DNA of 64,000 nt from Rhodocytophaga rosea (GTDB taxonomy: Bacteria > Bacteroidota > Bacteroidia > Cytophagales > 172606-1). The stretch lies in assembly GCF_010119975.1 (NCBI RefSeq), contig NZ_CP048222.1:3490501-3554500 (forward strand), in the 5' to 3' direction. Below the pieces are notes generated by a model. The model searched no databases and was not told the DNA's origin. It was given only the letters and a program-made list of their open reading frames with translations. This document shows positions 1 through 64,000 of this stretch, one piece after another. How positions within the stretch are numbered: position 1 is the first letter of the stretch; the number at the start of each line of letters is the position of its first letter. The translations under genes were made by a program, and so were the position numbers.

Positions 1-1464
1 GCTGTATTTCACTGTGTCTGTAATGGTATTATCGTCCATTGGTTGGCCAGGAGCGTATTGGAACACCCTTCCCGGACCTACATTCCAGAACATAGAGTAA
101 CGTAAGCCATACTGGAAAGAAAGTCTTTCGCTGATTTTCTGGTCGTTGCTGATATAGAATGCCTGTTCCAGGGCATATTTGTTATCCAGTTTAAAGGTTT
201 CAAAAATAGAATTAGAATTTTTTGGCTGGATCGTAGCCGGAGAAAACCGGTGAACAATGGTATTTGAACCAAATTTCAGTTCATTATTCGGATTGAGGAA
301 ATAATTAAAATCCAGTTTTAGGCCATATTCCTGCAAGTTTGATTTCCATTCAAAGTTTTGTGCGCCATCGTTGATATTAAATCCATAATTAAAATCGCTG
401 AAAAGTACTGTTGTATTCAGGAATAAACGCTGGTTGAACAAGTGATTCCAGCGGAAAGTAGTAGTAGTATTTCCCCAGTCCAAGCCGAATACATCGTCGA
501 AGCCAAATTTATCTTTTCCAAAATAACCCGATAAAAATATCCGGTTTTTGTCATTGATCTTGTAATTCAGTTTGGCATTCAGGTCGTAGAAATACAGCGT
601 ATTGCTGTTGATATTCTCATCCGGGGAAAGCTTCAGAAACACATCAGCATAAGTGCGGCGACCAGAAAGCATAAACGAAGACTTATCTTTTACCAATGGA
701 CCTTCCAGGGTAAGGCGGCTGGAAATAGTACCAATCCCACCAGAGGCCGTAAATTTCTTGGAATTGCCTTCCTTCATCCTTACATCCACAATCGACGACA
801 ACCGTCCGCCGAACTGGGCTGGAATTCCACCCTTATACAATTCAATATCTTTAATAGCATCAGAGTTGAATACAGAGAAAAATCCCAGGAAGTGAGATGC
901 ATTATACACAGTAGCCTCATCCAGCAACATCAGGGTTTGGTCGGCAGAACCACCGCGAACAAACAAACCGGTTGTACCTTCACCAGCGCTCTGAATACCT
1001 GGCAACATCTGAATACTTCTGAGAATATCTACCTCACCAAATAGAGCCGGCATAGATTTGATCCGCTCAATTTTGAGATTTTCGCGGCTCATTTTCACTT
1101 CCGTTACGTTGCCATCGATCTTTGTAGAAGAAACTACTACTTCTTCCAGGTTCACACTTTCTTCAGCTACTTCAAAATTGAGCGTTTTGTTGGCATCCAA
1201 TTTAATAGACTGGTTCTGGGTAACAAAGCCTACATAGCTTACACTTAGGTTATATTCTCCTGCAGGCAAGGTAAGCGAATAAAAGCCATAGGCATTCGTA
1301 GTAGTTCCATTGCCTAATTGCTGCACATATACGCTCGCTCCAATTAGTTCTTCACCTGTTTTTGCATCTTTAATATATCCGCTCACTGTAAACTTGCTTT
1401 GTGCCCATAGCTGGCTCAGGCTCCAAAACAATAAGATCAAAGTTAATCCTGTAATTTTTCTCAT
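1..1464 (-). CDS. TonB-dependent outer-membrane receptor, 3' end cut by the window
   Basis: This gene runs off the left edge; 488 codons are visible from the ATG at 1462-1464. The product begins with a signal peptide (MRKITGLTLILLFW...WAQS) and then a carboxypeptidase-regulatory-like domain at about residues 23-105. The plug domain follows, with typical pieces such as VDILRSIQMLPGIQ, GLFVRGGSADQTLMLLD and GGIPAQFGGRLSSIVDVR. After that comes the start of a beta-barrel rich in aromatic, alternating strands. The family imports nutrients across the outer membrane using TonB energy; the substrate cannot be read from the sequence. No SusD partner is visible because the downstream side lies outside the window. 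The family call is firm; the function beyond transport is unknown. Confidence 0.93.
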   Translation of the reverse strand, partial: MRKITGLTLILLFWSLSQLWAQSKFTVSGYIKDAKTGEELIGASVYVQQLGNGTTTNAYGFYSLTLPAGEYNLSVSYVGFVTQNQSIKLDANKTLNFEVAEESVNLEEVVVSSTKIDGNVTEVKMSRENLKIERIKSMPALFGEVDILRSIQMLPGIQSAGEGTTGLFVRGGSADQTLMLLDEATVYNASHFLGFFSVFNSDAIKDIELYKGGIPAQFGGRLSSIVDVRMKEGNSKKFTASGGIGTISSRLTLEGPLVKDKSSFMLSGRRTYADVFLKLSPDENINSNTLYFYDLNAKLNYKINDKNRIFLSGYFGKDKFGFDDVFGLDWGNTTTTFRWNHLFNQRLFLNTTVLFSDFNYGFNINDGAQNFEWKSNLQEYGLKLDFNYFLNPNNELKFGSNTIVHRFSPATIQPKNSNSIFETFKLDNKYALEQAFYISNDQKISERLSFQYGLRYSMFWNVGPGRVFQYAPGQPMDDNTITDTVKYS

Positions 1465-1797
1465 GTGTGTTAAATTGACTTATTTCAAGATAATATTTAT
1501 GTTTATTTAGTTTATATCCGATTATATTATTAATAAACCTTTGATTAGCAATGCTATTGTGATGTATTATTTAGCTTCCTGCGAAAAAATAGGCATATGC
1601 TAGTATAAATTATTGAGGATGATTTTTGAGTATAAGACAAGTTAACCAATACTTACCCCTACGGTGCAGAGAGATTTATTAAATAAATTTTGCAGGAAAC
1701 GGATAAGTGGAAATAATGAAGGAGGAACGGCAAAAACGGCATGAAAAATTCAGCCGAAATACTAACCTTTGTATCTGATAACAGAATTCCGAAATGA
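1465..1797. other. AT-rich intergenic region between divergent genes
   Basis: This stretch separates the receptor gene (minus) from the phosphatase gene (plus) and must hold promoters for both. A CTAACCTTTG near 1764-1773 resembles the Bacteroidota -7 element TAnnTTTG with one extra base. I could not pair it with a convincing -33 TTG. No coding frame or repeat was seen. Confidence 0.5.
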
Positions 1798-2142
1798 ATG
1801 GATACTAAACCTCATGTTTTAGTTGTATGTGGCCGCAACAAAAGAAGAAGCCGTACTGCTGAATATATCTTTAAAAATGATATGCGGTTTATCATCAGGT
1901 CGGTAGGATTAAGCCCAAGAAGTGAACGGCAACTCAGAGAAGAAGATCTTAGCTGGGCAGATTTAGTTCTGGTAATGGAGCAAAAACAACGGTCAAGGAT
2001 TACAGAAGCGTACCGTCAGTTAGAGTTGCCCTCGATTGAGGTATTATATATTCCTGATGAATATGAGTATCTGGATGAAGAATTAATTGAGTTACTCACC
2101 GATAAGATCAATGCCTGCTTACAATCGGCGTATGGTATATAG
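1798..2142 (+). CDS. Low-molecular-weight protein tyrosine phosphatase-like protein
   Basis: The 114-residue cytoplasmic protein opens with a beta strand followed by the P-loop Cys11-GRNKR-Arg17-Ser18. This fits the CX5R(S/T) phosphatase signature; Cys11 would be the nucleophile and Arg17 would bind phosphate. Residues 51-62 (WADLVLVMEQKQ) and the PDEYEYLDEELIE segment match a short family of Bacteroidota and proteobacterial phosphotyrosine phosphatase homologues. It is shorter than classical LMW-PTPs (about 150 residues), and the usual C-terminal DPD motif is replaced by PDEYEYLD, so activity is uncertain. The ATG at 1798 is used; an overlapping ATG at 1794 stops after four codons. It stands alone, convergent with the next gene. 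Confidence 0.78.
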   Translation: MDTKPHVLVVCGRNKRRSRTAEYIFKNDMRFIIRSVGLSPRSERQLREEDLSWADLVLVMEQKQRSRITEAYRQLELPSIEVLYIPDEYEYLDEELIELLTDKINACLQSAYGI

Positions 2143-2152
2143 TTTCTTATGA

Positions 2153-2182
2153 GATCTGACAAAATCATGCAACAGTCAGATC
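2153..2182. terminator. Weak hairpin between convergent genes
   Basis: GATCTGAC (2153-2160) pairs with GTCAGATC (2175-2182) around a 14-base loop. It lies between two genes that end facing each other, which fits a shared terminator. The T tract after the stem is poor (ATTTCTT), so the call is tentative. Confidence 0.35.
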
Positions 2183-2187
2183 ATTTC

Positions 2188-3021
2188 TTAGGCGAAGGAA
2201 GCTTGTTTCAGCAGCCAGTCTTTCAGATAAGCCATTACCTCCGTCCCTTGGGCTTCATTGTGGGTTTCATGTCGTAAACCTTCCCATATTTTAAACGTTA
2301 CTCTGTCTTTTACTTTTGCTACAAACTCTTTGGTAGCAGCAATAGAAGTGATGGGATCTTCGCTGCCATGCATGATAAGGGCAGGAATTTTGAACTCCGA
2401 TGCATGTTGGATTGCCCATTCGCCTCCTTTAAACATGGCTACAAATAACCCGGCTGAAATATCGTGGTGTACGAGGGTATCATCTATATAGGCTTTGGCT
2501 ACTGCCGGATCGTGGGTGAGCTGATAGGCATTAATTTCATTTGGCTGCGTAAAGGCCGGATATATTTTACTCATCATCGTACCTAATGCTACTTTTACAA
2601 CGGAGGGGTTAAAACTGAGCTTAAACCAGGGAGAAGAAATAACAACGCCAGCCAGAGCTGAGGTGTTCCGCTTTAGTACATAATTGGCCACTACATTACC
2701 ACCCATACTGTGGCCATACAAAAATAAGGGTACCTTTGGATACAACTCTTTTGCTTTATTCAGCACTGCTTCCACATCATCCAGTAAAGCATCATACGAA
2801 GGAATATGGCCTTTTTTTCCATCAGAAGTGCCATGCCCCCGTTGATCGTATAAGAATACAGCAATCTGGTTGTCGCATAAGTAACTGGCTACATGGGCAT
2901 GACGCATCATATGGTCGCCTAAGCCATGTACTACGCATAAAGCAGCTTTAGTTTCAGCCGGTTGCCAGTATTTGCCTTTCAGATGGAGGTGGTCTTTGGT
3001 AAGGAGTTCAAAATCTTTCAA
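2188..3021 (-). CDS. Alpha/beta hydrolase, monoacylglycerol lipase / lysophospholipase type
   Basis: The 277-residue protein has no signal peptide. It carries the order of motifs expected for the Hydrolase_4 (serine aminopeptidase S33-like) family: oxyanion region VHGLGDHMMRH (31-41), DQRGHGTSDG (59-68), nucleophile elbow GHSMGG with Ser105, Asp222 in HGSEDPIT, and His251 in GLRHETHNE. This Ser-Asp-His arrangement and the HG/RGHG pattern are typical of bacterial monoglyceride lipases and lysophospholipases. The substrate is inferred from the family. It is monocistronic and convergent with the phosphatase gene. Confidence 0.85.
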   Translation of the reverse strand: MKDFELLTKDHLHLKGKYWQPAETKAALCVVHGLGDHMMRHAHVASYLCDNQIAVFLYDQRGHGTSDGKKGHIPSYDALLDDVEAVLNKAKELYPKVPLFLYGHSMGGNVVANYVLKRNTSALAGVVISSPWFKLSFNPSVVKVALGTMMSKIYPAFTQPNEINAYQLTHDPAVAKAYIDDTLVHHDISAGLFVAMFKGGEWAIQHASEFKIPALIMHGSEDPITSIAATKEFVAKVKDRVTFKIWEGLRHETHNEAQGTEVMAYLKDWLLKQASFA

Positions 3022-3325
3022 GAATGTATGAGTTTATATATGGCAGTTATGAGTAAGGAATTAATTTCAGGTATGTTTAAAATCCATTTTACTTAAAGGA
3101 AGTTTCATGTTATAATGCTGAATATAGGAATAATATCGATCAGTTGGCTATTCACGTAGAACCTCTGCTAGTAGCTTCCTGCTATTTATATAATCCTTCT
3201 TCGGTGCTTTGTTTTTATAATGAGCGTGTTTATTTTGTGATGTTGTGTAAGTGAACTGTTCTCTGTCACAACCCGTTTTATAAGGCAATTATTTCATGTA
3301 TTTTCATTCATAAATTCTTGACGCA
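3022..3325. other. Intergenic region upstream of cbpA
   Basis: This holds the divergent promoter region for the lipase-like gene and cbpA. It is AT-rich, and I found no reading frame, repeat or convincing promoter pair. Confidence 0.4.
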
Positions 3326-4288
3326 GTGGAATACAAAGACTATTACAAAATATTAGGTGTAGACAAAAAAGCATCGCAGGAAGAGATAAAAAAAGCCTAC
3401 CGGAAGCTGGCCCGGAAATACCATCCGGATGTAAATCCCAACGATAAGGAAGCAGAAGCTAAATTTAAAGACCTGAATGAGGCCAATGAGGTATTGAGTG
3501 ATGAAGAGAAACGGAAAAAGTACGATACCCTCGGAGCCGACTGGAATCGCTATCAGCAGGCTGGTGGAGCACCAGGCAGTGGCGGATTCGACTGGTCGAA
3601 ATATGCCCAGCAAGGTGGAGGTGGCGGAGGTTATACCAGGTATGAAGGAAATATGGAAGATTTGTTTGGGGATGGTAACTTCTCAGATTTCTTTAGTACT
3701 TTTTTCGGTGGTGCAGGAGCAAGTGGCGGTGGTTCCAGGCAACGGGCGAGAGGTGGAAATATGGCTTTTGCCGGGCAGGATTATACTGCCGAACTACATT
3801 TGAGTTTACAGGAAGCGTTTACCGGAACGAAAAAAACGATTACAGTTCACGAGAAAAACCTGCGCATCACGATTCATCCTGGTGTAGAAGATGGCCAGAC
3901 GATCCGCCTCAAAGGAAATGGTGGCCCTGGAATGAATGGAGGGGAAAACGGCGATCTGTACATTACCTTGCGTATAAATCCTGAACCAGATTATACCCGC
4001 AAAGGCAACGACCTGTACATCGAAATGCCAGTAAGTTTGTATACTGCTATTTTAGGTGGCGAACAGGTAATTAATACTTTGTCTGGTTCGTTGAAAATTA
4101 AGATCAAGCCCGAAACCAAAAACGGAACGATGCTGCGGCTGAAAGGAAAAGGATTTCCGGTTTACCGCCGGGAAGGCGAAACTGGCGACCTATATGTGAA
4201 AATCAATGTGCAACTTCCTGAAAATTTATCGGCACAGGAAAAGGATTTGTTTACACAACTAGCTAAACTCAGAAATGAGACTATTTAA
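3326..4288 (+). CDS. cbpA: DnaJ-class co-chaperone CbpA (curved-DNA-binding protein type)
   Basis: The 320-residue protein starts with a J domain (residues 4-69) containing the HPD tripeptide at 33-35, which stimulates DnaK ATPase. A Gly/Phe-rich linker follows (about 75-135: [24 protein letters not shown]). Then come two DnaJ C-terminal substrate-binding domains (about 150-310) without the zinc-finger CXXCXGXG repeats. That zinc-less layout marks CbpA/type II J-proteins rather than DnaJ. The start is GTG at 3326: the frame is closed upstream by TAA at 3311, and [12 protein letters not shown] is the usual beginning of the family. The next gene encodes its modulator. Confidence 0.92.
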
Positions 4289-4317
4289 ATATTAACAACG
4301 AATAATCACTATATCCC

Positions 4318-4668
4318 ATGGCTCACTATATTTCTATCCGGGAATTTTCTACCCTGCATGGCGTTGAAGTTGCACTGATCCACGAATTTGCAGAATTTGG
4401 CCTGGTGCAAACGCATTTCCAGCAAAACCTGGAGTGCCTGATAGCTGATGATATTGCCCATGTGCGGCGATTGATCCGCTTGTATCAGGATCTGGGCATT
4501 AATAAAGAAGGCATTGATATTATTTTATCCATGCGGGAGCAAATCTTATCGTTGCGGGAAGAACTGGAAAGCCTCCGTTACAAAGCACAACGCCTGGAGC
4601 AGGAAAGACACCAGCGACTGACAGATTTTCCTTCAGTACAAGGCTTGATTATTGATCTGGATGAATAA
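4318..4668 (+). CDS. cbpM: Chaperone modulator CbpM, MerR-like
   Basis: The 116-residue protein lies 29 bases after cbpA on the same strand, the classical cbpAM arrangement. Its N-terminal half (ISIREFSTLHGVEVALIHEF ... IADDIAHVRRLIRLYQDLGI) is a degenerate MerR-type winged helix. The C-terminal part (about 75-100) is a Leu/Glu/Arg-rich helix likely to form a coiled coil. CbpM in other bacteria binds the J domain of CbpA and blocks both its DnaK stimulation and its DNA binding. Function here is inferred from family and position. Confidence 0.88.
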   Translation: MAHYISIREFSTLHGVEVALIHEFAEFGLVQTHFQQNLECLIADDIAHVRRLIRLYQDLGINKEGIDIILSMREQILSLREELESLRYKAQRLEQERHQRLTDFPSVQGLIIDLDE

Positions 4669-4757
4669 GGCGTTCATTCTCTAAAAGATGTCGTTTTTTT
4701 ACTTGTCGTTTTTTGTTGATAGGAAATAGATTTGGTATAGATCAAATTTCCTAATCC

Positions 4758-5561
4758 ATGAAAACGAAATGCTCTTTACTATTATGGCTATGCCTGTTCG
4801 TGACAGCAGCCAATGCTCAATCTAAAACATACATCCTCGTACACGGCGGCTGGCATGGTGCCTGGAGCTGGAACAAAGTAGTACCCCTGCTGGAAGCCAA
4901 AGGAAACAAAGTACTCGCCATTGATTTACCAGGACATGGAGATGATAAAACACCAGCCAGTTCAGTTACTCTCCAGGATTGTGTGCAAAAAGTTGTTTCT
5001 GTAGCCAACAGCCAGACCGGAAAAGTGATCCTGGTCGGGCACTCAATGGCAGGTGTAATTATTGCCCAGGCAGCAGAAGAACTGGGAAAAGAAAAAGTAG
5101 CTAAGCTTGTTTTTCTGGATGCTTTTATGCCTAAAAATGGGGAATCGGTGTTTGCCTTAGCTGGAAAAGCCGCTCAGCAAGCCAAGCCAGTCAACAATTC
5201 TCAGCATTTTCCCTCCCTTCAGGAAAGTATGATTTTTTCGGAAGACCAGAAAGCATCCCAGCTCAAACCCGAAAATGTAATGGCACTTTTTTACCACGAT
5301 TGCTCAAAGGAAGACATTGAATTTGCCAAAAGTAAATTAGGCTGGGAGTCTATGGCCGTGTTAGCAACACCAATCACTGTAACAGAAGCCCGGTATGGGG
5401 CTGTACCAAAGGTGTATATTTTATGTACGAAAGCAAAAGACCTGGATAAAAGCAGCTTATCCAGCAATGTCCCATGCGAAAAAGTATATACCTTAGCCAG
5501 CAGCCATTCTCCATTTTTCTCTATGCCCGAAAAACTTACCACCATTCTGGATGAATTATGA
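4758..5561 (+). CDS. Secreted alpha/beta hydrolase, methylesterase-like
   Basis: A signal peptide ends near residue 20 (LCLFVTAANAQS), so the mature enzyme is exported. The fold is read from LVHGGWHGAWSW (28-38), LPGHGDD (57-63), GHSMAG with Ser96, and ASSHSPFFSMPE with His250. The acidic residue is probably Asp228 or Asp230 in KAKDLDK. The HGxWHGAWxW start and the HSPFFS end are typical of AB_hydrolase_6 members related to plant salicylate/jasmonate methylesterases and hydroxynitrile lyases. The substrate is unknown. Its stop codon overlaps the start of the AraC regulator by four bases, so the two genes are translationally coupled. Confidence 0.84.
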   Translation: MKTKCSLLLWLCLFVTAANAQSKTYILVHGGWHGAWSWNKVVPLLEAKGNKVLAIDLPGHGDDKTPASSVTLQDCVQKVVSVANSQTGKVILVGHSMAGVIIAQAAEELGKEKVAKLVFLDAFMPKNGESVFALAGKAAQQAKPVNNSQHFPSLQESMIFSEDQKASQLKPENVMALFYHDCSKEDIEFAKSKLGWESMAVLATPITVTEARYGAVPKVYILCTKAKDLDKSSLSSNVPCEKVYTLASSHSPFFSMPEKLTTILDEL

Positions 5562-6391
5562 TCTTCCAAGATATACTCCCCTGTCTTGCTTTACAGCCCT
5601 TCATCTGTACCTTCAGGCTGGTACACCTTCAATTTGAACCAGATGCCTTTCCGAAAACACCTTATCCAACAAGGATAGAACAGGCGCTCGTGTTTTTTGC
5701 CAGAGGGCATATTGATTGTTATGATCCTATTTCTGGAATGACCAGGACTATTCCCCGAAATGCACTTTTTGGCCAGCAGGTGAGCCGGCTTGATTTTTAT
5801 CAGAATGTTACAGCCGACTTCCTTATGCTAATGGTGGTATTCCAGCCGGGAGGCTTGTACCGGCTGCTGGGTTTTTCAAGTAACGAACTTACCTGCGAAT
5901 TTTGTGATGCCGAACCGGTGATGAGTACAGAGTTGCAGGTGGTAAACGACCAGATTGCCAATGCCAGCGATTACGCAACCATGATTGATCGTGCCCAAGA
6001 ATATTTTCTGCGAAAGCTACAGAAAGTTAAAGCAGGAGCACATCCGGTAGACAAAATCGGTCAACTCCTGCTGAACAATCCAGGCAGTTGCTCTCTCGAT
6101 TGGCTGGCAGATCAGGCTTGTTTAAGTCCCAGGCAGTTTGAGCGGAAGTTTTCAGAAAGGGTAGGAGTAGGCCCCAAATTATACAGCCGCATCAACCGCT
6201 TTTTTCATACCCTCCAATACAAAGAAAAACATCTTCACCTGGACTGGCTTTCTATTGCCGTTCATTTTGGCTATTCCGATTATGATCATCTGGCTAAAGA
6301 TTTTAAACAGTTTGCCCATGTCAACCCCAATTTAACTTTTAAAGAATACACTCAGCGCCCTGAGTTTATTGTACAGGTGCGGAATCTGTAA
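5558..6391 (+). CDS. AraC-family transcriptional regulator
   Basis: This 277-residue protein starts inside the stop codon of the hydrolase gene (ATGA overlap). The N-terminal ~150 residues (FARGHIDCYDPISGMTRTIP ... FQPGGLYRLLG) resemble the DUF6597 sensory domain often fused to AraC DNA-binding domains. The C-terminal ~100 residues hold two helix-turn-helix motifs: SLDWLADQACLSPRQFERKF, and WLSIAVHFGYSDYDHLAKDF followed by the FKEYT tail. It probably controls its own operon with the hydrolase, by analogy with coupled regulator-enzyme pairs. The inducer is unknown. Confidence 0.86.
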   Translation: MIFQDILPCLALQPFICTFRLVHLQFEPDAFPKTPYPTRIEQALVFFARGHIDCYDPISGMTRTIPRNALFGQQVSRLDFYQNVTADFLMLMVVFQPGGLYRLLGFSSNELTCEFCDAEPVMSTELQVVNDQIANASDYATMIDRAQEYFLRKLQKVKAGAHPVDKIGQLLLNNPGSCSLDWLADQACLSPRQFERKFSERVGVGPKLYSRINRFFHTLQYKEKHLHLDWLSIAVHFGYSDYDHLAKDFKQFAHVNPNLTFKEYTQRPEFIVQVRNL

Positions 6392-6929
6392 AACCACAGT
6401 TTGGTGTATACCTGGAGGTAATCTTTACATAAATAGTCTTCAAAGAACTGGGCTGCATATAATATCTTTAATAAAGTAAAAATGCAGCACGTCTTTCCTG
6501 CAGTATTCCTGTTGAGTGTTAGCCTTGGCTTAGGCATAATTCTGATAGCCTGAAGCAGGTATTGTCCATTGTACTTCTTGCTTTTTTAAGTTACAATGTA
6601 CTAATGCTTTATAAACCTGCGAACAAATTGCATCACACCAATACTACATGCTGTATATAATCCCAGACTCTATACATTATTGGTTGAAAAAAACTGTTGT
6701 AAAAATACTGGTCTTCAAGAAAGACATATGAAATGAAATTGCTGATAAATATACAGAAGGTCCGGATGAACCAGCAGCTAATGTTAAGATTGCAAAGCGG
6801 AATCGTAACGTATATAAGGACATACAGGTACGGCTTACAGTTAAAACAGAGTTGACATTAAGCAATACTCAATAAAAAGGATAGTAATGGGATGCGAAGA
6901 AGCTTTAAATACTACCCTTTTTATTCTTA
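6392..6929. other. Intergenic region with a possible gene remnant
   Basis: No complete gene is visible in these 538 bases between convergent genes. A plus-strand frame is open for 47 codons up to the stop at about 6875 (residues such as KYTEGPDEPAANVKIAKRNR and VRLTVKTELTLSNTQ). It has a protein-like composition but no start codon: a TGA lies just upstream at about 6730-6732. It may be the end of a decayed gene. The sequence TACAATGTACTAATGCTTTA at 6592-6611 recurs almost exactly at 35112. I see no tRNA or terminator. Confidence 0.35.
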
Positions 6930-7874
6930 TCAGAAATACAATGCATGCACTCTGAATCCCTGTTTACGGTTCCATTCCAAAGCAGGAGCTGGAATATGGA
7001 TAGTGTTCAAGGCAAAGAAGAGGCTTTTGAGAAATTTGTTTTTCACCCGAATTCGTGTCAGGTTAATATCCAGGGAAAGGTAATATTGCCGGTAAGAATC
7101 ATATCCATTTGACTGATTCTCATGAGAACGGGCATATACCATTTGCTCGCCTCCGTATCCTAACGCAACGCCCAGCCAGGATGGAAACTTGCTTGTTTCT
7201 CTTAGCCAGGGCTGAATATCAAATGCCAGCCAGTAAGTTTGGCCATTGTAATCTTTAATCATTTGCTGCGGTAGATTTTCTCCCAGCACATTGGGACGCA
7301 TGGAAGCCAGAGAAGTCTGATGAAAAGAGAACTTGGGATGAATGCGAGGTTCTTGCCAGAGCAAATTTTGTAAGGATAGCGCAACTCCTGTTGAATTAGC
7401 CAGTAAATCACCCCACGAGGCACCATATTCTGCCGAAAATCCATCCAGAAATTCGATAGGGATAAGTAAAACCATACCAGTTGCAGCACCTAGCCAGGTG
7501 GCTTTTTGCTTGTCCATACCTGTCCAGCGGAAAATACGGGCACCGGTATGGCTCAGGTGATAGGCTGAGTAAAAATGCCCTACCTTATCTATTTGTAGCC
7601 ACTGGGCATTGTCGTTAAAAAAATGAAAATTCGTGCGAGGGCTTTCCTTATACCATATTTCATTTAAGGCAAGTAATGAACCTGCATATACAGTGCTTGC
7701 GCCTATATATACCATTCTAAATCTTTTTTTGTTAAACCGGGTACTGTCTCGCAATGTATCCTGTGCAGAAGCAGGAAAAACCAACAGGATCATCCAGAAT
7801 AAAAACATTACCCACAAGAGTCGACTCTTGGATTTGTTTTTTTCTTTTCCAGGTCTATTGATTAATACATCCAT
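6930..7874 (-). CDS. DUF2279 family protein (YfiM-like), membrane or exported
   Basis: The 314-residue product has an N-terminal hydrophobic segment (LLWVMFLFWMILLVFPASAQ) that reads as a signal peptide. It then has the DUF2279-like core: WLQIDKVGHFYSAYHLSHTG, GMDKQKATWLGAATGMVLL and IEFLDGFSAEYGASWGDLLANS. The His/Asp/Glu-rich core is the conserved part of this family, and no activity is established for it. The C-terminal ~120 residues look like short amphipathic beta strands, suggesting an outer-membrane or periplasmic location. I chose the ATG at 7872-7874; the frame also extends to a TTG at 7889, which would sit inside the upstream terminator region. It is probably expressed separately from the genes at 7957-10076. 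Confidence 0.72.
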   Translation of the reverse strand: MDVLINRPGKEKNKSKSRLLWVMFLFWMILLVFPASAQDTLRDSTRFNKKRFRMVYIGASTVYAGSLLALNEIWYKESPRTNFHFFNDNAQWLQIDKVGHFYSAYHLSHTGARIFRWTGMDKQKATWLGAATGMVLLIPIEFLDGFSAEYGASWGDLLANSTGVALSLQNLLWQEPRIHPKFSFHQTSLASMRPNVLGENLPQQMIKDYNGQTYWLAFDIQPWLRETSKFPSWLGVALGYGGEQMVYARSHENQSNGYDSYRQYYLSLDINLTRIRVKNKFLKSLFFALNTIHIPAPALEWNRKQGFRVHALYF

Positions 7875-7890
7875 TTTGCAAATATCCAAT

Positions 7891-7920
7891 AAAAAAGATT
7901 CTTCTTGATGGGAAGAATCT
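7891..7920 (-). terminator. Intrinsic terminator of the 10076-7957 operon
   Basis: Read on the minus strand, AGATTCTTC (7920-7912) pairs with GAAGAATCT (7904-7896) around a 7-base loop. This 9-bp stem is followed directly by TTTTTT (7896-7891). It lies 37 bases past the stop codon of the membrane-protein gene, a standard rho-independent terminator. Confidence 0.8.
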
Positions 7921-7956
7921 CTGTCATGAGTTCATTTAATAAAAAACTGAGCCTTC

Positions 7957-9117
7957 CTAATATTGTCCTCCGGCACCTCCGCCGCCAAACTTACCCCCAC
8001 CAAAATCAAAGTCTTTTTCCGGTACAACAGATGGGCCAAAAGTTTGAGCATGAATCAGAGACTCTGCCTGAGAAAACGAAGGTGTTTCATCGGAAATATC
8101 TTCCTGGTAAGTATATGGGGTAGGATTTTTTTTCAGATAGCGGATACATCCATAGGCAATGCCTACCATAATGGCTCCGGCAATGGTGAGTGTAACTTCA
8201 TGATGCCCCAGGCTGAAATAATATTTAAATGTAAGTACAGAAAGGGCAATCATAATTAATCCTAGTCTGAGCAGTAAGCGGTCGAAATTTTTAAGTCCGG
8301 CATATACATATACCAGAGGAATAAGTGCTGTCAATATAAAAACCAGAATGCTAAACGGAAGGGCATATCCTGGAAATAACATTTCACCCACTTCGGTTAC
8401 TACAAAATAATTGCCGCTCATGTAAAACAACACCAGACTACATGCTTCTGCCATCTCGAGGCAACCCAGCCAATAGCGCAGTTCCTCTCTTTGTTTGATT
8501 TTCTTGATCTGAAAATAACTCACTCCTGAAAACACCAGGCAGGCAAACGGAATAAGCGCCCGGGTAAATGGAAAAGGTTCTAAAGCCAGGAACAAAATCC
8601 CAGCCAATGTAGCATACGCCAGCAATGCGGCCAGCCGGTCAACATAGCGGATGGTGATGGCTACTAATAAGGGAAAAATAAGCAGCAGATAAAAGATAAA
8701 ATGATCGTCGAGAACAGGTTCCAGCAATAGGCAAATACCGGAAATAGCAAACCCGCCAGCCGTATATAACAGGGCATCATCAATACCAGCTTGGTAATAC
8801 TTCTTTTCTTTGATAAACATTTCCAGCAGGAAAAAACAACCTCCGCTGAATACCATACATATAATGGCTGCACCTGTCTGGCTGTCAAACCCATCCAGCA
8901 GTGTCAGGCCAAATAGTCCAAATACACTCGATACCAGTATCCAGGTAAAGATAAATAGACCAATCCGGACGAAAATATTGGGTGTATAGAAGCCTGTTTG
9001 AAATTTGGTGCGGACATCTTCCCATTGCTGTTGAGGTAGCCAGCCTTTTTTATACCATTTCCAGGCTTGCGCTTGTACGGCTAAGGCATCCAGCCATTTT
9101 GCGTTGTAGGCAATCAT
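7957..9117 (-). CDS. Multi-spanning membrane protein with glycine-rich C-terminus, unknown function
   Basis: The 386-residue protein has about ten hydrophobic segments between residues 45 and 330, for example FVRIGLFIFTWILVSSVFG and FIFYLLLIFPLLVAITI. It then has a hydrophilic tail ending in FDFGGGKFGGGGAGGQY. The N-terminal soluble part contains WKWYKKGWLPQQQWEDV. Its start codon overlaps the stop of the DUF2157 gene by four bases (ATGA), so the two products are made together and may form one complex. I do not recognise the family with certainty. Similar Gly-rich tails occur on Bacteroidota membrane proteins encoded with DUF2157/DUF4401 proteins, but that is a recollection rather than a proof. 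Confidence 0.7.
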   Translation of the reverse strand: MIAYNAKWLDALAVQAQAWKWYKKGWLPQQQWEDVRTKFQTGFYTPNIFVRIGLFIFTWILVSSVFGLFGLTLLDGFDSQTGAAIICMVFSGGCFFLLEMFIKEKKYYQAGIDDALLYTAGGFAISGICLLLEPVLDDHFIFYLLLIFPLLVAITIRYVDRLAALLAYATLAGILFLALEPFPFTRALIPFACLVFSGVSYFQIKKIKQREELRYWLGCLEMAEACSLVLFYMSGNYFVVTEVGEMLFPGYALPFSILVFILTALIPLVYVYAGLKNFDRLLLRLGLIMIALSVLTFKYYFSLGHHEVTLTIAGAIMVGIAYGCIRYLKKNPTPYTYQEDISDETPSFSQAESLIHAQTFGPSVVPEKDFDFGGGKFGGGGAGGQY

Positions 9118-10076
9118 TTGTCTTGAATGTTAAGGATTTTTTTATACCGGGCCAGAAAGATAATAATACCGATGCAGGAAAAGATGAAATAATAAAAGAC
9201 CAGTTCCGACCGCATGGTATCAATCTGGAAAATCAGGTAACTCACGCCCCAATACGCATATACTACCCCAATGATCAGAAAATAAAATGATTTCTCCTGT
9301 CTGGCATACCAGATGGCTAGCAGAGTGAGTACCAGTAGCAAACCGGCAAATAAAAATTCCTGTTCCAGCACCATTAATCCCGACAGGCAAGCAATAAACA
9401 GCAGGTGAGCGCCAAAATTGAGATAAGTAAAAGTAAAATGCTTTTTAATGTTTTTCCTTTCCGTAAAGAAAGCCACTCCACATAAAGCTGTACCCAGCAC
9501 GATTCCAGTATAGATTAGCCTCGCACTGGAAAAGTCGTTATTCTGGAATATTTCCATAGGTGTAACTGCAATCCCCAGCCATGAACCAAGTGCTGTAATT
9601 GCCATAGCCAGTACCCCAATATGATCGAAATAATAGGCAACAAAAAAGAAAAGTACCATCGGAATAAAAGTGGCTAAACCATATTTTTCTCCGAAGAACT
9701 TGTACTGATACTGCAAGTAGCCTTCCAGGATTAGAAATGTAAAACAACCCAGCAGTACGATATAGTCGAAATAAGGCGATGGGCTTTCTACTTTCTGATA
9801 CGAAAAAGGCGCTTTATGTGTATACGCGTACCAGAAGGCAGCTGCACAAACGGCGGCAATCAGAGCAATTACCACCTGGTGACCGATCGTGTCAATATTG
9901 AGATAGATAAGCAAACCTAGCCCGGTATTCAACAGCAAAACACCCAGATACAAAATCGTTTTAAGCTCCCAATGCACCGACCAGGGCGCCTTTTGCTGGC
10001 TTTCCTGTATAAATGCAGCTTGTTCAGTATCAATGCACTGCTGCGCTGCCAGTTCTTCTAAAATTTTATTTGTCAT
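9114..10076 (-). CDS. DUF2157-type integral membrane protein
   Basis: The 320-residue protein has a short N-terminal cytoplasmic helix region (KILEELAAQQCIDTEQAAFI) and then about nine to ten membrane helices starting at LKTILYLGVLLLNTGLGLLI. This resembles the DUF2157 layout, in which a helical prefix precedes many TM segments. No catalytic residues are evident. It is the first gene of a two-gene minus-strand operon with the Gly-tailed membrane protein, linked by a 4-base overlap and closed by the terminator at 7891-7920. Function is unknown. Confidence 0.65.
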   Translation of the reverse strand: MTNKILEELAAQQCIDTEQAAFIQESQQKAPWSVHWELKTILYLGVLLLNTGLGLLIYLNIDTIGHQVVIALIAAVCAAAFWYAYTHKAPFSYQKVESPSPYFDYIVLLGCFTFLILEGYLQYQYKFFGEKYGLATFIPMVLFFFVAYYFDHIGVLAMAITALGSWLGIAVTPMEIFQNNDFSSARLIYTGIVLGTALCGVAFFTERKNIKKHFTFTYLNFGAHLLFIACLSGLMVLEQEFLFAGLLLVLTLLAIWYARQEKSFYFLIIGVVYAYWGVSYLIFQIDTMRSELVFYYFIFSCIGIIIFLARYKKILNIQDK

Positions 10077-10337
10077 AGATTAAATAAATCGCTATTAATC
10101 TCCTGTATATCTGCATATAGCAATTTCCAAATAAGGAGGATGGATTTCAAGTTAACAAAATAGAAGCCACAACTCAAAAAACAACAGAATTTTAACTGCG
10201 CTTTGAATGTAAGATATTTTAGCACTGCATTTTATCTATTGAATCCTTCCTTATCTAATATTTCTTAGCAAATGCGCTGGTAAAGCTTTTTCCAATACAC
10301 AGGAATCCGTATTTTAGTCAATTGTTGCCCGGTTTTT

Positions 10338-12758
10338 ATGAAAAAAACAATATTCAGTCTTCTTACGCTACTCTTTGTTGCACACACCTTTTGTTCGGCC
10401 CAGAATGCTACGCTTGCTCCCCTAACGGTTGAAAAAATCATGCGGGACCCTATACAATGGATGGGCACGTCTCCCAGTGATATCAACTGGTCGGAAGATA
10501 GCAAAACAGTTTATTTCAAATGGAATCCTGATAAAAACAAAGCTGATTCGCTGTATATGATTTCATTGAACAAGCCGGTACCAAAAAAAGTAATTCCTGT
10601 TATCCGGAGAGACTTGCCAGCTTTTACTGGTGTATATAATCGAACCAAAACCCAGAAAGTCTTTGAAAAAAGCGGAGATATTTTCTGGATGGATATAAAA
10701 AAAGGCACTATCCGCCAGATTACACAGACCATTAGTAAAGAAGATGATCCGGTTTTCAGCTTTGATGAACAGAAAATACTTTTCACCAGAGAGGATAATC
10801 TGTTTGCCTGGCATATTGCTGATGGAAGTACCATTCAGCTTACCAATTTCAAGAAAGGTAAACCTAAAGCCGAAGATAAAAAAAGCGAACAGGACAAATG
10901 GCTCAACCAGGATCAGCTGGCCTTTTTTGAGATTGTAAAGGAAAGGAAAGTTAAAAAAGATTCTACCGAAAAATATACCAAAGCCGACAAGCCCAAAGCT
11001 CCTAAAGAAATATATGTAGAGGATAAAGCCGTTGCCAGCATTAGGTTAAGCCCCGATGAAAAATTTGTTACCTACCGCCTTACGCAGGCAGCCAAAGGTG
11101 TAAAAACAGCTGTGGTGCCTAGTTACGTAACTGAATCTGGCTATACCGAGGAATTAGTTGCCCGTACTAAAGTAGGCGGCGTACAGGAGAGCTATGCTTT
11201 TTTTGTATATGATATTGCCCAAGATACTGTACTGGAAGTTTCTCCCCAGCAGATTCCTGGCATTACTGACAAACCAGATTACCTGAAAGACTATCCGCAA
11301 AAAGCCACCGAAAAAAAAGATACTTCCATAAAAAAGGAAGAAAACCGCAAAGTTGTATTTCATGGCCCTTACTGGAGTGACAATGGCAAGCAAGCAGTAG
11401 TAATTATCCGGGCTGCAGATAACAAAGACCGTTGGATTATGAGCCTGGATATAAAAACACGTATGCTGAAATTATTAGACAGGCAACGGGACGAAGCCTG
11501 GGTAGCTGGTCCTGGCATAAGCGGTGGCTGGACTTCGCCTGGAGAAATAGGCTGGTTGGGCGATAACCAGAATCTCTGGTTTCAGAGTGAAGCCAATGGT
11601 TATTCGCATTTATATACAGTAGATGTAGTGAGTGGCAAAAAACTACAACTGACCAAAGGGAAATTTGAGGTTTCAAATGTGGGTTTGTCTAAGGATAAAA
11701 AGCATTTCTACTTTGTTTCCAATGAAGTCCATCCCGGAGAAAAACACTTCTACAAAATTCCAGTTCATGGTGGCAAAGCTATTCAATTAACTTCTGGCAC
11801 TGGTGCCTATGAACCCAAACTTTCGCCCGATGAAAAATACATTGCTCTCCGCTACTCGTATAGCAATAAGCCCTGGGAATTGTACCTGATGGAGAACAAA
11901 GCTGGCGCTCGACTGAAACAGGTGACCCAATCAACAACCGAAGAATTCCGATCCTATGACTGGCGGGAGCCGGAACTCATTACATTTACGGCCAGGGATG
12001 GAGCAGAAGTATATGCCCGCTTATATAAACCAGCCAATGCAAAGCCAGGTGGTCCGGGAGTTATTTTTGTTCATGGTGCTGGCTATTTACAAAATGCACA
12101 TAAGTTCTGGAGCCAGTATTTTAGAGAATTCATGTTCCATCATTTATTAGCTGATAATGGCTATACGGTGCTTGATATTGATTACCGGGGAAGCGCAGGT
12201 TATGGCAGGGATTGGCGTATCGGCATTTACCGGCATATGGGTGGTAAGGATCTCACGGATCATATGGATGGCGCAAGATATTTGATAGAAAAGCAAGGAG
12301 TAGATGCCAAACGCCTGGGGATTTACGGAGGATCGTATGGTGGATTTATTACCTTAATGGCCTTATTCACCCAGCCAGATGTATTTGTCGCAGGTGCAGC
12401 TTTGCGTTCAGTAACCGACTGGGCACACTATAATCAGGGATATACCTCTAATATTCTTAACGAGCCCCATACTGATAGCCTGGCCTATGGCAGAAGTTCA
12501 CCCCTTTATTATGCCGAAGGATTAAAAGGCCATTTGCTGATGTGTCATGGTATGCTGGATGTAAATGTTCATTTTCAGGATATTGTGCGTTTGAGCCAGC
12601 GGTTGATTGAGCTGAAAAAAGAAAACTGGGAGCTGGCCGTATATCCAATGGAAGACCATGCCTTTGTAGAAGCCAGCAGCTGGACAGATGAATACAAGCG
12701 GATTTTTAAGCTGTTTGAAGAAAAATTAAAAGGGAATGGCATGGGGAATAAAGATTAG
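10338..12758 (+). CDS. Secreted S9-family (DPP IV / acylaminoacyl-peptidase-like) serine peptidase
   Basis: The 806-residue precursor has a signal peptide (MKKTIFSLLTLLFVAHTFCSAQ). A beta-propeller-like N-terminal region follows (about 45-540) with repeated units such as LSPDEKYIALRYS and SEDSKTVYFKWNPD. The C-terminal S9 hydrolase domain holds VIFVHGAGYLQ, the DYRGSAGYGRDWR segment, the nucleophile Ser666 in GGSYGGF, Asp741 in GMLDVNVH and His774 in EDHAFVE. S9 enzymes clip dipeptides or other short units from peptide N-termini; which specificity applies here cannot be told. It has no operon partners and probably acts in the periplasm on imported peptides. Confidence 0.92.
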   Translation: MKKTIFSLLTLLFVAHTFCSAQNATLAPLTVEKIMRDPIQWMGTSPSDINWSEDSKTVYFKWNPDKNKADSLYMISLNKPVPKKVIPVIRRDLPAFTGVYNRTKTQKVFEKSGDIFWMDIKKGTIRQITQTISKEDDPVFSFDEQKILFTREDNLFAWHIADGSTIQLTNFKKGKPKAEDKKSEQDKWLNQDQLAFFEIVKERKVKKDSTEKYTKADKPKAPKEIYVEDKAVASIRLSPDEKFVTYRLTQAAKGVKTAVVPSYVTESGYTEELVARTKVGGVQESYAFFVYDIAQDTVLEVSPQQIPGITDKPDYLKDYPQKATEKKDTSIKKEENRKVVFHGPYWSDNGKQAVVIIRAADNKDRWIMSLDIKTRMLKLLDRQRDEAWVAGPGISGGWTSPGEIGWLGDNQNLWFQSEANGYSHLYTVDVVSGKKLQLTKGKFEVSNVGLSKDKKHFYFVSNEVHPGEKHFYKIPVHGGKAIQLTSGTGAYEPKLSPDEKYIALRYSYSNKPWELYLMENKAGARLKQVTQSTTEEFRSYDWREPELITFTARDGAEVYARLYKPANAKPGGPGVIFVHGAGYLQNAHKFWSQYFREFMFHHLLADNGYTVLDIDYRGSAGYGRDWRIGIYRHMGGKDLTDHMDGARYLIEKQGVDAKRLGIYGGSYGGFITLMALFTQPDVFVAGAALRSVTDWAHYNQGYTSNILNEPHTDSLAYGRSSPLYYAEGLKGHLLMCHGMLDVNVHFQDIVRLSQRLIELKKENWELAVYPMEDHAFVEASSWTDEYKRIFKLFEEKLKGNGMGNKD

Positions 12759-12790
12759 CAGGAAAGTGGATTATGATACTAAAACCATTC

Positions 12791-13588
12791 TTATAGCATC
12801 GTTCCACAATGTTTACAATAAATAGCATCTGTCTCATGGTCTTGCAGTAAACAAGTAGGACAGGTTTGGGTACTTGCCTTTCTGGCATTGGCCCTGGAAA
12901 GTTCAGAAGTGACAATACCAGTAGGTACAGCGATGATGCCATAGCCCATAATCATAATAAAGGAAGCAAGGGTTTGCCCCAGAGCCGTCTGAGGGGAAAT
13001 ATCGCCATAGCCTACTGTAGTAAGCGTAACAATTGCCCAGTAAATACTAATTGGAATGCTGGTAAATCCATTTTCCGGGCCTTCTACTAAATACATTAAG
13101 GTACCGGAAATCATCACTATACTTAACACTACTCCCAGGAAAACAATGATCTTATGGCGGCTTGCCTGTAACGCCCTTGATAAAGTATCTGCTTCGCCCA
13201 GAAAACGGCTTAATTTAAAAATCCGGAATATTCTTAGCAAACGTACTGTACGGATCACCAGAAAATACTGGCTGCCCAGAAAAAATAAACTCAGGTAGCT
13301 AGGCAGTAAGGCGATCAGGTCTATCATTCCCAGAAAGCTGAAAATATACCGCCCCGGATACCTGACAGCAATGATACGGGCCAGATATTCTACGGTAAAA
13401 ATGACTGTAAATCCCCATTCAATTGCTTTTAGTATGTTCCCATACCTGGCCTGAATATGGGGAACACTTTCCAGCATGACGGCAAGTACACTGAAAACAA
13501 TGGCCCAGAGCAAGGTAATATCAAATGCTTTCCCTTCAGGGGTGTCCGCCTCAAAAATGATTTCATACAGTTTATCACGCCAACTCAT
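12791..13588 (-). CDS. Voltage-sensor type (6TM) potassium/ion channel with C-terminal zinc ribbon
   Basis: The 265-residue protein has six membrane helices. The fourth carries regularly spaced arginines and a lysine (VIRTVRLLRIFRIFKLSRFL, 111-130), the voltage-sensor pattern. The pore helix and filter TLTTVGYGDISPQT (188-201) contain the TVGYGD potassium selectivity signature. After the last helix it ends with CPTC (243-246) and CKHC (258-261), a short zinc-ribbon-like knuckle not usual for simple bacterial Kv-type channels. It is convergent with the S9 peptidase gene and probably monocistronic. Potassium conduction is inferred from the filter. Confidence 0.9.
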   Translation of the reverse strand: MSWRDKLYEIIFEADTPEGKAFDITLLWAIVFSVLAVMLESVPHIQARYGNILKAIEWGFTVIFTVEYLARIIAVRYPGRYIFSFLGMIDLIALLPSYLSLFFLGSQYFLVIRTVRLLRIFRIFKLSRFLGEADTLSRALQASRHKIIVFLGVVLSIVMISGTLMYLVEGPENGFTSIPISIYWAIVTLTTVGYGDISPQTALGQTLASFIMIMGYGIIAVPTGIVTSELSRANARKASTQTCPTCLLQDHETDAIYCKHCGTML

Positions 13589-13739
13589 GATCGAAAGAAG
13601 CTATAAGTATTTCAAAGATGGAAATATAACTTCTTACGGTGAGCTTAACAATCACTAAATGGTTAATCCAGGTTTTTTACAAGCAGTTCTGAAGGGCTTT
13701 TCCTGAGATCATTAAGGTGAGTTGACCGGTAACGGAAGC

Positions 13740-15110
13740 TTATACCCTGATTCCAAATTTTTCGAGGCGACGGTATAAGGCAAAGCGGCTCATGCCCAGG
13801 GATTCTGCTACTTTACTGATATTGCCGGCATGATGGGTAATGGCCTTTAGAATCATGGCTTTTTCTATATCTTCCAGCGACATAGTGCCTACTTCTGGCA
13901 AATTATCTTTGGACGGCGTACCCGGCTGAATGGCATTGGCGAGGTTAAAATCATCCGCCTGTAATACTTGTCCTGGTGACATAATCACTGCCCGTTCAAT
14001 AGTATGTTTGAGTTCACGTATATTGCCGGGAAAAGTGCGGGATTGCAGCCAGCGAAGGGCATTTTCACTCAGTTCCATATTGTCTCTGCGGTAGGTTTTA
14101 GCAGCCATTTGTAAAAAATGTCTGGCAAGCAAAGGAATGTCTTCCCGGCGTTCCCGTAATGCTGGCAGATGCACAGAAATCAGGTTAAGCCTGTAATACA
14201 GATCTTCCCTGAATTCTTCTCTGGCTATCATGTCCATTAAGTTCTTATTGGTAGCTGAAACCACCCGCACATCTACATTACGGCTTTTGTTGGAGCCTAC
14301 TACTTCAAAGGTCCGTTCCTGTAATACCCGTAATAATTTTACCTGGCAGCTAAAATCCAGGTCGCCAATTTCGTCGAGGAAAATAGTACCGGTATGTGCT
14401 TCCTCGAAACGGCCTTTACGGTCAGCACGGGCATCCGTAAAGGCACCTTTTACATGGCCAAATAATTCGCTTTCAAACAAAGTAGAAGGTATGCTTCCCA
14501 GATTCACTTTTACCAGTGGCCTGTTTTTGCGCAGACTATTTCTATGAATAGCATCTGCTATTACTTCTTTACCAGTACCACTTTCGCCGGTAATCAGCAC
14601 AGAAGCATCTGTTGCACTCACCCGGCCAATGATTTGTAATAACTGAAGCAGTTTAGGATCACGGCCTACTACACCTGAAAAATCATATTGTTTATCGAGT
14701 TCCTCCCTTGAAAAAGCTTTGAGTGGTACATCAACACTGGCCAGTTTCAAAGCCGTACGCACTGATTGTACAATTTGCTCATTGGTCCAGGGTTTGGTAA
14801 TAAAGTCAGAAGCACCGGCTTGCATACCAGAAACGGCCAGAGAAATGCTTCCCCAGGAGGTAATGAGAATCACTGGTATAGCTGGAAAAGTAGTTTTGAT
14901 CTCCTGCAATAAAGCCATTCCTTCATTACCAGTCGTTTGCCTGGAAAAATTCATATCCTGCAATACCAGATCTATTCTTTCCTTTTTCAGCACAGCCATG
15001 GCATCTGTAGGAGATTTAGCGGTACGTGTTCCATAACCAGCCTGTTTGAGCACCAGTCCTAAGGATACCAATACAGAGGCATCGTCGTCAACAATCAGAA
15101 CAGTTTGCAT
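13740..15110 (-). CDS. Sigma-54-dependent NtrC-family response regulator
   Basis: The 456-residue protein has a receiver domain (1-120) with the acidic pocket at 8-10, phospho-acceptor Asp52 and Lys106. The AAA+ domain (about 145-380) has Walker A GESGTGKE (175-182), the sigma-54 contact loop as GAFTDA (222-227; canonical GAFTGA) and Walker B TIFLDEIGD. The Fis-type helix-turn-helix is at the end (NISKVAESLGMSRFALYRRL). It is the last gene of the minus-strand operon that encodes the MacAB-like exporter, so it very likely activates the sigma-54 promoter at 20172-20186. No histidine kinase gene is adjacent, so the phosphate donor must be encoded elsewhere. Confidence 0.93.
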   Translation of the reverse strand: MQTVLIVDDDASVLVSLGLVLKQAGYGTRTAKSPTDAMAVLKKERIDLVLQDMNFSRQTTGNEGMALLQEIKTTFPAIPVILITSWGSISLAVSGMQAGASDFITKPWTNEQIVQSVRTALKLASVDVPLKAFSREELDKQYDFSGVVGRDPKLLQLLQIIGRVSATDASVLITGESGTGKEVIADAIHRNSLRKNRPLVKVNLGSIPSTLFESELFGHVKGAFTDARADRKGRFEEAHTGTIFLDEIGDLDFSCQVKLLRVLQERTFEVVGSNKSRNVDVRVVSATNKNLMDMIAREEFREDLYYRLNLISVHLPALRERREDIPLLARHFLQMAAKTYRRDNMELSENALRWLQSRTFPGNIRELKHTIERAVIMSPGQVLQADDFNLANAIQPGTPSKDNLPEVGTMSLEDIEKAMILKAITHHAGNISKVAESLGMSRFALYRRLEKFGIRV

Positions 15111-15116
15111 GGAGGA

Positions 15117-15588
15117 AGTAAGTGATTGAGAGAATGAGTGATTAGTTAAGTTATATTATTTCTTGCTTTTGCAAAGACAGATAATAGTTCCAACGTTTCT
15201 TTTTTGAGCTCTGTCAGTTTTGTAGCTTGTACCATTTCTGTCTCTTCTAGGATCTCTAACCAGAATAATGTTTCGTCTGCTTCTTCTACAACAATGCTCA
15301 TTTTAGCAAAGAAATCTGCTTTCGACCGGGCTCTGCATGCTGCTCTATAATTGGCAGCAACTGATGTTGAAGAACGTATAAGTTGTTTTCCAACAATTAT
15401 TAACTCATCCGTTTTTGGCAATTTAGCATACATTTTAATAATACGTACGGATAGTTGTTTTGTCCGTTGCCTGAAGATTTCATTGAATTTTTCCTTTTCC
15501 ATGATAGATATTTAAGTACATACTGAATACAGTATAATACCTAAACATCACTCAATCACTCAATCACTCATTCTCTCAATCGCTTACT
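15117..15588. repeat. 472-bp segment bounded by a 27-bp inverted repeat, IVS-like
   Basis: The left arm is 15117-15143 and the right arm 15562-15588; they are reverse complements at 26 of 27 positions. The shared core is TCACTCATTCTCTCAAT. The right side also has a tandem run of TCACTCAA-type octamers (15549-15564). The only gene inside encodes a four-helix-bundle protein of the 23S rRNA intervening-sequence family. The right arm covers the stop codon of the permease gene, and the left arm ends seven bases from the start codon of the response regulator. In the operon mRNA the arms would fold into a long stem that loops out the whole gene. Confidence 0.8.
15146..15502 (-). CDS. Four helix bundle protein (23S rRNA intervening-sequence / S23 family)
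   Basis: The 118-residue protein is almost entirely helical. It shows the family hallmarks IVGKQLIRSSTSVAANYRAA followed by CRARSKADFFAKMSIVVEEADETLFWLEIL. Members are encoded inside intervening sequences of bacterial 23S rRNA and also as stand-alone genes; a relative, Avd, is an accessory protein of diversity-generating retroelements. The molecular role of the stand-alone forms is not established. Here it lies within an exporter operon, flanked by the inverted repeat at 15117-15143 and 15562-15588, which suggests it came in as an insertion. There is no reverse transcriptase or rRNA nearby. Confidence 0.88.
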   Translation of the reverse strand: MEKEKFNEIFRQRTKQLSVRIIKMYAKLPKTDELIIVGKQLIRSSTSVAANYRAACRARSKADFFAKMSIVVEEADETLFWLEILEETEMVQATKLTELKKETLELLSVFAKARNNIT

Positions 15589-16768
15589 CCGCATGTAAGG
15601 CTTCGGTGGGCTGAATTTTGGTAGCAAGCATACTGGGATAAATGCCGCATAGCACAGTTACTGCATAAATAGATAGTACCGAAATCAAAAGTGCAATTAT
15701 GTACACTTTCGTAGATACAAAACTCAACACACCCAGAATCGGAAATTGTATCACCAGTATTAATGCAGCCAGCATTCCTAAGCTGGTTATCATCAGTAGT
15801 TCTCCTAAAATTTGCCAGTTAATATCCTTTTTGGTAGCACCTGTTGCCCGGCGTAAGCCAATTTCGCTGATACGGCCCATTACATTCTGCCAGATAATGC
15901 CTATTAAACCCAAGGCTACCATGGCAATCAGGAAGGCAGCGATTAAACTGGCAACAATCAGTGGAGTAATGTACATACTGATTTTATCTTCCCTTTCACG
16001 GGTGAGTGATTCTACGCTAAACGTCCATTCCTTCACAGTGCCTTGTAATAATCTGGATAGCTTTTCCTCAAACTGAGCCGTGGTGCCGGGACGAACTTTT
16101 ATCACCAGGGTTTCAGGAATGCGGCCTGTTGTATCCTGCAAAGTCATTCGCTCGAAGTAAAAATTGGTAGACGCTGCATATTCACCATCCTTCTTATAGT
16201 TAGTAATCACGCCAACAATTTCGGTAGGTTTATCAGTATTATTCAGATCAAATAAAGGTTTACCAATAGGATCTTCTGCGCCAAAAACGGCCTGGGCAAA
16301 ATGTTCATTAATCACAACCGGGTTTTTATTACTCATCCCATCATCCGGCGTAAACCACCTGCCTCTGGTTATATGTAAATCGAGCGTCTGCACAAGGTCA
16401 TCAGTTCCGCCTGTTGCTTCATAATCGTACCTTTTTCCTTTAATTGAAGTAGAACCATTCCAGTTATTTGAACTAAATGGAGTAATGGACATCCCGGATA
16501 CAGACACTACTTCGTCCATGGTACGCAGATTAGCAAAGAGCTGACGGAATGAAGCTAACTTACTTATATTGCTACTCCCTTTTGTATCTATTTCTACAAC
16601 CCATTGATTTTCGTAGGTAAAACCTAAAGGATCTTTTTTATTATCGAGATAAAACACGGCCATGGTCACTACGGCATAGAGTACGATAAAAGAAAAGAAT
16701 ATTTCCGTCATGATCAGAAAGTTGGCTTTTCTGCGGTTCCAGATGAGTTTAAATATATGCCGTATCAT
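15584..16768 (-). CDS. ABC transporter permease, MacB/FtsX type (second permease of the operon)
   Basis: The 394-residue protein has one N-terminal helix (FLIMTEIFFSFIVLYAVVTM), a periplasmic MacB_PCD-like domain (about 45-255) and an FtsX domain of three helices (about 270-385). The FtsX domain contains the motif GEIGLRRATGATKKDI (here ISEIGLRRATGATK) and ends in SMLATKIQPTEALHAE. FtsX-type permeases transmit ATPase motion to the periplasmic domain (mechanotransmission) rather than forming a channel. It overlaps the preceding permease gene by four bases. The two permeases are likely a heterodimer working with the ATPase and adaptor encoded upstream. Confidence 0.9.
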   Translation of the reverse strand: MIRHIFKLIWNRRKANFLIMTEIFFSFIVLYAVVTMAVFYLDNKKDPLGFTYENQWVVEIDTKGSSNISKLASFRQLFANLRTMDEVVSVSGMSITPFSSNNWNGSTSIKGKRYDYEATGGTDDLVQTLDLHITRGRWFTPDDGMSNKNPVVINEHFAQAVFGAEDPIGKPLFDLNNTDKPTEIVGVITNYKKDGEYAASTNFYFERMTLQDTTGRIPETLVIKVRPGTTAQFEEKLSRLLQGTVKEWTFSVESLTREREDKISMYITPLIVASLIAAFLIAMVALGLIGIIWQNVMGRISEIGLRRATGATKKDINWQILGELLMITSLGMLAALILVIQFPILGVLSFVSTKVYIIALLISVLSIYAVTVLCGIYPSMLATKIQPTEALHAE

Positions 16769-18006
16769 TTGGAGCCTCCTTTCAGTGCATCAACCGGGTT
16801 AAGTTTAGACATTTTCCAGGCCGGATATACGCCGGATAGTAAGCCAAAGAATACAATAGTAAGTAATCCGTAACCAAAGATGCGCACATTCAGTTGCAGG
16901 TCGGCATAGCGAATCAGTGCTTGCTGATTAATATATTGTAGCACAAAATAAGATAACATAAAGCCTACTATACCACCTACTAAGGTGAGCAAGAGGTTTT
17001 CCACGATAAACTGGCCCACAAGTATATTGGAAGAGGCGCCAAACGCTTTGCGTACTCCTATTTCTGAGGATCTTTCAATAATGCGGCTAATGTTAATATT
17101 TACCAGATTGATAGTAGGCAAAATCATAAATAAGATCATAATACAAATAATAATAGTAATCATCATTCCGGAACGGTTATCCTGGTCAGAGCCACTGAGC
17201 AATTGCCTGGATATGGTTTCGAAGAAAGTATCCGCATTTACCTGGAGTTTATTAAGGTTTTTATCTGGCAATTCTACTTTGGTGAGCATAGCAGCAAAAT
17301 CAGATTTAATAAGCGGAAGATCATCAGGGCTCTTTGCTAAAATACTCGCCATAAAATTATCCATGAATTTATCTTTATAAATTGAAGAAGGCTGTGTACT
17401 AATGGGTACCCAAACATCAGAAAAACAAGTAAAACGCAGGATAGAAACATTATTCACCACACCTACCACCTGGTAATTCCTGCCACCCACATCAATTGAT
17501 TTGCCCAACGCAGATCCCTCACCAAATAACTGCCGACTGGTAGCCTGGTTAATTACGGCTACAGCATTGGCATTCTTTTCATCGTCGCTTGTTAAAGGAC
17601 GGCCTTCTATAAACTCAAATTCCATAATGTTCCAGAACTCGCCGTCGGTATACTTCAGATACAGAGGCAACGCTTCACCATTTTTATAGATATCTACTCC
17701 TTGCATTACGGAGTGTATGGATATTTTTTCAGCACCAGGCAAAGTGCGTACATAGGTATTTAAAAATTTGTATCCTGGTGGGCCATTCATGTTAAAACCT
17801 TCATCATTATGCATCCGCATAAAATACACTCCAAGTGTGCGGTCTGTTTTTATTTCAGGTGCGTGCGAACCAAATATATTGTCGAGCATGGCAGTGGCTA
17901 CCATAAGCACCACCAGTGTAAAGCTGATGCCAAACAAGCTGATGAAAGTGAAGAACTTGCGCCGCATAAGTACTTTCGTGGCGATTAATAAATAATTTCT
18001 TAACAT
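16765..18006 (-). CDS. ABC transporter permease, MacB/FtsX type (first permease of the operon)
   Basis: The 413-residue protein shares the layout of its neighbour: an N-terminal helix (FFTFISLFGISFTLVVLMVA), a large periplasmic MacB_PCD-like domain (about 45-270), and C-terminal FtsX helices with SSEIGVRKAFGASSNILVGQ and the ending MSKLNPVDALKGG. Its stop overlaps the start of the second permease by four bases. It lies 168 bases after the ATPase gene; that gap is filled by a dispersed inverted-repeat element, and its start codon is only four bases from the arm, so the ribosome-binding region lies inside the repeat. Function: antimicrobial, lipoprotein or peptide efflux by family analogy; cargo unknown. 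Confidence 0.9.
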   Translation of the reverse strand: MLRNYLLIATKVLMRRKFFTFISLFGISFTLVVLMVATAMLDNIFGSHAPEIKTDRTLGVYFMRMHNDEGFNMNGPPGYKFLNTYVRTLPGAEKISIHSVMQGVDIYKNGEALPLYLKYTDGEFWNIMEFEFIEGRPLTSDDEKNANAVAVINQATSRQLFGEGSALGKSIDVGGRNYQVVGVVNNVSILRFTCFSDVWVPISTQPSSIYKDKFMDNFMASILAKSPDDLPLIKSDFAAMLTKVELPDKNLNKLQVNADTFFETISRQLLSGSDQDNRSGMMITIIICIMILFMILPTINLVNINISRIIERSSEIGVRKAFGASSNILVGQFIVENLLLTLVGGIVGFMLSYFVLQYINQQALIRYADLQLNVRIFGYGLLTIVFFGLLSGVYPAWKMSKLNPVDALKGGSK

Positions 18007-18010
18007 AATT

Positions 18011-18173
18011 GTCTGGAACCTGGAGTTGCAGGATTAAAGGATTTACCGGAATATTTTAGAGTGAATTTTTGTCTGGAACCTGGATTACACAGAATATTGG
18101 AGTTGCAGGATTAGGAATTAAGTGAAAATAATAATCCCAAGAATCCTTTAATCCGATGAATCCAGGTTCCAGA
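18011..18173. repeat. Dispersed inverted-repeat element, copy A
   Basis: The left arm starts at 18011 with GTCTGGAACCTGGA and continues to GGATTAAAGGATTT (18044). The right arm (18142-18173) is its reverse complement and ends in AATCCAGGTTCCAGA. The left arm is partly duplicated at 18071-18113, where TGGAGTTGCAGGATTA recurs. The element fills the gap between the ATPase gene stop (18175) and the next start codon (18006) within an operon. Matching elements are at 29447-29624 and 62238-62432. Confidence 0.82.
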
Positions 18174-18174
18174 A

Positions 18175-18840
18175 TTACGCTACTTGTCTGCCATCGAAAA
18201 TACGAACAATGCGGTCGGTCATGTCGGCCATGCGTTTATCGTGGGTAACCATAATGATCGTGGTTTGCTCCTTGCGGTTCAGCTCTTTCAATATTTCCAT
18301 AATCTCCTCGCTCATCTGGCTATCGAGGTTTCCGGTAGGCTCATCGGCAAACAAGATGCTGGGTTTTCCTACAATCGCTCTGGCAATTGCCACTCTCTGC
18401 TGCTGTCCACCAGATAACTGGGAAGGAAAATGTTTGGCTCTGGAAATTAAACCCACCCGTTGTAAAGCATCTTCAGCCAGTTTATGCCTTTCACGATTCG
18501 ACATACTGCGATAGAGTAGGGGAATCTCCACATTATCCACCGCCCGTAAATCATTAATGAGGTGGAATTTCTGGAAGATAAACCCAAGTTCCCGGTTGCG
18601 GATCTGTGCCAGATCACTGTCTTTGTGCGATTGAATCGGACGTTCATTCAGGCTGATCATTCCTTGAGAAGCCGTATCCAGTAAGCCCATAATATTGAGC
18701 AAAGTGGATTTACCGGAGCCGGAAGGACCCATAATGGAAATAAATTCTCCCTTTTTTACATGCAGGTTAATTCCCGATAAAGCTACTGTTTCCAGGGTAT
18801 CAGTGCGGTATACTTTTTCGATGTTTTCTAAGCGGATCAT
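18175..18840 (-). CDS. ABC transporter ATP-binding protein, MacB/LolD type
   Basis: The 221-residue cytoplasmic ATPase has all ABC motifs: Walker [10 protein letters not shown] (38-46), Q-loop Gln90 in FIFQKFHLI, signature LSGGQQQ (142-148), Walker [10 protein letters not shown] (162-170) and H-loop His in MVTHDKRMA. The length and the motif [10 protein letters not shown] place it with MacB/LolD-type ATPases that pair with FtsX-fold permeases. It lies 52 bases downstream of the adaptor gene and upstream of the two permeases, so it powers this exporter. It might also serve the three prefix-domain permeases next door, which lack an ATPase gene; that is speculation. Confidence 0.94.
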
Positions 18841-18892
18841 AAATATGTGTTGTATATAATTTGTTGCGAGTTATGTTTAGGCCAACTATAGG

Positions 18893-20143
18893 CTATTTTA
18901 CTTTCAATTCTTTTAAGTGTGCGAATTGGCTCATGTCGGAAATGATGATTTCATCTCCTTCAGCCAGGCCGCTTACTATTTCCTGGTAATCAAAATTGAA
19001 AATACCGGGAGTAATTACCGTTTTTTCTGCTTTTCCATTCCGGATCACAAATACTTCAGATTTACCTTCGGTGCTGGCAAACAAGCCTTTTTTCACTTTC
19101 AGCACGTTTTGTTTAGAAGCTGTTACCACATATACATCCACCCGCATATTGGAGCGCAAAAGCGTATTCGATTTATCTTCCAGGGTGATTTGTGCCCGTA
19201 CAATGCCATTTTCGATAGTCGGTAGAATGTTAGATACAGTGCCATTCAGGAATTTTTCATTGATTTTCACCCGGACTGGCATGCCGGTAGTGAGGCGGTT
19301 GGCATGAATATCTGAAATGGTGGCATCTACCCGGTAGGTATGCAAATCGGCTACTTTGGCAATTACATCGCCTTTGCGGATGGTAGCGCCTTCTGATAAC
19401 GTGACCCAGGTCAGGATACCTCCCTTTTCAGCTTTGGTAGTGGCCAGCTCCAGTTCTTGTTTCAGTAAGGTTCTTTCACTCTTATATATTTTGATTTCCA
19501 GGTCTACACCTTCCTGCTGCAATTTTTCTGTAGATTCCAGATTCTTTTTGGTTTCTACCAGTTCATGTAATTGTTCCTGGGCGGATTTGTAATCCAGCAC
19601 AATAGCATCGAAATCGCTTTTGGAGATATACTTGGAATGATACAGCGGTTCGTTTTGCTCTACTTTTAATTTTTTAGCGGCTAGGTCCAGTTGTTTCACT
19701 TTAATCTGGCTATTCACTTTGATGAGTTGGTTCTCAAGCGTAGCCCTGAGTTGATGTTGCTGATTTACTTTTAATGCCAGGTGGTCATTTACTTTTTCGT
19801 AAGCCAGCATAGCTGTTTCCAGATCAAGCAGTAGAATAGGTTCCTGCGGATGAATGGTATCTCCAGCTTTTTTCAGAATCCTCAAAATACGGGTATCTAT
19901 AGGACTGGAAATCACTTGCTCAAATTCAGGAACCACCAAGCCGGTAGCAGTAATAGTCGCTTCCAGATCACCTCTTTCTACTTTGGCCGTACGAATCTGA
20001 GTCCGCTGCACAGAGGGAGAAACCCAGGCCACAAACCAGAATATAACAGCCAAAGCGATAGCAATAGCTCCCAGCCATTGTACACTTCTTTTCATCTGGG
20101 TTTTGCGGATTACACTTTGCTCGAGAGGCCGATCAGTATTCAT
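18893..20143 (-). CDS. HlyD/MacA-type periplasmic adaptor of the exporter
   Basis: The 416-residue protein is anchored by one N-terminal helix (WLGAIAIALAVIFWFVAWV). A biotinyl-lipoyl half follows (GDLEATITATGLVVPEFEQV), then a helical hairpin of about 130 residues (about 110-235) predicted as coiled coil. A second lipoyl half (GGILTWVTLSEGATIRKGDV) and beta-barrel plus membrane-proximal domains ending near EGDEIIISDMS complete it. Such adaptors join an inner-membrane MacB-like pump to an outer-membrane channel. No TolC-like gene is in the window. It is the first gene of the operon and sits about 17-30 bases behind the sigma-54 promoter. Confidence 0.92.
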   Translation of the reverse strand: MNTDRPLEQSVIRKTQMKRSVQWLGAIAIALAVIFWFVAWVSPSVQRTQIRTAKVERGDLEATITATGLVVPEFEQVISSPIDTRILRILKKAGDTIHPQEPILLLDLETAMLAYEKVNDHLALKVNQQHQLRATLENQLIKVNSQIKVKQLDLAAKKLKVEQNEPLYHSKYISKSDFDAIVLDYKSAQEQLHELVETKKNLESTEKLQQEGVDLEIKIYKSERTLLKQELELATTKAEKGGILTWVTLSEGATIRKGDVIAKVADLHTYRVDATISDIHANRLTTGMPVRVKINEKFLNGTVSNILPTIENGIVRAQITLEDKSNTLLRSNMRVDVYVVTASKQNVLKVKKGLFASTEGKSEVFVIRNGKAEKTVITPGIFNFDYQEIVSGLAEGDEIIISDMSQFAHLKELKVK

Positions 20144-20171
20144 AAAATTGCTTATTTTCCTCTCTATCTAT

Positions 20172-20186
20172 CCAAAGGCTGTGCCA
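20172..20186 (-). promoter_or_regulatory. Sigma-54 (-24/-12) promoter of the exporter operon
   Basis: The minus strand reads TGGCAC-AGCCT-TTGG from 20186 down to 20172. Six of six bases match the -24 box; the -12 box TTGC has one mismatch (TTGG); the spacer is exactly five. Transcription would start near 20160, about 17 bases before the adaptor ATG at 20143. The operon's last gene encodes a sigma-54 activator, which supports the call. Confidence 0.7.
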
Positions 20187-20223
20187 TTACATTAATAATC
20201 TGAAAGTCAGATTATTAATGTAA
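20187..20223. promoter_or_regulatory. Perfect 17-bp inverted repeat abutting the -24 box
   Basis: TTACATTAATAATCTGA (20187-20203) is mirrored exactly by TCAGATTATTAATGTAA (20207-20223) across a 3-base loop. It is too AT-rich and wrongly placed for a terminator of either neighbour. It begins one base upstream of the sigma-54 -24 box, so it may be an operator for a repressor or co-activator. Confidence 0.6.
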
Positions 20224-20272
20224 CAATTCCTTCAATTTTTTACTGAAAAATGTGCGTTCTATTAGAGCTCAT

Positions 20273-20286
20273 GTGCGGATTCGCAC
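20273..20286. promoter_or_regulatory. Candidate upstream activator site for the sigma-54 promoter
   Basis: GTGCG-GATT-CGCAC is a perfect palindrome with a 4-base centre. It lies about 110-125 bases upstream of the predicted start, the usual enhancer distance for NtrC-family activators. A half site TGTGCG occurs at 20251-20256. The binding protein is probably the response regulator at 13740-15110. Confidence 0.5.
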
Positions 20287-20404
20287 GTGGATAACTTAGC
20301 AGAAACTTATTCCCAGCAACTAATAAATGAATTTCAAGAAAGCTTTATAGAGCTATGTAGGTGATAATCCGTTTGTGTGAAGATTAACTGTATCACCCTT
20401 TTAA

Positions 20405-20809
20405 ATGAATCATACTATGAAGTCCAACGCTGCTTATTCACCAGTTAGCTCACAAGAGAAACAAATCCTGCAGGCTGCTTATCAAGCTTTCAATGTCCGC
20501 GATGTTGATCGTGTACTCACCCTAATGAGCCCAGATGTAGACTGGCCGAATGGAATGGAAGGCGGTTATGTAAAAGGGCATGCTCAGGTAAAAGCCTATT
20601 GGTTGAGGCAATGGACAATGGTAAATCCTAGTGTCCAGCCGGTTAGTTTCCAGAAAGATGAAAAGGGAAGAATTATAGTGGAAGTTGATCAAGTGGTAAA
20701 GGATTTATCAGACAATATTCTCCTTGATGGAAAAATTCTTCATGTGTACAATCTGGAAGCAGGATTAATTCAACATATGAAAATCCGCCATCCAGCAGTA
20801 GAAAAATAA
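20405..20809 (+). CDS. SnoaL-like / NTF2-fold protein
   Basis: The 134-residue protein shows the SnoaL-like pattern: an N-terminal helix pair (EKQILQAAYQAFNVRDVDRV), LMSPDVDWPNGMEGGYVKGH, then WLRQW and three beta strands ending in HMKIRHPAV. SnoaL-like NTF2-fold proteins are small cone-shaped hydrolases, isomerases or ligand binders. No catalytic residue can be assigned with confidence. The start may be ATG 20405 or ATG 20417. It is divergent from the exporter operon and followed by a hairpin at 20911-20934, so it is probably a single transcription unit. Confidence 0.8.
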   Translation: MNHTMKSNAAYSPVSSQEKQILQAAYQAFNVRDVDRVLTLMSPDVDWPNGMEGGYVKGHAQVKAYWLRQWTMVNPSVQPVSFQKDEKGRIIVEVDQVVKDLSDNILLDGKILHVYNLEAGLIQHMKIRHPAVEK

Positions 20810-20910
20810 AATATCGCAAATGATTACCAAATGTGCCCACTATGTGAGGACTTAAATCAAGGTATATAATACATATTTACTGATAAACACCACAACAAAA
20901 CCGCACAAGT

Positions 20911-20934
20911 ACTGTCCGTTTCCGGACAGTTTTT
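20911..20934 (+). terminator. GC-rich hairpin with T run: terminator or TGTCCG-N4-CGGACA operator
   Basis: ACTGTCCG (20911-20918) pairs with CGGACAGT (20923-20930) around TTTC and is followed by TTTTAATTA. It can be read as the rho-independent terminator of the SnoaL-like gene 100 bases upstream. It can also be read as a symmetrical activator site about 90 bases before the padR transcription start. The sequence alone does not decide. Confidence 0.55.
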
Positions 20935-20992
20935 AATTACCTATTTTTTAGAAAAAGTGCCTTCCATGGTTCCTAAAGGCGTTTTTTGGCAT

Positions 20993-21007
20993 TGGCAAAT
21001 GATTTGA
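20993..21007 (+). promoter_or_regulatory. Weak sigma-54-like promoter before padR
   Basis: TGGCAA-ATGAT-TTGA keeps the GG and TTG of a sigma-54 promoter with a 5-base spacer, but the -12 GC is GA. The predicted start is about 20 bases before the padR ATG, mirroring the exporter operon. No good TTG/TAnnTTTG pair was found as an alternative. Confidence 0.25.
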
Positions 21008-21037
21008 TTAACAAAATTTAAACAAATCATTTTTCAG

Positions 21038-21385
21038 ATGCGAAAAGCCTACCTGGGAGAATTTGAAGAACTGGTATTACTCACTACTGCCATTCTCAAT
21101 GGAGAAGCCTACGGCGTATCGGTAGCCAAGGAGTTAAAGAAGCTCTCTGGCCGCTCGGTTAGCATTGCTGCCGTACATATTTCCTTGCACCGCTTATTAG
21201 ACAAAGGACTGGTCAACTCTCATATGGGAGGTGCCACCATGTCCAGAGGAGGCCGCAGAAAGAGAATATTTACTGTCACGGTAGCCGGAAAACACATCCT
21301 GCAAGAGATTCATGATACCCGCAACCAGATGTGGGAGATGTTACCTAAAACATCATTTAATCTGGAACCAGGATTTAAGGATTAG
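21038..21385 (+). CDS. PadR-family transcriptional regulator of the permease cluster
   Basis: The 115-residue protein is a PadR winged helix: LGEFEELVLLTTAILNGEAY, GVSVAKELKK, SIAAVHISLHRLLDKGLVNS and a beta wing GGRRKRIFTVTVAGKHILQE. PadR proteins next to prefix-domain FtsX permeases are a recurring arrangement, first noted in Acidobacteria, and probably repress the operon. The last eight residues (NLEPGFKD) are encoded by one arm of the dispersed repeat described at 21361-21384, so the natural C-terminus has been replaced or extended. The permease genes begin 24 bases downstream. Confidence 0.9.
   Translation: MRKAYLGEFEELVLLTTAILNGEAYGVSVAKELKKLSGRSVSIAAVHISLHRLLDKGLVNSHMGGATMSRGGRRKRIFTVTVAGKHILQEIHDTRNQMWEMLPKTSFNLEPGFKD
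21361..21384 (+). repeat. Half copy of the dispersed repeat inside the padR 3' end
   Basis: TCTGGAACCAGGATTTAAGG ATTA matches the arm consensus of the elements at 18011, 29447 and 62238. No inverted partner arm follows before the next gene at 21410. It provides the stop codon (TAG at 21383-21385) and the last seven or eight codons of padR. Confidence 0.7.
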
Positions 21386-21409
21386 CAGGCTTAACAATAT
21401 TTATTCTCC

Positions 21410-24061
21410 ATGAACCACTATCATAAATCACCTCAACCACCAAAATGGGCTACCACACTGCTGGAATGGCGCTGTCCGGATGAATTACTGGAAGAAATCG
21501 GGGGTGACTTGCAGGAATTATTTGAAGAACAAGTAGAAGAAATCGGGGAAAAGCAGGCCAGAAAAGAATATATGCTCGCTGTACTCAGGTATCTACAGCC
21601 ATTTGCTTTTAAACATCAACCTAAAATCTATCCATCGACAAATTATACAACTATGTTTCAGAATTATATAACGGTTGCCTTGCGGCATTTGAAGCGGAAC
21701 CGGGTGTTCTCAATTATTAATATTTCCGGTCTGAGTTTAGGCCTTGCCTGCTGTATGCTTATTTTCCTCTATACCAAAGATGAAGTCAGCTATGACCGCT
21801 TTCATGACAACAACCCGAATATCTACCGGATCACTAAAAAATTTATTAAACCCGGGAACAGTTCAGAATCTAAAGATAGTAATACAGGATACCTGCAAGG
21901 ACCTATCTTTGCAAGTGGTGTACCCGAAATTCAATCCTTTGTCCGTTTTCAGTCGCACCGGAGAGATATAAAACTAGGGAATGATATTAATAGCCAGGAA
22001 GTATTTCTGACCGATCCTGATTTCTTCTCAGTATTTACTTTTCCTCTGCTGGCTGGCAATCCTAAAACTGCTTTACAGGAGCCTCCTTCGGTAGTGATTT
22101 CAGAGGATATGGCCAGAAAGCATTTTGGCAGCACAGATGTGGTAGGTAAAACACTTCTACTCAAAGATTCTTACGATTCAAACAGCCAGTTTGAACCGTA
22201 TGCCGTTACAGGAGTTGCCAGAAAAAGTCCTCAGAATTCCTCCATTAAGTTTGATGTATTATTGCCAATCATTGTAAAAAACGATGAGATAGCCAATAAG
22301 GAAAACTGGTTCAATTCATTTTTAAACACGTTTGTGGTACTCCAGTCAGGTGCAGATATAAAATCCGTAGAGGCTACTATGGATCGGGTATATCAGGCTG
22401 ATGCGAAAGAAGGCATGCGGATAATAGCCGAAAGGTTCGGCATGAAAGATAAAACCGTGTATGCCTTACAACCTTTTACCGATATGCACTTGAACAAAGA
22501 ACTACCAGCACAAAACGGACTGGTAGACAGCAGCAATCCTATGTTTTCTTATATTTTATCTGGTATTGCACTTTTCATTCTACTCATTGCCTGCATCAAT
22601 TTTATAAATCTGACCGTAGCCCGTTCACTGAAACGGGCCAAAGAGATAGGGGTGCGGAAAGTGATAGGCGGCGACAGAACGCACTTGATGATACAGTTTC
22701 TGGGCGAGTCGTTTGTGTTGTGTTTTATAGCCTTTGTGCTGGCCATTCTGCTGGTTCAATTGGCGCTTCCTACTTTTAATCAGCTTTCCAATAAAGCCCT
22801 GGCGCTCTCCTATTTATTCGATGCTAAATTAGTACTGGGTTACATTGGCCTTTTCCTGATTACCGGATTACTCGCCGGATTTTATCCTGCGGTCGTATTA
22901 TCCAGCTACAATCCTGTTCAGACTTTATACAGCCGCTTTAAACTTTCTGGCAAAAATTATCTGCAGAAGATATTGGTAATACTTCAATTTTCGCTGGCTT
23001 CTTTTCTGATCATGGGTACTCTCACCATCTATTCCCAATTTAATTATTTAACCACCAGAGAATTAGGGTATGATGATAAGAATGTAATTGGTATCAGTAA
23101 ATCAAATTTAACGCCTAAAGAAGCCCAGCTATTCCGGCAGGAATTATTAAAAAATCCCGCTTTTGTGGAAGTAGCGCCAAAAAATGGAGGAAACTGGTAT
23201 ACTATTGCCAAAATTAACGGAGATATTCAAATCAACTTCAAGTATGAAACGGTAGATCAGGCGTATCTGCCCTTATTCAACATACCTATTGTTCAGGGAC
23301 GCAATTTTTCTGCTGATTTTCCTGCCGATTCTACCCAGTCGGTGCTGGTGAATGAAACTTTTGTTAAAAAAGCAGAATGGAAAGATCCTATCGGGCAAGA
23401 AGTGAATTTCTGGTATGATAACAATCAAAAATACAAAGTGATTGGCGTAGTAAAAGACCATCATTTTGAAGCGTTAAATACAGAAATTAAACCGCAGCTA
23501 TTCACCATGAAACCGTCAAATGGCTATGGCATGGCGTTTATCAAAATCAAACCAGGTACCGAAACCAGCAGCCTGAACCATCTTGAAAAAACCTATAAGC
23601 AATTATTTCCGATCAATCCATACAGCTACGAGTTTAAATCCGAGGAAAACCTGAAAGCCTACGAAGCCGAAGCTAAATGGAAACAGATCATTCTCTTCGG
23701 AACTGTACTTACCATTTTTATTTCCTGCATCGGTTTGTTTGGCCTGGCTACCCTATCTGCCGAACGGCGGACGAAAGAAATTGGCATCCGCAAAGTATTA
23801 GGAGCTTCGGTAACAAGTATTGTACAATTGCTAACCTGGGATTTTCTGAAATTGGTGAGTTTCTCTTTTCTATTTGCTTTTCCAGCTGCCTGGTATGCCA
23901 TGCAACAATGGCTTCAAAACTATCCTTATCAGGTAGATATAAAAGATTGGGCGTTTATCCTGACGGCTGGAGTGGTTATTTTGGTTGCTTTCTTTACAGT
24001 GAGTTTCCAAAGTATTAAAGCTGCCAGAATCAATCCGGCAAAAAATCTGCGATCTGAATAA
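21410..24061 (+). CDS. Prefix-domain FtsX/MacB-type permease 1
   Basis: The 883-residue protein has a soluble permease prefix domain (residues 8-70) with PDELLEEIGGDLQELFEE. It is followed by a tandem MacB-like arrangement: TM helix (about 102-121), periplasmic MacB_PCD (about 125-370), FtsX helices (about 375-500) with RAKEIGVRKVIGGDRTHLMI, then a second TM/PCD/FtsX half with RTKEIGIRKVLGASVTSIVQ and the ending INPAKNLRSE. Each protein is thus a fused pair of FtsX half-permeases. No ATPase gene accompanies it. It is first of three paralogues behind padR; the next gene starts 11 bases later. The cargo is unknown; the family is usually annotated as antimicrobial-peptide-type ABC permease. Confidence 0.9.
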   Translation: MNHYHKSPQPPKWATTLLEWRCPDELLEEIGGDLQELFEEQVEEIGEKQARKEYMLAVLRYLQPFAFKHQPKIYPSTNYTTMFQNYITVALRHLKRNRVFSIINISGLSLGLACCMLIFLYTKDEVSYDRFHDNNPNIYRITKKFIKPGNSSESKDSNTGYLQGPIFASGVPEIQSFVRFQSHRRDIKLGNDINSQEVFLTDPDFFSVFTFPLLAGNPKTALQEPPSVVISEDMARKHFGSTDVVGKTLLLKDSYDSNSQFEPYAVTGVARKSPQNSSIKFDVLLPIIVKNDEIANKENWFNSFLNTFVVLQSGADIKSVEATMDRVYQADAKEGMRIIAERFGMKDKTVYALQPFTDMHLNKELPAQNGLVDSSNPMFSYILSGIALFILLIACINFINLTVARSLKRAKEIGVRKVIGGDRTHLMIQFLGESFVLCFIAFVLAILLVQLALPTFNQLSNKALALSYLFDAKLVLGYIGLFLITGLLAGFYPAVVLSSYNPVQTLYSRFKLSGKNYLQKILVILQFSLASFLIMGTLTIYSQFNYLTTRELGYDDKNVIGISKSNLTPKEAQLFRQELLKNPAFVEVAPKNGGNWYTIAKINGDIQINFKYETVDQAYLPLFNIPIVQGRNFSADFPADSTQSVLVNETFVKKAEWKDPIGQEVNFWYDNNQKYKVIGVVKDHHFEALNTEIKPQLFTMKPSNGYGMAFIKIKPGTETSSLNHLEKTYKQLFPINPYSYEFKSEENLKAYEAEAKWKQIILFGTVLTIFISCIGLFGLATLSAERRTKEIGIRKVLGASVTSIVQLLTWDFLKLVSFSFLFAFPAAWYAMQQWLQNYPYQVDIKDWAFILTAGVVILVAFFTVSFQSIKAARINPAKNLRSE

Positions 24062-24072
24062 CTCCTGCTGAC

Positions 24073-26700
24073 ATGGAATCTTCACACTTCCCTCAACCAC
24101 CAAAATGGGCTGCTAAGCTCCTGGAACGTTTGTGCCCAGATGAATTATTGGAGGAAATTGGGGGTGATTTGCAGGAATTATTTGAAGAACAGGTAGAAGA
24201 AGTTGGCATTTCCCAGGCCAGGAGGGAATATGTGCTCGCTGTACTTGGCTATTTACGGCCATTCGCTTTTAAACAAAAAACTCATACGCTCCATCCTATA
24301 AACTTTTCTACCATGATTAATAACTATCTGAAAACAAGTGTACGGAACTTGTCCAGGAATAAAGTGTATTCTCTTATTAATATATCAGGTCTGGCATTGG
24401 GTATTGTTTGCTGCCTGGTGATATTTCTGGTCGTGAGGTATGAACTGAGTTATGATACATTTCATAGCAAAGCCGACCGAGTTTACCGGATAAACACCAA
24501 GTTTCTTAGTGGAGGCTTTGCCAGTGGGGCACCACTGCCGGTGGCAGAAGCATTAAAGCAAGATTTCCCGGAAGTAGAAGAAGCCACCACAGCCATTTTC
24601 CGGGATGAAGGACAGGTAACAGTTGGCGATCAGCTATATAAAGAAACAGGGATCGCTTATGTAGCACCTGCCTTTTTTTCTATACTGGATGCCACATGGC
24701 TGGCCGGAAATCCTAAAGCTTCCCTCTCTGAACCTAACACCGTAGTATTAACCAAAAGTATTGGTCAGAAATATTTTGGTTCTCATACAAGTATAGAAGA
24801 TATGGTGGGTAAATTTGTTAAAATCAGTGGCAGTTCTACCCTACAAGTTACCGGTATTCTGGAAGATTTTCCTGCCAATACCGACATCCCTTTTAAAATA
24901 CTTATTTCCTGGGAGCGTTTTAAAACCACTACAAAACGCAACCTTAACGACTGGATCAGCTTTTCCGGAGGTACGACTCATCTTATTTTATTACGTGAAG
25001 GGACAGATGTGGCCTCTTTGCAAAAAAAGATTCCAGCCTTCGAAAAAAAGCATATGGGTGACCTGGAAGCCAGCCGGCGTACACATATATTGCAGCCTTT
25101 GCTTAATATGCATTTCGATGAGCAGTTTAATAATCTAAGCAACCGGATAGTATCGAAAGAAAACCTGGGCGGCTTATCGTTAATTGGCGTATTCATCCTA
25201 CTTACAGCCTGCATTAATTTCATCAATCTATCTACCGCTCAATCTGTAAAACGCTCCAAAGAAGTAGGCGTACGGAAGGTATTAGGTGCCAACCGTTTTG
25301 AACTGGTCAGGCAATTTTTATCAGAAACAGCCCTGTTTAGTGTATTAGCGATGGGAATGGCAGTAGCCATAGTATATCTGTTAACGCCCAGCTTACAAAC
25401 TCTTCTTGACCTCAATATTGAATATAATCCTTTCAAAGATTTATCGCTGCTCGCTTTCCTGGTCATTGTTACTGGAGCAATCTGTTTGCTGGCAGGTATC
25501 TATCCGGCTGTGATGCTATCCAGATTCAAACCGGTCACTGCCTTAAAGAATAAAATTGTATCACCGATAAAAGGAGCGCTGCCTTTACGCCAGACCTTAA
25601 TTGTGGTACAGTTTGCCATTACACAGATCCTGATTATCAGCACCCTGGTGGTATCCGGGCAGCTTGACTATTTCCGGAATAGTCCTTTGGGTTTCGACAA
25701 AGAAGCTATTATAACTATTCCTTTTCTTCCGGATAATCCGGTGGAAACCAGCCGGGCTTTGCGTAACCAGCTGGAGCAAATTCCAGGCGTACAAAAAATA
25801 AGTTATGCGTTAATGGCTCCTTCCAGTGATAATAGCTGGTGGAGTAAATTTACCTTCGAAGGCCATGACCCGACCAAAGAGTACTATGTGCAGGAAATTG
25901 TGATTGACCATACCTACCTGGAAACTTTTGGATTACAATTACTGGCTGGAAAAAATTTAGGTCCTACGTCCGATTCCTCCGACTTGCTGGTAAATGAGGC
26001 CGTTTTGAAAACTATGAATATACGCACCCCGGAAGAAGCCATCGGAAAAACCATAGGCTGGGTTGGGCCTAAGCCACATACCATAACTGGGGTAGTGAAA
26101 GATTTTCATACCAGGTCTTTTAAAGAAGATATTCCTGGTGTGATCATGCATAGGGGAAAGAATCCCCTGATGGCAGGTGTTAAAATCGAGCCTACAAATA
26201 TGCGGAATACCATTGCTCAAATTGAAGGTGTGTGGAAGAAAGTGTATCCTGAAACTATTTTTGAATTCACCTTCCTGGATGAAATCATTGCCAACTTTTA
26301 TAGGGAAGAAGTAAAAATGTACCAGCTTTTCCGGATTTTTTCAGGGATTGCCATTTTTATTAGTTGCCTTGGTTTGTATGGCTTAATTTCCTTTATGGCC
26401 GTACAGCGGACCAAAGAAATCGGCATCCGCAAAGTATTAGGGGCTTCGGTGGGAAATTTGATTACGCTACTTTCTAAAGATCTGCTCAAGCTGGTACTGA
26501 TTGCAAACCTGATTGCCTGGCCGCTTGCCTGGTGGCTGATGGATAAATGGCTGCAAAACTTCGAATACAGTATTCCATTGAGCATCTGGATATTTGCTTT
26601 CGCTGGCATCCTCGCTTTGCTTATCGCCCTGTTTACAGTTGGTTTCCAGGCGATGAAAGCAGCATTAGCCAATCCAATTAAAAGTTTACGCACCGAATAG
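24073..26700 (+). CDS. Prefix-domain FtsX/MacB-type permease 2
   Basis: The 875-residue paralogue of the preceding permease has the same order: prefix domain (7-67), TM, periplasmic domain, FtsX helices with RSKEVGVRKVLGANRFELVR, second TM/PCD/FtsX half with RTKEIGIRKVLGASVGNLIT, end ANPIKSLRTE. Its first 190 bases are nearly the same DNA as in permease 1 (for example CCTCAACCACCAAAATGGGC), while the periplasmic domains are strongly diverged. Identical topology with divergent periplasmic parts suggests different cargo or partner recognition. It is translated from the same operon, 11 bases after permease 1 and 57 before permease 3. Confidence 0.9.
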   Translation: MESSHFPQPPKWAAKLLERLCPDELLEEIGGDLQELFEEQVEEVGISQARREYVLAVLGYLRPFAFKQKTHTLHPINFSTMINNYLKTSVRNLSRNKVYSLINISGLALGIVCCLVIFLVVRYELSYDTFHSKADRVYRINTKFLSGGFASGAPLPVAEALKQDFPEVEEATTAIFRDEGQVTVGDQLYKETGIAYVAPAFFSILDATWLAGNPKASLSEPNTVVLTKSIGQKYFGSHTSIEDMVGKFVKISGSSTLQVTGILEDFPANTDIPFKILISWERFKTTTKRNLNDWISFSGGTTHLILLREGTDVASLQKKIPAFEKKHMGDLEASRRTHILQPLLNMHFDEQFNNLSNRIVSKENLGGLSLIGVFILLTACINFINLSTAQSVKRSKEVGVRKVLGANRFELVRQFLSETALFSVLAMGMAVAIVYLLTPSLQTLLDLNIEYNPFKDLSLLAFLVIVTGAICLLAGIYPAVMLSRFKPVTALKNKIVSPIKGALPLRQTLIVVQFAITQILIISTLVVSGQLDYFRNSPLGFDKEAIITIPFLPDNPVETSRALRNQLEQIPGVQKISYALMAPSSDNSWWSKFTFEGHDPTKEYYVQEIVIDHTYLETFGLQLLAGKNLGPTSDSSDLLVNEAVLKTMNIRTPEEAIGKTIGWVGPKPHTITGVVKDFHTRSFKEDIPGVIMHRGKNPLMAGVKIEPTNMRNTIAQIEGVWKKVYPETIFEFTFLDEIIANFYREEVKMYQLFRIFSGIAIFISCLGLYGLISFMAVQRTKEIGIRKVLGASVGNLITLLSKDLLKLVLIANLIAWPLAWWLMDKWLQNFEYSIPLSIWIFAFAGILALLIALFTVGFQAMKAALANPIKSLRTE

Positions 26701-26757
26701 TCTGATACATACCTTCAACCAGTGAGTTGATTTACTGCGATACGTTAAAACCATACT

Positions 26758-29442
26758 ATGAGCGAACCTAACAAACTTCCTTCTCCGCCTAGCTGGGCAA
26801 GCAAACTACTGGAATGGGTCTGTCCGGATGAATTGCTGGAAGAAATCGGAGGCGATTTGCAGGAATTATTTGAAGAACGCATAGAAGAAGTGGGAGAGAA
26901 ACAAGCCGGGAGAGAATATGTACTCGCTGTATTAGGCTATTGTAGACCGTTCGCCTTTAAAAAACAAACCAAGCCAACCACCAAACCTCTTTACACCGAT
27001 ATGCTGCTGAACTATATAAAAATTGCGCTCCGTTCTTTTCAAAAAAACAGGATATATTCTTTCATCAACTTAACCGGACTCAGTGTAGCCTGTGCGTTTT
27101 GTTTGCTGGTGTATACATTTGTTCAGCATGAACTTTCCTTTGATCGATTTCACCAGAAAGCCTCCTCGTTATACCGGCTAGAAATTAAAGGGTTAGGAGA
27201 AGTGGCAGAGATGGGAACCCGGAGTTTTTTATCTAACCTGACTACACCTGATAAAAGCCGCCTTACCAGGGTCACCCCCGATTTAGCTCCCGAACTACAA
27301 GCTATTTTTCCAGAAGTAAAGCAAATTTCTCGCCTGATGGACAATTACAAACAAATCATGGGAGTGGGCGATAAGAGATTTCACCAGGACAATATCTATC
27401 TGGCAGACAGCAACTTCTTCGATGTATTTTCATTCCGTTTGTTGAAAGGAAATCCAAAAACAGCCTTATCTGATCCGCAAAGTATAGTATTATCTGAGAA
27501 AGTTGCCTTGCGGTATTTTGGTGGCAAAGACCCAATCGGGCAGCGCATAGATGTATTGGGAGATGGAGCAAATCATATATTTACGGTGACTGGTATTGTA
27601 GAAAATGCCCCTTCCAATTCGAGTCTGGCTTATGAGGTATTAGTGCCTTTAAATAGTAAATTATCTCCGGTCTCACTTGCTCCCAAGCAGAATCTGAATA
27701 TGCTCTTTACTATGTGTATAGTAGAATTAGATGCAAAAACGGACATAGCTGCTTTCAAACATAAGCTGAAAACCTTTGGCCAAAACTACTACAAAGATGA
27801 ACTGGTGAAAAGAAATGTGCCTATTGAAAGATTGAGCCTGGTTTTAACGCCTCTGACAGAAACCCACCTGGATTCGATACCCTGGGGATGGCCCAGAATG
27901 GGTAAAAAATTAAATATATACGTGCTGAGCCTGATTACCTTGTTTGTACTCGTGATTGCCAGTCTGAATTACATTTTCCTTTCCCTTAGCCATGCTTCGG
28001 CCAGGTTGCAGGAAATGGGTGTGCGGAAAGTAAATGGAGCTTCCCGATTACAGCTAATTATGCAATTATGGACGGAAACGTTTATGCTGGTTCTGTTTTC
28101 GATGGGAGCCGGTTTCATATTATCTTACCTGTTGCTTCCAGTATTTAATACCCTGCTAGACAGCGGACTGGAAACCCATTTATTGTATTCCCTACCTGCC
28201 ATTGGTGCTGCGCTAATGCTGGCATTTGTGATCAGCCTGCTTACTGGTATTTATCCTGCCTTATTGCTTTCTGCCTATAATCCGGTTCGCTTACTCAAAC
28301 GCCATTCTACGTACCGGATCAACCCAACACTATCGCGGTTTATGGTAGTTGTGCAGTATGCCTTGTGTCTGTTCCTGGTCATTACGACGGTTATTATGAA
28401 AGAGCAGTTTAACTACCTCACCCATAAAAACCTTGGATTTGACAAAGAAAATCTGCTGGTCATTAATTTGATGGAAAACCAGTCGATGAGTAAGGGGGCT
28501 TTTCTGCTTGATAAATTCAAGGCAATGGCTCGTACGCAACCTGATATTGTGGCTGTAAGCGGAGGAGATAATATGACCAGGCCCAGTATGATAGTTTTTT
28601 TTACCATTAATAACCAACCTGCTGTCATTAATAAGCTTTCCGGTGATTACGACTATGTGCAGATGATGGGTTTACATATGATGGAAGGCCGTACCATTTC
28701 TCCTCAGTTCCCAACAGATACCTCTGGTACTGGTGCCATTATCATTAACGAACAACTTGCCAAATTGATAGGAAATAACTGCAAGGTAGGAACCCCTTGT
28801 AAAGAACTAGATAATGCTGTGATTGTGGGTATTGTGAAAGATTTTCATTTCGCTTCCCTTTCCCAGCCTATTGGCCCGGCCATGCTGCATTACAACCCAA
28901 AATATATACCCAATATTCTCATCAAAATCCGACCTGGAAATATACCAGCAACCATTGCCAGCATTGAGCAAACCTGGAAACAAGTGAATGAAGGCAGACC
29001 CCTGAATTATACGTTCATGGATGAAGATATTGCCAATATGTACCAGGCGCAACAAACATGGATGAACATTATTGAAGCAGCTTCCTGGTTTGCTATTCTG
29101 GTGGCCTGCCTTGGTTTATTCGGTTTATCCGGATTAAATGCGGTGAACCGTACCAAAGAAATTGGCATCCGCAAAATACTCGGCGCTTCTGTCGGCCAGA
29201 TTTTTCTGCTCCTGAATACAGTTACCATCCGGCTGGCATTTGTTTCCTTCCTAATCGCATTCCCATTAGCCTATTATATTGGCTATCATTGGCTGGAAGA
29301 TTTCACTTACCGGATTGACATGAGCTGGAAAATTTTTGCCATAGCAGGCGCCGCAGGATTATTGATTGTACTGATTGCTGTCAGTTATTATTCCATTAAA
29401 GCTGCGATAGCCAACCCTGTAAATTCTTTGCGGAATGAGTAA
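26758..29442 (+). CDS. Prefix-domain FtsX/MacB-type permease 3
   Basis: The 894-residue third paralogue keeps the prefix block PDELLEEIGGDLQELFEE and the double FtsX layout. Its first FtsX motif is altered (RLQEMGVRKVNGASRLQLIM), while the second is canonical (RTKEIGIRKILGASVGQIFL); the C-terminus is ANPVNSLRNE. The TM1 region reads FINLTGLSVACAFCLLVYTF. It closes the padR-permease operon: four bases after its stop begins dispersed-repeat copy B, which contains a strong hairpin at 29482-29515. As with the other two, an ATPase must come from elsewhere. Confidence 0.9.
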   Translation: MSEPNKLPSPPSWASKLLEWVCPDELLEEIGGDLQELFEERIEEVGEKQAGREYVLAVLGYCRPFAFKKQTKPTTKPLYTDMLLNYIKIALRSFQKNRIYSFINLTGLSVACAFCLLVYTFVQHELSFDRFHQKASSLYRLEIKGLGEVAEMGTRSFLSNLTTPDKSRLTRVTPDLAPELQAIFPEVKQISRLMDNYKQIMGVGDKRFHQDNIYLADSNFFDVFSFRLLKGNPKTALSDPQSIVLSEKVALRYFGGKDPIGQRIDVLGDGANHIFTVTGIVENAPSNSSLAYEVLVPLNSKLSPVSLAPKQNLNMLFTMCIVELDAKTDIAAFKHKLKTFGQNYYKDELVKRNVPIERLSLVLTPLTETHLDSIPWGWPRMGKKLNIYVLSLITLFVLVIASLNYIFLSLSHASARLQEMGVRKVNGASRLQLIMQLWTETFMLVLFSMGAGFILSYLLLPVFNTLLDSGLETHLLYSLPAIGAALMLAFVISLLTGIYPALLLSAYNPVRLLKRHSTYRINPTLSRFMVVVQYALCLFLVITTVIMKEQFNYLTHKNLGFDKENLLVINLMENQSMSKGAFLLDKFKAMARTQPDIVAVSGGDNMTRPSMIVFFTINNQPAVINKLSGDYDYVQMMGLHMMEGRTISPQFPTDTSGTGAIIINEQLAKLIGNNCKVGTPCKELDNAVIVGIVKDFHFASLSQPIGPAMLHYNPKYIPNILIKIRPGNIPATIASIEQTWKQVNEGRPLNYTFMDEDIANMYQAQQTWMNIIEAASWFAILVACLGLFGLSGLNAVNRTKEIGIRKILGASVGQIFLLLNTVTIRLAFVSFLIAFPLAYYIGYHWLEDFTYRIDMSWKIFAIAGAAGLLIVLIAVSYYSIKAAIANPVNSLRNE

Positions 29443-29446
29443 GCCT

Positions 29447-29624
29447 GTCTGGAACATGGATTAAAGGATTTTTCAGGATTTTCAAAAGCGAAGAAATTGA
29501 TTTCTTCGCTTTTGATTTATATTGCTTTGATTAAGAAAATGACTATTAAGTCTAAGAAACAAGCTTACCTTTGCAACCCATTCTAATTTAAAATCCCATA
29601 ATCTGAAAAATCCTGGTTCCAGAC
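29447..29624. repeat. Dispersed inverted-repeat element, copy B
   Basis: The left arm (29447-29480) begins GTCTGGAACATGGATT, and the right arm (29590-29624) is its complement ending AATCCTGGTTCCAGAC. The right arm overlaps the last base of the stop codon of the Smr gene (TAG, 29624-29626). The left arm starts four bases after the permease 3 stop. So the element exactly fills the gap between two convergent genes. The interior holds a 15-bp hairpin. Confidence 0.82.
29482..29515. terminator. Strong 15-bp hairpin, bidirectional terminator
   Basis: TCAAAAGCGAAGAAA (29482-29496) pairs perfectly with TTTCTTCGCTTTTGA (29501-29515) around TTGA. It sits between convergent genes inside repeat copy B. 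The stem ends supply A and T tracts on either strand, which fits termination from both sides. Confidence 0.65.
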
Positions 29625-30571
29625 TACTTAATCTTTACTAGTGTAGCACCATACCCAAATTTCTCTTTCATGGCATCTTTAAAATATTCGACTTGCTTGT
29701 TTTTACTCAGCCGTTTGTGAATTTCGGTACGTAAAACCCCATTTCCAACCCCATGAATAAAGATAATCTCCTCCATTCCATTAGCAATAGCCTGGTCTAA
29801 AGTACTCTCAAAAGTTTGTAACTGCAGTTGTAATATCTGCGGACTACCCATTTTTGCATGATCTTTCGAGAGCTTTTCTATATGCAGGTCTGTTTCGCGG
29901 GCGGGAGCAGGCAAGCGGGCTGGTTTTACTTCAGCAGTATTTTCTCCATACAAGGCATCTGTGATTTTCTGCGGCTGTATTTCAGTAGCTTCTTTATCAA
30001 CTTGAAATACATAAGCATCTTTGCCCAGTACTGGAGCGGTTTGCTTGCTCTTGAAAAAGGTATTGGCCCGGAACCTGATTTTCTTAGTCAGGGGTTCTTG
30101 TATGGCCCCAGCACCAGCCTTAAAGAAAAGAAACTGCAACAAATACGCCGGCCAGTTTTCAAAGTTTTTAGTATTTACCTCCTGTATCTTAACCGAAGTC
30201 CTGGCTTTTAATACCCCAGCCTGCAGGCCTTTATAATTTTCCTGTTGTACTTCGCCAATCGTATAAGGTAGTTCCAGGTCAGTATTATTAATTAAGTATA
30301 AAGCCAGTGCTGTATCATTGATAAGTAAAAAGGCCATATATACCCCTTTGTTAGCAAATACTTCTCTGGATACAGGCTGCCTGTCGTCTACCGGAGTCTC
30401 TCTTTTAAAACGCACAGCTTCTTCCGCAGAAACGATGGCCAGCTCTGTGCGCAAAACCGGAATGCGGAATCCATCTTCAATTTCAATTTCTACCAGTTTA
30501 TTGTCTAAAAAACGGGTGATTATGCCTTCTTCCCGGCCATGCAGCATCCGTACTTTGTCTCCGATGTTCAT
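29624..30571 (-). CDS. DUF2027 and Smr domain protein (MutS2-like C-terminus)
   Basis: The 315-residue protein starts with a small beta domain that reads like an SH3/KOW fold (IGDKVRMLHGREEGIITRFL). A middle DUF2027 beta-rich region covers about 60-215, and a C-terminal Smr domain about 225-313. The Smr domain has DLHIEKL and FIHGVGNGVLRTEIHKRLSK, where HGxG is the conserved nuclease/nucleic-acid-binding loop. It lacks the MutS ATPase part. The family is widespread in Bacteroidota; a nuclease or RNA/ribosome-rescue role is inferred from other Smr proteins. Its stop codon touches repeat copy B. Confidence 0.88.
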   Translation of the reverse strand: MNIGDKVRMLHGREEGIITRFLDNKLVEIEIEDGFRIPVLRTELAIVSAEEAVRFKRETPVDDRQPVSREVFANKGVYMAFLLINDTALALYLINNTDLELPYTIGEVQQENYKGLQAGVLKARTSVKIQEVNTKNFENWPAYLLQFLFFKAGAGAIQEPLTKKIRFRANTFFKSKQTAPVLGKDAYVFQVDKEATEIQPQKITDALYGENTAEVKPARLPAPARETDLHIEKLSKDHAKMGSPQILQLQLQTFESTLDQAIANGMEEIIFIHGVGNGVLRTEIHKRLSKNKQVEYFKDAMKEKFGYGATLVKIK

Positions 30572-31071
30572 TTCAGTGGTTTGTTAATAATTTATCCATT
30601 GCAGGTTGTACATACGTAAAGCCATTCAGGAAAACGGAAATCTACAAAGAATTTATGATAGCTCAGACTTCAACAGATGATTTGCAGGTTATGTAATCCG
30701 ATAGCCTGTTTCTGACAATGTATTATATAATACAGGAACTTGTTAACCTCTTCCTTTCTGTTCTTGGAAAAGTACCTTTTTACCTGCGAATACAAATTTT
30801 CTGGTTGAATTAACTTGAGAAGCTCTTCTTCAAACCATAGTTTCGCTAATAAAAACCGCCAGGTTTTCTTCTGAAAATGTTTATTTATTAAGAATAGCGC
30901 CAGCAGAGGCACTTTTTTGAGTGTAGGTTTGGCGGTAAATTTGTTTCATATTTACGGAGATTAAGTCCTAATTTGCTTCACAATTACAAAGCTGTTATTT
31001 TGGCCCTTATTGCATAAGGCCGGGAGGCGAAACAACGCAACAGCTTTTTTCTGAAAAAGCACCATACATAT
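30572..31071. other. 500-base intergenic region with GH57 gene promoter
   Basis: This lies between the divergent Smr and GH57 genes. It contains a good promoter at 30916-30943 pointing right. A minus-strand frame of 80 codons (30670-30912, GTG start) is rich in Lys, Phe and Leu, as expected from AT-rich DNA. It shows no recognisable motif, so I do not call it a gene. No RNA structure was recognised. Confidence 0.4.
30916..30943 (+). promoter_or_regulatory. Bacteroidota-type housekeeping promoter
   Basis: TTTG (30916-30919) and TAAATTTG (30936-30943) are separated by 16 bases and match the -33/-7 consensus TTTG and TAnnTTTG. The predicted start lies about 120 bases upstream of the GH57 gene ATG, leaving a long leader. 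Confidence 0.5.
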
Positions 31072-33516
31072 ATGAATGATACCAAATACGTCTGTATTCA
31101 CGGACATTTTTACCAGCCACCCAGAGAAAATCCGTGGCTGGAAGCCATAGAACTACAAGACTCAGCCCGGCCTTTTCATGATTGGAATGAACGCATTTCC
31201 TATGAATGTTATGAGCCTAATACTGCTTCCAGAATTCTGGCAGAAGATGGCGATATCACCGATATTACAAATAACTATTCCAAAATCAGCTTCAATTTCG
31301 GCCCCACCCTGTTATCATGGCTGGAAAAATATGAACCTGACGTATACAAATCCATTTTAAAAGCAGATGAAGAGAGCCAGAAGAATTTTTCTGGTCACGG
31401 ATCAGCGATGGCACAGGCTTTTGGACATATTATTATGCCGCTGGCCAACCTTCGCGACAAACACACACAGGTAGTATGGGGAATCCGTGATTTTGAATAC
31501 CGGTTTAAACGCAAACCAGAAGGAATGTGGCTGCCCGAAGCAGCGGTAGATACAGAAAGCCTGGAAGTGCTGGCTGAACATGGCATTAAATTTACATTAC
31601 TTGCCCCCAGGCAAGCCCGAAGAGTACGCAAGATCGGCCAGACTCAGTGGATGGATGTTTCCGGTGACCGGGTCGATCCTAAAATGCCCTATATCTGCCG
31701 GCTTCCTTCCGGAAAAAGCATAGTACTGTTTTTTTATGACGGCCCTATTTCGCAGGATGTAGCCTTTAAAGGAATTCTAAAAAATGGGAGGGATTTTGCC
31801 AACCGTTTTCTGGATAATTTTACCCATGAAAGTGATTATCAGCCTCAGCTGGTACATATTGCTACGGATGGCGAAAGTTATGGGCATCATCACCGGCATG
31901 GCGATATGGCACTAGCCTATTGCATTCATTACCTGGAAAGCCAGGGTTTGGCACGTATTACCAATTATGGAGAATATTTGTCTAAGTTTCCACCCACCTA
32001 TGAGGCCGAAATATTTGAAAATAGCTCCTGGAGCTGTGTGCATGGCGTAGAACGCTGGCGGAGCGATTGCGGGTGTAATACCGGCGGCCGGCCCGGCTGG
32101 AACCAGTTATGGCGCGACCCTTTGCGGAAATCCCTCGACTGGCTCCGGGATGAATTAGTTAAAATATATGAGAAAGAAGCAGGCCTCTTATTAAGAAAAC
32201 CCTGGCAAGCCCGCAATGCTTATATGGATATTTTGTTGCAGCGTTCTAAAAACCGCATGGAAGGATTCATTAAAACGCATGCCAGCCGTGACCTGAGCAA
32301 AGAGGAAAAAATCAAGGTGATCAAACTTCTGGAAATGCAGCGCCATGCCATGCTGATGTATACCAGTTGCGGATGGTTTTTTGATGAAATTTCGGGCATT
32401 GAAACCATACAAGTAATTATGTATGCCAGCCGTGCCATTCAACTGGCCGAAGAGGTAACTTCACGTAAACTGGAGAAAGATTTTATTACCCTGCTGGAGA
32501 AAGCACCCAGCAATCAGCCTGAATATGGCAATGCTGCCCAGATTTATGAAGTGTATGTGAAACCTGCCCGCCTGGATCTGCTTAAAGTAGGCGTACATTA
32601 TGCCATTACATCCCTGTTCGAAGATTACCCGGATAACCTTCCTATTTACAGTTATATCTTTAAAAGCGAAGTATACGACCGCCTGGAAGCTGGTATACAA
32701 AAATTAGTGATTGGTATTGCCAAAGTGCATTCTACCATTACCTGGGAAGAAAGTGAAGTAAGTTTTGTGGTGTTGTACCTGGGACAGCATACGGTAATCG
32801 CTAATGCCATGGAAAATATGCCCGACGAGCTTTTTTCGGCCATGCATAGCAAAATCAGAAAAGCATTTTTACGGAGCGAAGTGGCCGAAATTATTCACCT
32901 GATGGAAGGGTATTTTGGTCCGCAACGCTATTCGCTTTTCCATCTATCTAAAGATGAGCAGCGCCGGGTACTGGGGCAAATTATGCAAACGACCTTGCAG
33001 GAGATTGAAAATTCATTCAGGCAGATTTATGAGCACAATTACCACATGATGAACCTGATGAACAATGCCCAGGCGCCGCTGCCCAGTGTGTTTAAAACAA
33101 CCGTGGAATTTATCCTGAATGCAGATATCCGGCGGCTTTTTGAAGATGAACATGTGAATCTGGATGATTTACAGCGCTTGACTGAAGAAGTAGAACGCTG
33201 GTCGGTGAAACTAGAACCGGATAGGGTAGGGTATGTGATCACCAAAAAGATGAATGTGTTGATGAACCAGTTGCTGATTAATCCCAGAAATACGGAACGC
33301 CTGCGGTATATTCTCGAAATTTTCAAACAGCTCAAGAAACTTCCACTCAACCTTGACATCTGGATGATTCAGAACCTGTATTTCTCAGTGGGTGATAAAT
33401 ACCTGAAGGAGATGCAGAAAGCTGCCAATCATGGAGATGCATCTTCCAGCAAGTGGCTTACCTACTTTTCTGAACTCGGCGACGAACTGGAAATTAAAGC
33501 AAGCCGGTTGATTTAA
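31072..33516 (+). CDS. Glycoside hydrolase family 57 protein with DUF3536 C-terminal region
   Basis: The 814-residue cytoplasmic protein opens with YVCIHGHFYQPPRENPWLEA, a GH57 N-terminal signature. GH57 catalytic regions follow: GMWLPEAAVD, where Glu156 is the likely nucleophile, and HIATDGESYGHHH, where Asp266 is the likely acid/base. The C-terminal half (about 330-814) is helical and matches the DUF3536 extension. GH57 enzymes are retaining alpha-glucan amylases, glucanotransferases or branching enzymes; which one applies here is unknown. It is monocistronic, preceded by a promoter at 30916 and closed by a strong terminator at 33541. Confidence 0.88.
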   Translation: MNDTKYVCIHGHFYQPPRENPWLEAIELQDSARPFHDWNERISYECYEPNTASRILAEDGDITDITNNYSKISFNFGPTLLSWLEKYEPDVYKSILKADEESQKNFSGHGSAMAQAFGHIIMPLANLRDKHTQVVWGIRDFEYRFKRKPEGMWLPEAAVDTESLEVLAEHGIKFTLLAPRQARRVRKIGQTQWMDVSGDRVDPKMPYICRLPSGKSIVLFFYDGPISQDVAFKGILKNGRDFANRFLDNFTHESDYQPQLVHIATDGESYGHHHRHGDMALAYCIHYLESQGLARITNYGEYLSKFPPTYEAEIFENSSWSCVHGVERWRSDCGCNTGGRPGWNQLWRDPLRKSLDWLRDELVKIYEKEAGLLLRKPWQARNAYMDILLQRSKNRMEGFIKTHASRDLSKEEKIKVIKLLEMQRHAMLMYTSCGWFFDEISGIETIQVIMYASRAIQLAEEVTSRKLEKDFITLLEKAPSNQPEYGNAAQIYEVYVKPARLDLLKVGVHYAITSLFEDYPDNLPIYSYIFKSEVYDRLEAGIQKLVIGIAKVHSTITWEESEVSFVVLYLGQHTVIANAMENMPDELFSAMHSKIRKAFLRSEVAEIIHLMEGYFGPQRYSLFHLSKDEQRRVLGQIMQTTLQEIENSFRQIYEHNYHMMNLMNNAQAPLPSVFKTTVEFILNADIRRLFEDEHVNLDDLQRLTEEVERWSVKLEPDRVGYVITKKMNVLMNQLLINPRNTERLRYILEIFKQLKKLPLNLDIWMIQNLYFSVGDKYLKEMQKAANHGDASSSKWLTYFSELGDELEIKASRLI

Positions 33517-33540
33517 AGCATTCCTTAAGTATTGACTAAT

Positions 33541-33573
33541 AAAAAATGGCAGGGGTAAAGCCTGCCATTTTTT
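33541..33573. terminator. Bidirectional rho-independent terminator
   Basis: AAAAAATGGCAGG (33541-33553) pairs with CCTGCCATTTTTT (33561-33573) around a 7-base loop. It has T runs on both strands and lies between the convergent GH57 and nhaD genes. Confidence 0.9.
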
Positions 33574-33713
33574 ATTATAAGGATATGAGAAATTAGTATT
33601 AGCAGGCAACTCCCGATGTGAATTATCACATTCATTTATTAGGGAAAATTTTATGCCTTATTGGGCGGTCGTTTACAAAGAATTATTCAAGAAAAGATGG
33701 TATTGTCCTGTCA

Positions 33714-34994
33714 TTATGCCATCAAACTGTATATTAACAAGTAGGAAAATACGCCAGCAAAATACCCAATCAGGGCAATGAAAGAAATTTTCTTTACATA
33801 CCACATAAAATCAATCTTTTCCATCCCCATTACTGCCACCCCGGCAGCTGAACCAATAATCAAAATACTGCCACCTGTACCAGCACAATAAGCCAGGAAA
33901 ATCCAAAGTTTGCTATCGGTAGGGAAAGTAGTAAGGTCATACATACCCATAGTAGCCGCTACCAGGGGCACATTATCAATTACAGCAGAAGCCAGGCCAA
34001 TAGCTACCACTATATAATCCAGGTTACCAATGGTCTCATCCATTAAAGTGGCCAGGTTACTTAATAAGTGAGTAGCTTCTAAGGAACCAATAGCAATCAG
34101 AATACCCAGGAAGAATAAAATACTGGATGTATCAATTTTACCCAAAGCATGCGCAACTGTAAAAGGCTTGCGCTCTTCTTCATCTTTGTCGCTATGAATA
34201 ATTTCGGATACCAGCCACACCACGCTTAGGCCCAGCAACATACCCATGTAAGGAGGCAAATGTGTAACCGTTTTAAATATAGGCACAAATAACAAGGCAC
34301 CTAAACCAAAGCCAAGCATTATATCGCCCCCAGTTACTTTTTCATGCGTATGCAGAGCAGGCATTCCTTCTTCGCTCCCCACCAGTTTTCCTTTCATCCG
34401 GAAAGATAAAAATATAAGGGGCACTACCAGAGAAAGTAAACTTGGAATCAACAGGCTCTTTATAATAGTTAGTGAAGTGATCTGCCCGCCAATCCAGAGC
34501 ATAGTGGTAGTTACATCCCCGATCGGTGACCAGGCACCCCCGGCATTGGCAGCAATAATAACCATACCTGCATAAAACTTTCGCTGATCGGGATCTGATA
34601 CTAATTTCCTAAGCAAAGATACCATTACAATAGCCGTAGTCAGGTTATCCAGAAGCGCCGAAAGAAAGAAGGTAAATAAAGATAATACCCATAACAAGAT
34701 ACGGCTATCCTGGGTGTTGATCCGGTCAGTAATCACGCGGAAACCCTGGTGTGCATCTATAAGTTCTACAATGGTCATGGCCCCCAGCAGGAAGAACAGA
34801 ATTTCGGCAATGCTGCCCAGGTGATGGGATAATTCCTCTACAACCGGGTCTTTCTCAGCGCTGAACATAATGTAAACAGTCCAGCAGAGTACACCAGTAA
34901 GTAAGGCCGACGCCGTTTTGTTAATTTTAATGGGGTGCTCAAAGGCAATGGCTAAATAGCCTAATACGAAGATAATTATAATGGCTGCGTACAT
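33714..34994 (-). CDS. nhaD: Sodium/proton antiporter NhaD
   Basis: The 426-residue protein has 11-12 membrane helices. It shows NhaD-type conserved stretches: IAFEHPIKINKTASALLTG, FLLGAMTIVELIDAHQGF, SALLDNLTTAIVMVSLLRK, MVIIAANAGGAWSPIGDVTT and DNVPLVAATMGMYDLTTFP. The DNLTT and NAGGAWSPIGD blocks are typical of the NhaD/ArsB ion-transporter superfamily. It exchanges internal sodium (and lithium) for protons at the inner membrane. It ends in front of the bidirectional terminator and is probably monocistronic. It neighbours a potassium channel gene, suggesting a small ion-homeostasis group. Confidence 0.92.
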   Translation of the reverse strand: MYAAIIIIFVLGYLAIAFEHPIKINKTASALLTGVLCWTVYIMFSAEKDPVVEELSHHLGSIAEILFFLLGAMTIVELIDAHQGFRVITDRINTQDSRILLWVLSLFTFFLSALLDNLTTAIVMVSLLRKLVSDPDQRKFYAGMVIIAANAGGAWSPIGDVTTTMLWIGGQITSLTIIKSLLIPSLLSLVVPLIFLSFRMKGKLVGSEEGMPALHTHEKVTGGDIMLGFGLGALLFVPIFKTVTHLPPYMGMLLGLSVVWLVSEIIHSDKDEEERKPFTVAHALGKIDTSSILFFLGILIAIGSLEATHLLSNLATLMDETIGNLDYIVVAIGLASAVIDNVPLVAATMGMYDLTTFPTDSKLWIFLAYCAGTGGSILIIGSAAGVAVMGMEKIDFMWYVKKISFIALIGYFAGVFSYLLIYSLMA

Positions 34995-35268
34995 GGGTTA
35001 GTGTAGTAGGTCGGAGGTTAAAAGCGGGTTAATTAAAGCAAAAAAAACCATACTTCACTATAGGGCAGCAAAAAAAATTTGGTTAGACAATCCTATAAAA
35101 TCCATTCTTAGTACAATATACTAATGCTTTATATTGTCTGTCAGCCTATTTCATTGGTTAATATATACTTTCTGTAGCTATTCTTTTGGGCTATTAATAA
35201 AATTTGCCTTTCCAAAAAGCTTTACTATTCTGGCAATCTCTTATTTTGCAGACTGCCTTTCACATCTT

Positions 35269-36306
35269 ATGTTCCGGTTTTTATTATACAGTGGTGCACT
35301 CAACCGACTGCTTTGGGCTTTATTTCTGCTGTTGATCAGTATAGGTACCGGCATTCTGCTTTTTTATACAGTAGGGAAGTATTCCTTTGTGAATGCTTTT
35401 TACATGACAATTATTACCATTTCTACCATTGGGTTTGGAGAAATTGAGCCGCTTTCGCCTACCGGCCGGATGCTTACATCTATATATATTCTCATTAACC
35501 TGGGTATTTTTGCCTATTTTATTTCTATTATCACCAGATATGTGCTGGAGGGTGAATTGCAAAAAGCTTATATTAAATATATGTATATACAGGAACTCAG
35601 CAAGTTGCATAACCATGTGATCGTTTGTGGCTATGGGCGCAATGGCCGTAAGGCATGCGAAGAATTGATGCGTAATAAATATACCTTCGTAGTAATTGAG
35701 TCTGATGCTGTAGGAAAAGGACTACCTAATCTTTCCAGAGAAACTTTTTCTTTTGTGGAAGGTGACGCTACCCAGGATGATGTACTGCGGCTTGCCGGAA
35801 TTATGCATGCCAGGGCAATTATAACAGCTTTGCCTAAAGATGCCGATAATGTATATATAGCCTTAACCGCCCGTGAGTTTAACCCGGATATTACCATTAT
35901 TGCCAGAGCGACCGACGAAAGTGCGGTAAAAAAGCTTTACCGGGCAGGAGCTAATCATGTAGTAATGCCAGATTATATTGGAGGCATGCATATGGCACAC
36001 CACATTACACAACCAGAAGTAGTAGAGTTTCTGGAGATGCTTTCAGGTACTGGCGAAGTAAAACTAAAAATGCAGGAGATCTCTTATAGAGAATTAAAAA
36101 GTGAATTCAGAGATAAATCGATCCGGGAACTTAACATCCGAAAGCATACCCATGTAACAGTACTTGGATTTAAACATGCCGGTAAAGGCTTTATTATAAA
36201 TCCCGGTGCTGATCTGCTTGTGCATGAAGGAGATGTGCTTATTATTCTGGGAACTGAAGACGATCTGGATACTTTCCGGAAAATGTATGCTAATGCCGCA
36301 AAATAA
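35269..36306 (+). CDS. Two-TM potassium channel with TrkA-N/TrkA-C regulatory domains
   Basis: The 345-residue protein has two membrane helices (about 13-33 and 68-90) around a pore loop, with the filter TIGFGE at 53-58. A Rossmann RCK domain starting VIVCGYGRNGRKAC (117-130) and a C-terminal TrkA-C domain (about 255-340, HTHVTVLGFKHAGKGFIINP) follow. RCK domains gate such channels by binding nucleotides or calcium. I chose the ATG at 35269 because the family usually begins just before the first helix (NRLLWALFLLL). The frame stays open to a TTG at 35134, but that extra part has no family character. It is divergent from nhaD. Confidence 0.88.
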   Translation: MFRFLLYSGALNRLLWALFLLLISIGTGILLFYTVGKYSFVNAFYMTIITISTIGFGEIEPLSPTGRMLTSIYILINLGIFAYFISIITRYVLEGELQKAYIKYMYIQELSKLHNHVIVCGYGRNGRKACEELMRNKYTFVVIESDAVGKGLPNLSRETFSFVEGDATQDDVLRLAGIMHARAIITALPKDADNVYIALTAREFNPDITIIARATDESAVKKLYRAGANHVVMPDYIGGMHMAHHITQPEVVEFLEMLSGTGEVKLKMQEISYRELKSEFRDKSIRELNIRKHTHVTVLGFKHAGKGFIINPGADLLVHEGDVLIILGTEDDLDTFRKMYANAAK

Positions 36307-36311
36307 CCTTG

Positions 36312-36833
36312 CTAGCTGATATATACTCCGAAATTGCTGGAATCTTCCAGGTTTACCTCGATGTGTTCCTGAATGGTAGTAGAGAGTGAATAGCCCACAT
36401 AATCTGCCGAAATCGGGAATTGCTTGTGGTTTCTGTCTACAATCACCGCTGTCTGGAGTTTTTTAATTTCCACATTTAGAAACGGTTTCAGGCTATAGGC
36501 CAGTGTACGTCCGGTGTTCAATACATCATCCAGCAAAATAATTACTTTGTTGCGGACTACTTCGATATTACAATCCAGGTCGATCTCACTTTGCAAGGGC
36601 GTAAACTTATCCAGGCTCACTTTTACCAGCGTGGTTTTTAATGGGGCAATAGCCGAAAGTTCTTGTTGCAGGATACCTGCAAACAGATAGCCTTTGTCGT
36701 AAATACCTGCCAGTATGATCGCATCCTCCTGAAAATTATTTTCATAAATTTCAAAAGCGATTCTTCTGATTTTTTGCAGGGTTTGTGTTTTGTCCAGTAT
36801 TAGTGTTGTGGTGCCAGCCATATTCCTATACAT
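36312..36833 (-). CDS. Phosphoribosyltransferase, PyrR-like
   Basis: The 173-residue protein is a type I phosphoribosyltransferase. It has an N-terminal helix, AIILAGIYDKGYLFAGILQQ, and the PRPP-binding loop VIILLDDVLNTGRT (97-110). The length and TPLQSEIDLD/DVLNTGRTL pattern resemble PyrR, which has uracil phosphoribosyltransferase activity and in some bacteria regulates pyrimidine genes. Without neighbours of the pyrimidine pathway, a hypoxanthine-type enzyme cannot be excluded. The start may be either ATG 36833 or ATG 36821. It is convergent with the potassium channel gene, only five bases apart. Confidence 0.82.
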   Translation of the reverse strand: MYRNMAGTTTLILDKTQTLQKIRRIAFEIYENNFQEDAIILAGIYDKGYLFAGILQQELSAIAPLKTTLVKVSLDKFTPLQSEIDLDCNIEVVRNKVIILLDDVLNTGRTLAYSLKPFLNVEIKKLQTAVIVDRNHKQFPISADYVGYSLSTTIQEHIEVNLEDSSNFGVYIS

Positions 36834-37219
36834 TCAAGGTACAGGTTGCAAAGTAAAGCGATAATTTGGTAAGCAGAATATAATTTTTCAGCTATTTTAA
36901 GGTAATTTTATAGACTTTATATTCTGGTAGCACTATTGGGCAGTCAGGTTAAATATTGATTCCAGCCCATGGCAAACCTATATGTTTTTTATTCACGGAA
37001 TATGCTTTTACAAGGTATGGGTTAAAAATGATTTGACTTATGAGATCAGAATGGAATTTTGAAAGCAGGCTTATCTGTCAGCTAATGGAAAATAAGGATG
37101 TTTTCGCAGTGATAAGATTTAAACTTTCAGATGCCAAAGTATATAGAAGAATGATACGCAAAAAGAATTTTTAGTACTTTGCCTGATACAAAATAAACCT
37201 GTATTGATCTCTTTTCACT
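36834..37219. other. Intergenic region with one possible 44-codon ORF
   Basis: These 386 bases separate divergent genes. A plus-strand frame 37040-37174 (ATG to TAG, beginning MRSEWNFESRLICQLMENKD) is open for 44 codons with protein-like composition, but it has no recognisable motif. Near 37173-37181, TAGTACTTTG is a partial -7 element for the esterase gene. No terminator or repeat was found. Confidence 0.3.
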
Positions 37220-38071
37220 ATGTTAAAAACCTTTAGAATTCTTTGCTTTTTCTTAAGCCTCTCCTGGATAGCACAAGCAGCTAAAGTGGATACGCTGGTA
37301 GTATACAGCAAAGCCATGCAAAAAAATCTCAAAAATGCAGTAGTATTGCCTTCAGGTTACCAGGCTGGCAAACCAATGCGGGTTTTATATCTCTTACATG
37401 GATTTAGTGATTCATTCGATGCCTGGCTTACCAAACCCTTGCCTGATAAGCAGCTTTTGTCTCAAATGGCTGATAAATACAATACCATTATTGTTTGTCC
37501 GGATGGTGGTTATGGCAGCTGGTATCTGGATAGTCCGGTTAGTAAAGAATTTCAGTACGAAACGTATATCATTAAAGAACTTATCCCTAATGTAGACAGC
37601 AAGTATAAAACCATGGCTTCCAGAGAAGGAAGATTAATTTCTGGCTTAAGTATGGGTGGCCATGGGGCTTTGTACCTGGCTGGCCGGAATCCTTCTATAT
37701 TTATTGCAGCCGGAAGTATTGCCGGCGCCCTGGATATTTCAAGCATTAATGCTGAAAGAGGGGGAGATATTGATAAATGGTTTACTAAACTGCTGGGGCC
37801 GGTTACCCAATATGCCGACCGCTATAAAGCACATTCAGTGATACATATGACCGAAAAATTCAAATCTTCAGGCTTGAAACTGATTGTGGATTGCGGCACT
37901 TCTGATTTTTTATATGAAGCGAACAAAGCTTTTCATAAGAAAATGCTGGAAGAGGGTATTCCACATGAATATACAGAAAGGCCCGGAGAACACAACTGGA
38001 CGTATTTTGTCAATTCTCTGGAGTATCATATGATCTTTTTTCAAAAAGTGTTAGCCCAGTTGCCACAATAA
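37220..38071 (+). CDS. Secreted esterase of the esterase D / antigen 85 type
   Basis: The 283-residue precursor has a signal peptide (ILCFFLSLSWIAQAAK). The alpha/beta hydrolase core shows VLYLLHGFSDSFDAW (55-69), CPDGGYGSWYLDSP (93-106), nucleophile elbow SGLSMGGHGA with Ser144, Asp229 in CGTSDF and His258 in PGEHNW. The pattern is typical of secreted Esterase_1 family enzymes in Bacteroidota, often acetyl- or feruloyl-xylan esterases or S-formylglutathione hydrolase relatives. The next gene, a DUF1080 hydrolase, starts 25 bases downstream, so both may act on the same plant polysaccharide or glycoside in the periplasm. Confidence 0.88.
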   Translation: MLKTFRILCFFLSLSWIAQAAKVDTLVVYSKAMQKNLKNAVVLPSGYQAGKPMRVLYLLHGFSDSFDAWLTKPLPDKQLLSQMADKYNTIIVCPDGGYGSWYLDSPVSKEFQYETYIIKELIPNVDSKYKTMASREGRLISGLSMGGHGALYLAGRNPSIFIAAGSIAGALDISSINAERGGDIDKWFTKLLGPVTQYADRYKAHSVIHMTEKFKSSGLKLIVDCGTSDFLYEANKAFHKKMLEEGIPHEYTERPGEHNWTYFVNSLEYHMIFFQKVLAQLPQ

Positions 38072-38096
38072 ATATTAACTATCTAGCTCATATTCT

Positions 38097-38795
38097 ATGA
38101 AAATCATTTATCTGTGCTTCATACTGGTCAGTATCTTTTGCAGTAGTACATGCTGCCAGGCACAAACCAAAAGCTTATTCAATGGCAAAGATTTAAGCGG
38201 GTGGCATGCAGATGTGCCGGATATGGATAATAATCCTTCTGTAAAATCACCCTTTATTGTCCGCAATGGCATGCTGGTGAGTATGGGAAATCCAGGTGGA
38301 CATTTAATTACAGATGCAATTTACCAGAATTACCGCCTGGAAGTAGAATACCGCTTTGCCGGAGAACCTGGAAATTGTGGCGCTCTGGTGCATGCTTCTA
38401 CTCCGAGGGCACTATACAAAATGTTTCCCAAATCCATTGAGGTACAAATGATGCATGAAAATGCCGGTGATTTCTGGTGTATTGTGGAAGATATTAGTGT
38501 ACCGGATATGGAAAAGCGCCGGGGTGACAAAAATAAATGGGGCACCACCGAAGATAAATTGCGCCGCATTCTTAACCTGACAGATGGTACAGAAAAACCT
38601 CTGGGTCAATGGAACCGGATGGTGATCGAATGCCTGAATGATTCTGTTAAAGTCTGGCTTAACAACGACCTGGTGAATTACGGCTTCAACTGCACTGCAC
38701 AAAAAGGACAAATTGCCTTGCAAGCGGAAGGGGCTGAAGTGGAGTTCAGAAAGGTGGCACTCACGCCTATTACCAAACTAAGTGAAAAACAATAG
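38097..38795 (+). CDS. DUF1080 family (3-keto-disaccharide hydrolase-like) lipoprotein or secreted protein
   Basis: The 232-residue protein has a signal peptide (LCFILVSIFCSSTCCQAQ) with cysteines that may serve as a lipobox. The concanavalin-like DUF1080 domain starts LFNGKDLSGWH and has RLEVEYRFAGEPGNCGALVH, EVQMMHENAGDFWCI, and WNRMVIECLNDSVKVWLNND. Members include enzymes cleaving 3-keto-glycosides. The gene follows the esterase by 25 bases on the same strand and forms a two-gene operon. The exact substrate is unknown. Confidence 0.87.
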   Translation: MKIIYLCFILVSIFCSSTCCQAQTKSLFNGKDLSGWHADVPDMDNNPSVKSPFIVRNGMLVSMGNPGGHLITDAIYQNYRLEVEYRFAGEPGNCGALVHASTPRALYKMFPKSIEVQMMHENAGDFWCIVEDISVPDMEKRRGDKNKWGTTEDKLRRILNLTDGTEKPLGQWNRMVIECLNDSVKVWLNNDLVNYGFNCTAQKGQIALQAEGAEVEFRKVALTPITKLSEKQ

Positions 38796-38803
38796 AAGCT
38801 ACT

Positions 38804-39253
38804 TTATTTTTTCTGCAGGTAAAAAGTAAGTTCAAGCAAACTCATAAAATTCAGAGAGTTTTCGGCTTCAGAGTTAAAATAGCCCAAGCCGGTTTCGGCA
38901 GTCAGGCTGAATCTTTTGCTTTCAAAAGGGAAATACTCAATCCCAACCGGCACTTTTATATACACAGTATTGAACCGGTCAAATGACTGGTCAGCTAGGA
39001 TATAGCTACCTACGCCAACACCAAGATATAGCTTTGCTTTATCTTCATTTACCAACCGTTTGATTCCATTGATCTCTGGAATGACAAGTATATCATTCCC
39101 AATTCGAAAGTTAGTTCTGAAAATAAGTCCAAGGTTTTTGTCCGGAGAAGTTTTCAGGTTAAATCCAGAGGAACCTACGCCGAGACCGATTTGAGAAAAA
39201 GTGAAGGTGCAACTCGCAAACAATAATAAGGCGAGGAAAACTAGTTTTTTCAT
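38804..39253 (-). CDS. Small outer-membrane beta-barrel-like protein
   Basis: The 149-residue precursor has a signal peptide (LVFLALLLFASCTFTFSQ). The mature part is made of alternating hydrophobic and polar residues with glycine turns (IGLGVGSSGFNLKTSPDKNL, AKLYLGVGVGSYILADQ), and it ends LLELTFYLQKK. This is the outline of a six- to eight-strand outer-membrane barrel ending in aromatic residues near the C-terminus. I do not recognise a named family. It is convergent with the DUF1080 gene and separated from the glycosidase gene by a terminator. Confidence 0.65.
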   Translation of the reverse strand: MKKLVFLALLLFASCTFTFSQIGLGVGSSGFNLKTSPDKNLGLIFRTNFRIGNDILVIPEINGIKRLVNEDKAKLYLGVGVGSYILADQSFDRFNTVYIKVPVGIEYFPFESKRFSLTAETGLGYFNSEAENSLNFMSLLELTFYLQKK

Positions 39254-39281
39254 GGCTGGTTAAATTGATTTCGCAAATAAC

Positions 39282-39315
39282 AAAAAAACCTGTTATGTAT
39301 ATAAATAACAGGTTT
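39282..39315 (-). terminator. Intrinsic terminator of the glycosidase-hydrolase gene
   Basis: On the minus strand, AAACCTGTTAT (39315-39305) pairs with ATAACAGGTTT (39296-39286), leaving an 8-base loop. This 11-bp stem is followed by TTTT (39285-39282). It lies 24 bases after the stop codon at 39339. Confidence 0.8.
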
Positions 39316-39338
39316 ATGTAATCAAATTTTAAGTGTCT

Positions 39339-42326
39339 TTACTCCGATTTTTTGATGCTGGTCACACTGGTATGATTCAATGTCTGGTAATTGATAATGG
39401 ATTTGTAGATCACATCCTGTACATTCCGGCGCACATTGTATTTCATTAGTTTCTCGTTGTGTGCAGTGGGATATACCCGGTTAGAAAGGAAAATATATAC
39501 AAGCTCCTCCTCAGGATCAACCCATGCAAATGTGCCGGTAAATCCGGAATGCCCAAATGAATTTCTGGAAGCAAGGTCAGAAACTTGTCCACCACCTTCT
39601 GGCCGGGGTCTGTCCCAGCCTAAGCCTCGCCGGTTGCCTTTGTTATAGCTTTTGGTGAAAACCGGAATAGTAGGTTCGAGAAAATAGCGTCTGCCTCCGT
39701 AATCTCCTTTTTGTAAGTTCATCTGCATCAGAATAGCCAGATCGTTGGCATTACTAAATAAACCAGCATGGCCGGCTACACCACCCATCATGGCTGCACC
39801 CTGGTCATGAACACTTCCTCTAATGAGCTGTCCTCTGAAAATTTTATCTTTTTCTGTGGGCGCAATACACGATTCAGTAAACTTGCAAAGCGGATTAAAA
39901 GTAAGTGTATGTAAACCTAAGGGTTGATAAAAATTCTGGCTTAAAAAATCTTCAATAGGCTGGTTTAGTAATCTTTCGGCCACTTTTTGCATCATGTAAA
40001 AACCTAAATCACTATATTCAAATCGGTGTTGAGCCTGTTTTTTAGGTTTATACAATAACCTGGATTGAATGGTCCACTTCCAGAGAGAATCTTCCAGAGC
40101 AGCCATGCCATACATGCCAGGCGCAATTTCCAAAGGATATAAGTTATTTTGAATCTGACTATAAAAGGTAGAACTCAACCCAGTGCGGGTTTTTGTTTTT
40201 TCCCAGTGGGCAAGATAGGCGATAAGTCCTGCCTGATGCATCAAAATATCCCGGATGAGCATATTTTCTTTATTGCTGCCTTTCAGTTCCGGAAGGTAAA
40301 AAGAAGCCTTCTGATTTACGTCCAGCAGTTGTCTTTCGTGTAAAAACATCACCGCCTGCAAGGTTGCTGCTACTTTAGTTACAGAAGCAATATCGTACAT
40401 AGTGGTAGGCAATACTGGCTCCAGAGAATCATAGGATAAATGCCCATAGGATTTATTGAACACCACTTTCCCGTTCTTGGCCACCAATACCTGACAGCCG
40501 GGCATTACAAAATCTTTGATGGATGCATTTACAATACTATCTATTCCGGATTCCAGGAAAGTAGAACTCATTCCTGCATCTTCAGGAGCAGTATAACCTA
40601 GTCTTCTCAGGGATTCTGTAACGACACCTGTACCTGAAACATAGGGCTCGCCAGCCGTTACCGGCAGTTTTCCTTTTGCTTCAATAGCGCCAAACAACAC
40701 CTGAGCTGCCAGACTCTGGGTAAGTTCATTGTCTTCATAGGCACAAACCAGGTGATTAATCCGATCAAAATATTTCAGGCTATATGGATTTCCAAATACA
40801 ACCAATGACATCTGTGTTTTAGTGCGCAGCCTTTCAATGAATGTACGGGTTTGCTGGCTTATTCCATATGACTTTGAAGCAGCGTTATTCATCTTATGGA
40901 TACTTACCATCACCACCTTAAAATTGCTCAATTTTTCCAGCAGAATTTCATATTCAGCATCCGTAGCTTTGTCGGCAGGCAAAGTATACTGTTGGACAAA
41001 AGTGTATTTGCTTAAGGTTTGCTGAAACTCATTATCCGCTGATAATCCAATAGAAACTGAAGCAAAGCTAGTAGTATCCAGCATACGGTAAGGAATCAGA
41101 TTACGTTCATTTCGTACCACTGTTAGCGCCTGCTGATATAAATTGCGATTTACCAATCTGGCTTGCGGATTATTGAGGTCAGCATGCAAATGTGCTGTTT
41201 CTATAGGATCTATGGTATGTAAGCCTGCCCAGTATTTGCCGGATAATATTTTTTTCACTTTCGCATCTACTTCAGCCTGAGTTATTTTCTTACCCCGGAT
41301 CGCTTTCTTAATCTGCTTAATTGCTTCCGGAACATCTTCTGAAAACAATAATACATCGTTTCCTGCCAGTAGCGCGAGCATATCTACTTCGCCGGCTTTG
41401 TGCGACTGGCTTACACCCTTCATATTTAAGGCATCAGTAAAAACTAAACCTTTAAAGCCTAATTCTTTTTTCAGCAGGTCTGTTACCACTGGTTTAGAAA
41501 GGGTTGTAGCCCGGTTTTTAGTTTCGTCATAGGCCGGCACATACATATGTGCTACCATTACACTCATCAGGCTATCAGCAAAAAGCTTTTTAAACGGATA
41601 CAATTCTGTTTCGCTCATCCGTTTGCGGGAATGATTAATTACAGGAAGGGCCACATGAGAATCGGTATCAGTATCACCATGTCCGGGAAAATGTTTGGCA
41701 TTGGCCATAATCCCATTGTGCTGTAAGCCTTGCATATAGGCAATTCCTTTGGCCGCTACATTTTCTTTATCTTCCCCAAAAGACCTTACACCGATGACAG
41801 GATTATTCTGGTTACTATTTATATCTACGACCGGAGCAAAATTAATATGTACCCCCAGCCGTTTACACTGACGGGCAATTTCTTCGCCCATGCGGTAGAT
41901 ATTGTCGTTATCAGCAATGGCTCCCAAGGTCATTTGCCGGGGATAACTGATGGTACTGTCTAAACGCATGCCCAAGCCCCATTCTGCATCCATACCAATC
42001 AGTAAAGGAACTTTAGAAATAGACTGGTATTTGTTAGTTAAATTGGCTTGCCTTACTGGTCCGCCCTGAAAAAATATAAGTCCGCCAATACTCTGGTTGC
42101 GAATTAATGATTCAATTTCCTTCTGATGTTTCTCATTCTGGTTAGAATAAGCAGCTACCATAAACAATTGCCCGATGCGTTCGTCTGCATCCAGAGCGTT
42201 AAAAACGCTATCTACCCACCTGCTTTGGTTGGCTTTATAAGCATATTTTGCTGGCTCTTTTTCAGAGGCAATCGATAAGAAAATAATAGACGGTAAAAGA
42301 AACAGCACCAAAACTTTTTTCAACAT
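39339..42326 (-). CDS. GH3 beta-N-acetylglucosaminidase fused to class C beta-lactamase-like serine hydrolase
   Basis: The 995-residue exported protein combines two enzymes. The N-terminal GH3 domain (about 35-375) has GMDAEWGLGMRLD, the NagZ-type loop KHFPGHGDTDTDSH (211-224) and nucleophile Asp298 in FTDALNM. A GH3 C-terminal domain (about 395-565) follows. The C-terminal serine hydrolase (about 585-990) has SVTK (Ser648-Lys651, SxxK), YSD in FEYSDLGFYM and a GHSGFTG motif. This fusion recurs in Bacteroidota and probably trims peptidoglycan: removing GlcNAc and cleaving a peptide or ester bond. Recycling of muropeptides in the periplasm is inferred. The signal peptide is at 1-20. Confidence 0.92.
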   Translation of the reverse strand: MLKKVLVLFLLPSIIFLSIASEKEPAKYAYKANQSRWVDSVFNALDADERIGQLFMVAAYSNQNEKHQKEIESLIRNQSIGGLIFFQGGPVRQANLTNKYQSISKVPLLIGMDAEWGLGMRLDSTISYPRQMTLGAIADNDNIYRMGEEIARQCKRLGVHINFAPVVDINSNQNNPVIGVRSFGEDKENVAAKGIAYMQGLQHNGIMANAKHFPGHGDTDTDSHVALPVINHSRKRMSETELYPFKKLFADSLMSVMVAHMYVPAYDETKNRATTLSKPVVTDLLKKELGFKGLVFTDALNMKGVSQSHKAGEVDMLALLAGNDVLLFSEDVPEAIKQIKKAIRGKKITQAEVDAKVKKILSGKYWAGLHTIDPIETAHLHADLNNPQARLVNRNLYQQALTVVRNERNLIPYRMLDTTSFASVSIGLSADNEFQQTLSKYTFVQQYTLPADKATDAEYEILLEKLSNFKVVMVSIHKMNNAASKSYGISQQTRTFIERLRTKTQMSLVVFGNPYSLKYFDRINHLVCAYEDNELTQSLAAQVLFGAIEAKGKLPVTAGEPYVSGTGVVTESLRRLGYTAPEDAGMSSTFLESGIDSIVNASIKDFVMPGCQVLVAKNGKVVFNKSYGHLSYDSLEPVLPTTMYDIASVTKVAATLQAVMFLHERQLLDVNQKASFYLPELKGSNKENMLIRDILMHQAGLIAYLAHWEKTKTRTGLSSTFYSQIQNNLYPLEIAPGMYGMAALEDSLWKWTIQSRLLYKPKKQAQHRFEYSDLGFYMMQKVAERLLNQPIEDFLSQNFYQPLGLHTLTFNPLCKFTESCIAPTEKDKIFRGQLIRGSVHDQGAAMMGGVAGHAGLFSNANDLAILMQMNLQKGDYGGRRYFLEPTIPVFTKSYNKGNRRGLGWDRPRPEGGGQVSDLASRNSFGHSGFTGTFAWVDPEEELVYIFLSNRVYPTAHNEKLMKYNVRRNVQDVIYKSIINYQTLNHTSVTSIKKSE

Positions 42327-42416
42327 AGCAGGGTTTCTTAGATAGGTAAAGGTTTTAGAATTAAGCCATGAAAATACTTATTTTTACAGAAATAACCGAC
42401 AATAATTAACCCGAAT

Positions 42417-43022
42417 ATGAAAATTCCATCACTTGTTCGTGTACCAAAATACAGACGATTTAATTTTGAGCCCAGGCATTACGACCCTATCAAAGAGGAC
42501 CTCAAAAACCGTACAGAACTCATAGAACAGCAATTAAAAAACCAATCGAGCGATTCCGCAACCAAACACCGTATTTCTGAAGCTTTCATTAGAGATAAGT
42601 ACCGGACAGGCGGAAAAGTGAATATTTTGCAGCTGGCGCTTGTGTTTATACTCAGCGCTACCTTTGTCGGATTCCTTTACATTGGCTTTTATGCTTTCTT
42701 TATTACAGGTGTAATTATTCTATTATATGTGCTCTTTCAGCTGGGCACCTTTAAAGGAATAACAGAAATGCTAAACCGCAAAGAAGAACCTGAAGAAGAA
42801 ACAACAGCTGCTAAAAAAATTGCCGCCGGACAAATGCGGGAAGGCCAGTATTTTTACCGGGAACGTACAATTAGCAAAAAAGGTAATTACAAATTATTAT
42901 TGCTTGTAGCGGCAACGGCAGTAGCGGCTGGGTATTACTTGTTTGCCTTAAATGGAATTATGTGCCTGCTGCTCATTTTTGTACTACTCATTATGTTTGT
43001 AAAAGAATCCAGTAAAGGCTAA
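42417..43022 (+). CDS. Conserved membrane protein encoded with mutL, unknown function
   Basis: The 201-residue protein has a basic soluble start ([20 protein letters not shown]). Two hydrophobic pairs follow, about 68-105 ([20 protein letters not shown]...) and about 160-195. The [12 protein letters not shown] stretch is a conserved signature I associate with a Bacteroidota family commonly adjacent to mutL, but no function is known. Its TAA stop overlaps the mutL ATG by one base (TAATG), so the two are co-translated. Confidence 0.72.
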
Positions 43023-44881
43023 TGACAGATATTATCCGTTTGTTGCCGGATGCAATTGCCAATCAGATTGCAGCAGGTGAAGTAGTGCAGCGCCCGGCAT
43101 CTGTCGTGAAGGAATTACTTGAAAACTCAGTAGATGCTAAGAGTACTTCCATTCAGCTCATCATCAGGGAAGCCGGAAAATCGCTGGTGCAGGTAATTGA
43201 TGATGGTATGGGCATGTCGGAAACAGATGCCAGAATGAGCTTTGAGCGCCACGCTACTTCTAAAATCCGCACGTCTGATGATCTGTTTTCCATCCGCACA
43301 TTAGGCTTCCGGGGAGAAGCACTGGCTTCCATCGCAGCGGTAGCCCAGGTAGAATTACGTACCCGACGGTCCTCCGATGAACTGGGAAGTCTGATCCGGG
43401 TGGAAGCATCGCAGATAAAAGTACAGGAAGCCACAGCCAGCCTGCCAGGTACAAATCTATCCGTAAAAAACCTGTTTTTTAACGTACCAGCCCGGCGTAA
43501 TTTTCTGCGTTCCAATGCAGTGGAAATGCGGCATGTGCTGGATGAATTTCAAAGAGTAGCCCTGGCGAATCCGGAGATTAGTTTTGCGCTATATCATAAC
43601 GATGCAGAAGTATACAACCTGCCCGCAGGTAAGCTAAGTCACCGGATTGTAAGTATTTTTGGAAAGAATTACCGGGAACAATTAGCGCCCTGCCAGGAAG
43701 AAACACCTTTTGTAAAAGTGACCGGGTACATTGGTAAACCTGAGTTTGCCCGGAAAACGAGAGGTGAGCAATTTTTCTTTGTAAACAACCGGTATGTGCG
43801 TCATAATTATTTGCATCATGCGGTAATGAGCGCCTTTGAAGGATTATTGCCTGACGATAGTTATCCGTTTTATGTGTTGTTCATTGAAATAGATCCGGTT
43901 CATATAGATATTAATGTGCATCCGACGAAGACAGAGATAAAGTTTGATGACGAGCGTTCGGTATATGCCATTGTGCTGGCTTCGGTGAGAAAGGCTTTAG
44001 GTTCGCATAATATTGCGCCTTCTCTGGATTTTGGGTTCAATGTTAATTTTCCAACGCTAGATACAAAGCCCATCTTCGATAATGGGTTTAGTAGTGAAGG
44101 TAGTTCGGACAGTAATTCCTATGAAAAAACGCCTAGGGAAAAATCTAACCTTCAAAACTGGACGGCTTTGTACCAGGAGTTTCAGCGAAGCTTTCCAAAA
44201 GAACAAATTCCGGAAGAAACCCCTGAAACTGTAGTGCGGCAATCACTCACCTTTGAGAGTAAAGTAAATGTGACTCCGGCTGATTCGCCGGTACCAGAAC
44301 CTGTGGAAACAGAAAGGGTAATGCCTGTTTTTCAGTTACACAACCGGTTTATTATTACGCAGGTAAAAAGTGGTATGATGCTCATCGATCAGCAGGCGGC
44401 TCATGAACGCATTTTGTATGATAAGTTTAAAGCCAATTTGCACGAAGCCAAAGGTATTTCCCAGCAATCTTTGTTTCCGGTAACTATCGACCTGAATCCT
44501 TCAGATTTTCAGTTGCTAATGGAAATTCAGGAAGAAGTGAGCCAGCTAGGGTTTGTATTGCGTGTCCTGGGAAAAAATACTGTCGTGGTAGAAGGGATTC
44601 CGGCAGAAGCAGCTCTGGGCAGGGAGAAAGAGTTGATTGAAGGCTTAATTGAACAATTTAAGTGGAACCAGGCGCAGATTAATCTTAATCCCAAAGAGAA
44701 CATTGCCCGTTCAATGGCTAGGCGGTCGGCTATGAAACGGGGCATCCGATTATCTCATGAGGAAATGAGTAAGCTGGTAGAAAAATTATTTGCCTCCTCG
44801 AATCCGAATTATGCGCCAGATGGTAGCCCTACGCTCACCGTGTTGAATTTAGAGAAAATCAATAGTTTTTTTATTAAATAA
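43022..44881 (+). CDS. mutL: DNA mismatch repair protein MutL
   Basis: The 619-residue protein has the GHKL ATPase domain: [20 protein letters not shown] with Glu34 in [15 protein letters not shown] (60-65) and [10 protein letters not shown] (95-104). A transducer domain and C-terminal dimerisation domain follow. The endonuclease metal motif appears as DQQAAHE (456-462) instead of DQHAxxE, and the CPHGRP motif of nicking MutLs is APDGSP near residue 600, so nuclease activity may be weak or absent. MutL couples MutS mismatch recognition to strand removal. Translation is coupled to the upstream membrane-protein gene. Confidence 0.96.
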
Positions 44882-45034
44882 TTGGGTACAGCCAAATGCT
44901 TATGTATTTTAGCAAGCAGGTACCTCCGGCCACAGTATCTTACTTTCCGGATTAGTTCACCCAGTTTTTATTTATTAGTTGACTTGTAAGCTTTCTGTGG
45001 AATCAGAAAAGCTATACGCATATACACTTAGCGC

Positions 45035-45826
45035 ATGGGATTTAACCTGACACCGATGGTTAGAAATTTATTGCTACTGAATGTAGTAATATTTATTCTG
45101 CAAAAATCGGAATTATCATTTATGGCATATCTGCCGCTTAGGCCTCTCCAGTCAGATTTTTTCATGCCACACCAGCTGCTCACCTATATGTTTCTGCATG
45201 ATACTTCTGGCTGGAGGCATATTTTGAGTAACATGATCGGACTGGTCATATTTGGCCCTTTACTGGAACAATTCTGGGGGCCTAAGCGCTTCCTGTTTTT
45301 TTATTTATTTACGGGAATAGGAGCTGGTGTGCTTCATTCGGGAGTTACTTATTACGAAGTAAACCAGATCCGGGAAGCGACTGAAATATATTTACAAGAC
45401 CCAACTCCCGGAAAATTTGTATCTTACATCAGTAAGTATGCTTCTCAATTGTATACCAATAATTTTGAGTTTATCAACAACTTTGAGGAGAATCCTTCTA
45501 ACCCACAGATTATCCAGGAAACTAAGAACTTTGTCAGACAATATTATAGTGAGCGTTCAAGTATTCCTACTATGGGAGCATCAGGTGCCGTATTTGGAAT
45601 TCTGATGGCATTTGGCTTACTTTTTCCGAATACGGAAATATTATTGTATTTTCTTTTTCCAGTAAAGGCTAAATATATTGTAGCCCTATACGGAATTTAT
45701 GAGGTATTTGCAGGATTTCAGCAGGCACCAGGCGACAGCGTAGCACATTTTGCCCACATCGGCGGAATGCTTTTTGCGTATATTCTCGTTAAACACTGGG
45801 GTAGTCAGCGAAATAAGTTTTATTAA
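45035..45826 (+). CDS. Rhomboid intramembrane serine protease (first of a pair)
   Basis: The 263-residue protein has six membrane helices. The catalytic serine is Ser183 in TMGASGAVFGIL and the catalytic histidine is His241 in HFAHIGGMLFAY. The N-terminal hallmark HDTSGWRHILSNMIGL (HxxxxHxxxN type) is also present. A hydrophilic insert of about 60 residues (about 115-175) lies between helices. Rhomboids cleave transmembrane proteins inside the membrane. The second rhomboid gene starts 13 bases downstream, a paired arrangement common in Bacteroidota. Confidence 0.92.
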   Translation: MGFNLTPMVRNLLLLNVVIFILQKSELSFMAYLPLRPLQSDFFMPHQLLTYMFLHDTSGWRHILSNMIGLVIFGPLLEQFWGPKRFLFFYLFTGIGAGVLHSGVTYYEVNQIREATEIYLQDPTPGKFVSYISKYASQLYTNNFEFINNFEENPSNPQIIQETKNFVRQYYSERSSIPTMGASGAVFGILMAFGLLFPNTEILLYFLFPVKAKYIVALYGIYEVFAGFQQAPGDSVAHFAHIGGMLFAYILVKHWGSQRNKFY

Positions 45827-45839
45827 CACATATAAAAGC

Positions 45840-46739
45840 ATGTTTGAAGATTTTAAAGGGGCATTCAGCAAACCCAATAACGGATTGATCCAGATTATTC
45901 TGATCAATGTGATCGTATTTTTGCTGCTCAATATTTTTATGCTTATGTTCAAATGGACAGGCTTAGCAGGATGGTATGTGTATGTGGAAAGAAACCTGAT
46001 GCTGCCTGCGAATCTGTCTGTGTTCATTACCAGGCCATGGACGCTTATTACCTATTTTTTTTCGCATGAAAACATATTTCATATTCTATCTAATATGCTA
46101 TTTCTATACTGGTTTGGCAAGTTAATAGAAGAATATTTAGGTAACCGGCGCTTGATTAATTTATATCTGTTGGGCGGGCTGGCAGGTGGTATATTGTATC
46201 TGCTTATCTATAACCTGATTCCCTATTATAATAATCAAATTGAAAAAAGTGTAATGCTGGGTGCTTCCGGAGCAGTATATGCGGTGGTAGTAGGCGCTGC
46301 TACCTTAATGCCTAATTATACCTTTTTTATGTTGCTGCTAGGGCCGGTTCGCATTAAATATATTGCAGCTTTTTTTCTGGTATTGTCTTTTGTGCAGCTT
46401 TCTGGTGATAATAATGCAGGTGGGCAACTGGCTCACTTAGGTGGTGCTTTGCTAGGATTTATTTTTATCAAGCAGCTCAAAAAAGGAACAGATTTGGGTC
46501 AGCCGCTTACAGCACTTGCCGAAAGTATTAAGAAACTCTTTGCCAAGAAACCGGCTATGAAAGTAACGTATCATAAGAAAGAGTCGAACCGTAGTACAGT
46601 ATCTTCTTACAACCAGACTACTTATACACCTAACCAGGATGAAATAGATGCTATTCTGGATAAGATTTCGCGGTCAGGATATGAGAGTCTGACGAAGGAA
46701 GAAAAACAAAAGTTATTCCGGGCAAGCCAGAAGAATTAA
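45840..46739 (+). CDS. Rhomboid intramembrane serine protease (second of a pair), with C-terminal tail
   Basis: The 299-residue protein has six membrane helices with SHENIFHILSNMLFLYWFG, Ser143 in LGASGAVYAVV and His199 in LAHLGGALLG. A cytoplasmic tail (about 220-299) ends EIDAILDKISRSGYESLTKE followed by KQKLF, a short conserved C-terminal module also seen on other Bacteroidota rhomboids. I chose the ATG at 45840; the frame stays open upstream into the first rhomboid gene (45750), but that extension is only the overlapping reading of its neighbour. The two likely share an mRNA and may have complementary substrates. Confidence 0.92.
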   Translation: MFEDFKGAFSKPNNGLIQIILINVIVFLLLNIFMLMFKWTGLAGWYVYVERNLMLPANLSVFITRPWTLITYFFSHENIFHILSNMLFLYWFGKLIEEYLGNRRLINLYLLGGLAGGILYLLIYNLIPYYNNQIEKSVMLGASGAVYAVVVGAATLMPNYTFFMLLLGPVRIKYIAAFFLVLSFVQLSGDNNAGGQLAHLGGALLGFIFIKQLKKGTDLGQPLTALAESIKKLFAKKPAMKVTYHKKESNRSTVSSYNQTTYTPNQDEIDAILDKISRSGYESLTKEEKQKLFRASQKN

Positions 46740-46845
46740 TAGGCCGGAAAGTAATGCTGGTTGCCGTAAATATTTATAAGCGGTTCTGGCACATATAATT
46801 ATTGACTGTATCTGTCCACGTATTATCTGATCTGATTTGCGCTTT

Positions 46846-47502
46846 ATGGACCTGAAAGAATTAAAATCCCTGGTCAAAAAGGGAGAAGGAGCCAACCTCG
46901 AATTTAAGCTCAAAGCTTCCCATCCCGAAAAGATTGTGCGTGAAATAGTTGCCTTTGCCAATTCAAATGGCGGCACTTTATTAATTGGCGTAGGCGACGA
47001 TAGATCAATCCCTGGTGTAAAGTTTGCCGACGAAGAAGAATATATTCTCGAAAAAGCCATTGAGAAATATTGTACCCCGGCGATTGAGTACAGGCTGCAA
47101 AGGCTTACGGTAATAGCCGAAAGAGAAGTACTGATTTATACGATTCCCCCCAGTATCCAGAAACCTCATTACGTTATTCATGACTTTGAAAATAACCTGG
47201 GAAAGGCCTACGTTCGTGTACTAGACAGAAGTGTGCAAGCCAGTAAGGAAATGCGGGAAGTGCTGAAAGGAGAACGCAAGCAACGGAACATTCGCTTTAC
47301 GTATGGTGAGAAGGAACATAAACTCATGCAATATCTGGCTACTAACCAGGTAATTACGGTCGATCAATTTTCACAGGCTGCTCATATTCCAAGGCCTATT
47401 GCTTCCCGGACTTTGGTATTGCTGGTATTGGCTAATGTGTTGAAAATTCTCCCCAATGAGGTGCAGGATTATTTTACAGTTGCTGGTGAAGCCTGGCAAT
47501 AA
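46846..47502 (+). CDS. AlbA_2 (Schlafen-type) putative nucleic-acid-binding domain protein
   Basis: The 218-residue protein starts with an AlbA_2/Schlafen AAA_4-like domain (about 1-125): GEGANLEFKLKASHPEKIVR, EIVAFANSNGGTLLIGVGDD and YVRVLDRSVQASKEM. The C-terminal part (about 140-215) looks like a winged helix (TVDQFSQAAHIPRPIASRTL). Such proteins are annotated as transcriptional regulators or ATP-binding proteins, and the biochemical role is uncertain. I chose the ATG at 46846; the frame extends nine bases to a TTG. It is separated from the rhomboid genes by 106 bases. Confidence 0.83.
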   Translation: MDLKELKSLVKKGEGANLEFKLKASHPEKIVREIVAFANSNGGTLLIGVGDDRSIPGVKFADEEEYILEKAIEKYCTPAIEYRLQRLTVIAEREVLIYTIPPSIQKPHYVIHDFENNLGKAYVRVLDRSVQASKEMREVLKGERKQRNIRFTYGEKEHKLMQYLATNQVITVDQFSQAAHIPRPIASRTLVLLVLANVLKILPNEVQDYFTVAGEAWQ

Positions 47503-47533
47503 GTTTTTTACATATATGTTGCTGAGTAGCAAC

Positions 47534-47808
47534 TTAATTATTATGGCAAGACATAATCAGGCGGGAAATAAATTCGTGAGGCGTAGTGCCATACTGCTCC
47601 TTGAAACATGTGGAGAAATACGACAGATTATTGAAACCTACCTGATATACCACTTCCGATACATTTCCTGCCTGCATTTCCAGAAGTTGTGTCTCTCTTT
47701 TCATGCACATCAGCCTTAGAAAATCTCTGGGAATTTACCGTTAATGGCTTTTAGTTTACGATGCAGTTGCATATAGATTAGGCCTACTTCCAAGTCGGAA
47801 TATTTCAT
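47534..47808 (-). pseudogene. Decayed AraC-type DNA-binding domain (HTCS/AraC regulator remnant)
   Basis: Read leftward, the first frame gives SDLEVGLIYMQLHRKLKAIN and stops at about 47716. A second frame then gives AGNVSEVVYQVGFNNLSYFS, TCFKEQYGTTPHEFISR and a stop at 47534-47536. Together these are the two helix-turn-helix motifs of an AraC domain like those ending hybrid two-component regulators. A frameshift separates them, and about seven residues appear missing before RKLKAI. No sensor part was found upstream, so only the 3' end of an old gene survives. Confidence 0.75.
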
Positions 47809-48138
47809 ATTTTAACTGTTTGAAGGAATGAATACCTAAGATAAGTTAGAGGATGGAGGATAGTAATACAAAAAACTTTTTAAGGCAGAATGTAGCAACA
47901 TATATTTGGGTTAACATCAGCATACTGAGTAAACAGCATTGTAAATCGGAGTTTTTATAGTAGCTATATATTTTATAGTCAATAAGTTGACATGTTTCAA
48001 GTATAAAGTAATTATAAGTAATCCGTAGTGGCATATCTTTTTTGCAATTTTCATCAGGTATTCCCATAATTTTCCGGTTGATGTTAGATAAAGCCTTAGA
48101 TTTGCGTGTTTGTAAGAAAACAGTCTACCATTATTTAC
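47809..48138. other. AT-rich intergenic region after the pseudogene
   Basis: Nothing coding was recognised apart from a promoter at 48078-48104. It might contain eroded upstream parts of the AraC-type gene, but no frame could be followed. Confidence 0.35.
48078..48104 (+). promoter_or_regulatory. Bacteroidota-type promoter of the lipoprotein gene
   Basis: TTG (48078-48080) and TAGATTTG (48097-48104) are 16 bases apart, the same spacing as at 30916-30943. The predicted start is about 30 bases before the ATG at 48139. Confidence 0.5.
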
Positions 48139-48696
48139 ATGAGAAATTCACTTTTACTATGCTTTTTTCTGGTATCCCTGCTCATTGCCTGCACAGAAAA
48201 TCCCTCTCAGGAAGGAACATCAGATACGCTCAGCACGGTTGTAAGCCAGAAAGCAGCGTTTGAGGCATACAGCCCTAAGTTTAAAAAAATAATCAAAACA
48301 GAAGATGGCATACTCAGAGGGGTAAACTTCGGCGATAATCTCGAAGAAGTGATTCTAAAAGAAGATACCATTCCGCTTGAGGACAGTACTCAGTATATCA
48401 GTTTTACGGTAAAACTGGATGAGGAAGAAGATGAAATTACTGACGTTTTGTATTTTTTCGACGAAAACAAAAAGATTAAAGGCTTCCGGCTTGATATTTA
48501 CCTCAATAATAAGAACGCGGTAGATAGTCTTTCGCAGGAATTTACTACTTATTTTACCGATAGGTATGGTAGCCCGGTCATGCAGGAACAGAAAGCCAAA
48601 GCCTGGAACGGCCTGAACCAGACAAAAATCGTAATGAAAGATGTAGGTATTAAAGAAGCGCCCGGCCTGCAAATTCAAATTGCGAAAAATATGTAA
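48139..48696 (+). CDS. Putative lipoprotein, unknown function
   Basis: The 185-residue protein has a lipoprotein signal (LLLCFFLVSLLIAC, lipobox LIAC with the acylated Cys). The mature acidic protein has repeated turns of beta strand (DTIPLEDSTQYISFTVKLDE, EITDVLYFFDENKKIKGFRL). I do not recognise a family. The chosen ATG at 48139 gives a clean signal peptide; the frame also reaches a GTG at 48106 that would spoil it. A promoter is visible at 48078. The next gene begins 39 bases later on the same strand and may be co-transcribed. Confidence 0.7.
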   Translation: MRNSLLLCFFLVSLLIACTENPSQEGTSDTLSTVVSQKAAFEAYSPKFKKIIKTEDGILRGVNFGDNLEEVILKEDTIPLEDSTQYISFTVKLDEEEDEITDVLYFFDENKKIKGFRLDIYLNNKNAVDSLSQEFTTYFTDRYGSPVMQEQKAKAWNGLNQTKIVMKDVGIKEAPGLQIQIAKNM

Positions 48697-48735
48697 GCAG
48701 ATAAATGTCGTATTTTACCTTTTGTAATTCATAGC

Positions 48736-49209
48736 TTGAAATTTAACCACCGCATTCCAATTAGCCTCTATGAATTTATCCGGACAGGTAAGTTCGACTA
48801 TGTGAAGATCGGAATGAGGAAAGAGCAGTTATTGCAACAATTTCCAGATCCGGAAGATTGGGGAATGGGAACTAACCAGAATACTGCTAAAATATGGCGA
48901 TATGGCAATTTTGAATTGCACTTTCAGGATCAAACGCTTACGATGATTTTTAATGACTACTTTCCTGAAATAGATGGCGGAGAATTCTTAGATATAGATG
49001 GGTGGATTTTAACTGAAAAGCAGTCATTACTTTCTGTCCAGGCTGCTTTGAACCAATCCTGTATTGCTTACCAAACGTCACCAGGTCAATTTGATCTGGT
49101 AATAATCAAGATTTTACAAAGTGGTGTAGAATTATTTTTTTACCTAGAGGAACGCAACTCCTCCGTTGACCCAAACCTATATGTACTGGGAGCAATGTCG
49201 AAAAAATGA
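48736..49209 (+). CDS. Hypothetical cytoplasmic protein, 157 residues
   Basis: No signal peptide or membrane segment is present. The start is a TTG at 48736 giving MKFNHRIPISLYEFIRTGKF. The YEFIRTGKFDYVKIGM / KEQLLQQFPDPEDWG / IWRYGNFELHF pattern looks like a conserved domain I recall from small, widely scattered bacterial proteins, sometimes in immunity or toxin neighbourhoods. I cannot name it. It follows the lipoprotein gene closely, so co-expression is likely. Confidence 0.6.
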   Translation: MKFNHRIPISLYEFIRTGKFDYVKIGMRKEQLLQQFPDPEDWGMGTNQNTAKIWRYGNFELHFQDQTLTMIFNDYFPEIDGGEFLDIDGWILTEKQSLLSVQAALNQSCIAYQTSPGQFDLVIIKILQSGVELFFYLEERNSSVDPNLYVLGAMSKK

Positions 49210-49350
49210 TTGAGTAGCATTGGCTGAATTTAATATCCCTCTGTTTATAAATACTGTGTATAGGGTTATATTTTACCTGCCCTCTAGCCTTGCTCTTCCA
49301 ACTCTCTACCAATGTTTTCGTAAACATCCCTTTATAAAACAAATTCCAAC

Positions 49351-50880
49351 GTGGCATTATTAGGCAAAATAATAAAAGGGGCTGTTCAGTTAGGGAACAA
49401 CCTGATACCAGATGTAAGTGATCCAATGGCAGCCCAGCAGGCAACCCTCAAAGAATTGCTCACCAAAGCATCAGAAACAGCTTTCGGCAAACAATATGAT
49501 TTCGAACAGATTCTGCAAAGTGAAAACATAAGCGGCGAATTTGCCAGACAGGTACCCATACACGATTATCATGCTATTTTTGATCAATGGTGGCAACGGC
49601 AGGTAGCTGGCGAAAGTGATATTACTTGGCCTGGCAGTACCGAATATTTTGCTTTAAGCTCCGGCACAACTGGTGGTCCCAGTAAGCATATCCCAGTTTC
49701 TGAAGAAATGATAAAAGCCATCCGGACCACTGGCATCCGGCAACTTTTGTCACTTGCCAATTTTGATTTGCCAGCCAGCGTGTTTGAAAAAGAGATTCTG
49801 ATGCTGGGCAGCACTACCGAACTGACCGATAAAGGTGAATATAAAACAGGCGAAATCAGTGGCATTAGTGCCAGCCGGATTCCTTCGTGGTTTGAATCGT
49901 ATTATAAGCCTGGAAGAGAAATTGCCAGCATCAATGATTTTGACGAGCGAGTGCAGGAAATTATTGCACAAGCGCCTTCCTGGGATATTGGCGCTTTATC
50001 TGGCATTCCTTCCTGGATACAACTCATGCTGGAACGGGTAATTGAATATCATAAACTCGAGACCATTCACGATATCTGGCCCAATTTAAGTGTATATGCA
50101 ACCGGTGGGATCGCATTTGAACCTTATCAGAAAGGATTTGAAAAACTATTGGCCAAGCCGCTTATCTATGTTGATACTTATCTGGCTTCCGAAGGATTTT
50201 TTGCGTTTCAGAACCGTCCGGATACCAGGGCTATGGCATTGGTGCTGAACAATGGAATCTACTTTGAGTTTATTCCTTTTACAGGAGAGAATTTCACAGC
50301 CGATGGTTTAGCAGAAAATCCCACAGTACTTAATATCAGCGAAGTGGAGGAGGACCAGGATTATGCCTTACTTATCTCTACCTGTTCTGGTACCTGGCGT
50401 TACCTGATTGGTGATACCATTAAATTCACAGATATCCAACGTTCCGAAATTCTGATCACTGGCCGAACCAAGCATTTCCTGAGTGTTACTGGCGAGCAAT
50501 TATCGGTGGATAATATGAATGAAGCTATTCAGTTACTGGAAAAAGAGATGAGTATTACTGTACGGGAGTTTGCTTTGTCTGCGATTCCTCATGAGCAATA
50601 TTTTGCTCACCGCTGGTATATTGGTACGGATGACCCTGCCAATGCAGCGGTGGTCAGTGAAAAGCTGGACACAATTATTAAGGGGCTCAATAAAAATTAT
50701 GGCAGAGCCAGGGGCAGGGCATTAAAACATGTATTTATCGAACTAATTACTCCTTCACTGTTTTACAAGTGGCAAGAGAGCAACAATAAACTCGGCGGAC
50801 AAACCAAAGTACCCAGGGTAATGACCAAAGAGCAACTGGAACAATGGGAAGAATTTATTAGCGGCAGAAAAGAAGTATAA
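49351..50880 (+). CDS. GH3 auxin-responsive promoter family protein (acyl-amido synthetase-like)
   Basis: The 509-residue protein begins MALLGKIIKGAVQ and has the ANL-superfamily nucleotide motif YFALSSGTTGGPSKHIPVSE. Further conserved blocks are ISGISASRIPSWFE, VYATGGIAFEPYQKGFEKLL, TYLASEGFFAFQNRP, YLIGDTIKFT and GRTKHFLSVTGEQLSVDNMN. Plant GH3 enzymes adenylate an acid and join it to an amino acid; the substrates of bacterial relatives are unknown. The start is GTG at 49351. The downstream gene is convergent and begins five bases after the stop, with no terminator between. Confidence 0.9.
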   Translation: MALLGKIIKGAVQLGNNLIPDVSDPMAAQQATLKELLTKASETAFGKQYDFEQILQSENISGEFARQVPIHDYHAIFDQWWQRQVAGESDITWPGSTEYFALSSGTTGGPSKHIPVSEEMIKAIRTTGIRQLLSLANFDLPASVFEKEILMLGSTTELTDKGEYKTGEISGISASRIPSWFESYYKPGREIASINDFDERVQEIIAQAPSWDIGALSGIPSWIQLMLERVIEYHKLETIHDIWPNLSVYATGGIAFEPYQKGFEKLLAKPLIYVDTYLASEGFFAFQNRPDTRAMALVLNNGIYFEFIPFTGENFTADGLAENPTVLNISEVEEDQDYALLISTCSGTWRYLIGDTIKFTDIQRSEILITGRTKHFLSVTGEQLSVDNMNEAIQLLEKEMSITVREFALSAIPHEQYFAHRWYIGTDDPANAAVVSEKLDTIIKGLNKNYGRARGRALKHVFIELITPSLFYKWQESNNKLGGQTKVPRVMTKEQLEQWEEFISGRKEV

Positions 50881-50885
50881 ATCAG

Positions 50886-51671
50886 TTATTTGATTCTTTT
50901 CCAGTCTCTGTCGAAAAGTTTCTTGATATCGTTCTTTTCCTTTGCATCGAATAATTCTCTGGCCGGAAGTGTATCCTTTATACTTGCAACAAACGGAATA
51001 ACTTCATCCAGGGCATCTATCTTTTTGTTGTTATTACTATCCTTGCTAACGAGCATTACTATTTTATCATGGCCTTTCATAACTTTCCAGGAAGATAAAT
51101 GGTAATTGGAGGGAGAAAGCTGGCGGAATTTTTTTCCTGCTCTATCAGAGACATACAAATAAATGAAATCTTTTTCATTCAGGATTTTATCGCCGTTTGA
51201 ATCAAAACTGGTGATTGTGTAAAAGATATATTGTTTGTGAAAAACTGCTTCATATTCTCTGTAAACCTTTTCATTCATATCAAATGTATGGATGAGCATT
51301 TTCTTCTTTTCATCCAGCAAATGAAATGTATCAGTTTCGGTATTGTAAAAGATAATATTCCAATACCCTAACCTATCAGTATCCTTGTATGTACGGCTAT
51401 CTATAAAATTTTCTTCATTTGCCTTTTCATTCATTAAAAGGGGAAACATAACATAGCTTGAACTATCCAGTTGAATAGCATCTTCAAATTGAATAGTTAA
51501 TTTTTCTATTGCTTGTACAGAATTCTGCGCGTGATTTGTTGAATCCGGGCTTTGCATTGAATTTTCCGGTTTACAGCTCATTGAAAGCCAACCAGCACAG
51601 CACATGATGAAAATATTCATTACAATGACTGGTAATGCTACATCTCTGTGAAACCAGCGTTTAAGGCACAT
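50886..51671 (-). CDS. Putative lipoprotein with two EF-hand/dockerin-like calcium loops
   Basis: The 261-residue protein has an N-terminal hydrophobic stretch ending in LSMSC, a probable lipobox. Two loops, DSNGDKILNEKDF (about 153-165) and DSNNNKKIDALDEV (about 213-226), have the DxNxDxxxxxxDx pattern of calcium-binding EF-hand/dockerin loops. I do not recognise the rest. The gene begins inside the manA 3' end (11-base overlap), so it is probably translated with manA. An alternative start is ATG at about 51620. Confidence 0.68.
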   Translation of the reverse strand: MCLKRWFHRDVALPVIVMNIFIMCCAGWLSMSCKPENSMQSPDSTNHAQNSVQAIEKLTIQFEDAIQLDSSSYVMFPLLMNEKANEENFIDSRTYKDTDRLGYWNIIFYNTETDTFHLLDEKKKMLIHTFDMNEKVYREYEAVFHKQYIFYTITSFDSNGDKILNEKDFIYLYVSDRAGKKFRQLSPSNYHLSSWKVMKGHDKIVMLVSKDSNNNKKIDALDEVIPFVASIKDTLPARELFDAKEKNDIKKLFDRDWKRIK

Positions 51672-52650
51672 ACGACTCCAGCAGTTTGGCAGTGTCAGAA
51701 GGAATTAATTCTATATGTTTAATAGCAGCAGGCAGCAATATGCTTTCTCCTTTGACAAGTGTAGTTTTTCTGCCATCGTATTGTAGAGTAGTTGAGCCCT
51801 CCATCGCCATTAGCACAATAAATGAATCTATCGCTGAATAATCCCGGTTTAAGGCTTTGTCAAAATACAATAGGTTAGTAGCAAAATACTGACAGGAAGC
51901 CAATGCCGAAACACCATTCAGCTGCTTGGAATAGGTAGATTTTATATCTGCATAATAATTATAATCTATAGCATCTACGGCTTGCTCGGTATGCAACTCA
52001 CGAGTTTTGCCATATTTATCTTTACGGTCGAAGTCATAAACCCGGTAGGTAATATCAGAAGTTTGCTGAATTTCGGCGATTAATAGCCCTTTACCGATGC
52101 TATGTACACGTCCGGCTGGTAGGAAGATCACATCATCTGGTTGTACCGGAACAATATTGAGAATGTCATCCAGTTTTCTTTCTTCCAGATGTTTCAGGTA
52201 AATGTCTTTATCAATCTGGCGGTTAAAACCACTCCGTACACTGGAACCTTCATCGGCCTGAATTACATACCACATTTCAGTCTTGCCGAACGAGTTATGG
52301 CGTTCTTTAGCGAGTTCGTCGTGTGGATGTACCTGAATAGACAAATCTTCCTGGGCATCTAAAAACTTAATAAGTAAGGGCAACTGGTTTCCAAACTGTT
52401 TGTATACTTTATTCCCTACCAGATCGCCTTTAAATGTATCAATTAACTGCGTGAGGTTTTTTCCATCCAATGTTCCATCTTTTACTACCGACACATCATT
52501 TTCTACTCCGGATATTTCCCAGGACTCTCCGGAAGGACTATCAGCAGGAATTTCTTTGCCCAATACAGTCTGTAATTTGTTGCCTCCCCAGATTCTTTCT
52601 TTAATAATTGGATAAAACTTTAGCGGATATAATGCGTTTTTTTCGGCCAT
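51661..52650 (-). CDS. manA: Mannose-6-phosphate isomerase, class I
   Basis: The 329-residue cytosolic enzyme interconverts mannose-6-phosphate and fructose-6-phosphate. Zinc ligands are visible in IQVHPHDE (His108, His110) and the following KTEMW (Glu125), with a later His183 in LPAGRVHSIGKG. The last domain ends FIVLMAMEGSTTLQYDGRKT and SILLPAAIKHIELIP, a cupin-like pattern. The gene is followed by an overlapping unknown lipoprotein gene, so it is the first of a minus-strand pair. GDP-mannose or mannose catabolism is the likely use. Confidence 0.93.
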   Translation of the reverse strand: MAEKNALYPLKFYPIIKERIWGGNKLQTVLGKEIPADSPSGESWEISGVENDVSVVKDGTLDGKNLTQLIDTFKGDLVGNKVYKQFGNQLPLLIKFLDAQEDLSIQVHPHDELAKERHNSFGKTEMWYVIQADEGSSVRSGFNRQIDKDIYLKHLEERKLDDILNIVPVQPDDVIFLPAGRVHSIGKGLLIAEIQQTSDITYRVYDFDRKDKYGKTRELHTEQAVDAIDYNYYADIKSTYSKQLNGVSALASCQYFATNLLYFDKALNRDYSAIDSFIVLMAMEGSTTLQYDGRKTTLVKGESILLPAAIKHIELIPSDTAKLLESYVP

Positions 52651-52770
52651 ATTTATTTCTATTTGAATGGCATAGATACAGAAAAAACAGTTTTCTTAAA
52701 AACGCAGTTTCAGCAAATATGTAAGGTTTGTGAAAAAACACATTTTACATGAATATTAGTTTTTCAGTTA

Positions 52771-53538
52771 TTAGCCTAATTGCCCAAAATAGAAAAGTAG
52801 AATTACCAGGGCAACTATACATAAAGTCCATTTTATTACTGAGTAAATACTGGGTCTGGGTGGAGCAAAGAGAATCCGGATGCCGAGTGGCACAAGCGCC
52901 AAACATAATCCGGAAATGGCTATGATAGAAACTACTGAACTGCCTTTTAATACACCAAGCATTAGTGCAGCCATTGAACTTAAGGCAATAGAGGCCCATA
53001 AATTAAGTGTACTTGAACGGTAAGCCCCGATAGCCAATACAATCCAGCCCAGCATAATACATGCAGACAGGCTGGATACAATATGAAAGGCACCATAGGT
53101 TTCGGCAATAACCTTGGTAGCAGGCTCAACCTGGAGTATATCAACAAGCTGAAAAGCCAGGTGATCAATACCGGCATGAAAAGTACGGGCAAACAGGCCT
53201 AAAACTACCATGATGCCACCCCATACTGCCCAGGCAGGCTGGCTTTTGCCTATTAACTGAACTAAGGTGAGAATCCCCGGCCACAGTAATATATTTCCGG
53301 CGAGAAATAAACTATAGGCAATAAAAAGTAGCGTAGGTTGCTTGTCGAAAGCCTGTAACTGTTGAGGAAAAAAGAAGTGGAATGGTAGCCTAAGCAAACT
53401 CCCGGATAATAACAGCAAGGGTGCCAGAATCAGTGAAACGCCTCCAACCCAGCGGCCTGGAAACCAGAATGCTTCCTGGGATCTTTCTTTTTCGTTGAGT
53501 GGACGAGCATCAACAAGTGATTTTGTTTGTGGAAACAT
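52771..53538 (-). CDS. Multi-spanning membrane protein, unknown function
   Basis: The 255-residue protein starts MFPQTKSLVDARPL, then has about seven hydrophobic segments (for example WVGGVSLILAPLLLLSGSLL, LLFIAYSLFLAGNILLWPGI, VIKWTLCIVALVILLFYFG). I chose ATG 53538; a longer frame to a TTG at 53589 adds 17 residues of no obvious role. Polar residues in TM2-TM4 include HAGIDHLAFQL. It has no recognised family. It is divergent from the two-component regulator at 53803 and could be controlled by it. Confidence 0.62.
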   Translation of the reverse strand: MFPQTKSLVDARPLNEKERSQEAFWFPGRWVGGVSLILAPLLLLSGSLLRLPFHFFFPQQLQAFDKQPTLLFIAYSLFLAGNILLWPGILTLVQLIGKSQPAWAVWGGIMVVLGLFARTFHAGIDHLAFQLVDILQVEPATKVIAETYGAFHIVSSLSACIMLGWIVLAIGAYRSSTLNLWASIALSSMAALMLGVLKGSSVVSIIAISGLCLALVPLGIRILFAPPRPSIYSVIKWTLCIVALVILLFYFGQLG

Positions 53539-53802
53539 ATAAAATGATGTGTAAGTATAAAATTCAACGATACATAAGGAGAGGGGCAATTACTTATTAC
53601 AAACAAGGATAAAGCGATTTGCTCAATGGAAAAATTAAATGTGACGGAATGAAAAGAAAATGTGACTAAATCCACTGACCATCATAAAGTGAGTAAATCT
53701 ATTTTACATACCACCTGTAATTTCTGCTTTGGCCGTTCCACACTAAAATAGTAACTTCTCTTCAAAATTTCTTCAGGAAGTGAAAGTAGAGTTTACATTA
53801 CT

Positions 53803-54483
53803 ATGAAAGTACTGATCATCGAAGATAACAAGGCAGTGGCCAGCAATATATATGATTACCTGTCTAAGGAAGGATGCCTTTGCGAAGTATGTCATACCTA
53901 TCATGAAGCCGAAGACAAATTGCTGTCTTTCTCCTACGACACTATTCTGCTGGATATTATGTTGCCCGATGGAAATGGACTGAACATTTTACGCTTTATT
54001 CAATCGGAAAAGATAGAAACCAGTGTACTGATCATATCCGCTAAAAATGCCCTCGACGATAAAATTACCGGACTGGATTTAGGCGCAGACGATTATATTA
54101 TCAAGCCTTTTCACTTACCCGAATTACATGCCCGGCTGAAAGCGGTGTACAGGCGCAAAAATCTGAAAGGAGATCAGGTCATTCAATTCAATGAAATAAG
54201 TGTAAATACCAGCACCATGGAAGCCAAAGTAGATACTACGGTGATGGATTTGACTAAAAAGGAATATGACCTGCTTCTCTTCTTTCTGATCAACAAAAAC
54301 CGGGTGCTTACCAGGCAGTCTATCGCTGAACACCTGTGGGGCGATTATACCGATAATCTGGCTAACTTCGATTTTGTGTATCAGCATGTAAAAAACCTCC
54401 GCAAAAAAATCAGTATGGCTGGCGGAAAAGAATACATCGGAACGGTATATGGCCTGGGATATAAGTTCGATACCAATGTGTAG
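53803..54483 (+). CDS. OmpR-type response regulator
   Basis: The 226-residue regulator has a receiver domain (1-115) with acidic residues at 7-8, phospho-acceptor Asp51 in LLDIMLPDG and Lys102 in IIKPFHLPEL. The winged-helix output domain is at about 128-224 (LTKKEYDLLLFFLINKNRVL, KNLRKKISMAG, YGLGYKF). It precedes a sensor kinase gene by about 190 bases and a TonB receptor gene beyond that, so the pair probably controls receptor expression. Confidence 0.93.
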   Translation: MKVLIIEDNKAVASNIYDYLSKEGCLCEVCHTYHEAEDKLLSFSYDTILLDIMLPDGNGLNILRFIQSEKIETSVLIISAKNALDDKITGLDLGADDYIIKPFHLPELHARLKAVYRRKNLKGDQVIQFNEISVNTSTMEAKVDTTVMDLTKKEYDLLLFFLINKNRVLTRQSIAEHLWGDYTDNLANFDFVYQHVKNLRKKISMAGGKEYIGTVYGLGYKFDTNV

Positions 54484-54676
54484 CTATTTGCTGGTTGTCG
54501 ATAGTGATTAGGTAAGGGATACCCTGCTTATATTTCTTAATAAAATAATAAAATGGAAAAGCTTTACTAATCAATACCGGGGTATGTTTTTTGCTAGCGT
54601 ACCATTCTGATTCAATCCTGATCCTTGTTTTGACCCATACCTAAAGAAATTGTCAAACGACCACTGACTTTACAGA

Positions 54677-55939
54677 ATGAAGCTTATTGATAGATTTACT
54701 TTATGGTACCTGTTTATATCTGCCATTGTGCTGGTGATAGGAGGAATGCTGGTATTTAACAGCGTACAAAACGAAATCCTGGCCGAAGAAGACCGCAGGC
54801 TCAGAGATACCGTAAAACTAATTGCCCGCTCACTCGAAGCAGGCACAGAAATAGATGATATTGCAGGGCATCAGGTAGCCATTCATGAACTGGCTCAAAC
54901 GGCTTCGCTTATCCCTATGCATGTAACGGATACACTGGCTTGGTTTGCCCCACACCAGCACTACGAACGGGAATTAAGAGCCACGGCTTCCTATAAGTTT
55001 AAAGACAAGCATTATTTTATTTCTGCCTCTAACCTGATTGCTGAATCAGATGATTTGCTGAAAGGTGTTTCAAATTCACTCTGGTGGACATTTCTGCTAT
55101 TGCTACTGGTCGTAGGTATTTCCAGCCGGCTTATTTCCAACTGGGTATTAAAGCCATTTCAAAATACTTTACAGGTGATACAATCCTTTCACCTCAAGCA
55201 GCAACACCCTATTGAATTAATGCCCACCACTACCAGGGAGTTTAAAACTTTAAATCAGTTTTTGAAGAAAATGACTACCAAAGCCCTGGAAGATTACCGT
55301 TCTTTAAAAGAATTCTCCGAAAATGCTTCTCATGAATTGCAAACACCTCTGGCGATTATCCGGGGAAAACTGGAACTGCTGATGGATCAGACTATCGATG
55401 ATAATCAGGCCAGGCTCATTCTGGAGGCACACAATGCAGTGGATAAGCTTTCTAAAATTAATAAATCGCTTACCCTGCTCACTAAACTCGAAAACCAGGA
55501 ATTTGAAGCCATACATCCCATCAATTTCAGTAAACTCACTGAAGATACCTTACAGTCATTCGATGAATTGGTGGAAATGAAATCGCTTGCGCTGGAAAAG
55601 CAGATCGAACCTAATATTCACCTCACCTTAAATCCGGAATTAGCCATTATTTTGCTCAACAATTTACTGGCAAACGCCATCCGCCATAATCATGAAAATG
55701 GCTCAATCAGGGTAATCCTATCTTCCGCCGGACTTACTGTTCAAAACACCGGAAATCCTCCTGAAATGCCTATTGAGCAATTGTTTGAACGCTTCAAAAA
55801 GAGCAACCAGAGCAGTGACTCCATTGGGCTTGGTTTGTCTATTGTGAAGCAGATCTGCGAGCTTAATTACTTCAAAGTAAACTACCGCTATCAGGATCAG
55901 TTGCATACCCTCGACATTGTCTTTTATCCGCCAGTCTAG
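54677..55939 (+). CDS. Sensor histidine kinase
   Basis: The 420-residue protein has TM1 (8-28) and TM2 (about 133-153) around a periplasmic sensor of about 100 residues, which is followed by a HAMP-like segment (LKPFQNTLQVIQSF). The phospho-accepting His219 is in FSENASHELQTPLAIIRGKL. The ATPase core shows LLANAIRHNHENG (N box), the G1 region LTVQNTGNPPEMP and SIGLGLSIVKQI. It is the natural partner of the OmpR regulator just upstream; the signal is unknown. Confidence 0.93.
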   Translation: MKLIDRFTLWYLFISAIVLVIGGMLVFNSVQNEILAEEDRRLRDTVKLIARSLEAGTEIDDIAGHQVAIHELAQTASLIPMHVTDTLAWFAPHQHYERELRATASYKFKDKHYFISASNLIAESDDLLKGVSNSLWWTFLLLLLVVGISSRLISNWVLKPFQNTLQVIQSFHLKQQHPIELMPTTTREFKTLNQFLKKMTTKALEDYRSLKEFSENASHELQTPLAIIRGKLELLMDQTIDDNQARLILEAHNAVDKLSKINKSLTLLTKLENQEFEAIHPINFSKLTEDTLQSFDELVEMKSLALEKQIEPNIHLTLNPELAIILLNNLLANAIRHNHENGSIRVILSSAGLTVQNTGNPPEMPIEQLFERFKKSNQSSDSIGLGLSIVKQICELNYFKVNYRYQDQLHTLDIVFYPPV

Positions 55940-56016
55940 CAACTTCAAATTTACTTCAAAGTGTTTTTAAAACTTTGACACCTAATATCAGTTGAATAGG
56001 TAAAAGGTGTATTGTT

Positions 56017-58434
56017 ATGAAGTTTTTCTGGACATTGTTGTTACTCATTTATTTTTCTTCCTTAAGCCAGGCTCAAAATACGCCGGTTACCCAGTTTATA
56101 ATAAAAGGTAAGATTGTAGATGAACAGAAACAACCGGTTCCTTTCGGCAATATAGCTTTATACCAGACCTCAGATTCTACGCTTACCACCGGAGCTGTTT
56201 CCGAAGAAGATGGTACCTTCTCTATCAGCACCAAACCAGGCTCTTATTATATCAAAATTACTGTTTTATCTTATCGGGAGCGGGTAATCAAAAATGTGCA
56301 GGTATCTACGCAGGATGTACAACTGGGTGTGCTTACGTTGAAAGCCAGTGCGGAAATGCTGGAAGAAGTGGTGGTAAAAGGGCAAAAAAGCCAGATGGAA
56401 ATGCAACTGGACAAACGTGTGTTTAACATCGGGCAAGACCTAGCCAATATTGGCGGAAATGCAGCCGAAATCCTGGATAATGTGCCTTCTGTAGCTGTAG
56501 ATGTGGAAGGAAATGTGAGTTTGCGGGGTAGCCAGAATGTGCGTATTCTCATTGATGGCAAGCCTTCTGGTCTGGCTGGTATCAGCAGTCCGGATGCCTT
56601 ACGGCAATTACAGGGCAATATGATCGAACGGGTAGAGGTAATTACTAATCCTTCGTCCCGCTACGATGCCGAAGGCGAAGTAGGTATTATCAATATTGTG
56701 CTCAAAAAAAATGTTAACCAGGGAGTAAATGGCTCCTTTACGGCCAATGTGGGATACCCAGATAATTATGGCGGCAGTTTTGATGTGAGCTACCGCAAAA
56801 ACAAAATAAATCTGTTCAGCAGTTACGGATTTAATTACCGTTCTGCGCCTGGCTATGGTTCTTCTTTTCAACAGTTCAATGATGTAACGGACAGCGGCAT
56901 AGATACTACTTTTTCCTATTCAGAAACCAACAAACGAACCAGGGGTGGCACTTCTCACAATTTCCGGGTGGGCATGGATTATTACCTGAACGACAAAAAT
57001 ATCCTGACAGGCTCCTTTCTCTACCGCAGGTCAGATGGGCGTAATTCTTCCAGGTTTGAGTATTCCGATTTTGATGGCACGGGTCAGTTGATACGTACCG
57101 TTTATCGTTCAGAGCAAGAGAAGGAACCGGAAGATAATATAGAGCTTGCCTTAAGTTACCGCAAAGAATTTGCCCAGAAAGGCCGTTCGCTTACGGCAGA
57201 TTTTAAATGGATAGAAACCAACGAACTGGAACTGGCCAGTTATATTCAGGAAGAACCGGATGCAACAATTTTTCAACGTGCCAGCAATACGGAGGATGAA
57301 CGCAATGCATTGTTCCAGGTAGATTATATTCATCCTATCGGCGAAAAGGGCAAATGGGAAGCTGGATTAAAAAGTACCAACCGCCTGCTCAATAATGATT
57401 TTCTGGTAGAGGAACTGGCCGGAGAAAACAGCTGGGTAGGGCAGGAAGGTTTTGACAACTACCTTACTTATACCGAAAACATTCATGCGGCTTATCTGAT
57501 GGCTGGCAATCAGTTCCGGAAGTTTTCATTGCAGGCTGGGGTAAGAGGCGAATTTTCGGATATTATTGTAGAACGGCCGGAACTGGATGAGAAAAATATC
57601 CGCAGGTATTTTAATCTGTTTCCCAGCGCTCATTTGTCTTATGAAATTAATAAGAGCAAATCTGTACAACTCAGTTATAGTTACCGGCTAAGCCGCCCGG
57701 GCTTCAGAGAATTATTGCCTTTTTCAGGAATCAGCGATGCCCGTTCTATTATGGTAGGCAATCCCCGTTTGAATCCTGAATATACACATTCTCTGGAAGG
57801 CGGATATTTGCTCAATTTTGAGAATGGTTCTCTGCTTTCCAGTGCCTATTACCGCTACCGGACAGGTGTAATTCAGCGGATCAGTATTGTAGATTCAATA
57901 GGTTTCCGGCGGATGTTCCCGGTAAATCTGGCTACCCAGAATGCATATGGCCTCGAATTTAATGCCTCTTATACTATTCAAAACTGGTGGCGGCTCAATG
58001 GGAATATAAATTTTTACCGGGCTATCACCAGTGGTTCCTTTGAAGGACAATCCCTATACAGCGATGCCTATACCTGGACTACCCGGGCTACTTCCAAAAT
58101 GACTTTTTTCAAGCGGCTGGATTTTCAGGCTGGTATTAATTACCGGGCTCCCCAGGATATTCCACAAGGCAGGGAATTATCCAGCTATTCTATTGACCTG
58201 GGCTTATCTACCGATGTGCTCAAAGGGAGGGGAACACTTACCTTAAATGTGCGTGATCTGCTTAATACCCGTAAAAGAAGGCTCATTATTGAAGAAGAGG
58301 GGCAATATTCCAACTCTGTTTCTCAGGGGCGTGTGCGTCAAACCTTGCTTACATTTACCTACCGCCTCAACCAGCAAAAGGATTCCAAAAGCCGGGAACG
58401 GGATTCTGAAGATGATTCTGAAAATGGCGGATAA
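56017..58434 (+). CDS. TonB-dependent outer-membrane receptor with regulatory domain
   Basis: The 805-residue precursor has a signal peptide (FFWTLLLLIYFSSLSQAQ). A carboxypeptidase-regulatory domain follows (about 27-110: GKIVDEQKQPVPFGNIALYQ, YYIKITVLSYRERVIKNVQV). The plug domain is at about 120-235 (EEVVVKGQKSQMEMQLDKRV, VSLRGSQNVRILIDGKPSG, VEVITNPSSRYDAEGEVGII). The rest is a beta-barrel of the OMP_b-brl type ending in LLTFTYRLN and a charged tail (QQKDSKSRERDSEDDSENGG). It lies 77 bases after the histidine kinase gene, so the two-component system and the receptor form one module. Substrate unknown. Confidence 0.92.
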   Translation: MKFFWTLLLLIYFSSLSQAQNTPVTQFIIKGKIVDEQKQPVPFGNIALYQTSDSTLTTGAVSEEDGTFSISTKPGSYYIKITVLSYRERVIKNVQVSTQDVQLGVLTLKASAEMLEEVVVKGQKSQMEMQLDKRVFNIGQDLANIGGNAAEILDNVPSVAVDVEGNVSLRGSQNVRILIDGKPSGLAGISSPDALRQLQGNMIERVEVITNPSSRYDAEGEVGIINIVLKKNVNQGVNGSFTANVGYPDNYGGSFDVSYRKNKINLFSSYGFNYRSAPGYGSSFQQFNDVTDSGIDTTFSYSETNKRTRGGTSHNFRVGMDYYLNDKNILTGSFLYRRSDGRNSSRFEYSDFDGTGQLIRTVYRSEQEKEPEDNIELALSYRKEFAQKGRSLTADFKWIETNELELASYIQEEPDATIFQRASNTEDERNALFQVDYIHPIGEKGKWEAGLKSTNRLLNNDFLVEELAGENSWVGQEGFDNYLTYTENIHAAYLMAGNQFRKFSLQAGVRGEFSDIIVERPELDEKNIRRYFNLFPSAHLSYEINKSKSVQLSYSYRLSRPGFRELLPFSGISDARSIMVGNPRLNPEYTHSLEGGYLLNFENGSLLSSAYYRYRTGVIQRISIVDSIGFRRMFPVNLATQNAYGLEFNASYTIQNWWRLNGNINFYRAITSGSFEGQSLYSDAYTWTTRATSKMTFFKRLDFQAGINYRAPQDIPQGRELSSYSIDLGLSTDVLKGRGTLTLNVRDLLNTRKRRLIIEEEGQYSNSVSQGRVRQTLLTFTYRLNQQKDSKSRERDSEDDSENGG

Positions 58435-58442
58435 TTCTTTTA

Positions 58443-58889
58443 ATGAAAAACTATTCTGTTGAATTGCCGTACCTCCCAGCTATGAAGAAATTATTTGATA
58501 CCACCATCCATGCCTCCGCTGTACACATTTGCCTGTTATTACTCAGGGTCGGATCTGCCGCTTTAATGCTTACCCATGGGTTGCCTAAACTCAGTAAAGT
58601 GATGGATGGGGATTTTCAGTTCGGCGATCCCTTAGGTATAGGAAGTACTCCCTCCTTATTTATGGCCGTTTTTGCAGAAGTAGGCTGCTCCATATTACTG
58701 ATACTTGGCCTCGCCACCCGACTAGCTACCATTCCACTTATTATCACCATGTCGGTAGCTACTTTTATTGTACACACCAAAGATCCCTTTGCCAGGCAGG
58801 AATTGCCTTTACTGTATCTCATGATTTTTATCGTACTTCTCGTACTAGGTAGTGGCAAATACTCTATCGATTCGCGGATTAAAAGGTAA
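58443..58889 (+). CDS. DoxX family membrane protein
   Basis: The 148-residue protein has four membrane helices with DoxX hallmarks: LLRVGSAALMLTHGLPKLSK, FGDPLGIGSTPSLFMAVFAE and GCSILLILGLATRLATIPLI. DoxX proteins are linked to quinol oxidation, thiosulfate or redox metabolism in other bacteria, but the role in Bacteroidota is not settled. It starts eight bases after the TonB receptor stop, so it is the last gene of the regulator-kinase-receptor operon. An alternative start is ATG 58482. Confidence 0.85.
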   Translation: MKNYSVELPYLPAMKKLFDTTIHASAVHICLLLLRVGSAALMLTHGLPKLSKVMDGDFQFGDPLGIGSTPSLFMAVFAEVGCSILLILGLATRLATIPLIITMSVATFIVHTKDPFARQELPLLYLMIFIVLLVLGSGKYSIDSRIKR

Positions 58890-58952
58890 GATTGATAGAT
58901 TTTATGTATTCATGTAGTCAACAGAGTTTTGCGTTGCAGACTATTGATAGTA

Positions 58953-59627
58953 CTATCTTTGATGTTGTACACTGTTATTTTTGAATATAGTATCCATCCT
59001 TTCTCTGTCGTAGTCAAGTAGCCAATCATTGAATTGCTCATATATGGGCTGTAGTGTATTTCTATCACTCGCAATTATGTCAAGTCCTCGGTCATCGTAC
59101 ATATGGAAAATAAGCTGTTTGTCAATATTTAGGAAATACAGTTCTTTGTCTGTTAATATTCCTCTGTTATCTAACCTTGGCTGTCTGCGTGGAAAATCTG
59201 AATGAGCAATAGCCATTAATATATTTCTATAGCTTATTTTATTGGCTGTAGTTTTTATGATAGCCATATTTCTTAAATCAAATCTATCAGTAGGCTCATA
59301 AAGGTGTTTAACTTTAAAAAAAGTGATTTGAGATTTGTTAACACCTTTTATTTGTTTGAAACTGTAATTTGATGTTCTGATTTTTCTACGTTTCCATTTG
59401 AAGTCAAGCAATATAAAAAAGACGTTATCAGAAGAATCAAATATTGCTTCAAACAATACTGAAGCTCTTTTCACGACCTCTGTAAAATATTGGTCTGTAT
59501 TTGTCTTGCCTACTTGTAAATCAAACCGCAATCCATATGACCCATTGTAAAATAAAGGTTCTCTGATAATAAGACCTCTGAAATTGTCAGCTAAAAATTG
59601 TCTATATTCTTGTTTTAAAGTAGGCAT
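58953..59627 (-). CDS. DUF3885 domain protein
   Basis: The 224-residue cytoplasmic protein ends in the DUF3885 pattern LIFHMYDDRGLDIIASDRNT, followed by LQPIYEQFNDWLLDYDRERM. Its first part (FLADNFRGLIIREPLFYNGS, GLRFDLQ) also fits. No activity is established for the family; members often occur near polymorphic toxin or immunity loci, as I recall. The gene is visibly more AT-rich than its neighbours, and the surrounding intergenic sequence is similar, which suggests recent acquisition. It stands alone on the minus strand between DoxX and the lactonase gene. Confidence 0.75.
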   Translation of the reverse strand: MPTLKQEYRQFLADNFRGLIIREPLFYNGSYGLRFDLQVGKTNTDQYFTEVVKRASVLFEAIFDSSDNVFFILLDFKWKRRKIRTSNYSFKQIKGVNKSQITFFKVKHLYEPTDRFDLRNMAIIKTTANKISYRNILMAIAHSDFPRRQPRLDNRGILTDKELYFLNIDKQLIFHMYDDRGLDIIASDRNTLQPIYEQFNDWLLDYDRERMDTIFKNNSVQHQR

Positions 59628-59663
59628 TTAAATTACTCAGATGACATATAACAACCAATAATA

Positions 59664-60683
59664 TTACCAGCCTGCGCCTTTAGTAGAAGTTTTTATGCGG
59701 CATACATACATATCAGCCGTAATATATAAAACCGAACCATCTTCGCCCCAGGCGCAGTTAGCGGTAAGTACCCCGGTTTCGATGCGGCCTAATAACTTGC
59801 CTTCCGGCGAAAAAATCCAGATGCCCCCAGGACCAGTCGCAAACAGATTTCCTTTGTTATCTACTTTTAAACCATCCGGCAAGCCAGCCATTTTACTGAG
59901 TTGCGCTGTTGCATCATATAAAATTCTGCTTTTGCCTAAGGTACCATCCGGATTCACTGGAAACGCTTTCCAGATGGCTTGTTTTTCATCCGACTGTGCT
60001 ACATACAAGGTTTTCTCATCCGGCGAAAAAGCAATTCCATTCGGACGTGTCATTTCTTTGGTAAGTAAGGTTACTTTGCCATCGGTAGAAAGTTTGAAAA
60101 CACCGCAGAAATCCATTTCCCGGGTGGGATCATCCTGTTTTTTGGGCAAACCATAAATCGGATCGGTAAAATACATATCCCCATTCGATTTAAACACCAC
60201 ATCATTGGGGCTGTTGAGTCGTTTGCCCATATAATTATCTACTAAGGTGCGTTTGCCTCCTTTCCAGTTCATCTGAGAAATGCGGCGGTCGCCATGTTCG
60301 CACATCACCAGATTGCCTTGTTTATCCAGTACTAGTCCATTGCTGCCTGGTTCATCCCCATATACAGCCACTCCAGTATACCCTGCCGGTTTCATAAACA
60401 GGCTTACTCCTTCGCCTGACTTCCACTTCATAATCGAATTCCTGGGAATGTCGGAGAATAATAAGTAGCTGCCATCTTTGATCCAGACCGGGCCTTCGCT
60501 CCATTCAAATCCGGAAGCAAGCACCTCAATTTTGGCATCTGCGGGAATCAAGGCATCCAGTGCCGGATTCTCCCGGACTATTTTTCCTAGCGTTGGATAA
60601 ATGGTATTGTCCTGCGCATTTGACTGATTGAAAGAAAAAGTGAGTACAGATACGGCGAAAAGATAAGTAAATAGGTGGCGCAT
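59664..60683 (-). CDS. Secreted SMP-30 / gluconolactonase-like beta-propeller protein
   Basis: The 339-residue precursor has a signal peptide (LFTYLFAVSVLTFSFNQSNAQ). It is a six-bladed propeller with SMP-30/gluconolactonase motifs: GFEWSEGPVWIKDGSYLLFS, DIPRNSIMKW, PGSNGLVLDKQGNLVMCEHG, LNSPNDVVFKSNGDMYFTDP, RPNGIAFSPDEKTLYVAQSD and PDGLKVDNKGNLFATGPGGI. Conserved Glu, Asn and Asp residues at the blade tops would bind a divalent metal. It hydrolyses sugar lactones or related esters in the periplasm; the true substrate is unknown. Confidence 0.92.
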   Translation of the reverse strand: MRHLFTYLFAVSVLTFSFNQSNAQDNTIYPTLGKIVRENPALDALIPADAKIEVLASGFEWSEGPVWIKDGSYLLFSDIPRNSIMKWKSGEGVSLFMKPAGYTGVAVYGDEPGSNGLVLDKQGNLVMCEHGDRRISQMNWKGGKRTLVDNYMGKRLNSPNDVVFKSNGDMYFTDPIYGLPKKQDDPTREMDFCGVFKLSTDGKVTLLTKEMTRPNGIAFSPDEKTLYVAQSDEKQAIWKAFPVNPDGTLGKSRILYDATAQLSKMAGLPDGLKVDNKGNLFATGPGGIWIFSPEGKLLGRIETGVLTANCAWGEDGSVLYITADMYVCRIKTSTKGAGW

Positions 60684-60900
60684 AGTTTACAGAATAATAG
60701 CTTGTTTTCGAATAAGAAAATTCTGGTCGTAAATAAAAGAAAATATTAGTTTTTCGAAATGAAACTGAAGTAGAAATCTGCTTATTTATAATTGGCTTTT
60801 ACTGAGGAACTGAAAATAAAGGTATTTAAAAATTCAATAAACCATTTGTTTTTTATAATTTAATCTGCAAAGCCATTTCACCTAACTTCCATTCCTTACT

Positions 60901-62235
60901 ATGTCAGATCATCACGCTTCCGAGCCACATTTACAGCGTTCATTAGGACCATTTATGCTCTGGGGCTTAGGTGTCGGGCTGGTGATTTCAGGCATGTATT
61001 TCGGCTGGAATTTAGGGCTTGAAAAAGGCGGAACGTTGGGTTTTGCCATTGCTACATTTTTCATCATCATTCTCTACATCACCTTTACTTTCTCTTATGC
61101 CGAACTAGCCTGTGCCATTCCAAAAGCCGGTGGCGCATTCGACTATGCTACTCAGGCATTAGGCAAAGGTCCGGGCTTTATTTGTGGCGTTGCCCAGCTC
61201 ATTGAGTTTATTTTTGCACCTCCAGCCATTGCAGCAGCTATCGGCGCTTATTTTCATATCTACTTTCCGGATATTCCGGTAGTAGTCATAGCCATTATAG
61301 CCTATGTATTATTCACCACACTTAATATTATTGGCCTGAAGCCAGCCACCCTATTTGAAATGGTGATTACGATTCTGGCCGTAGCAGAGCTCTTGCTATT
61401 TGCCGGGATTACGCTGCCGCATATAGAAGTGAGTAATTTTTCAAAAAATGCGCTTCCCCATGGAGTGGCTGGTATTTTTGCTTCCGTACCTTTTGCTATA
61501 TGGTTTTTTCTGGCGATTGAGGGAGTCGCTAACCTGGCTGAAGAAACAGTAAATCCCCAGAAAAACATCAGTACTGGCCTTACCTGGACTATAGCCACAC
61601 TGGTTTTTTTATGCGTTCTTACTTTTGTAAGTGCCGTAGGCGTGAATGGGTGGGAAAGTATTGTGTTTACGCCTTCCGGACAAACTTCTGATTCTCCCTT
61701 ACCTATGGCATTGGCACAAGTGGCTGGCAGTTCTGAATTGATGTATCACTTACTGGTAAGCATCGGCCTGCTGGGATTAGTAGCTTCTTTTCATGGAATT
61801 ATTCTGGCGGCTGGAAGGGCTTCTTTCGAATTTGGAAGGGTAGGCTATGCTCCTAAATGGCTTGGAAACATTCACCCTCGTTTTAAAACGCCAGCCTATG
61901 CTTTGCTTGTGAATATGGGCATTGGCATTATTGCTTTACTGACTGGCAAAACCGGAGAGATTATTACGCTGGCTGCTTTTGGAGCGATTACTTTGTACAT
62001 CTTTTCCATGATTTCCTTGTTTGCCCTGCGGAAAAAGGCTCCACAATTACCTCGACCATTTAAAGTACCTGTATATCCCTGGTTTCCTGGTATTGCTCTG
62101 ATATTAGCTGGTATCGCCTTACTTGCCATGTGTGTGTATAATCTGAACCTGGCTGTTATTTACCTGAGTATGCTGGCACTGGCCTATATTGGATTCCGTT
62201 TTGTGAGTAAAAAGGAATTGAAGGTGTATAAGTAA
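60901..62235 (+). CDS. Ethanolamine-type APC permease
   Basis: The 444-residue protein has 12 membrane helices and the APC signature. Its sequence closely follows ethanolamine permeases: RSLGPFMLWGLGVGLVISGM, YFGWNLGLEKGGTLG, CAIPKAGGAFDYATQALGKG, FIFAPPAIAAAIGAYFH, AIEGVANLAEETVNPQKNI, GRASFEFGRVGYAPKWLGNI. It probably takes up ethanolamine across the inner membrane. A glutamine synthetase homologue follows, separated by a dispersed-repeat element that starts three bases after this stop. Together they suggest glutamylation of ethanolamine as an entry route; this is an inference. Confidence 0.86.
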   Translation: MSDHHASEPHLQRSLGPFMLWGLGVGLVISGMYFGWNLGLEKGGTLGFAIATFFIIILYITFTFSYAELACAIPKAGGAFDYATQALGKGPGFICGVAQLIEFIFAPPAIAAAIGAYFHIYFPDIPVVVIAIIAYVLFTTLNIIGLKPATLFEMVITILAVAELLLFAGITLPHIEVSNFSKNALPHGVAGIFASVPFAIWFFLAIEGVANLAEETVNPQKNISTGLTWTIATLVFLCVLTFVSAVGVNGWESIVFTPSGQTSDSPLPMALAQVAGSSELMYHLLVSIGLLGLVASFHGIILAAGRASFEFGRVGYAPKWLGNIHPRFKTPAYALLVNMGIGIIALLTGKTGEIITLAAFGAITLYIFSMISLFALRKKAPQLPRPFKVPVYPWFPGIALILAGIALLAMCVYNLNLAVIYLSMLALAYIGFRFVSKKELKVYK

Positions 62236-62237
62236 CT

Positions 62238-62432
62238 GTCTGGAACCTGGATTTATCGGATTTGGGGATTTTTATGGTTAAGGATTGAATAGCTGAATGT
62301 TACATTGTTGAATGGTTGAATTATATCAATCTATTTGTAAAACTAAGTATTGTATTTCATCCTACTAAGACCCATACATAATAGAGTTAAAATCCGGATA
62401 ATCCTTTAATCTGATAAATCCAGGTTCCAGAC
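62238..62432. repeat. Dispersed inverted-repeat element, copy C
   Basis: The left arm (62238-62270) begins GTCTGGAACCTGGATTTATC, and the right arm (62391-62432) is its reverse complement ending in AAATCCAGGTTCCAGAC. It starts three bases after the permease stop codon. The remaining 183 bases up to the next gene (62433-62615) hold no recognisable feature; a GCGGGATTTTTTT near 62557-62569 is only loosely pairable with CCCGC about 40 bases upstream. Confidence 0.85.
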
Positions 62433-62615
62433 TAAATCAATTGCCATATCTTAACAGCATACTATTGCAGGCAAAGTATACCACTTTCCGGATTTGAAAA
62501 CATTGTAATCTTTAACTCCCGCTATTTTTTAACCTACTTTATTTTTTTGTTATCTGCGGGATTTTTTTCAACTTACCTGCCATCGATTTAGCACATTTTC
62601 CAAAAGCCTTACTCT

Positions 62616-63971
62616 ATGACGATTGATCAAATTCTGGAATTTGTCCGGAAACATCCACTGGCAAAAGTAAAACTGGCAGTGACTGATATAGATGGCATCT
62701 TACGGGGTAAATATATTTCTGCGGAAAAATTTGCTGGCGTGGCAGAGAGCAACCTGGGTTTTTGTGATGTAGTTTTCGGTTGGGATGCAGGTGATGTGGC
62801 GTACGACAATGTAAAACTAACCGGATGGCACACTGGCTACCCCGATGCTTCTGCTCAGCTTGATTTAAGCACCTTCCGGAAGATTCCTTGGGAGCAGGAG
62901 GTCCCCTTTTTCCTGGGTGAGTTCATAGATAGTCAGGGCAAGCCAGCTTATTTTTGTCCGCGGCAATTATTAAAAAGAATAAAGAATGACACGGAAAAGG
63001 AAGGATACAAGGCGTATTTTTCACAGGAATTTGAGTGGTTTAACTTCCGGGAAACGCCCAACACCCTGCAAGATAAAAACTACCGGAATGCCACACCGCT
63101 AACCCCTGGAATGTTTGGCTATTCTATTTTACGAACTACTCTTGAAAATCCCTTTTTTACTGATTTATTTGAGCTGTTACGTCAATTCAATGTTCCGCTG
63201 GAAGGATTGCATACGGAAACTGGCCCAGGGGTTTACGAAGCAGCCATTACGTATTGTGATATATTGGAAGCGGCAGACAGAGCTGTGTTATTTAAAACAA
63301 GCGTAAAAGAAATAGCCTATAAGCATGGCATTATAGCCACCTTTATGGCGAAAATAGATGAAAATTTACCCGGATGCAGCGGCCATGTGCATCAGAGCAT
63401 CTGGGATAAAGATTCAAAGCATAATCTTTTTTATGAGGAGGCCGCTCCCCATAAAATGAGCAAATTTATGGAAAGCTACATTGCCGGGCAGTTATACTGC
63501 TTACCTCATATTTTACCTATGTATGCACCTACAGTAAACAGTTATAAACGCTTGGTGCAAGGAGCCTGGGCACCTACCACACTTACCTGGGCAATAGATA
63601 ACCGGACTGTAGCACTCCGGGCGTTACCAGCCAGCAGTAAATCAACCCGGCTAGAAACGCGTGTGGTAGGCTCGGATTGTAACCCTTATTTAGCGATGGC
63701 CGCTTGCCTGGCTTCAGGTTTATATGGCGTACGGAATGGCTTGTCTTTACAGGAAGCAACGATAGGAAATGGGTATCAGGACAATTCTCATGGGTTACTC
63801 CCTGGAAATCTACAGGAAGCTACTGCCAGAATGAAAGAGTCCGCTATTGCAAAAGAATTACTGGGCGAGTCGTTTGTTGAACATTTCTGTCTCACCCGTG
63901 AATGGGAATGGCGGCAGTATGCCAAAGTTGTAACAGACTGGGAACTCAAGCGCTATCTGGAAATCATTTAG
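62616..63971 (+). CDS. Glutamine synthetase family protein, probable gamma-glutamyl-amine ligase
   Basis: The 451-residue enzyme has the GS beta-grasp start (AVTDIDGILRGKYISAEKFA). The catalytic domain motifs are ETGPGVYEAAI (acidic metal residues), GCSGHVHQSIW, APTVNSYKRLVQGAWAPT, NRTVALRALPAS with ESR-like TRLETRVVGSD, and NPYLAMAACLASGL. The ligase joins glutamate to an amine using ATP. Its immediate neighbour is an ethanolamine-type permease, and homologues such as Streptomyces GlnA4 make gamma-glutamylethanolamide, so an ethanolamine-specific role is likely but not shown. The ORF is complete, ending 30 bases before the window edge. Confidence 0.85.
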   Translation: MTIDQILEFVRKHPLAKVKLAVTDIDGILRGKYISAEKFAGVAESNLGFCDVVFGWDAGDVAYDNVKLTGWHTGYPDASAQLDLSTFRKIPWEQEVPFFLGEFIDSQGKPAYFCPRQLLKRIKNDTEKEGYKAYFSQEFEWFNFRETPNTLQDKNYRNATPLTPGMFGYSILRTTLENPFFTDLFELLRQFNVPLEGLHTETGPGVYEAAITYCDILEAADRAVLFKTSVKEIAYKHGIIATFMAKIDENLPGCSGHVHQSIWDKDSKHNLFYEEAAPHKMSKFMESYIAGQLYCLPHILPMYAPTVNSYKRLVQGAWAPTTLTWAIDNRTVALRALPASSKSTRLETRVVGSDCNPYLAMAACLASGLYGVRNGLSLQEATIGNGYQDNSHGLLPGNLQEATARMKESAIAKELLGESFVEHFCLTREWEWRQYAKVVTDWELKRYLEII

Positions 63972-64000
63972 GAATAAAAAACTTTGATTGCAGCGAAATT

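Follow-up and report, generated by a model that had tools for sequence, protein, structure and literature searches.

Inverted-repeat boxes around four-helix-bundle genes in operon junctions point to an overlooked class of bacterial genetic element

Introduction

Among the closest described counterparts of the element presented here are the intervening sequences (IVSs) of 23S rRNA. RNase III cuts them out without ligation, and short forms without an ORF exist beside long ones. The IVS of Coxiella measures 428-444 nt, and the function of the S23/IVP family is given as not known in the available text of the same paper (PMC4990558). That text also describes a Xanthomonas protein as a homopentamer, deposited as 2GSC (entry code from PMC10053308), and the accessible part of the latter paper says that PF05635 resembles Avd. 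In CPR bacteria, insertions in 16S rRNA as well as in 23S rRNA are reported to hold ORFs of the 23S_rRNA_IVP type (PMC11270868, as far as its available text goes), and PMC10910872 mentions the 23S rRNA IVP once, in a figure legend.

Other systems are built on repeats. REPINs are extragenic inverted doublets that form hairpins, are dispersed over the genome and are tied to a resident gene, the RAYT (PMC3116915, available part). A MITE with 23-nt repeats is described in the accessible text of PMC4596501. TAACTGA heptamer repeats are documented in Beggiatoaceae, Cyanobacteria and five Bacteroidetes, and the terms "four helix", "S23", "intervening" and "23S rRNA" are absent from the main text of that paper in its available form (PMC4679880).

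The locus analyzed here lies in a 64,000-nucleotide stretch of the Rhodocytophaga rosea genome, hereafter the window. The explanation that we prefer, and to which we give an even chance, is that of a boxed four-helix element: one S23-family gene within two inverted arms made of a private repeat, which arrived as a unit in a tight co-directional junction, whose arms fold the gene out and whose protein binds its own arms. What can be read from sequence is the box, the code of its repeats and the tie between that code and the protein lineage, together with the co-evolution of the arms, the placement, the purifying selection (two pairs) and the existence of gene-free pairs with the same arms.

The boxed element of the window

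On the minus strand, the operon comprises an ORF that we take to be HlyD-like (it has no NCBIfam match at E 1e-30), an ABC ATPase, two MacB/FtsX permeases, the boxed gene and a sigma-54 response regulator, which fits the exporter operon proposed in a sequence-only reading of this DNA. The boxed ORF (15146..15502, minus strand, 118 amino acids) is the sole ORF between the arms, as that reading had it, and belongs to the family of rRNA IVS ORFs, with 64.8 bits for PF05635 (cut-off 33.8) and 87.5 bits for TIGR02436, also above cut-off. The 5' arm of the transcript stem (15562..15588, minus strand), an octamer repeat with a best period of 8, and the 3' arm (15117..15143, minus strand) are complementary at 26 of 27 positions. 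Their score of 24.5 is reached by 0/200 dinucleotide shuffles, and the maximum among 64 swapped flank pairs is 12. The arms adjoin the flanking genes on both sides, again in agreement with the earlier claim: the stop codon of the upstream MacB/FtsX-type permease (15584..16768, minus strand; PF12704, PF02687) falls at 15584-15586, within the right arm, and the ATG (15108-15110) of the downstream sigma-54-dependent response regulator (13740..15110, minus strand; PF00072, PF00158, PF02954) stands 6 nt off the left arm.

The RNA of 15105-15600 (minus strand) has a predicted folding energy of -138.7 kcal/mol, versus a mean of -99.8 in 100 shuffles, none of which is as stable (z = -7.0). In this predicted fold, the stop codon of the permease and the start codon of the regulator are both base-paired within the stem; looping out would therefore place them side by side. 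The suggestion that the stem could fold the gene out as a loop, with the flanking stop and start drawn together, is supported at the level of the predicted fold. Inward of the 5' arm, 15548..15561 (minus strand) holds additional octamer units with further inverted repeats. The octamer run at ~15548-15580 had been thought to be a possible duplication scar; this was rejected, as these octamers are the arm's own 8-nt repeat units, with a surplus on one side. Rfam returned nothing in 14000-17000, up to E 1.

The AF2 model of the protein (mean pLDDT 95.1) displays four helices. Foldseek retrieved 2rld (E 1e-5), 2gsc (E 0.016, TM ~0.8) and, at E 0.45 and with a monomer model, Avd (4DWL) and the DGR ribonucleoprotein (8UB7) with TM 0.74-0.75. 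Unlike a DGR, the box houses no reverse transcriptase, its adjoining ORFs being the permease and the regulator, and no template/variable repeat was noticed in it. The protein may bind RNA. In the two four-helix gene pairs tested, dN is 0.10 and 0.14 with pS of 0.82 and 0.96 (near-saturated synonymous sites), and by this comparison the protein is under purifying selection in both pairs. Some boxed four-helix genes (L076, L082, L363, L426) carry an internal stop codon; decay therefore occurs.

With the 23S rRNA IVSs the element shares the S23/IVP-family ORF and the complementary ends that form a stem. It differs in its host, an operon junction between permease and regulator instead of an rRNA gene, in the arms of boxed elements, which are arrays of 7- or 8-nt repeats, and in the purifying selection on the protein, the Coxiella ORF being said, in the text available, to decay. 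As it resides outside rRNA and its excision is putative, we do not class it with the rRNA IVSs; it has the look of an IVS-type element placed in mRNA.

The same junction in relatives

In relatives, the gap between permease and regulator is 2 nt in G016, 87 nt in G034, 92 nt in G003 and G005, 128 nt in the congener G001, 245 nt in G035 and 458 nt in G006. By eye, the gap of G034 holds another hairpin and that of G006 another inverted repeat. The congener was considered as a clean empty site and set aside; its gap may, by eye, hold a decayed hairpin. Given the length and possible content of that gap, the 2-nt junction of G016 is the better empty site, which answers the call for one in related operons. 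Comparison with these relatives supports the window element being an insertion. The idea of an IVS-type insertion in a protein operon thus keeps its box, its stem and its insertion relative to relatives, and loses the octamer scar.

A four-helix gene that sits co-oriented inside an operon could also be a regular part of it, for example a subunit of the regulator. This is highly improbable: tblastn revealed no four-helix gene within 1500 nt upstream of the homologous regulator at any of nine other loci (two of the loci, L026 and L029, which belong to G018 and G004, lack a recognisable neighbouring permease), and related four-helix genes are found in unrelated contexts.

The window's genome has two PF05635 genes. 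The second is located between scoA and scoB and is boxed by a different octamer; its ortholog in the congener G001 occupies the same place, within a paired box of altered sequence.

Boxed four-helix genes in other genomes

The search for four-helix genes with similar arms in other genomes, which the sequence-only reading had called for, found them widely: over three samples, such a box surrounds 212 of 270 homologs (87/122, 66/79 and 59/69), which are not independent counts because orthologs recur. The first sample comprises 122 loci in list order, from PF05635 matches in 194 genomes of the order (two short-contig rows skipped), window-protein matches in 395 genomes of the phylum, and three of the window's genus. 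The 87 boxed loci pass a cut of score 12 with at most 3 of 300 shuffles as good; 78/122 beat all 300 dinucleotide shuffles, the control with swapped flanks giving 1.8%. The second sample counts 79 of 80 named loci, and its boxed genes include members from Pontibacter, Hymenobacter, Pedobacter, Mucilaginibacter, Dyadobacter, Dokdonia and Chryseobacterium, as well as from MAGs labelled Acidobacteria, Nitrospinia, Planctomycetota, Calditrichota and Nitrospirae, labels that may be wrong. For the third, 70 of 102 matches in 12 genomes of one genus were read with a cut of score 12 and at most 2 of 200 shuffles; 60/70 are boxed, or 59/69 with one locus left out.

At the same loci, a score of at least 14 is reached by 69% of 201 four-helix genes versus 3.4% of 531 other genes, and by 16% of the same 201 when their flanks are compared as direct repeats. 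Homologs without arms at the cut used (35/122, 13/79 and 10/69) speak against the preferred explanation. No paper on boxed S23 genes outside rRNA was found in the open literature searched. Boxed four-helix genes are real, general and not previously described in that literature.

The repeat code of the arms

The arms consist of degenerate repeats in tandem, whose units mostly measure 7 or 8 nt as judged from the best period of the sequence. In sample 1 this is 7 in 67 arms, 8 in 18 and weak in 2 of 87; in shuffled arms 24% pass the period cut, spread over 5-11. The 66 arms of sample 2 favour 8 (46 arms; 7 in 13, 4 in 1, weak in 6), and the 60 of sample 3 favour 7 (34 arms; 8 in 11, 9 in 1, weak in 14). 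In samples 1 and 2, G outnumbers C in the 5' arm at 141 of the 153 boxed loci. The heptamers of PMC4679880 resemble these arms as 7-nt intergenic repeats near start codons and differ from them as direct repeats of a single motif, according to the available text of that paper. Three-frame stops were considered as the reason for units of 7 or 8 nt; inward 5' arms have them in 51% versus 27% in shuffles, yet this reading was dropped because periodicity alone yields them and several motifs contain no stop.

Several comparisons relate the repeat to the protein. On a protein tree with few columns and many open forks, the label 7 or 8 changes 7 times versus 16.6 when shuffled (0/500). Between taxonomic families, arm 4-mer similarity correlates with protein similarity (rho 0.27, 0/1000 permutations), with a value of 0.03 for the outer flanks. 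For 15 pairs that share a genome in sample 1, the similarity of the arms is uncorrelated with that of the proteins (rho -0.04), which speaks against the preferred explanation. In sample 3, the arms of ortholog-like proteins across genomes reach a mean similarity score of 18.8 (n=42), and those of paralogs in the same genome score 5.8 (n=134), about the level of pairs without relationship (5.7, n=1509). By these measures, the arm motif and unit length follow the protein lineage and not the genome.

The two arms of an element also co-evolve. In 24 of 27 non-redundant pairs of orthologous elements (both flanks homologous, proteins 40-80% identical), an arm pairs better with its partner than with the arm of the ortholog (p 2e-5); ortholog pairs of at least 80% amino-acid identity display no such excess (7/15). 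Template-switch correction of imperfect palindromes, a known mechanism, could produce arm co-evolution in place of selection on the stem, and either would explain it. This alternative and the missing excess among close orthologs weigh against the preferred explanation.

Placement in gene junctions

The median length of an element is 483 bp. Neighbours could be called for 142 of 153 elements, of which 115 are co-oriented with both neighbours; the others lie between convergent genes (14), opposite to both neighbours (11) or between divergent genes (2), and argue against the preferred explanation. The median distance is 2 nt from the upstream stop to the arm (n=129) and 8 nt from the arm to the downstream start (n=117). 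With the element removed, the gap would have a median of 13 nt (n=115) versus 69.5 nt for control gaps (n=186; p 3e-8). Synteny was compared with a requirement of 80 aligned columns: 47/47 pairs of at least 80% amino-acid identity with all flanks readable are syntenic, as are 65% at 70-80% identity and 3% at 50-60%. Close homologs being syntenic, the element is mostly a stable resident. The pair L047/L050 (88% identity), outside this count as a flank is missing, has an unmatched upstream flank.

The murD-ftsW junction was read in 70 genomes, from 79 matches, of one genus (g98) that we take to be Flavobacterium; murD scores above its NCBIfam cut-off, and for ftsW the best model is below cut-off. 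A four-helix gene is present in 7 genomes, 15 gaps are of 40 nt or less and 48 of 41-170 nt; genomes with FtsW 91-95% identical to the query differ in the state of the junction. Of the 48 mid-size gaps, 12 pass the arm cut without a gene, with a best period of 7 in 10 of them. Among these gene-free 7-nt hairpins (L289, L296, L312, L331, L333 and others) the hairpin is retained, with a motif that is replaced from one species to the next (GTTTCAA, GGTTTTG and others).

Such gene-free boxes with motifs that differ between species are what a passive passenger would leave: slippage and palindrome correction would make operon junctions in these phyla grow 7- or 8-nt hairpins that serve mRNA processing or coupling, and the gene would merely survive inside some of them. 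We judge this improbable, as motif and period track the protein lineage, and as the boxes that were read are filled by one protein family while other genes are seldom boxed.

The expectation that the motif of a gene-free murD-ftsW hairpin would be matched by a four-helix element of the same genome failed, the genome's own element being best in 2/12 and at rank 2 or better in 5/12 (70 of 102 gene places read); this, too, speaks against the preferred explanation. At L321, a murD-ftsW gap of 163 nt bears the arm motif of a boxed gene (TTTTAGA type) and no gene; it fails the arm cut (6/200 shuffles) and is possibly a deletion derivative or a precursor.

Dispersed arms and gene-free hairpins

The arm pattern of the window occurs at 104 places in its own genome (G000) with up to 3 mismatches, versus 3 for the reversed control. 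Among 99 places listed, 18 convergent arm pairs within 600 bp and none in the opposite order were found. In 17 of the 18, only 19-93 nt separate the arm clusters, and these pairs are therefore gene-free. The sequence-only reading had held that arms elsewhere without the gene would count against an insertion; here they are read as a dispersed repeat family and the insertion stands. Gene-free hairpins read in context lie between co-directional genes in 8 of 9 cases, at distances of up to 221 nt. When 461 kb, made up of the window and 20 stretches of its genome, were searched without guidance, 8 inverted repeats reached score 14 with a loop above 15 nt, 4 of them periodic, versus 6 and none periodic in a Markov control; hairpins of this kind are therefore sparse.

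Across genomes, the pattern is abundant where a window-like gene is present (G000, G004, G007, G563, G034) and absent or weak where the gene is missing or distant. Counts, with reversed controls in brackets, are high in G007 (74; 0), G004 (25; 0), G034 (27; 1) and G563 (136; 1), and the window protein has matches of 57% amino-acid identity in G007, 78% in G004 and 43% in G034. They are low in G001 (1; 3), G018 (1; 2), G002 (14; 13), G003 (12; 3), G005 (11; 6) and G006 (10; 4), where the matches are distant (G001, E 2.5e-9; G006, E 6.9e-13) or, up to E 1e-6, missing (G002, G003, G005, G018). Two genomes fit poorly: G268 has a boxed gene of the window clade (L074) with GTGATTGA arms, yet 6 pattern matches (control 0), and G035 has 116 matches versus 73 in its control. 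The exact pattern occurs in 8 of 395 genomes. Five (G000, G563, G049, G035, G034) show at least 4 matches above control. In each of these the window protein finds a homolog at E 1.1e-16 or better, although 168 of the 395 genomes have a match at 1e-12.

Dispersed, extragenic hairpin doublets of one polarity recall the REPIN/RAYT system, and the terminal inverted repeats around the window gene and in the gene-free pairs recall MITEs, though the arms run into stop codons, which would mask a target-site duplication. The elements could then form a selfish, REPIN-like mobile family, in which the four-helix protein, together with a host polymerase or reverse transcriptase, spreads the arms, and the gene-free hairpins are non-autonomous copies. 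Besides the pattern counts and the polarity of the pairs, two cases of changed surroundings are in its favour: the G004 homolog, on a contig that ends at the gene, shares a similar 5' arm, yet the region upstream of it resembles neither the permease nor the regulator of the window, and L177 (70% identity) is not syntenic. We nevertheless regard this explanation as rather unlikely. The closest homologs are syntenic wherever their flanks are readable (L047/L050 apart), the protein is under purifying selection in the two tested pairs, the Pfam scan revealed no catalytic family, the counts misfit in G268 and G035, and the murD-ftsW motifs went against expectation.

The resident gene, moreover, encodes a four-helix protein and not a Y1 transposase as in RAYTs. 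A RAYT was considered as the mover, and the window arms were found in 0/28 Y1-transposase loci read (of 30 taken, from 43 matches in 8 of 9 genomes), which include 4 of the 5 matches of the window's genome; a RAYT is therefore not a likely mover. Y1 genes at L434, L435, L438, L439, L440, L455 and L457 are flanked by inverted repeats of their own, as expected of RAYTs and unlike the window arms.

Proposed mechanism and significance

In the preferred explanation, the whole element would arrive at once where two co-directional genes adjoin closely, and be transcribed together with the operon. The arms would pair in the mRNA and the gene fold out as a loop; the upstream stop would stay adjacent to the downstream start, so that the insert could be tolerated in the operon in the way that an IVS is in rRNA. 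The protein would probably form a pentamer, as do 2GSC and the accessory protein Avd of DGRs, and would bind the repeats of its own arms, by which it might protect or help to copy arm-bearing RNA. Spread to new junctions would be rare.

Boxed four-helix genes point to an overlooked class of genetic element. A more tentative generalisation, which we put below even chances, would be "one protein, one repeat code": the Avd-like pentamer of each lineage would recognise a repeat of 7 or 8 nt that is private to the stem enclosing its own gene, and boxed elements would form a multi-phylum class of RNA-level insertions, of which the rRNA IVSs would be the special case that landed in rRNA. The private inverted repeat code around most operon members is an obvious candidate ligand for the S23/IVP family, and makes its role testable with one binding experiment. 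Boxed elements also suggest how several hundred bases can sit in operons such as murD-ftsW, and where rRNA IVSs may originate.

Other hairpins

In G563, four loci (L256, L257, L258, L266) have long hairpins of 265-815 bp with arms of 7- or 8-nt repeats and, by eye, nested inner repeat arms; tblastn revealed no four-helix gene inside them. A second dispersed inverted-repeat family, with the arm TCTGGAACCTGGATT, occupies 9 places with up to 2 mismatches versus 0.15 expected. It is represented twice in the window: a gene-free hairpin (18072..18173; arms 15/15, loop 72) lies 1 nt from the stop of the ABC ATPase in the operon of the boxed gene, and a second pair (62238-62432) starts 2 nt after ORF 60901-62235.
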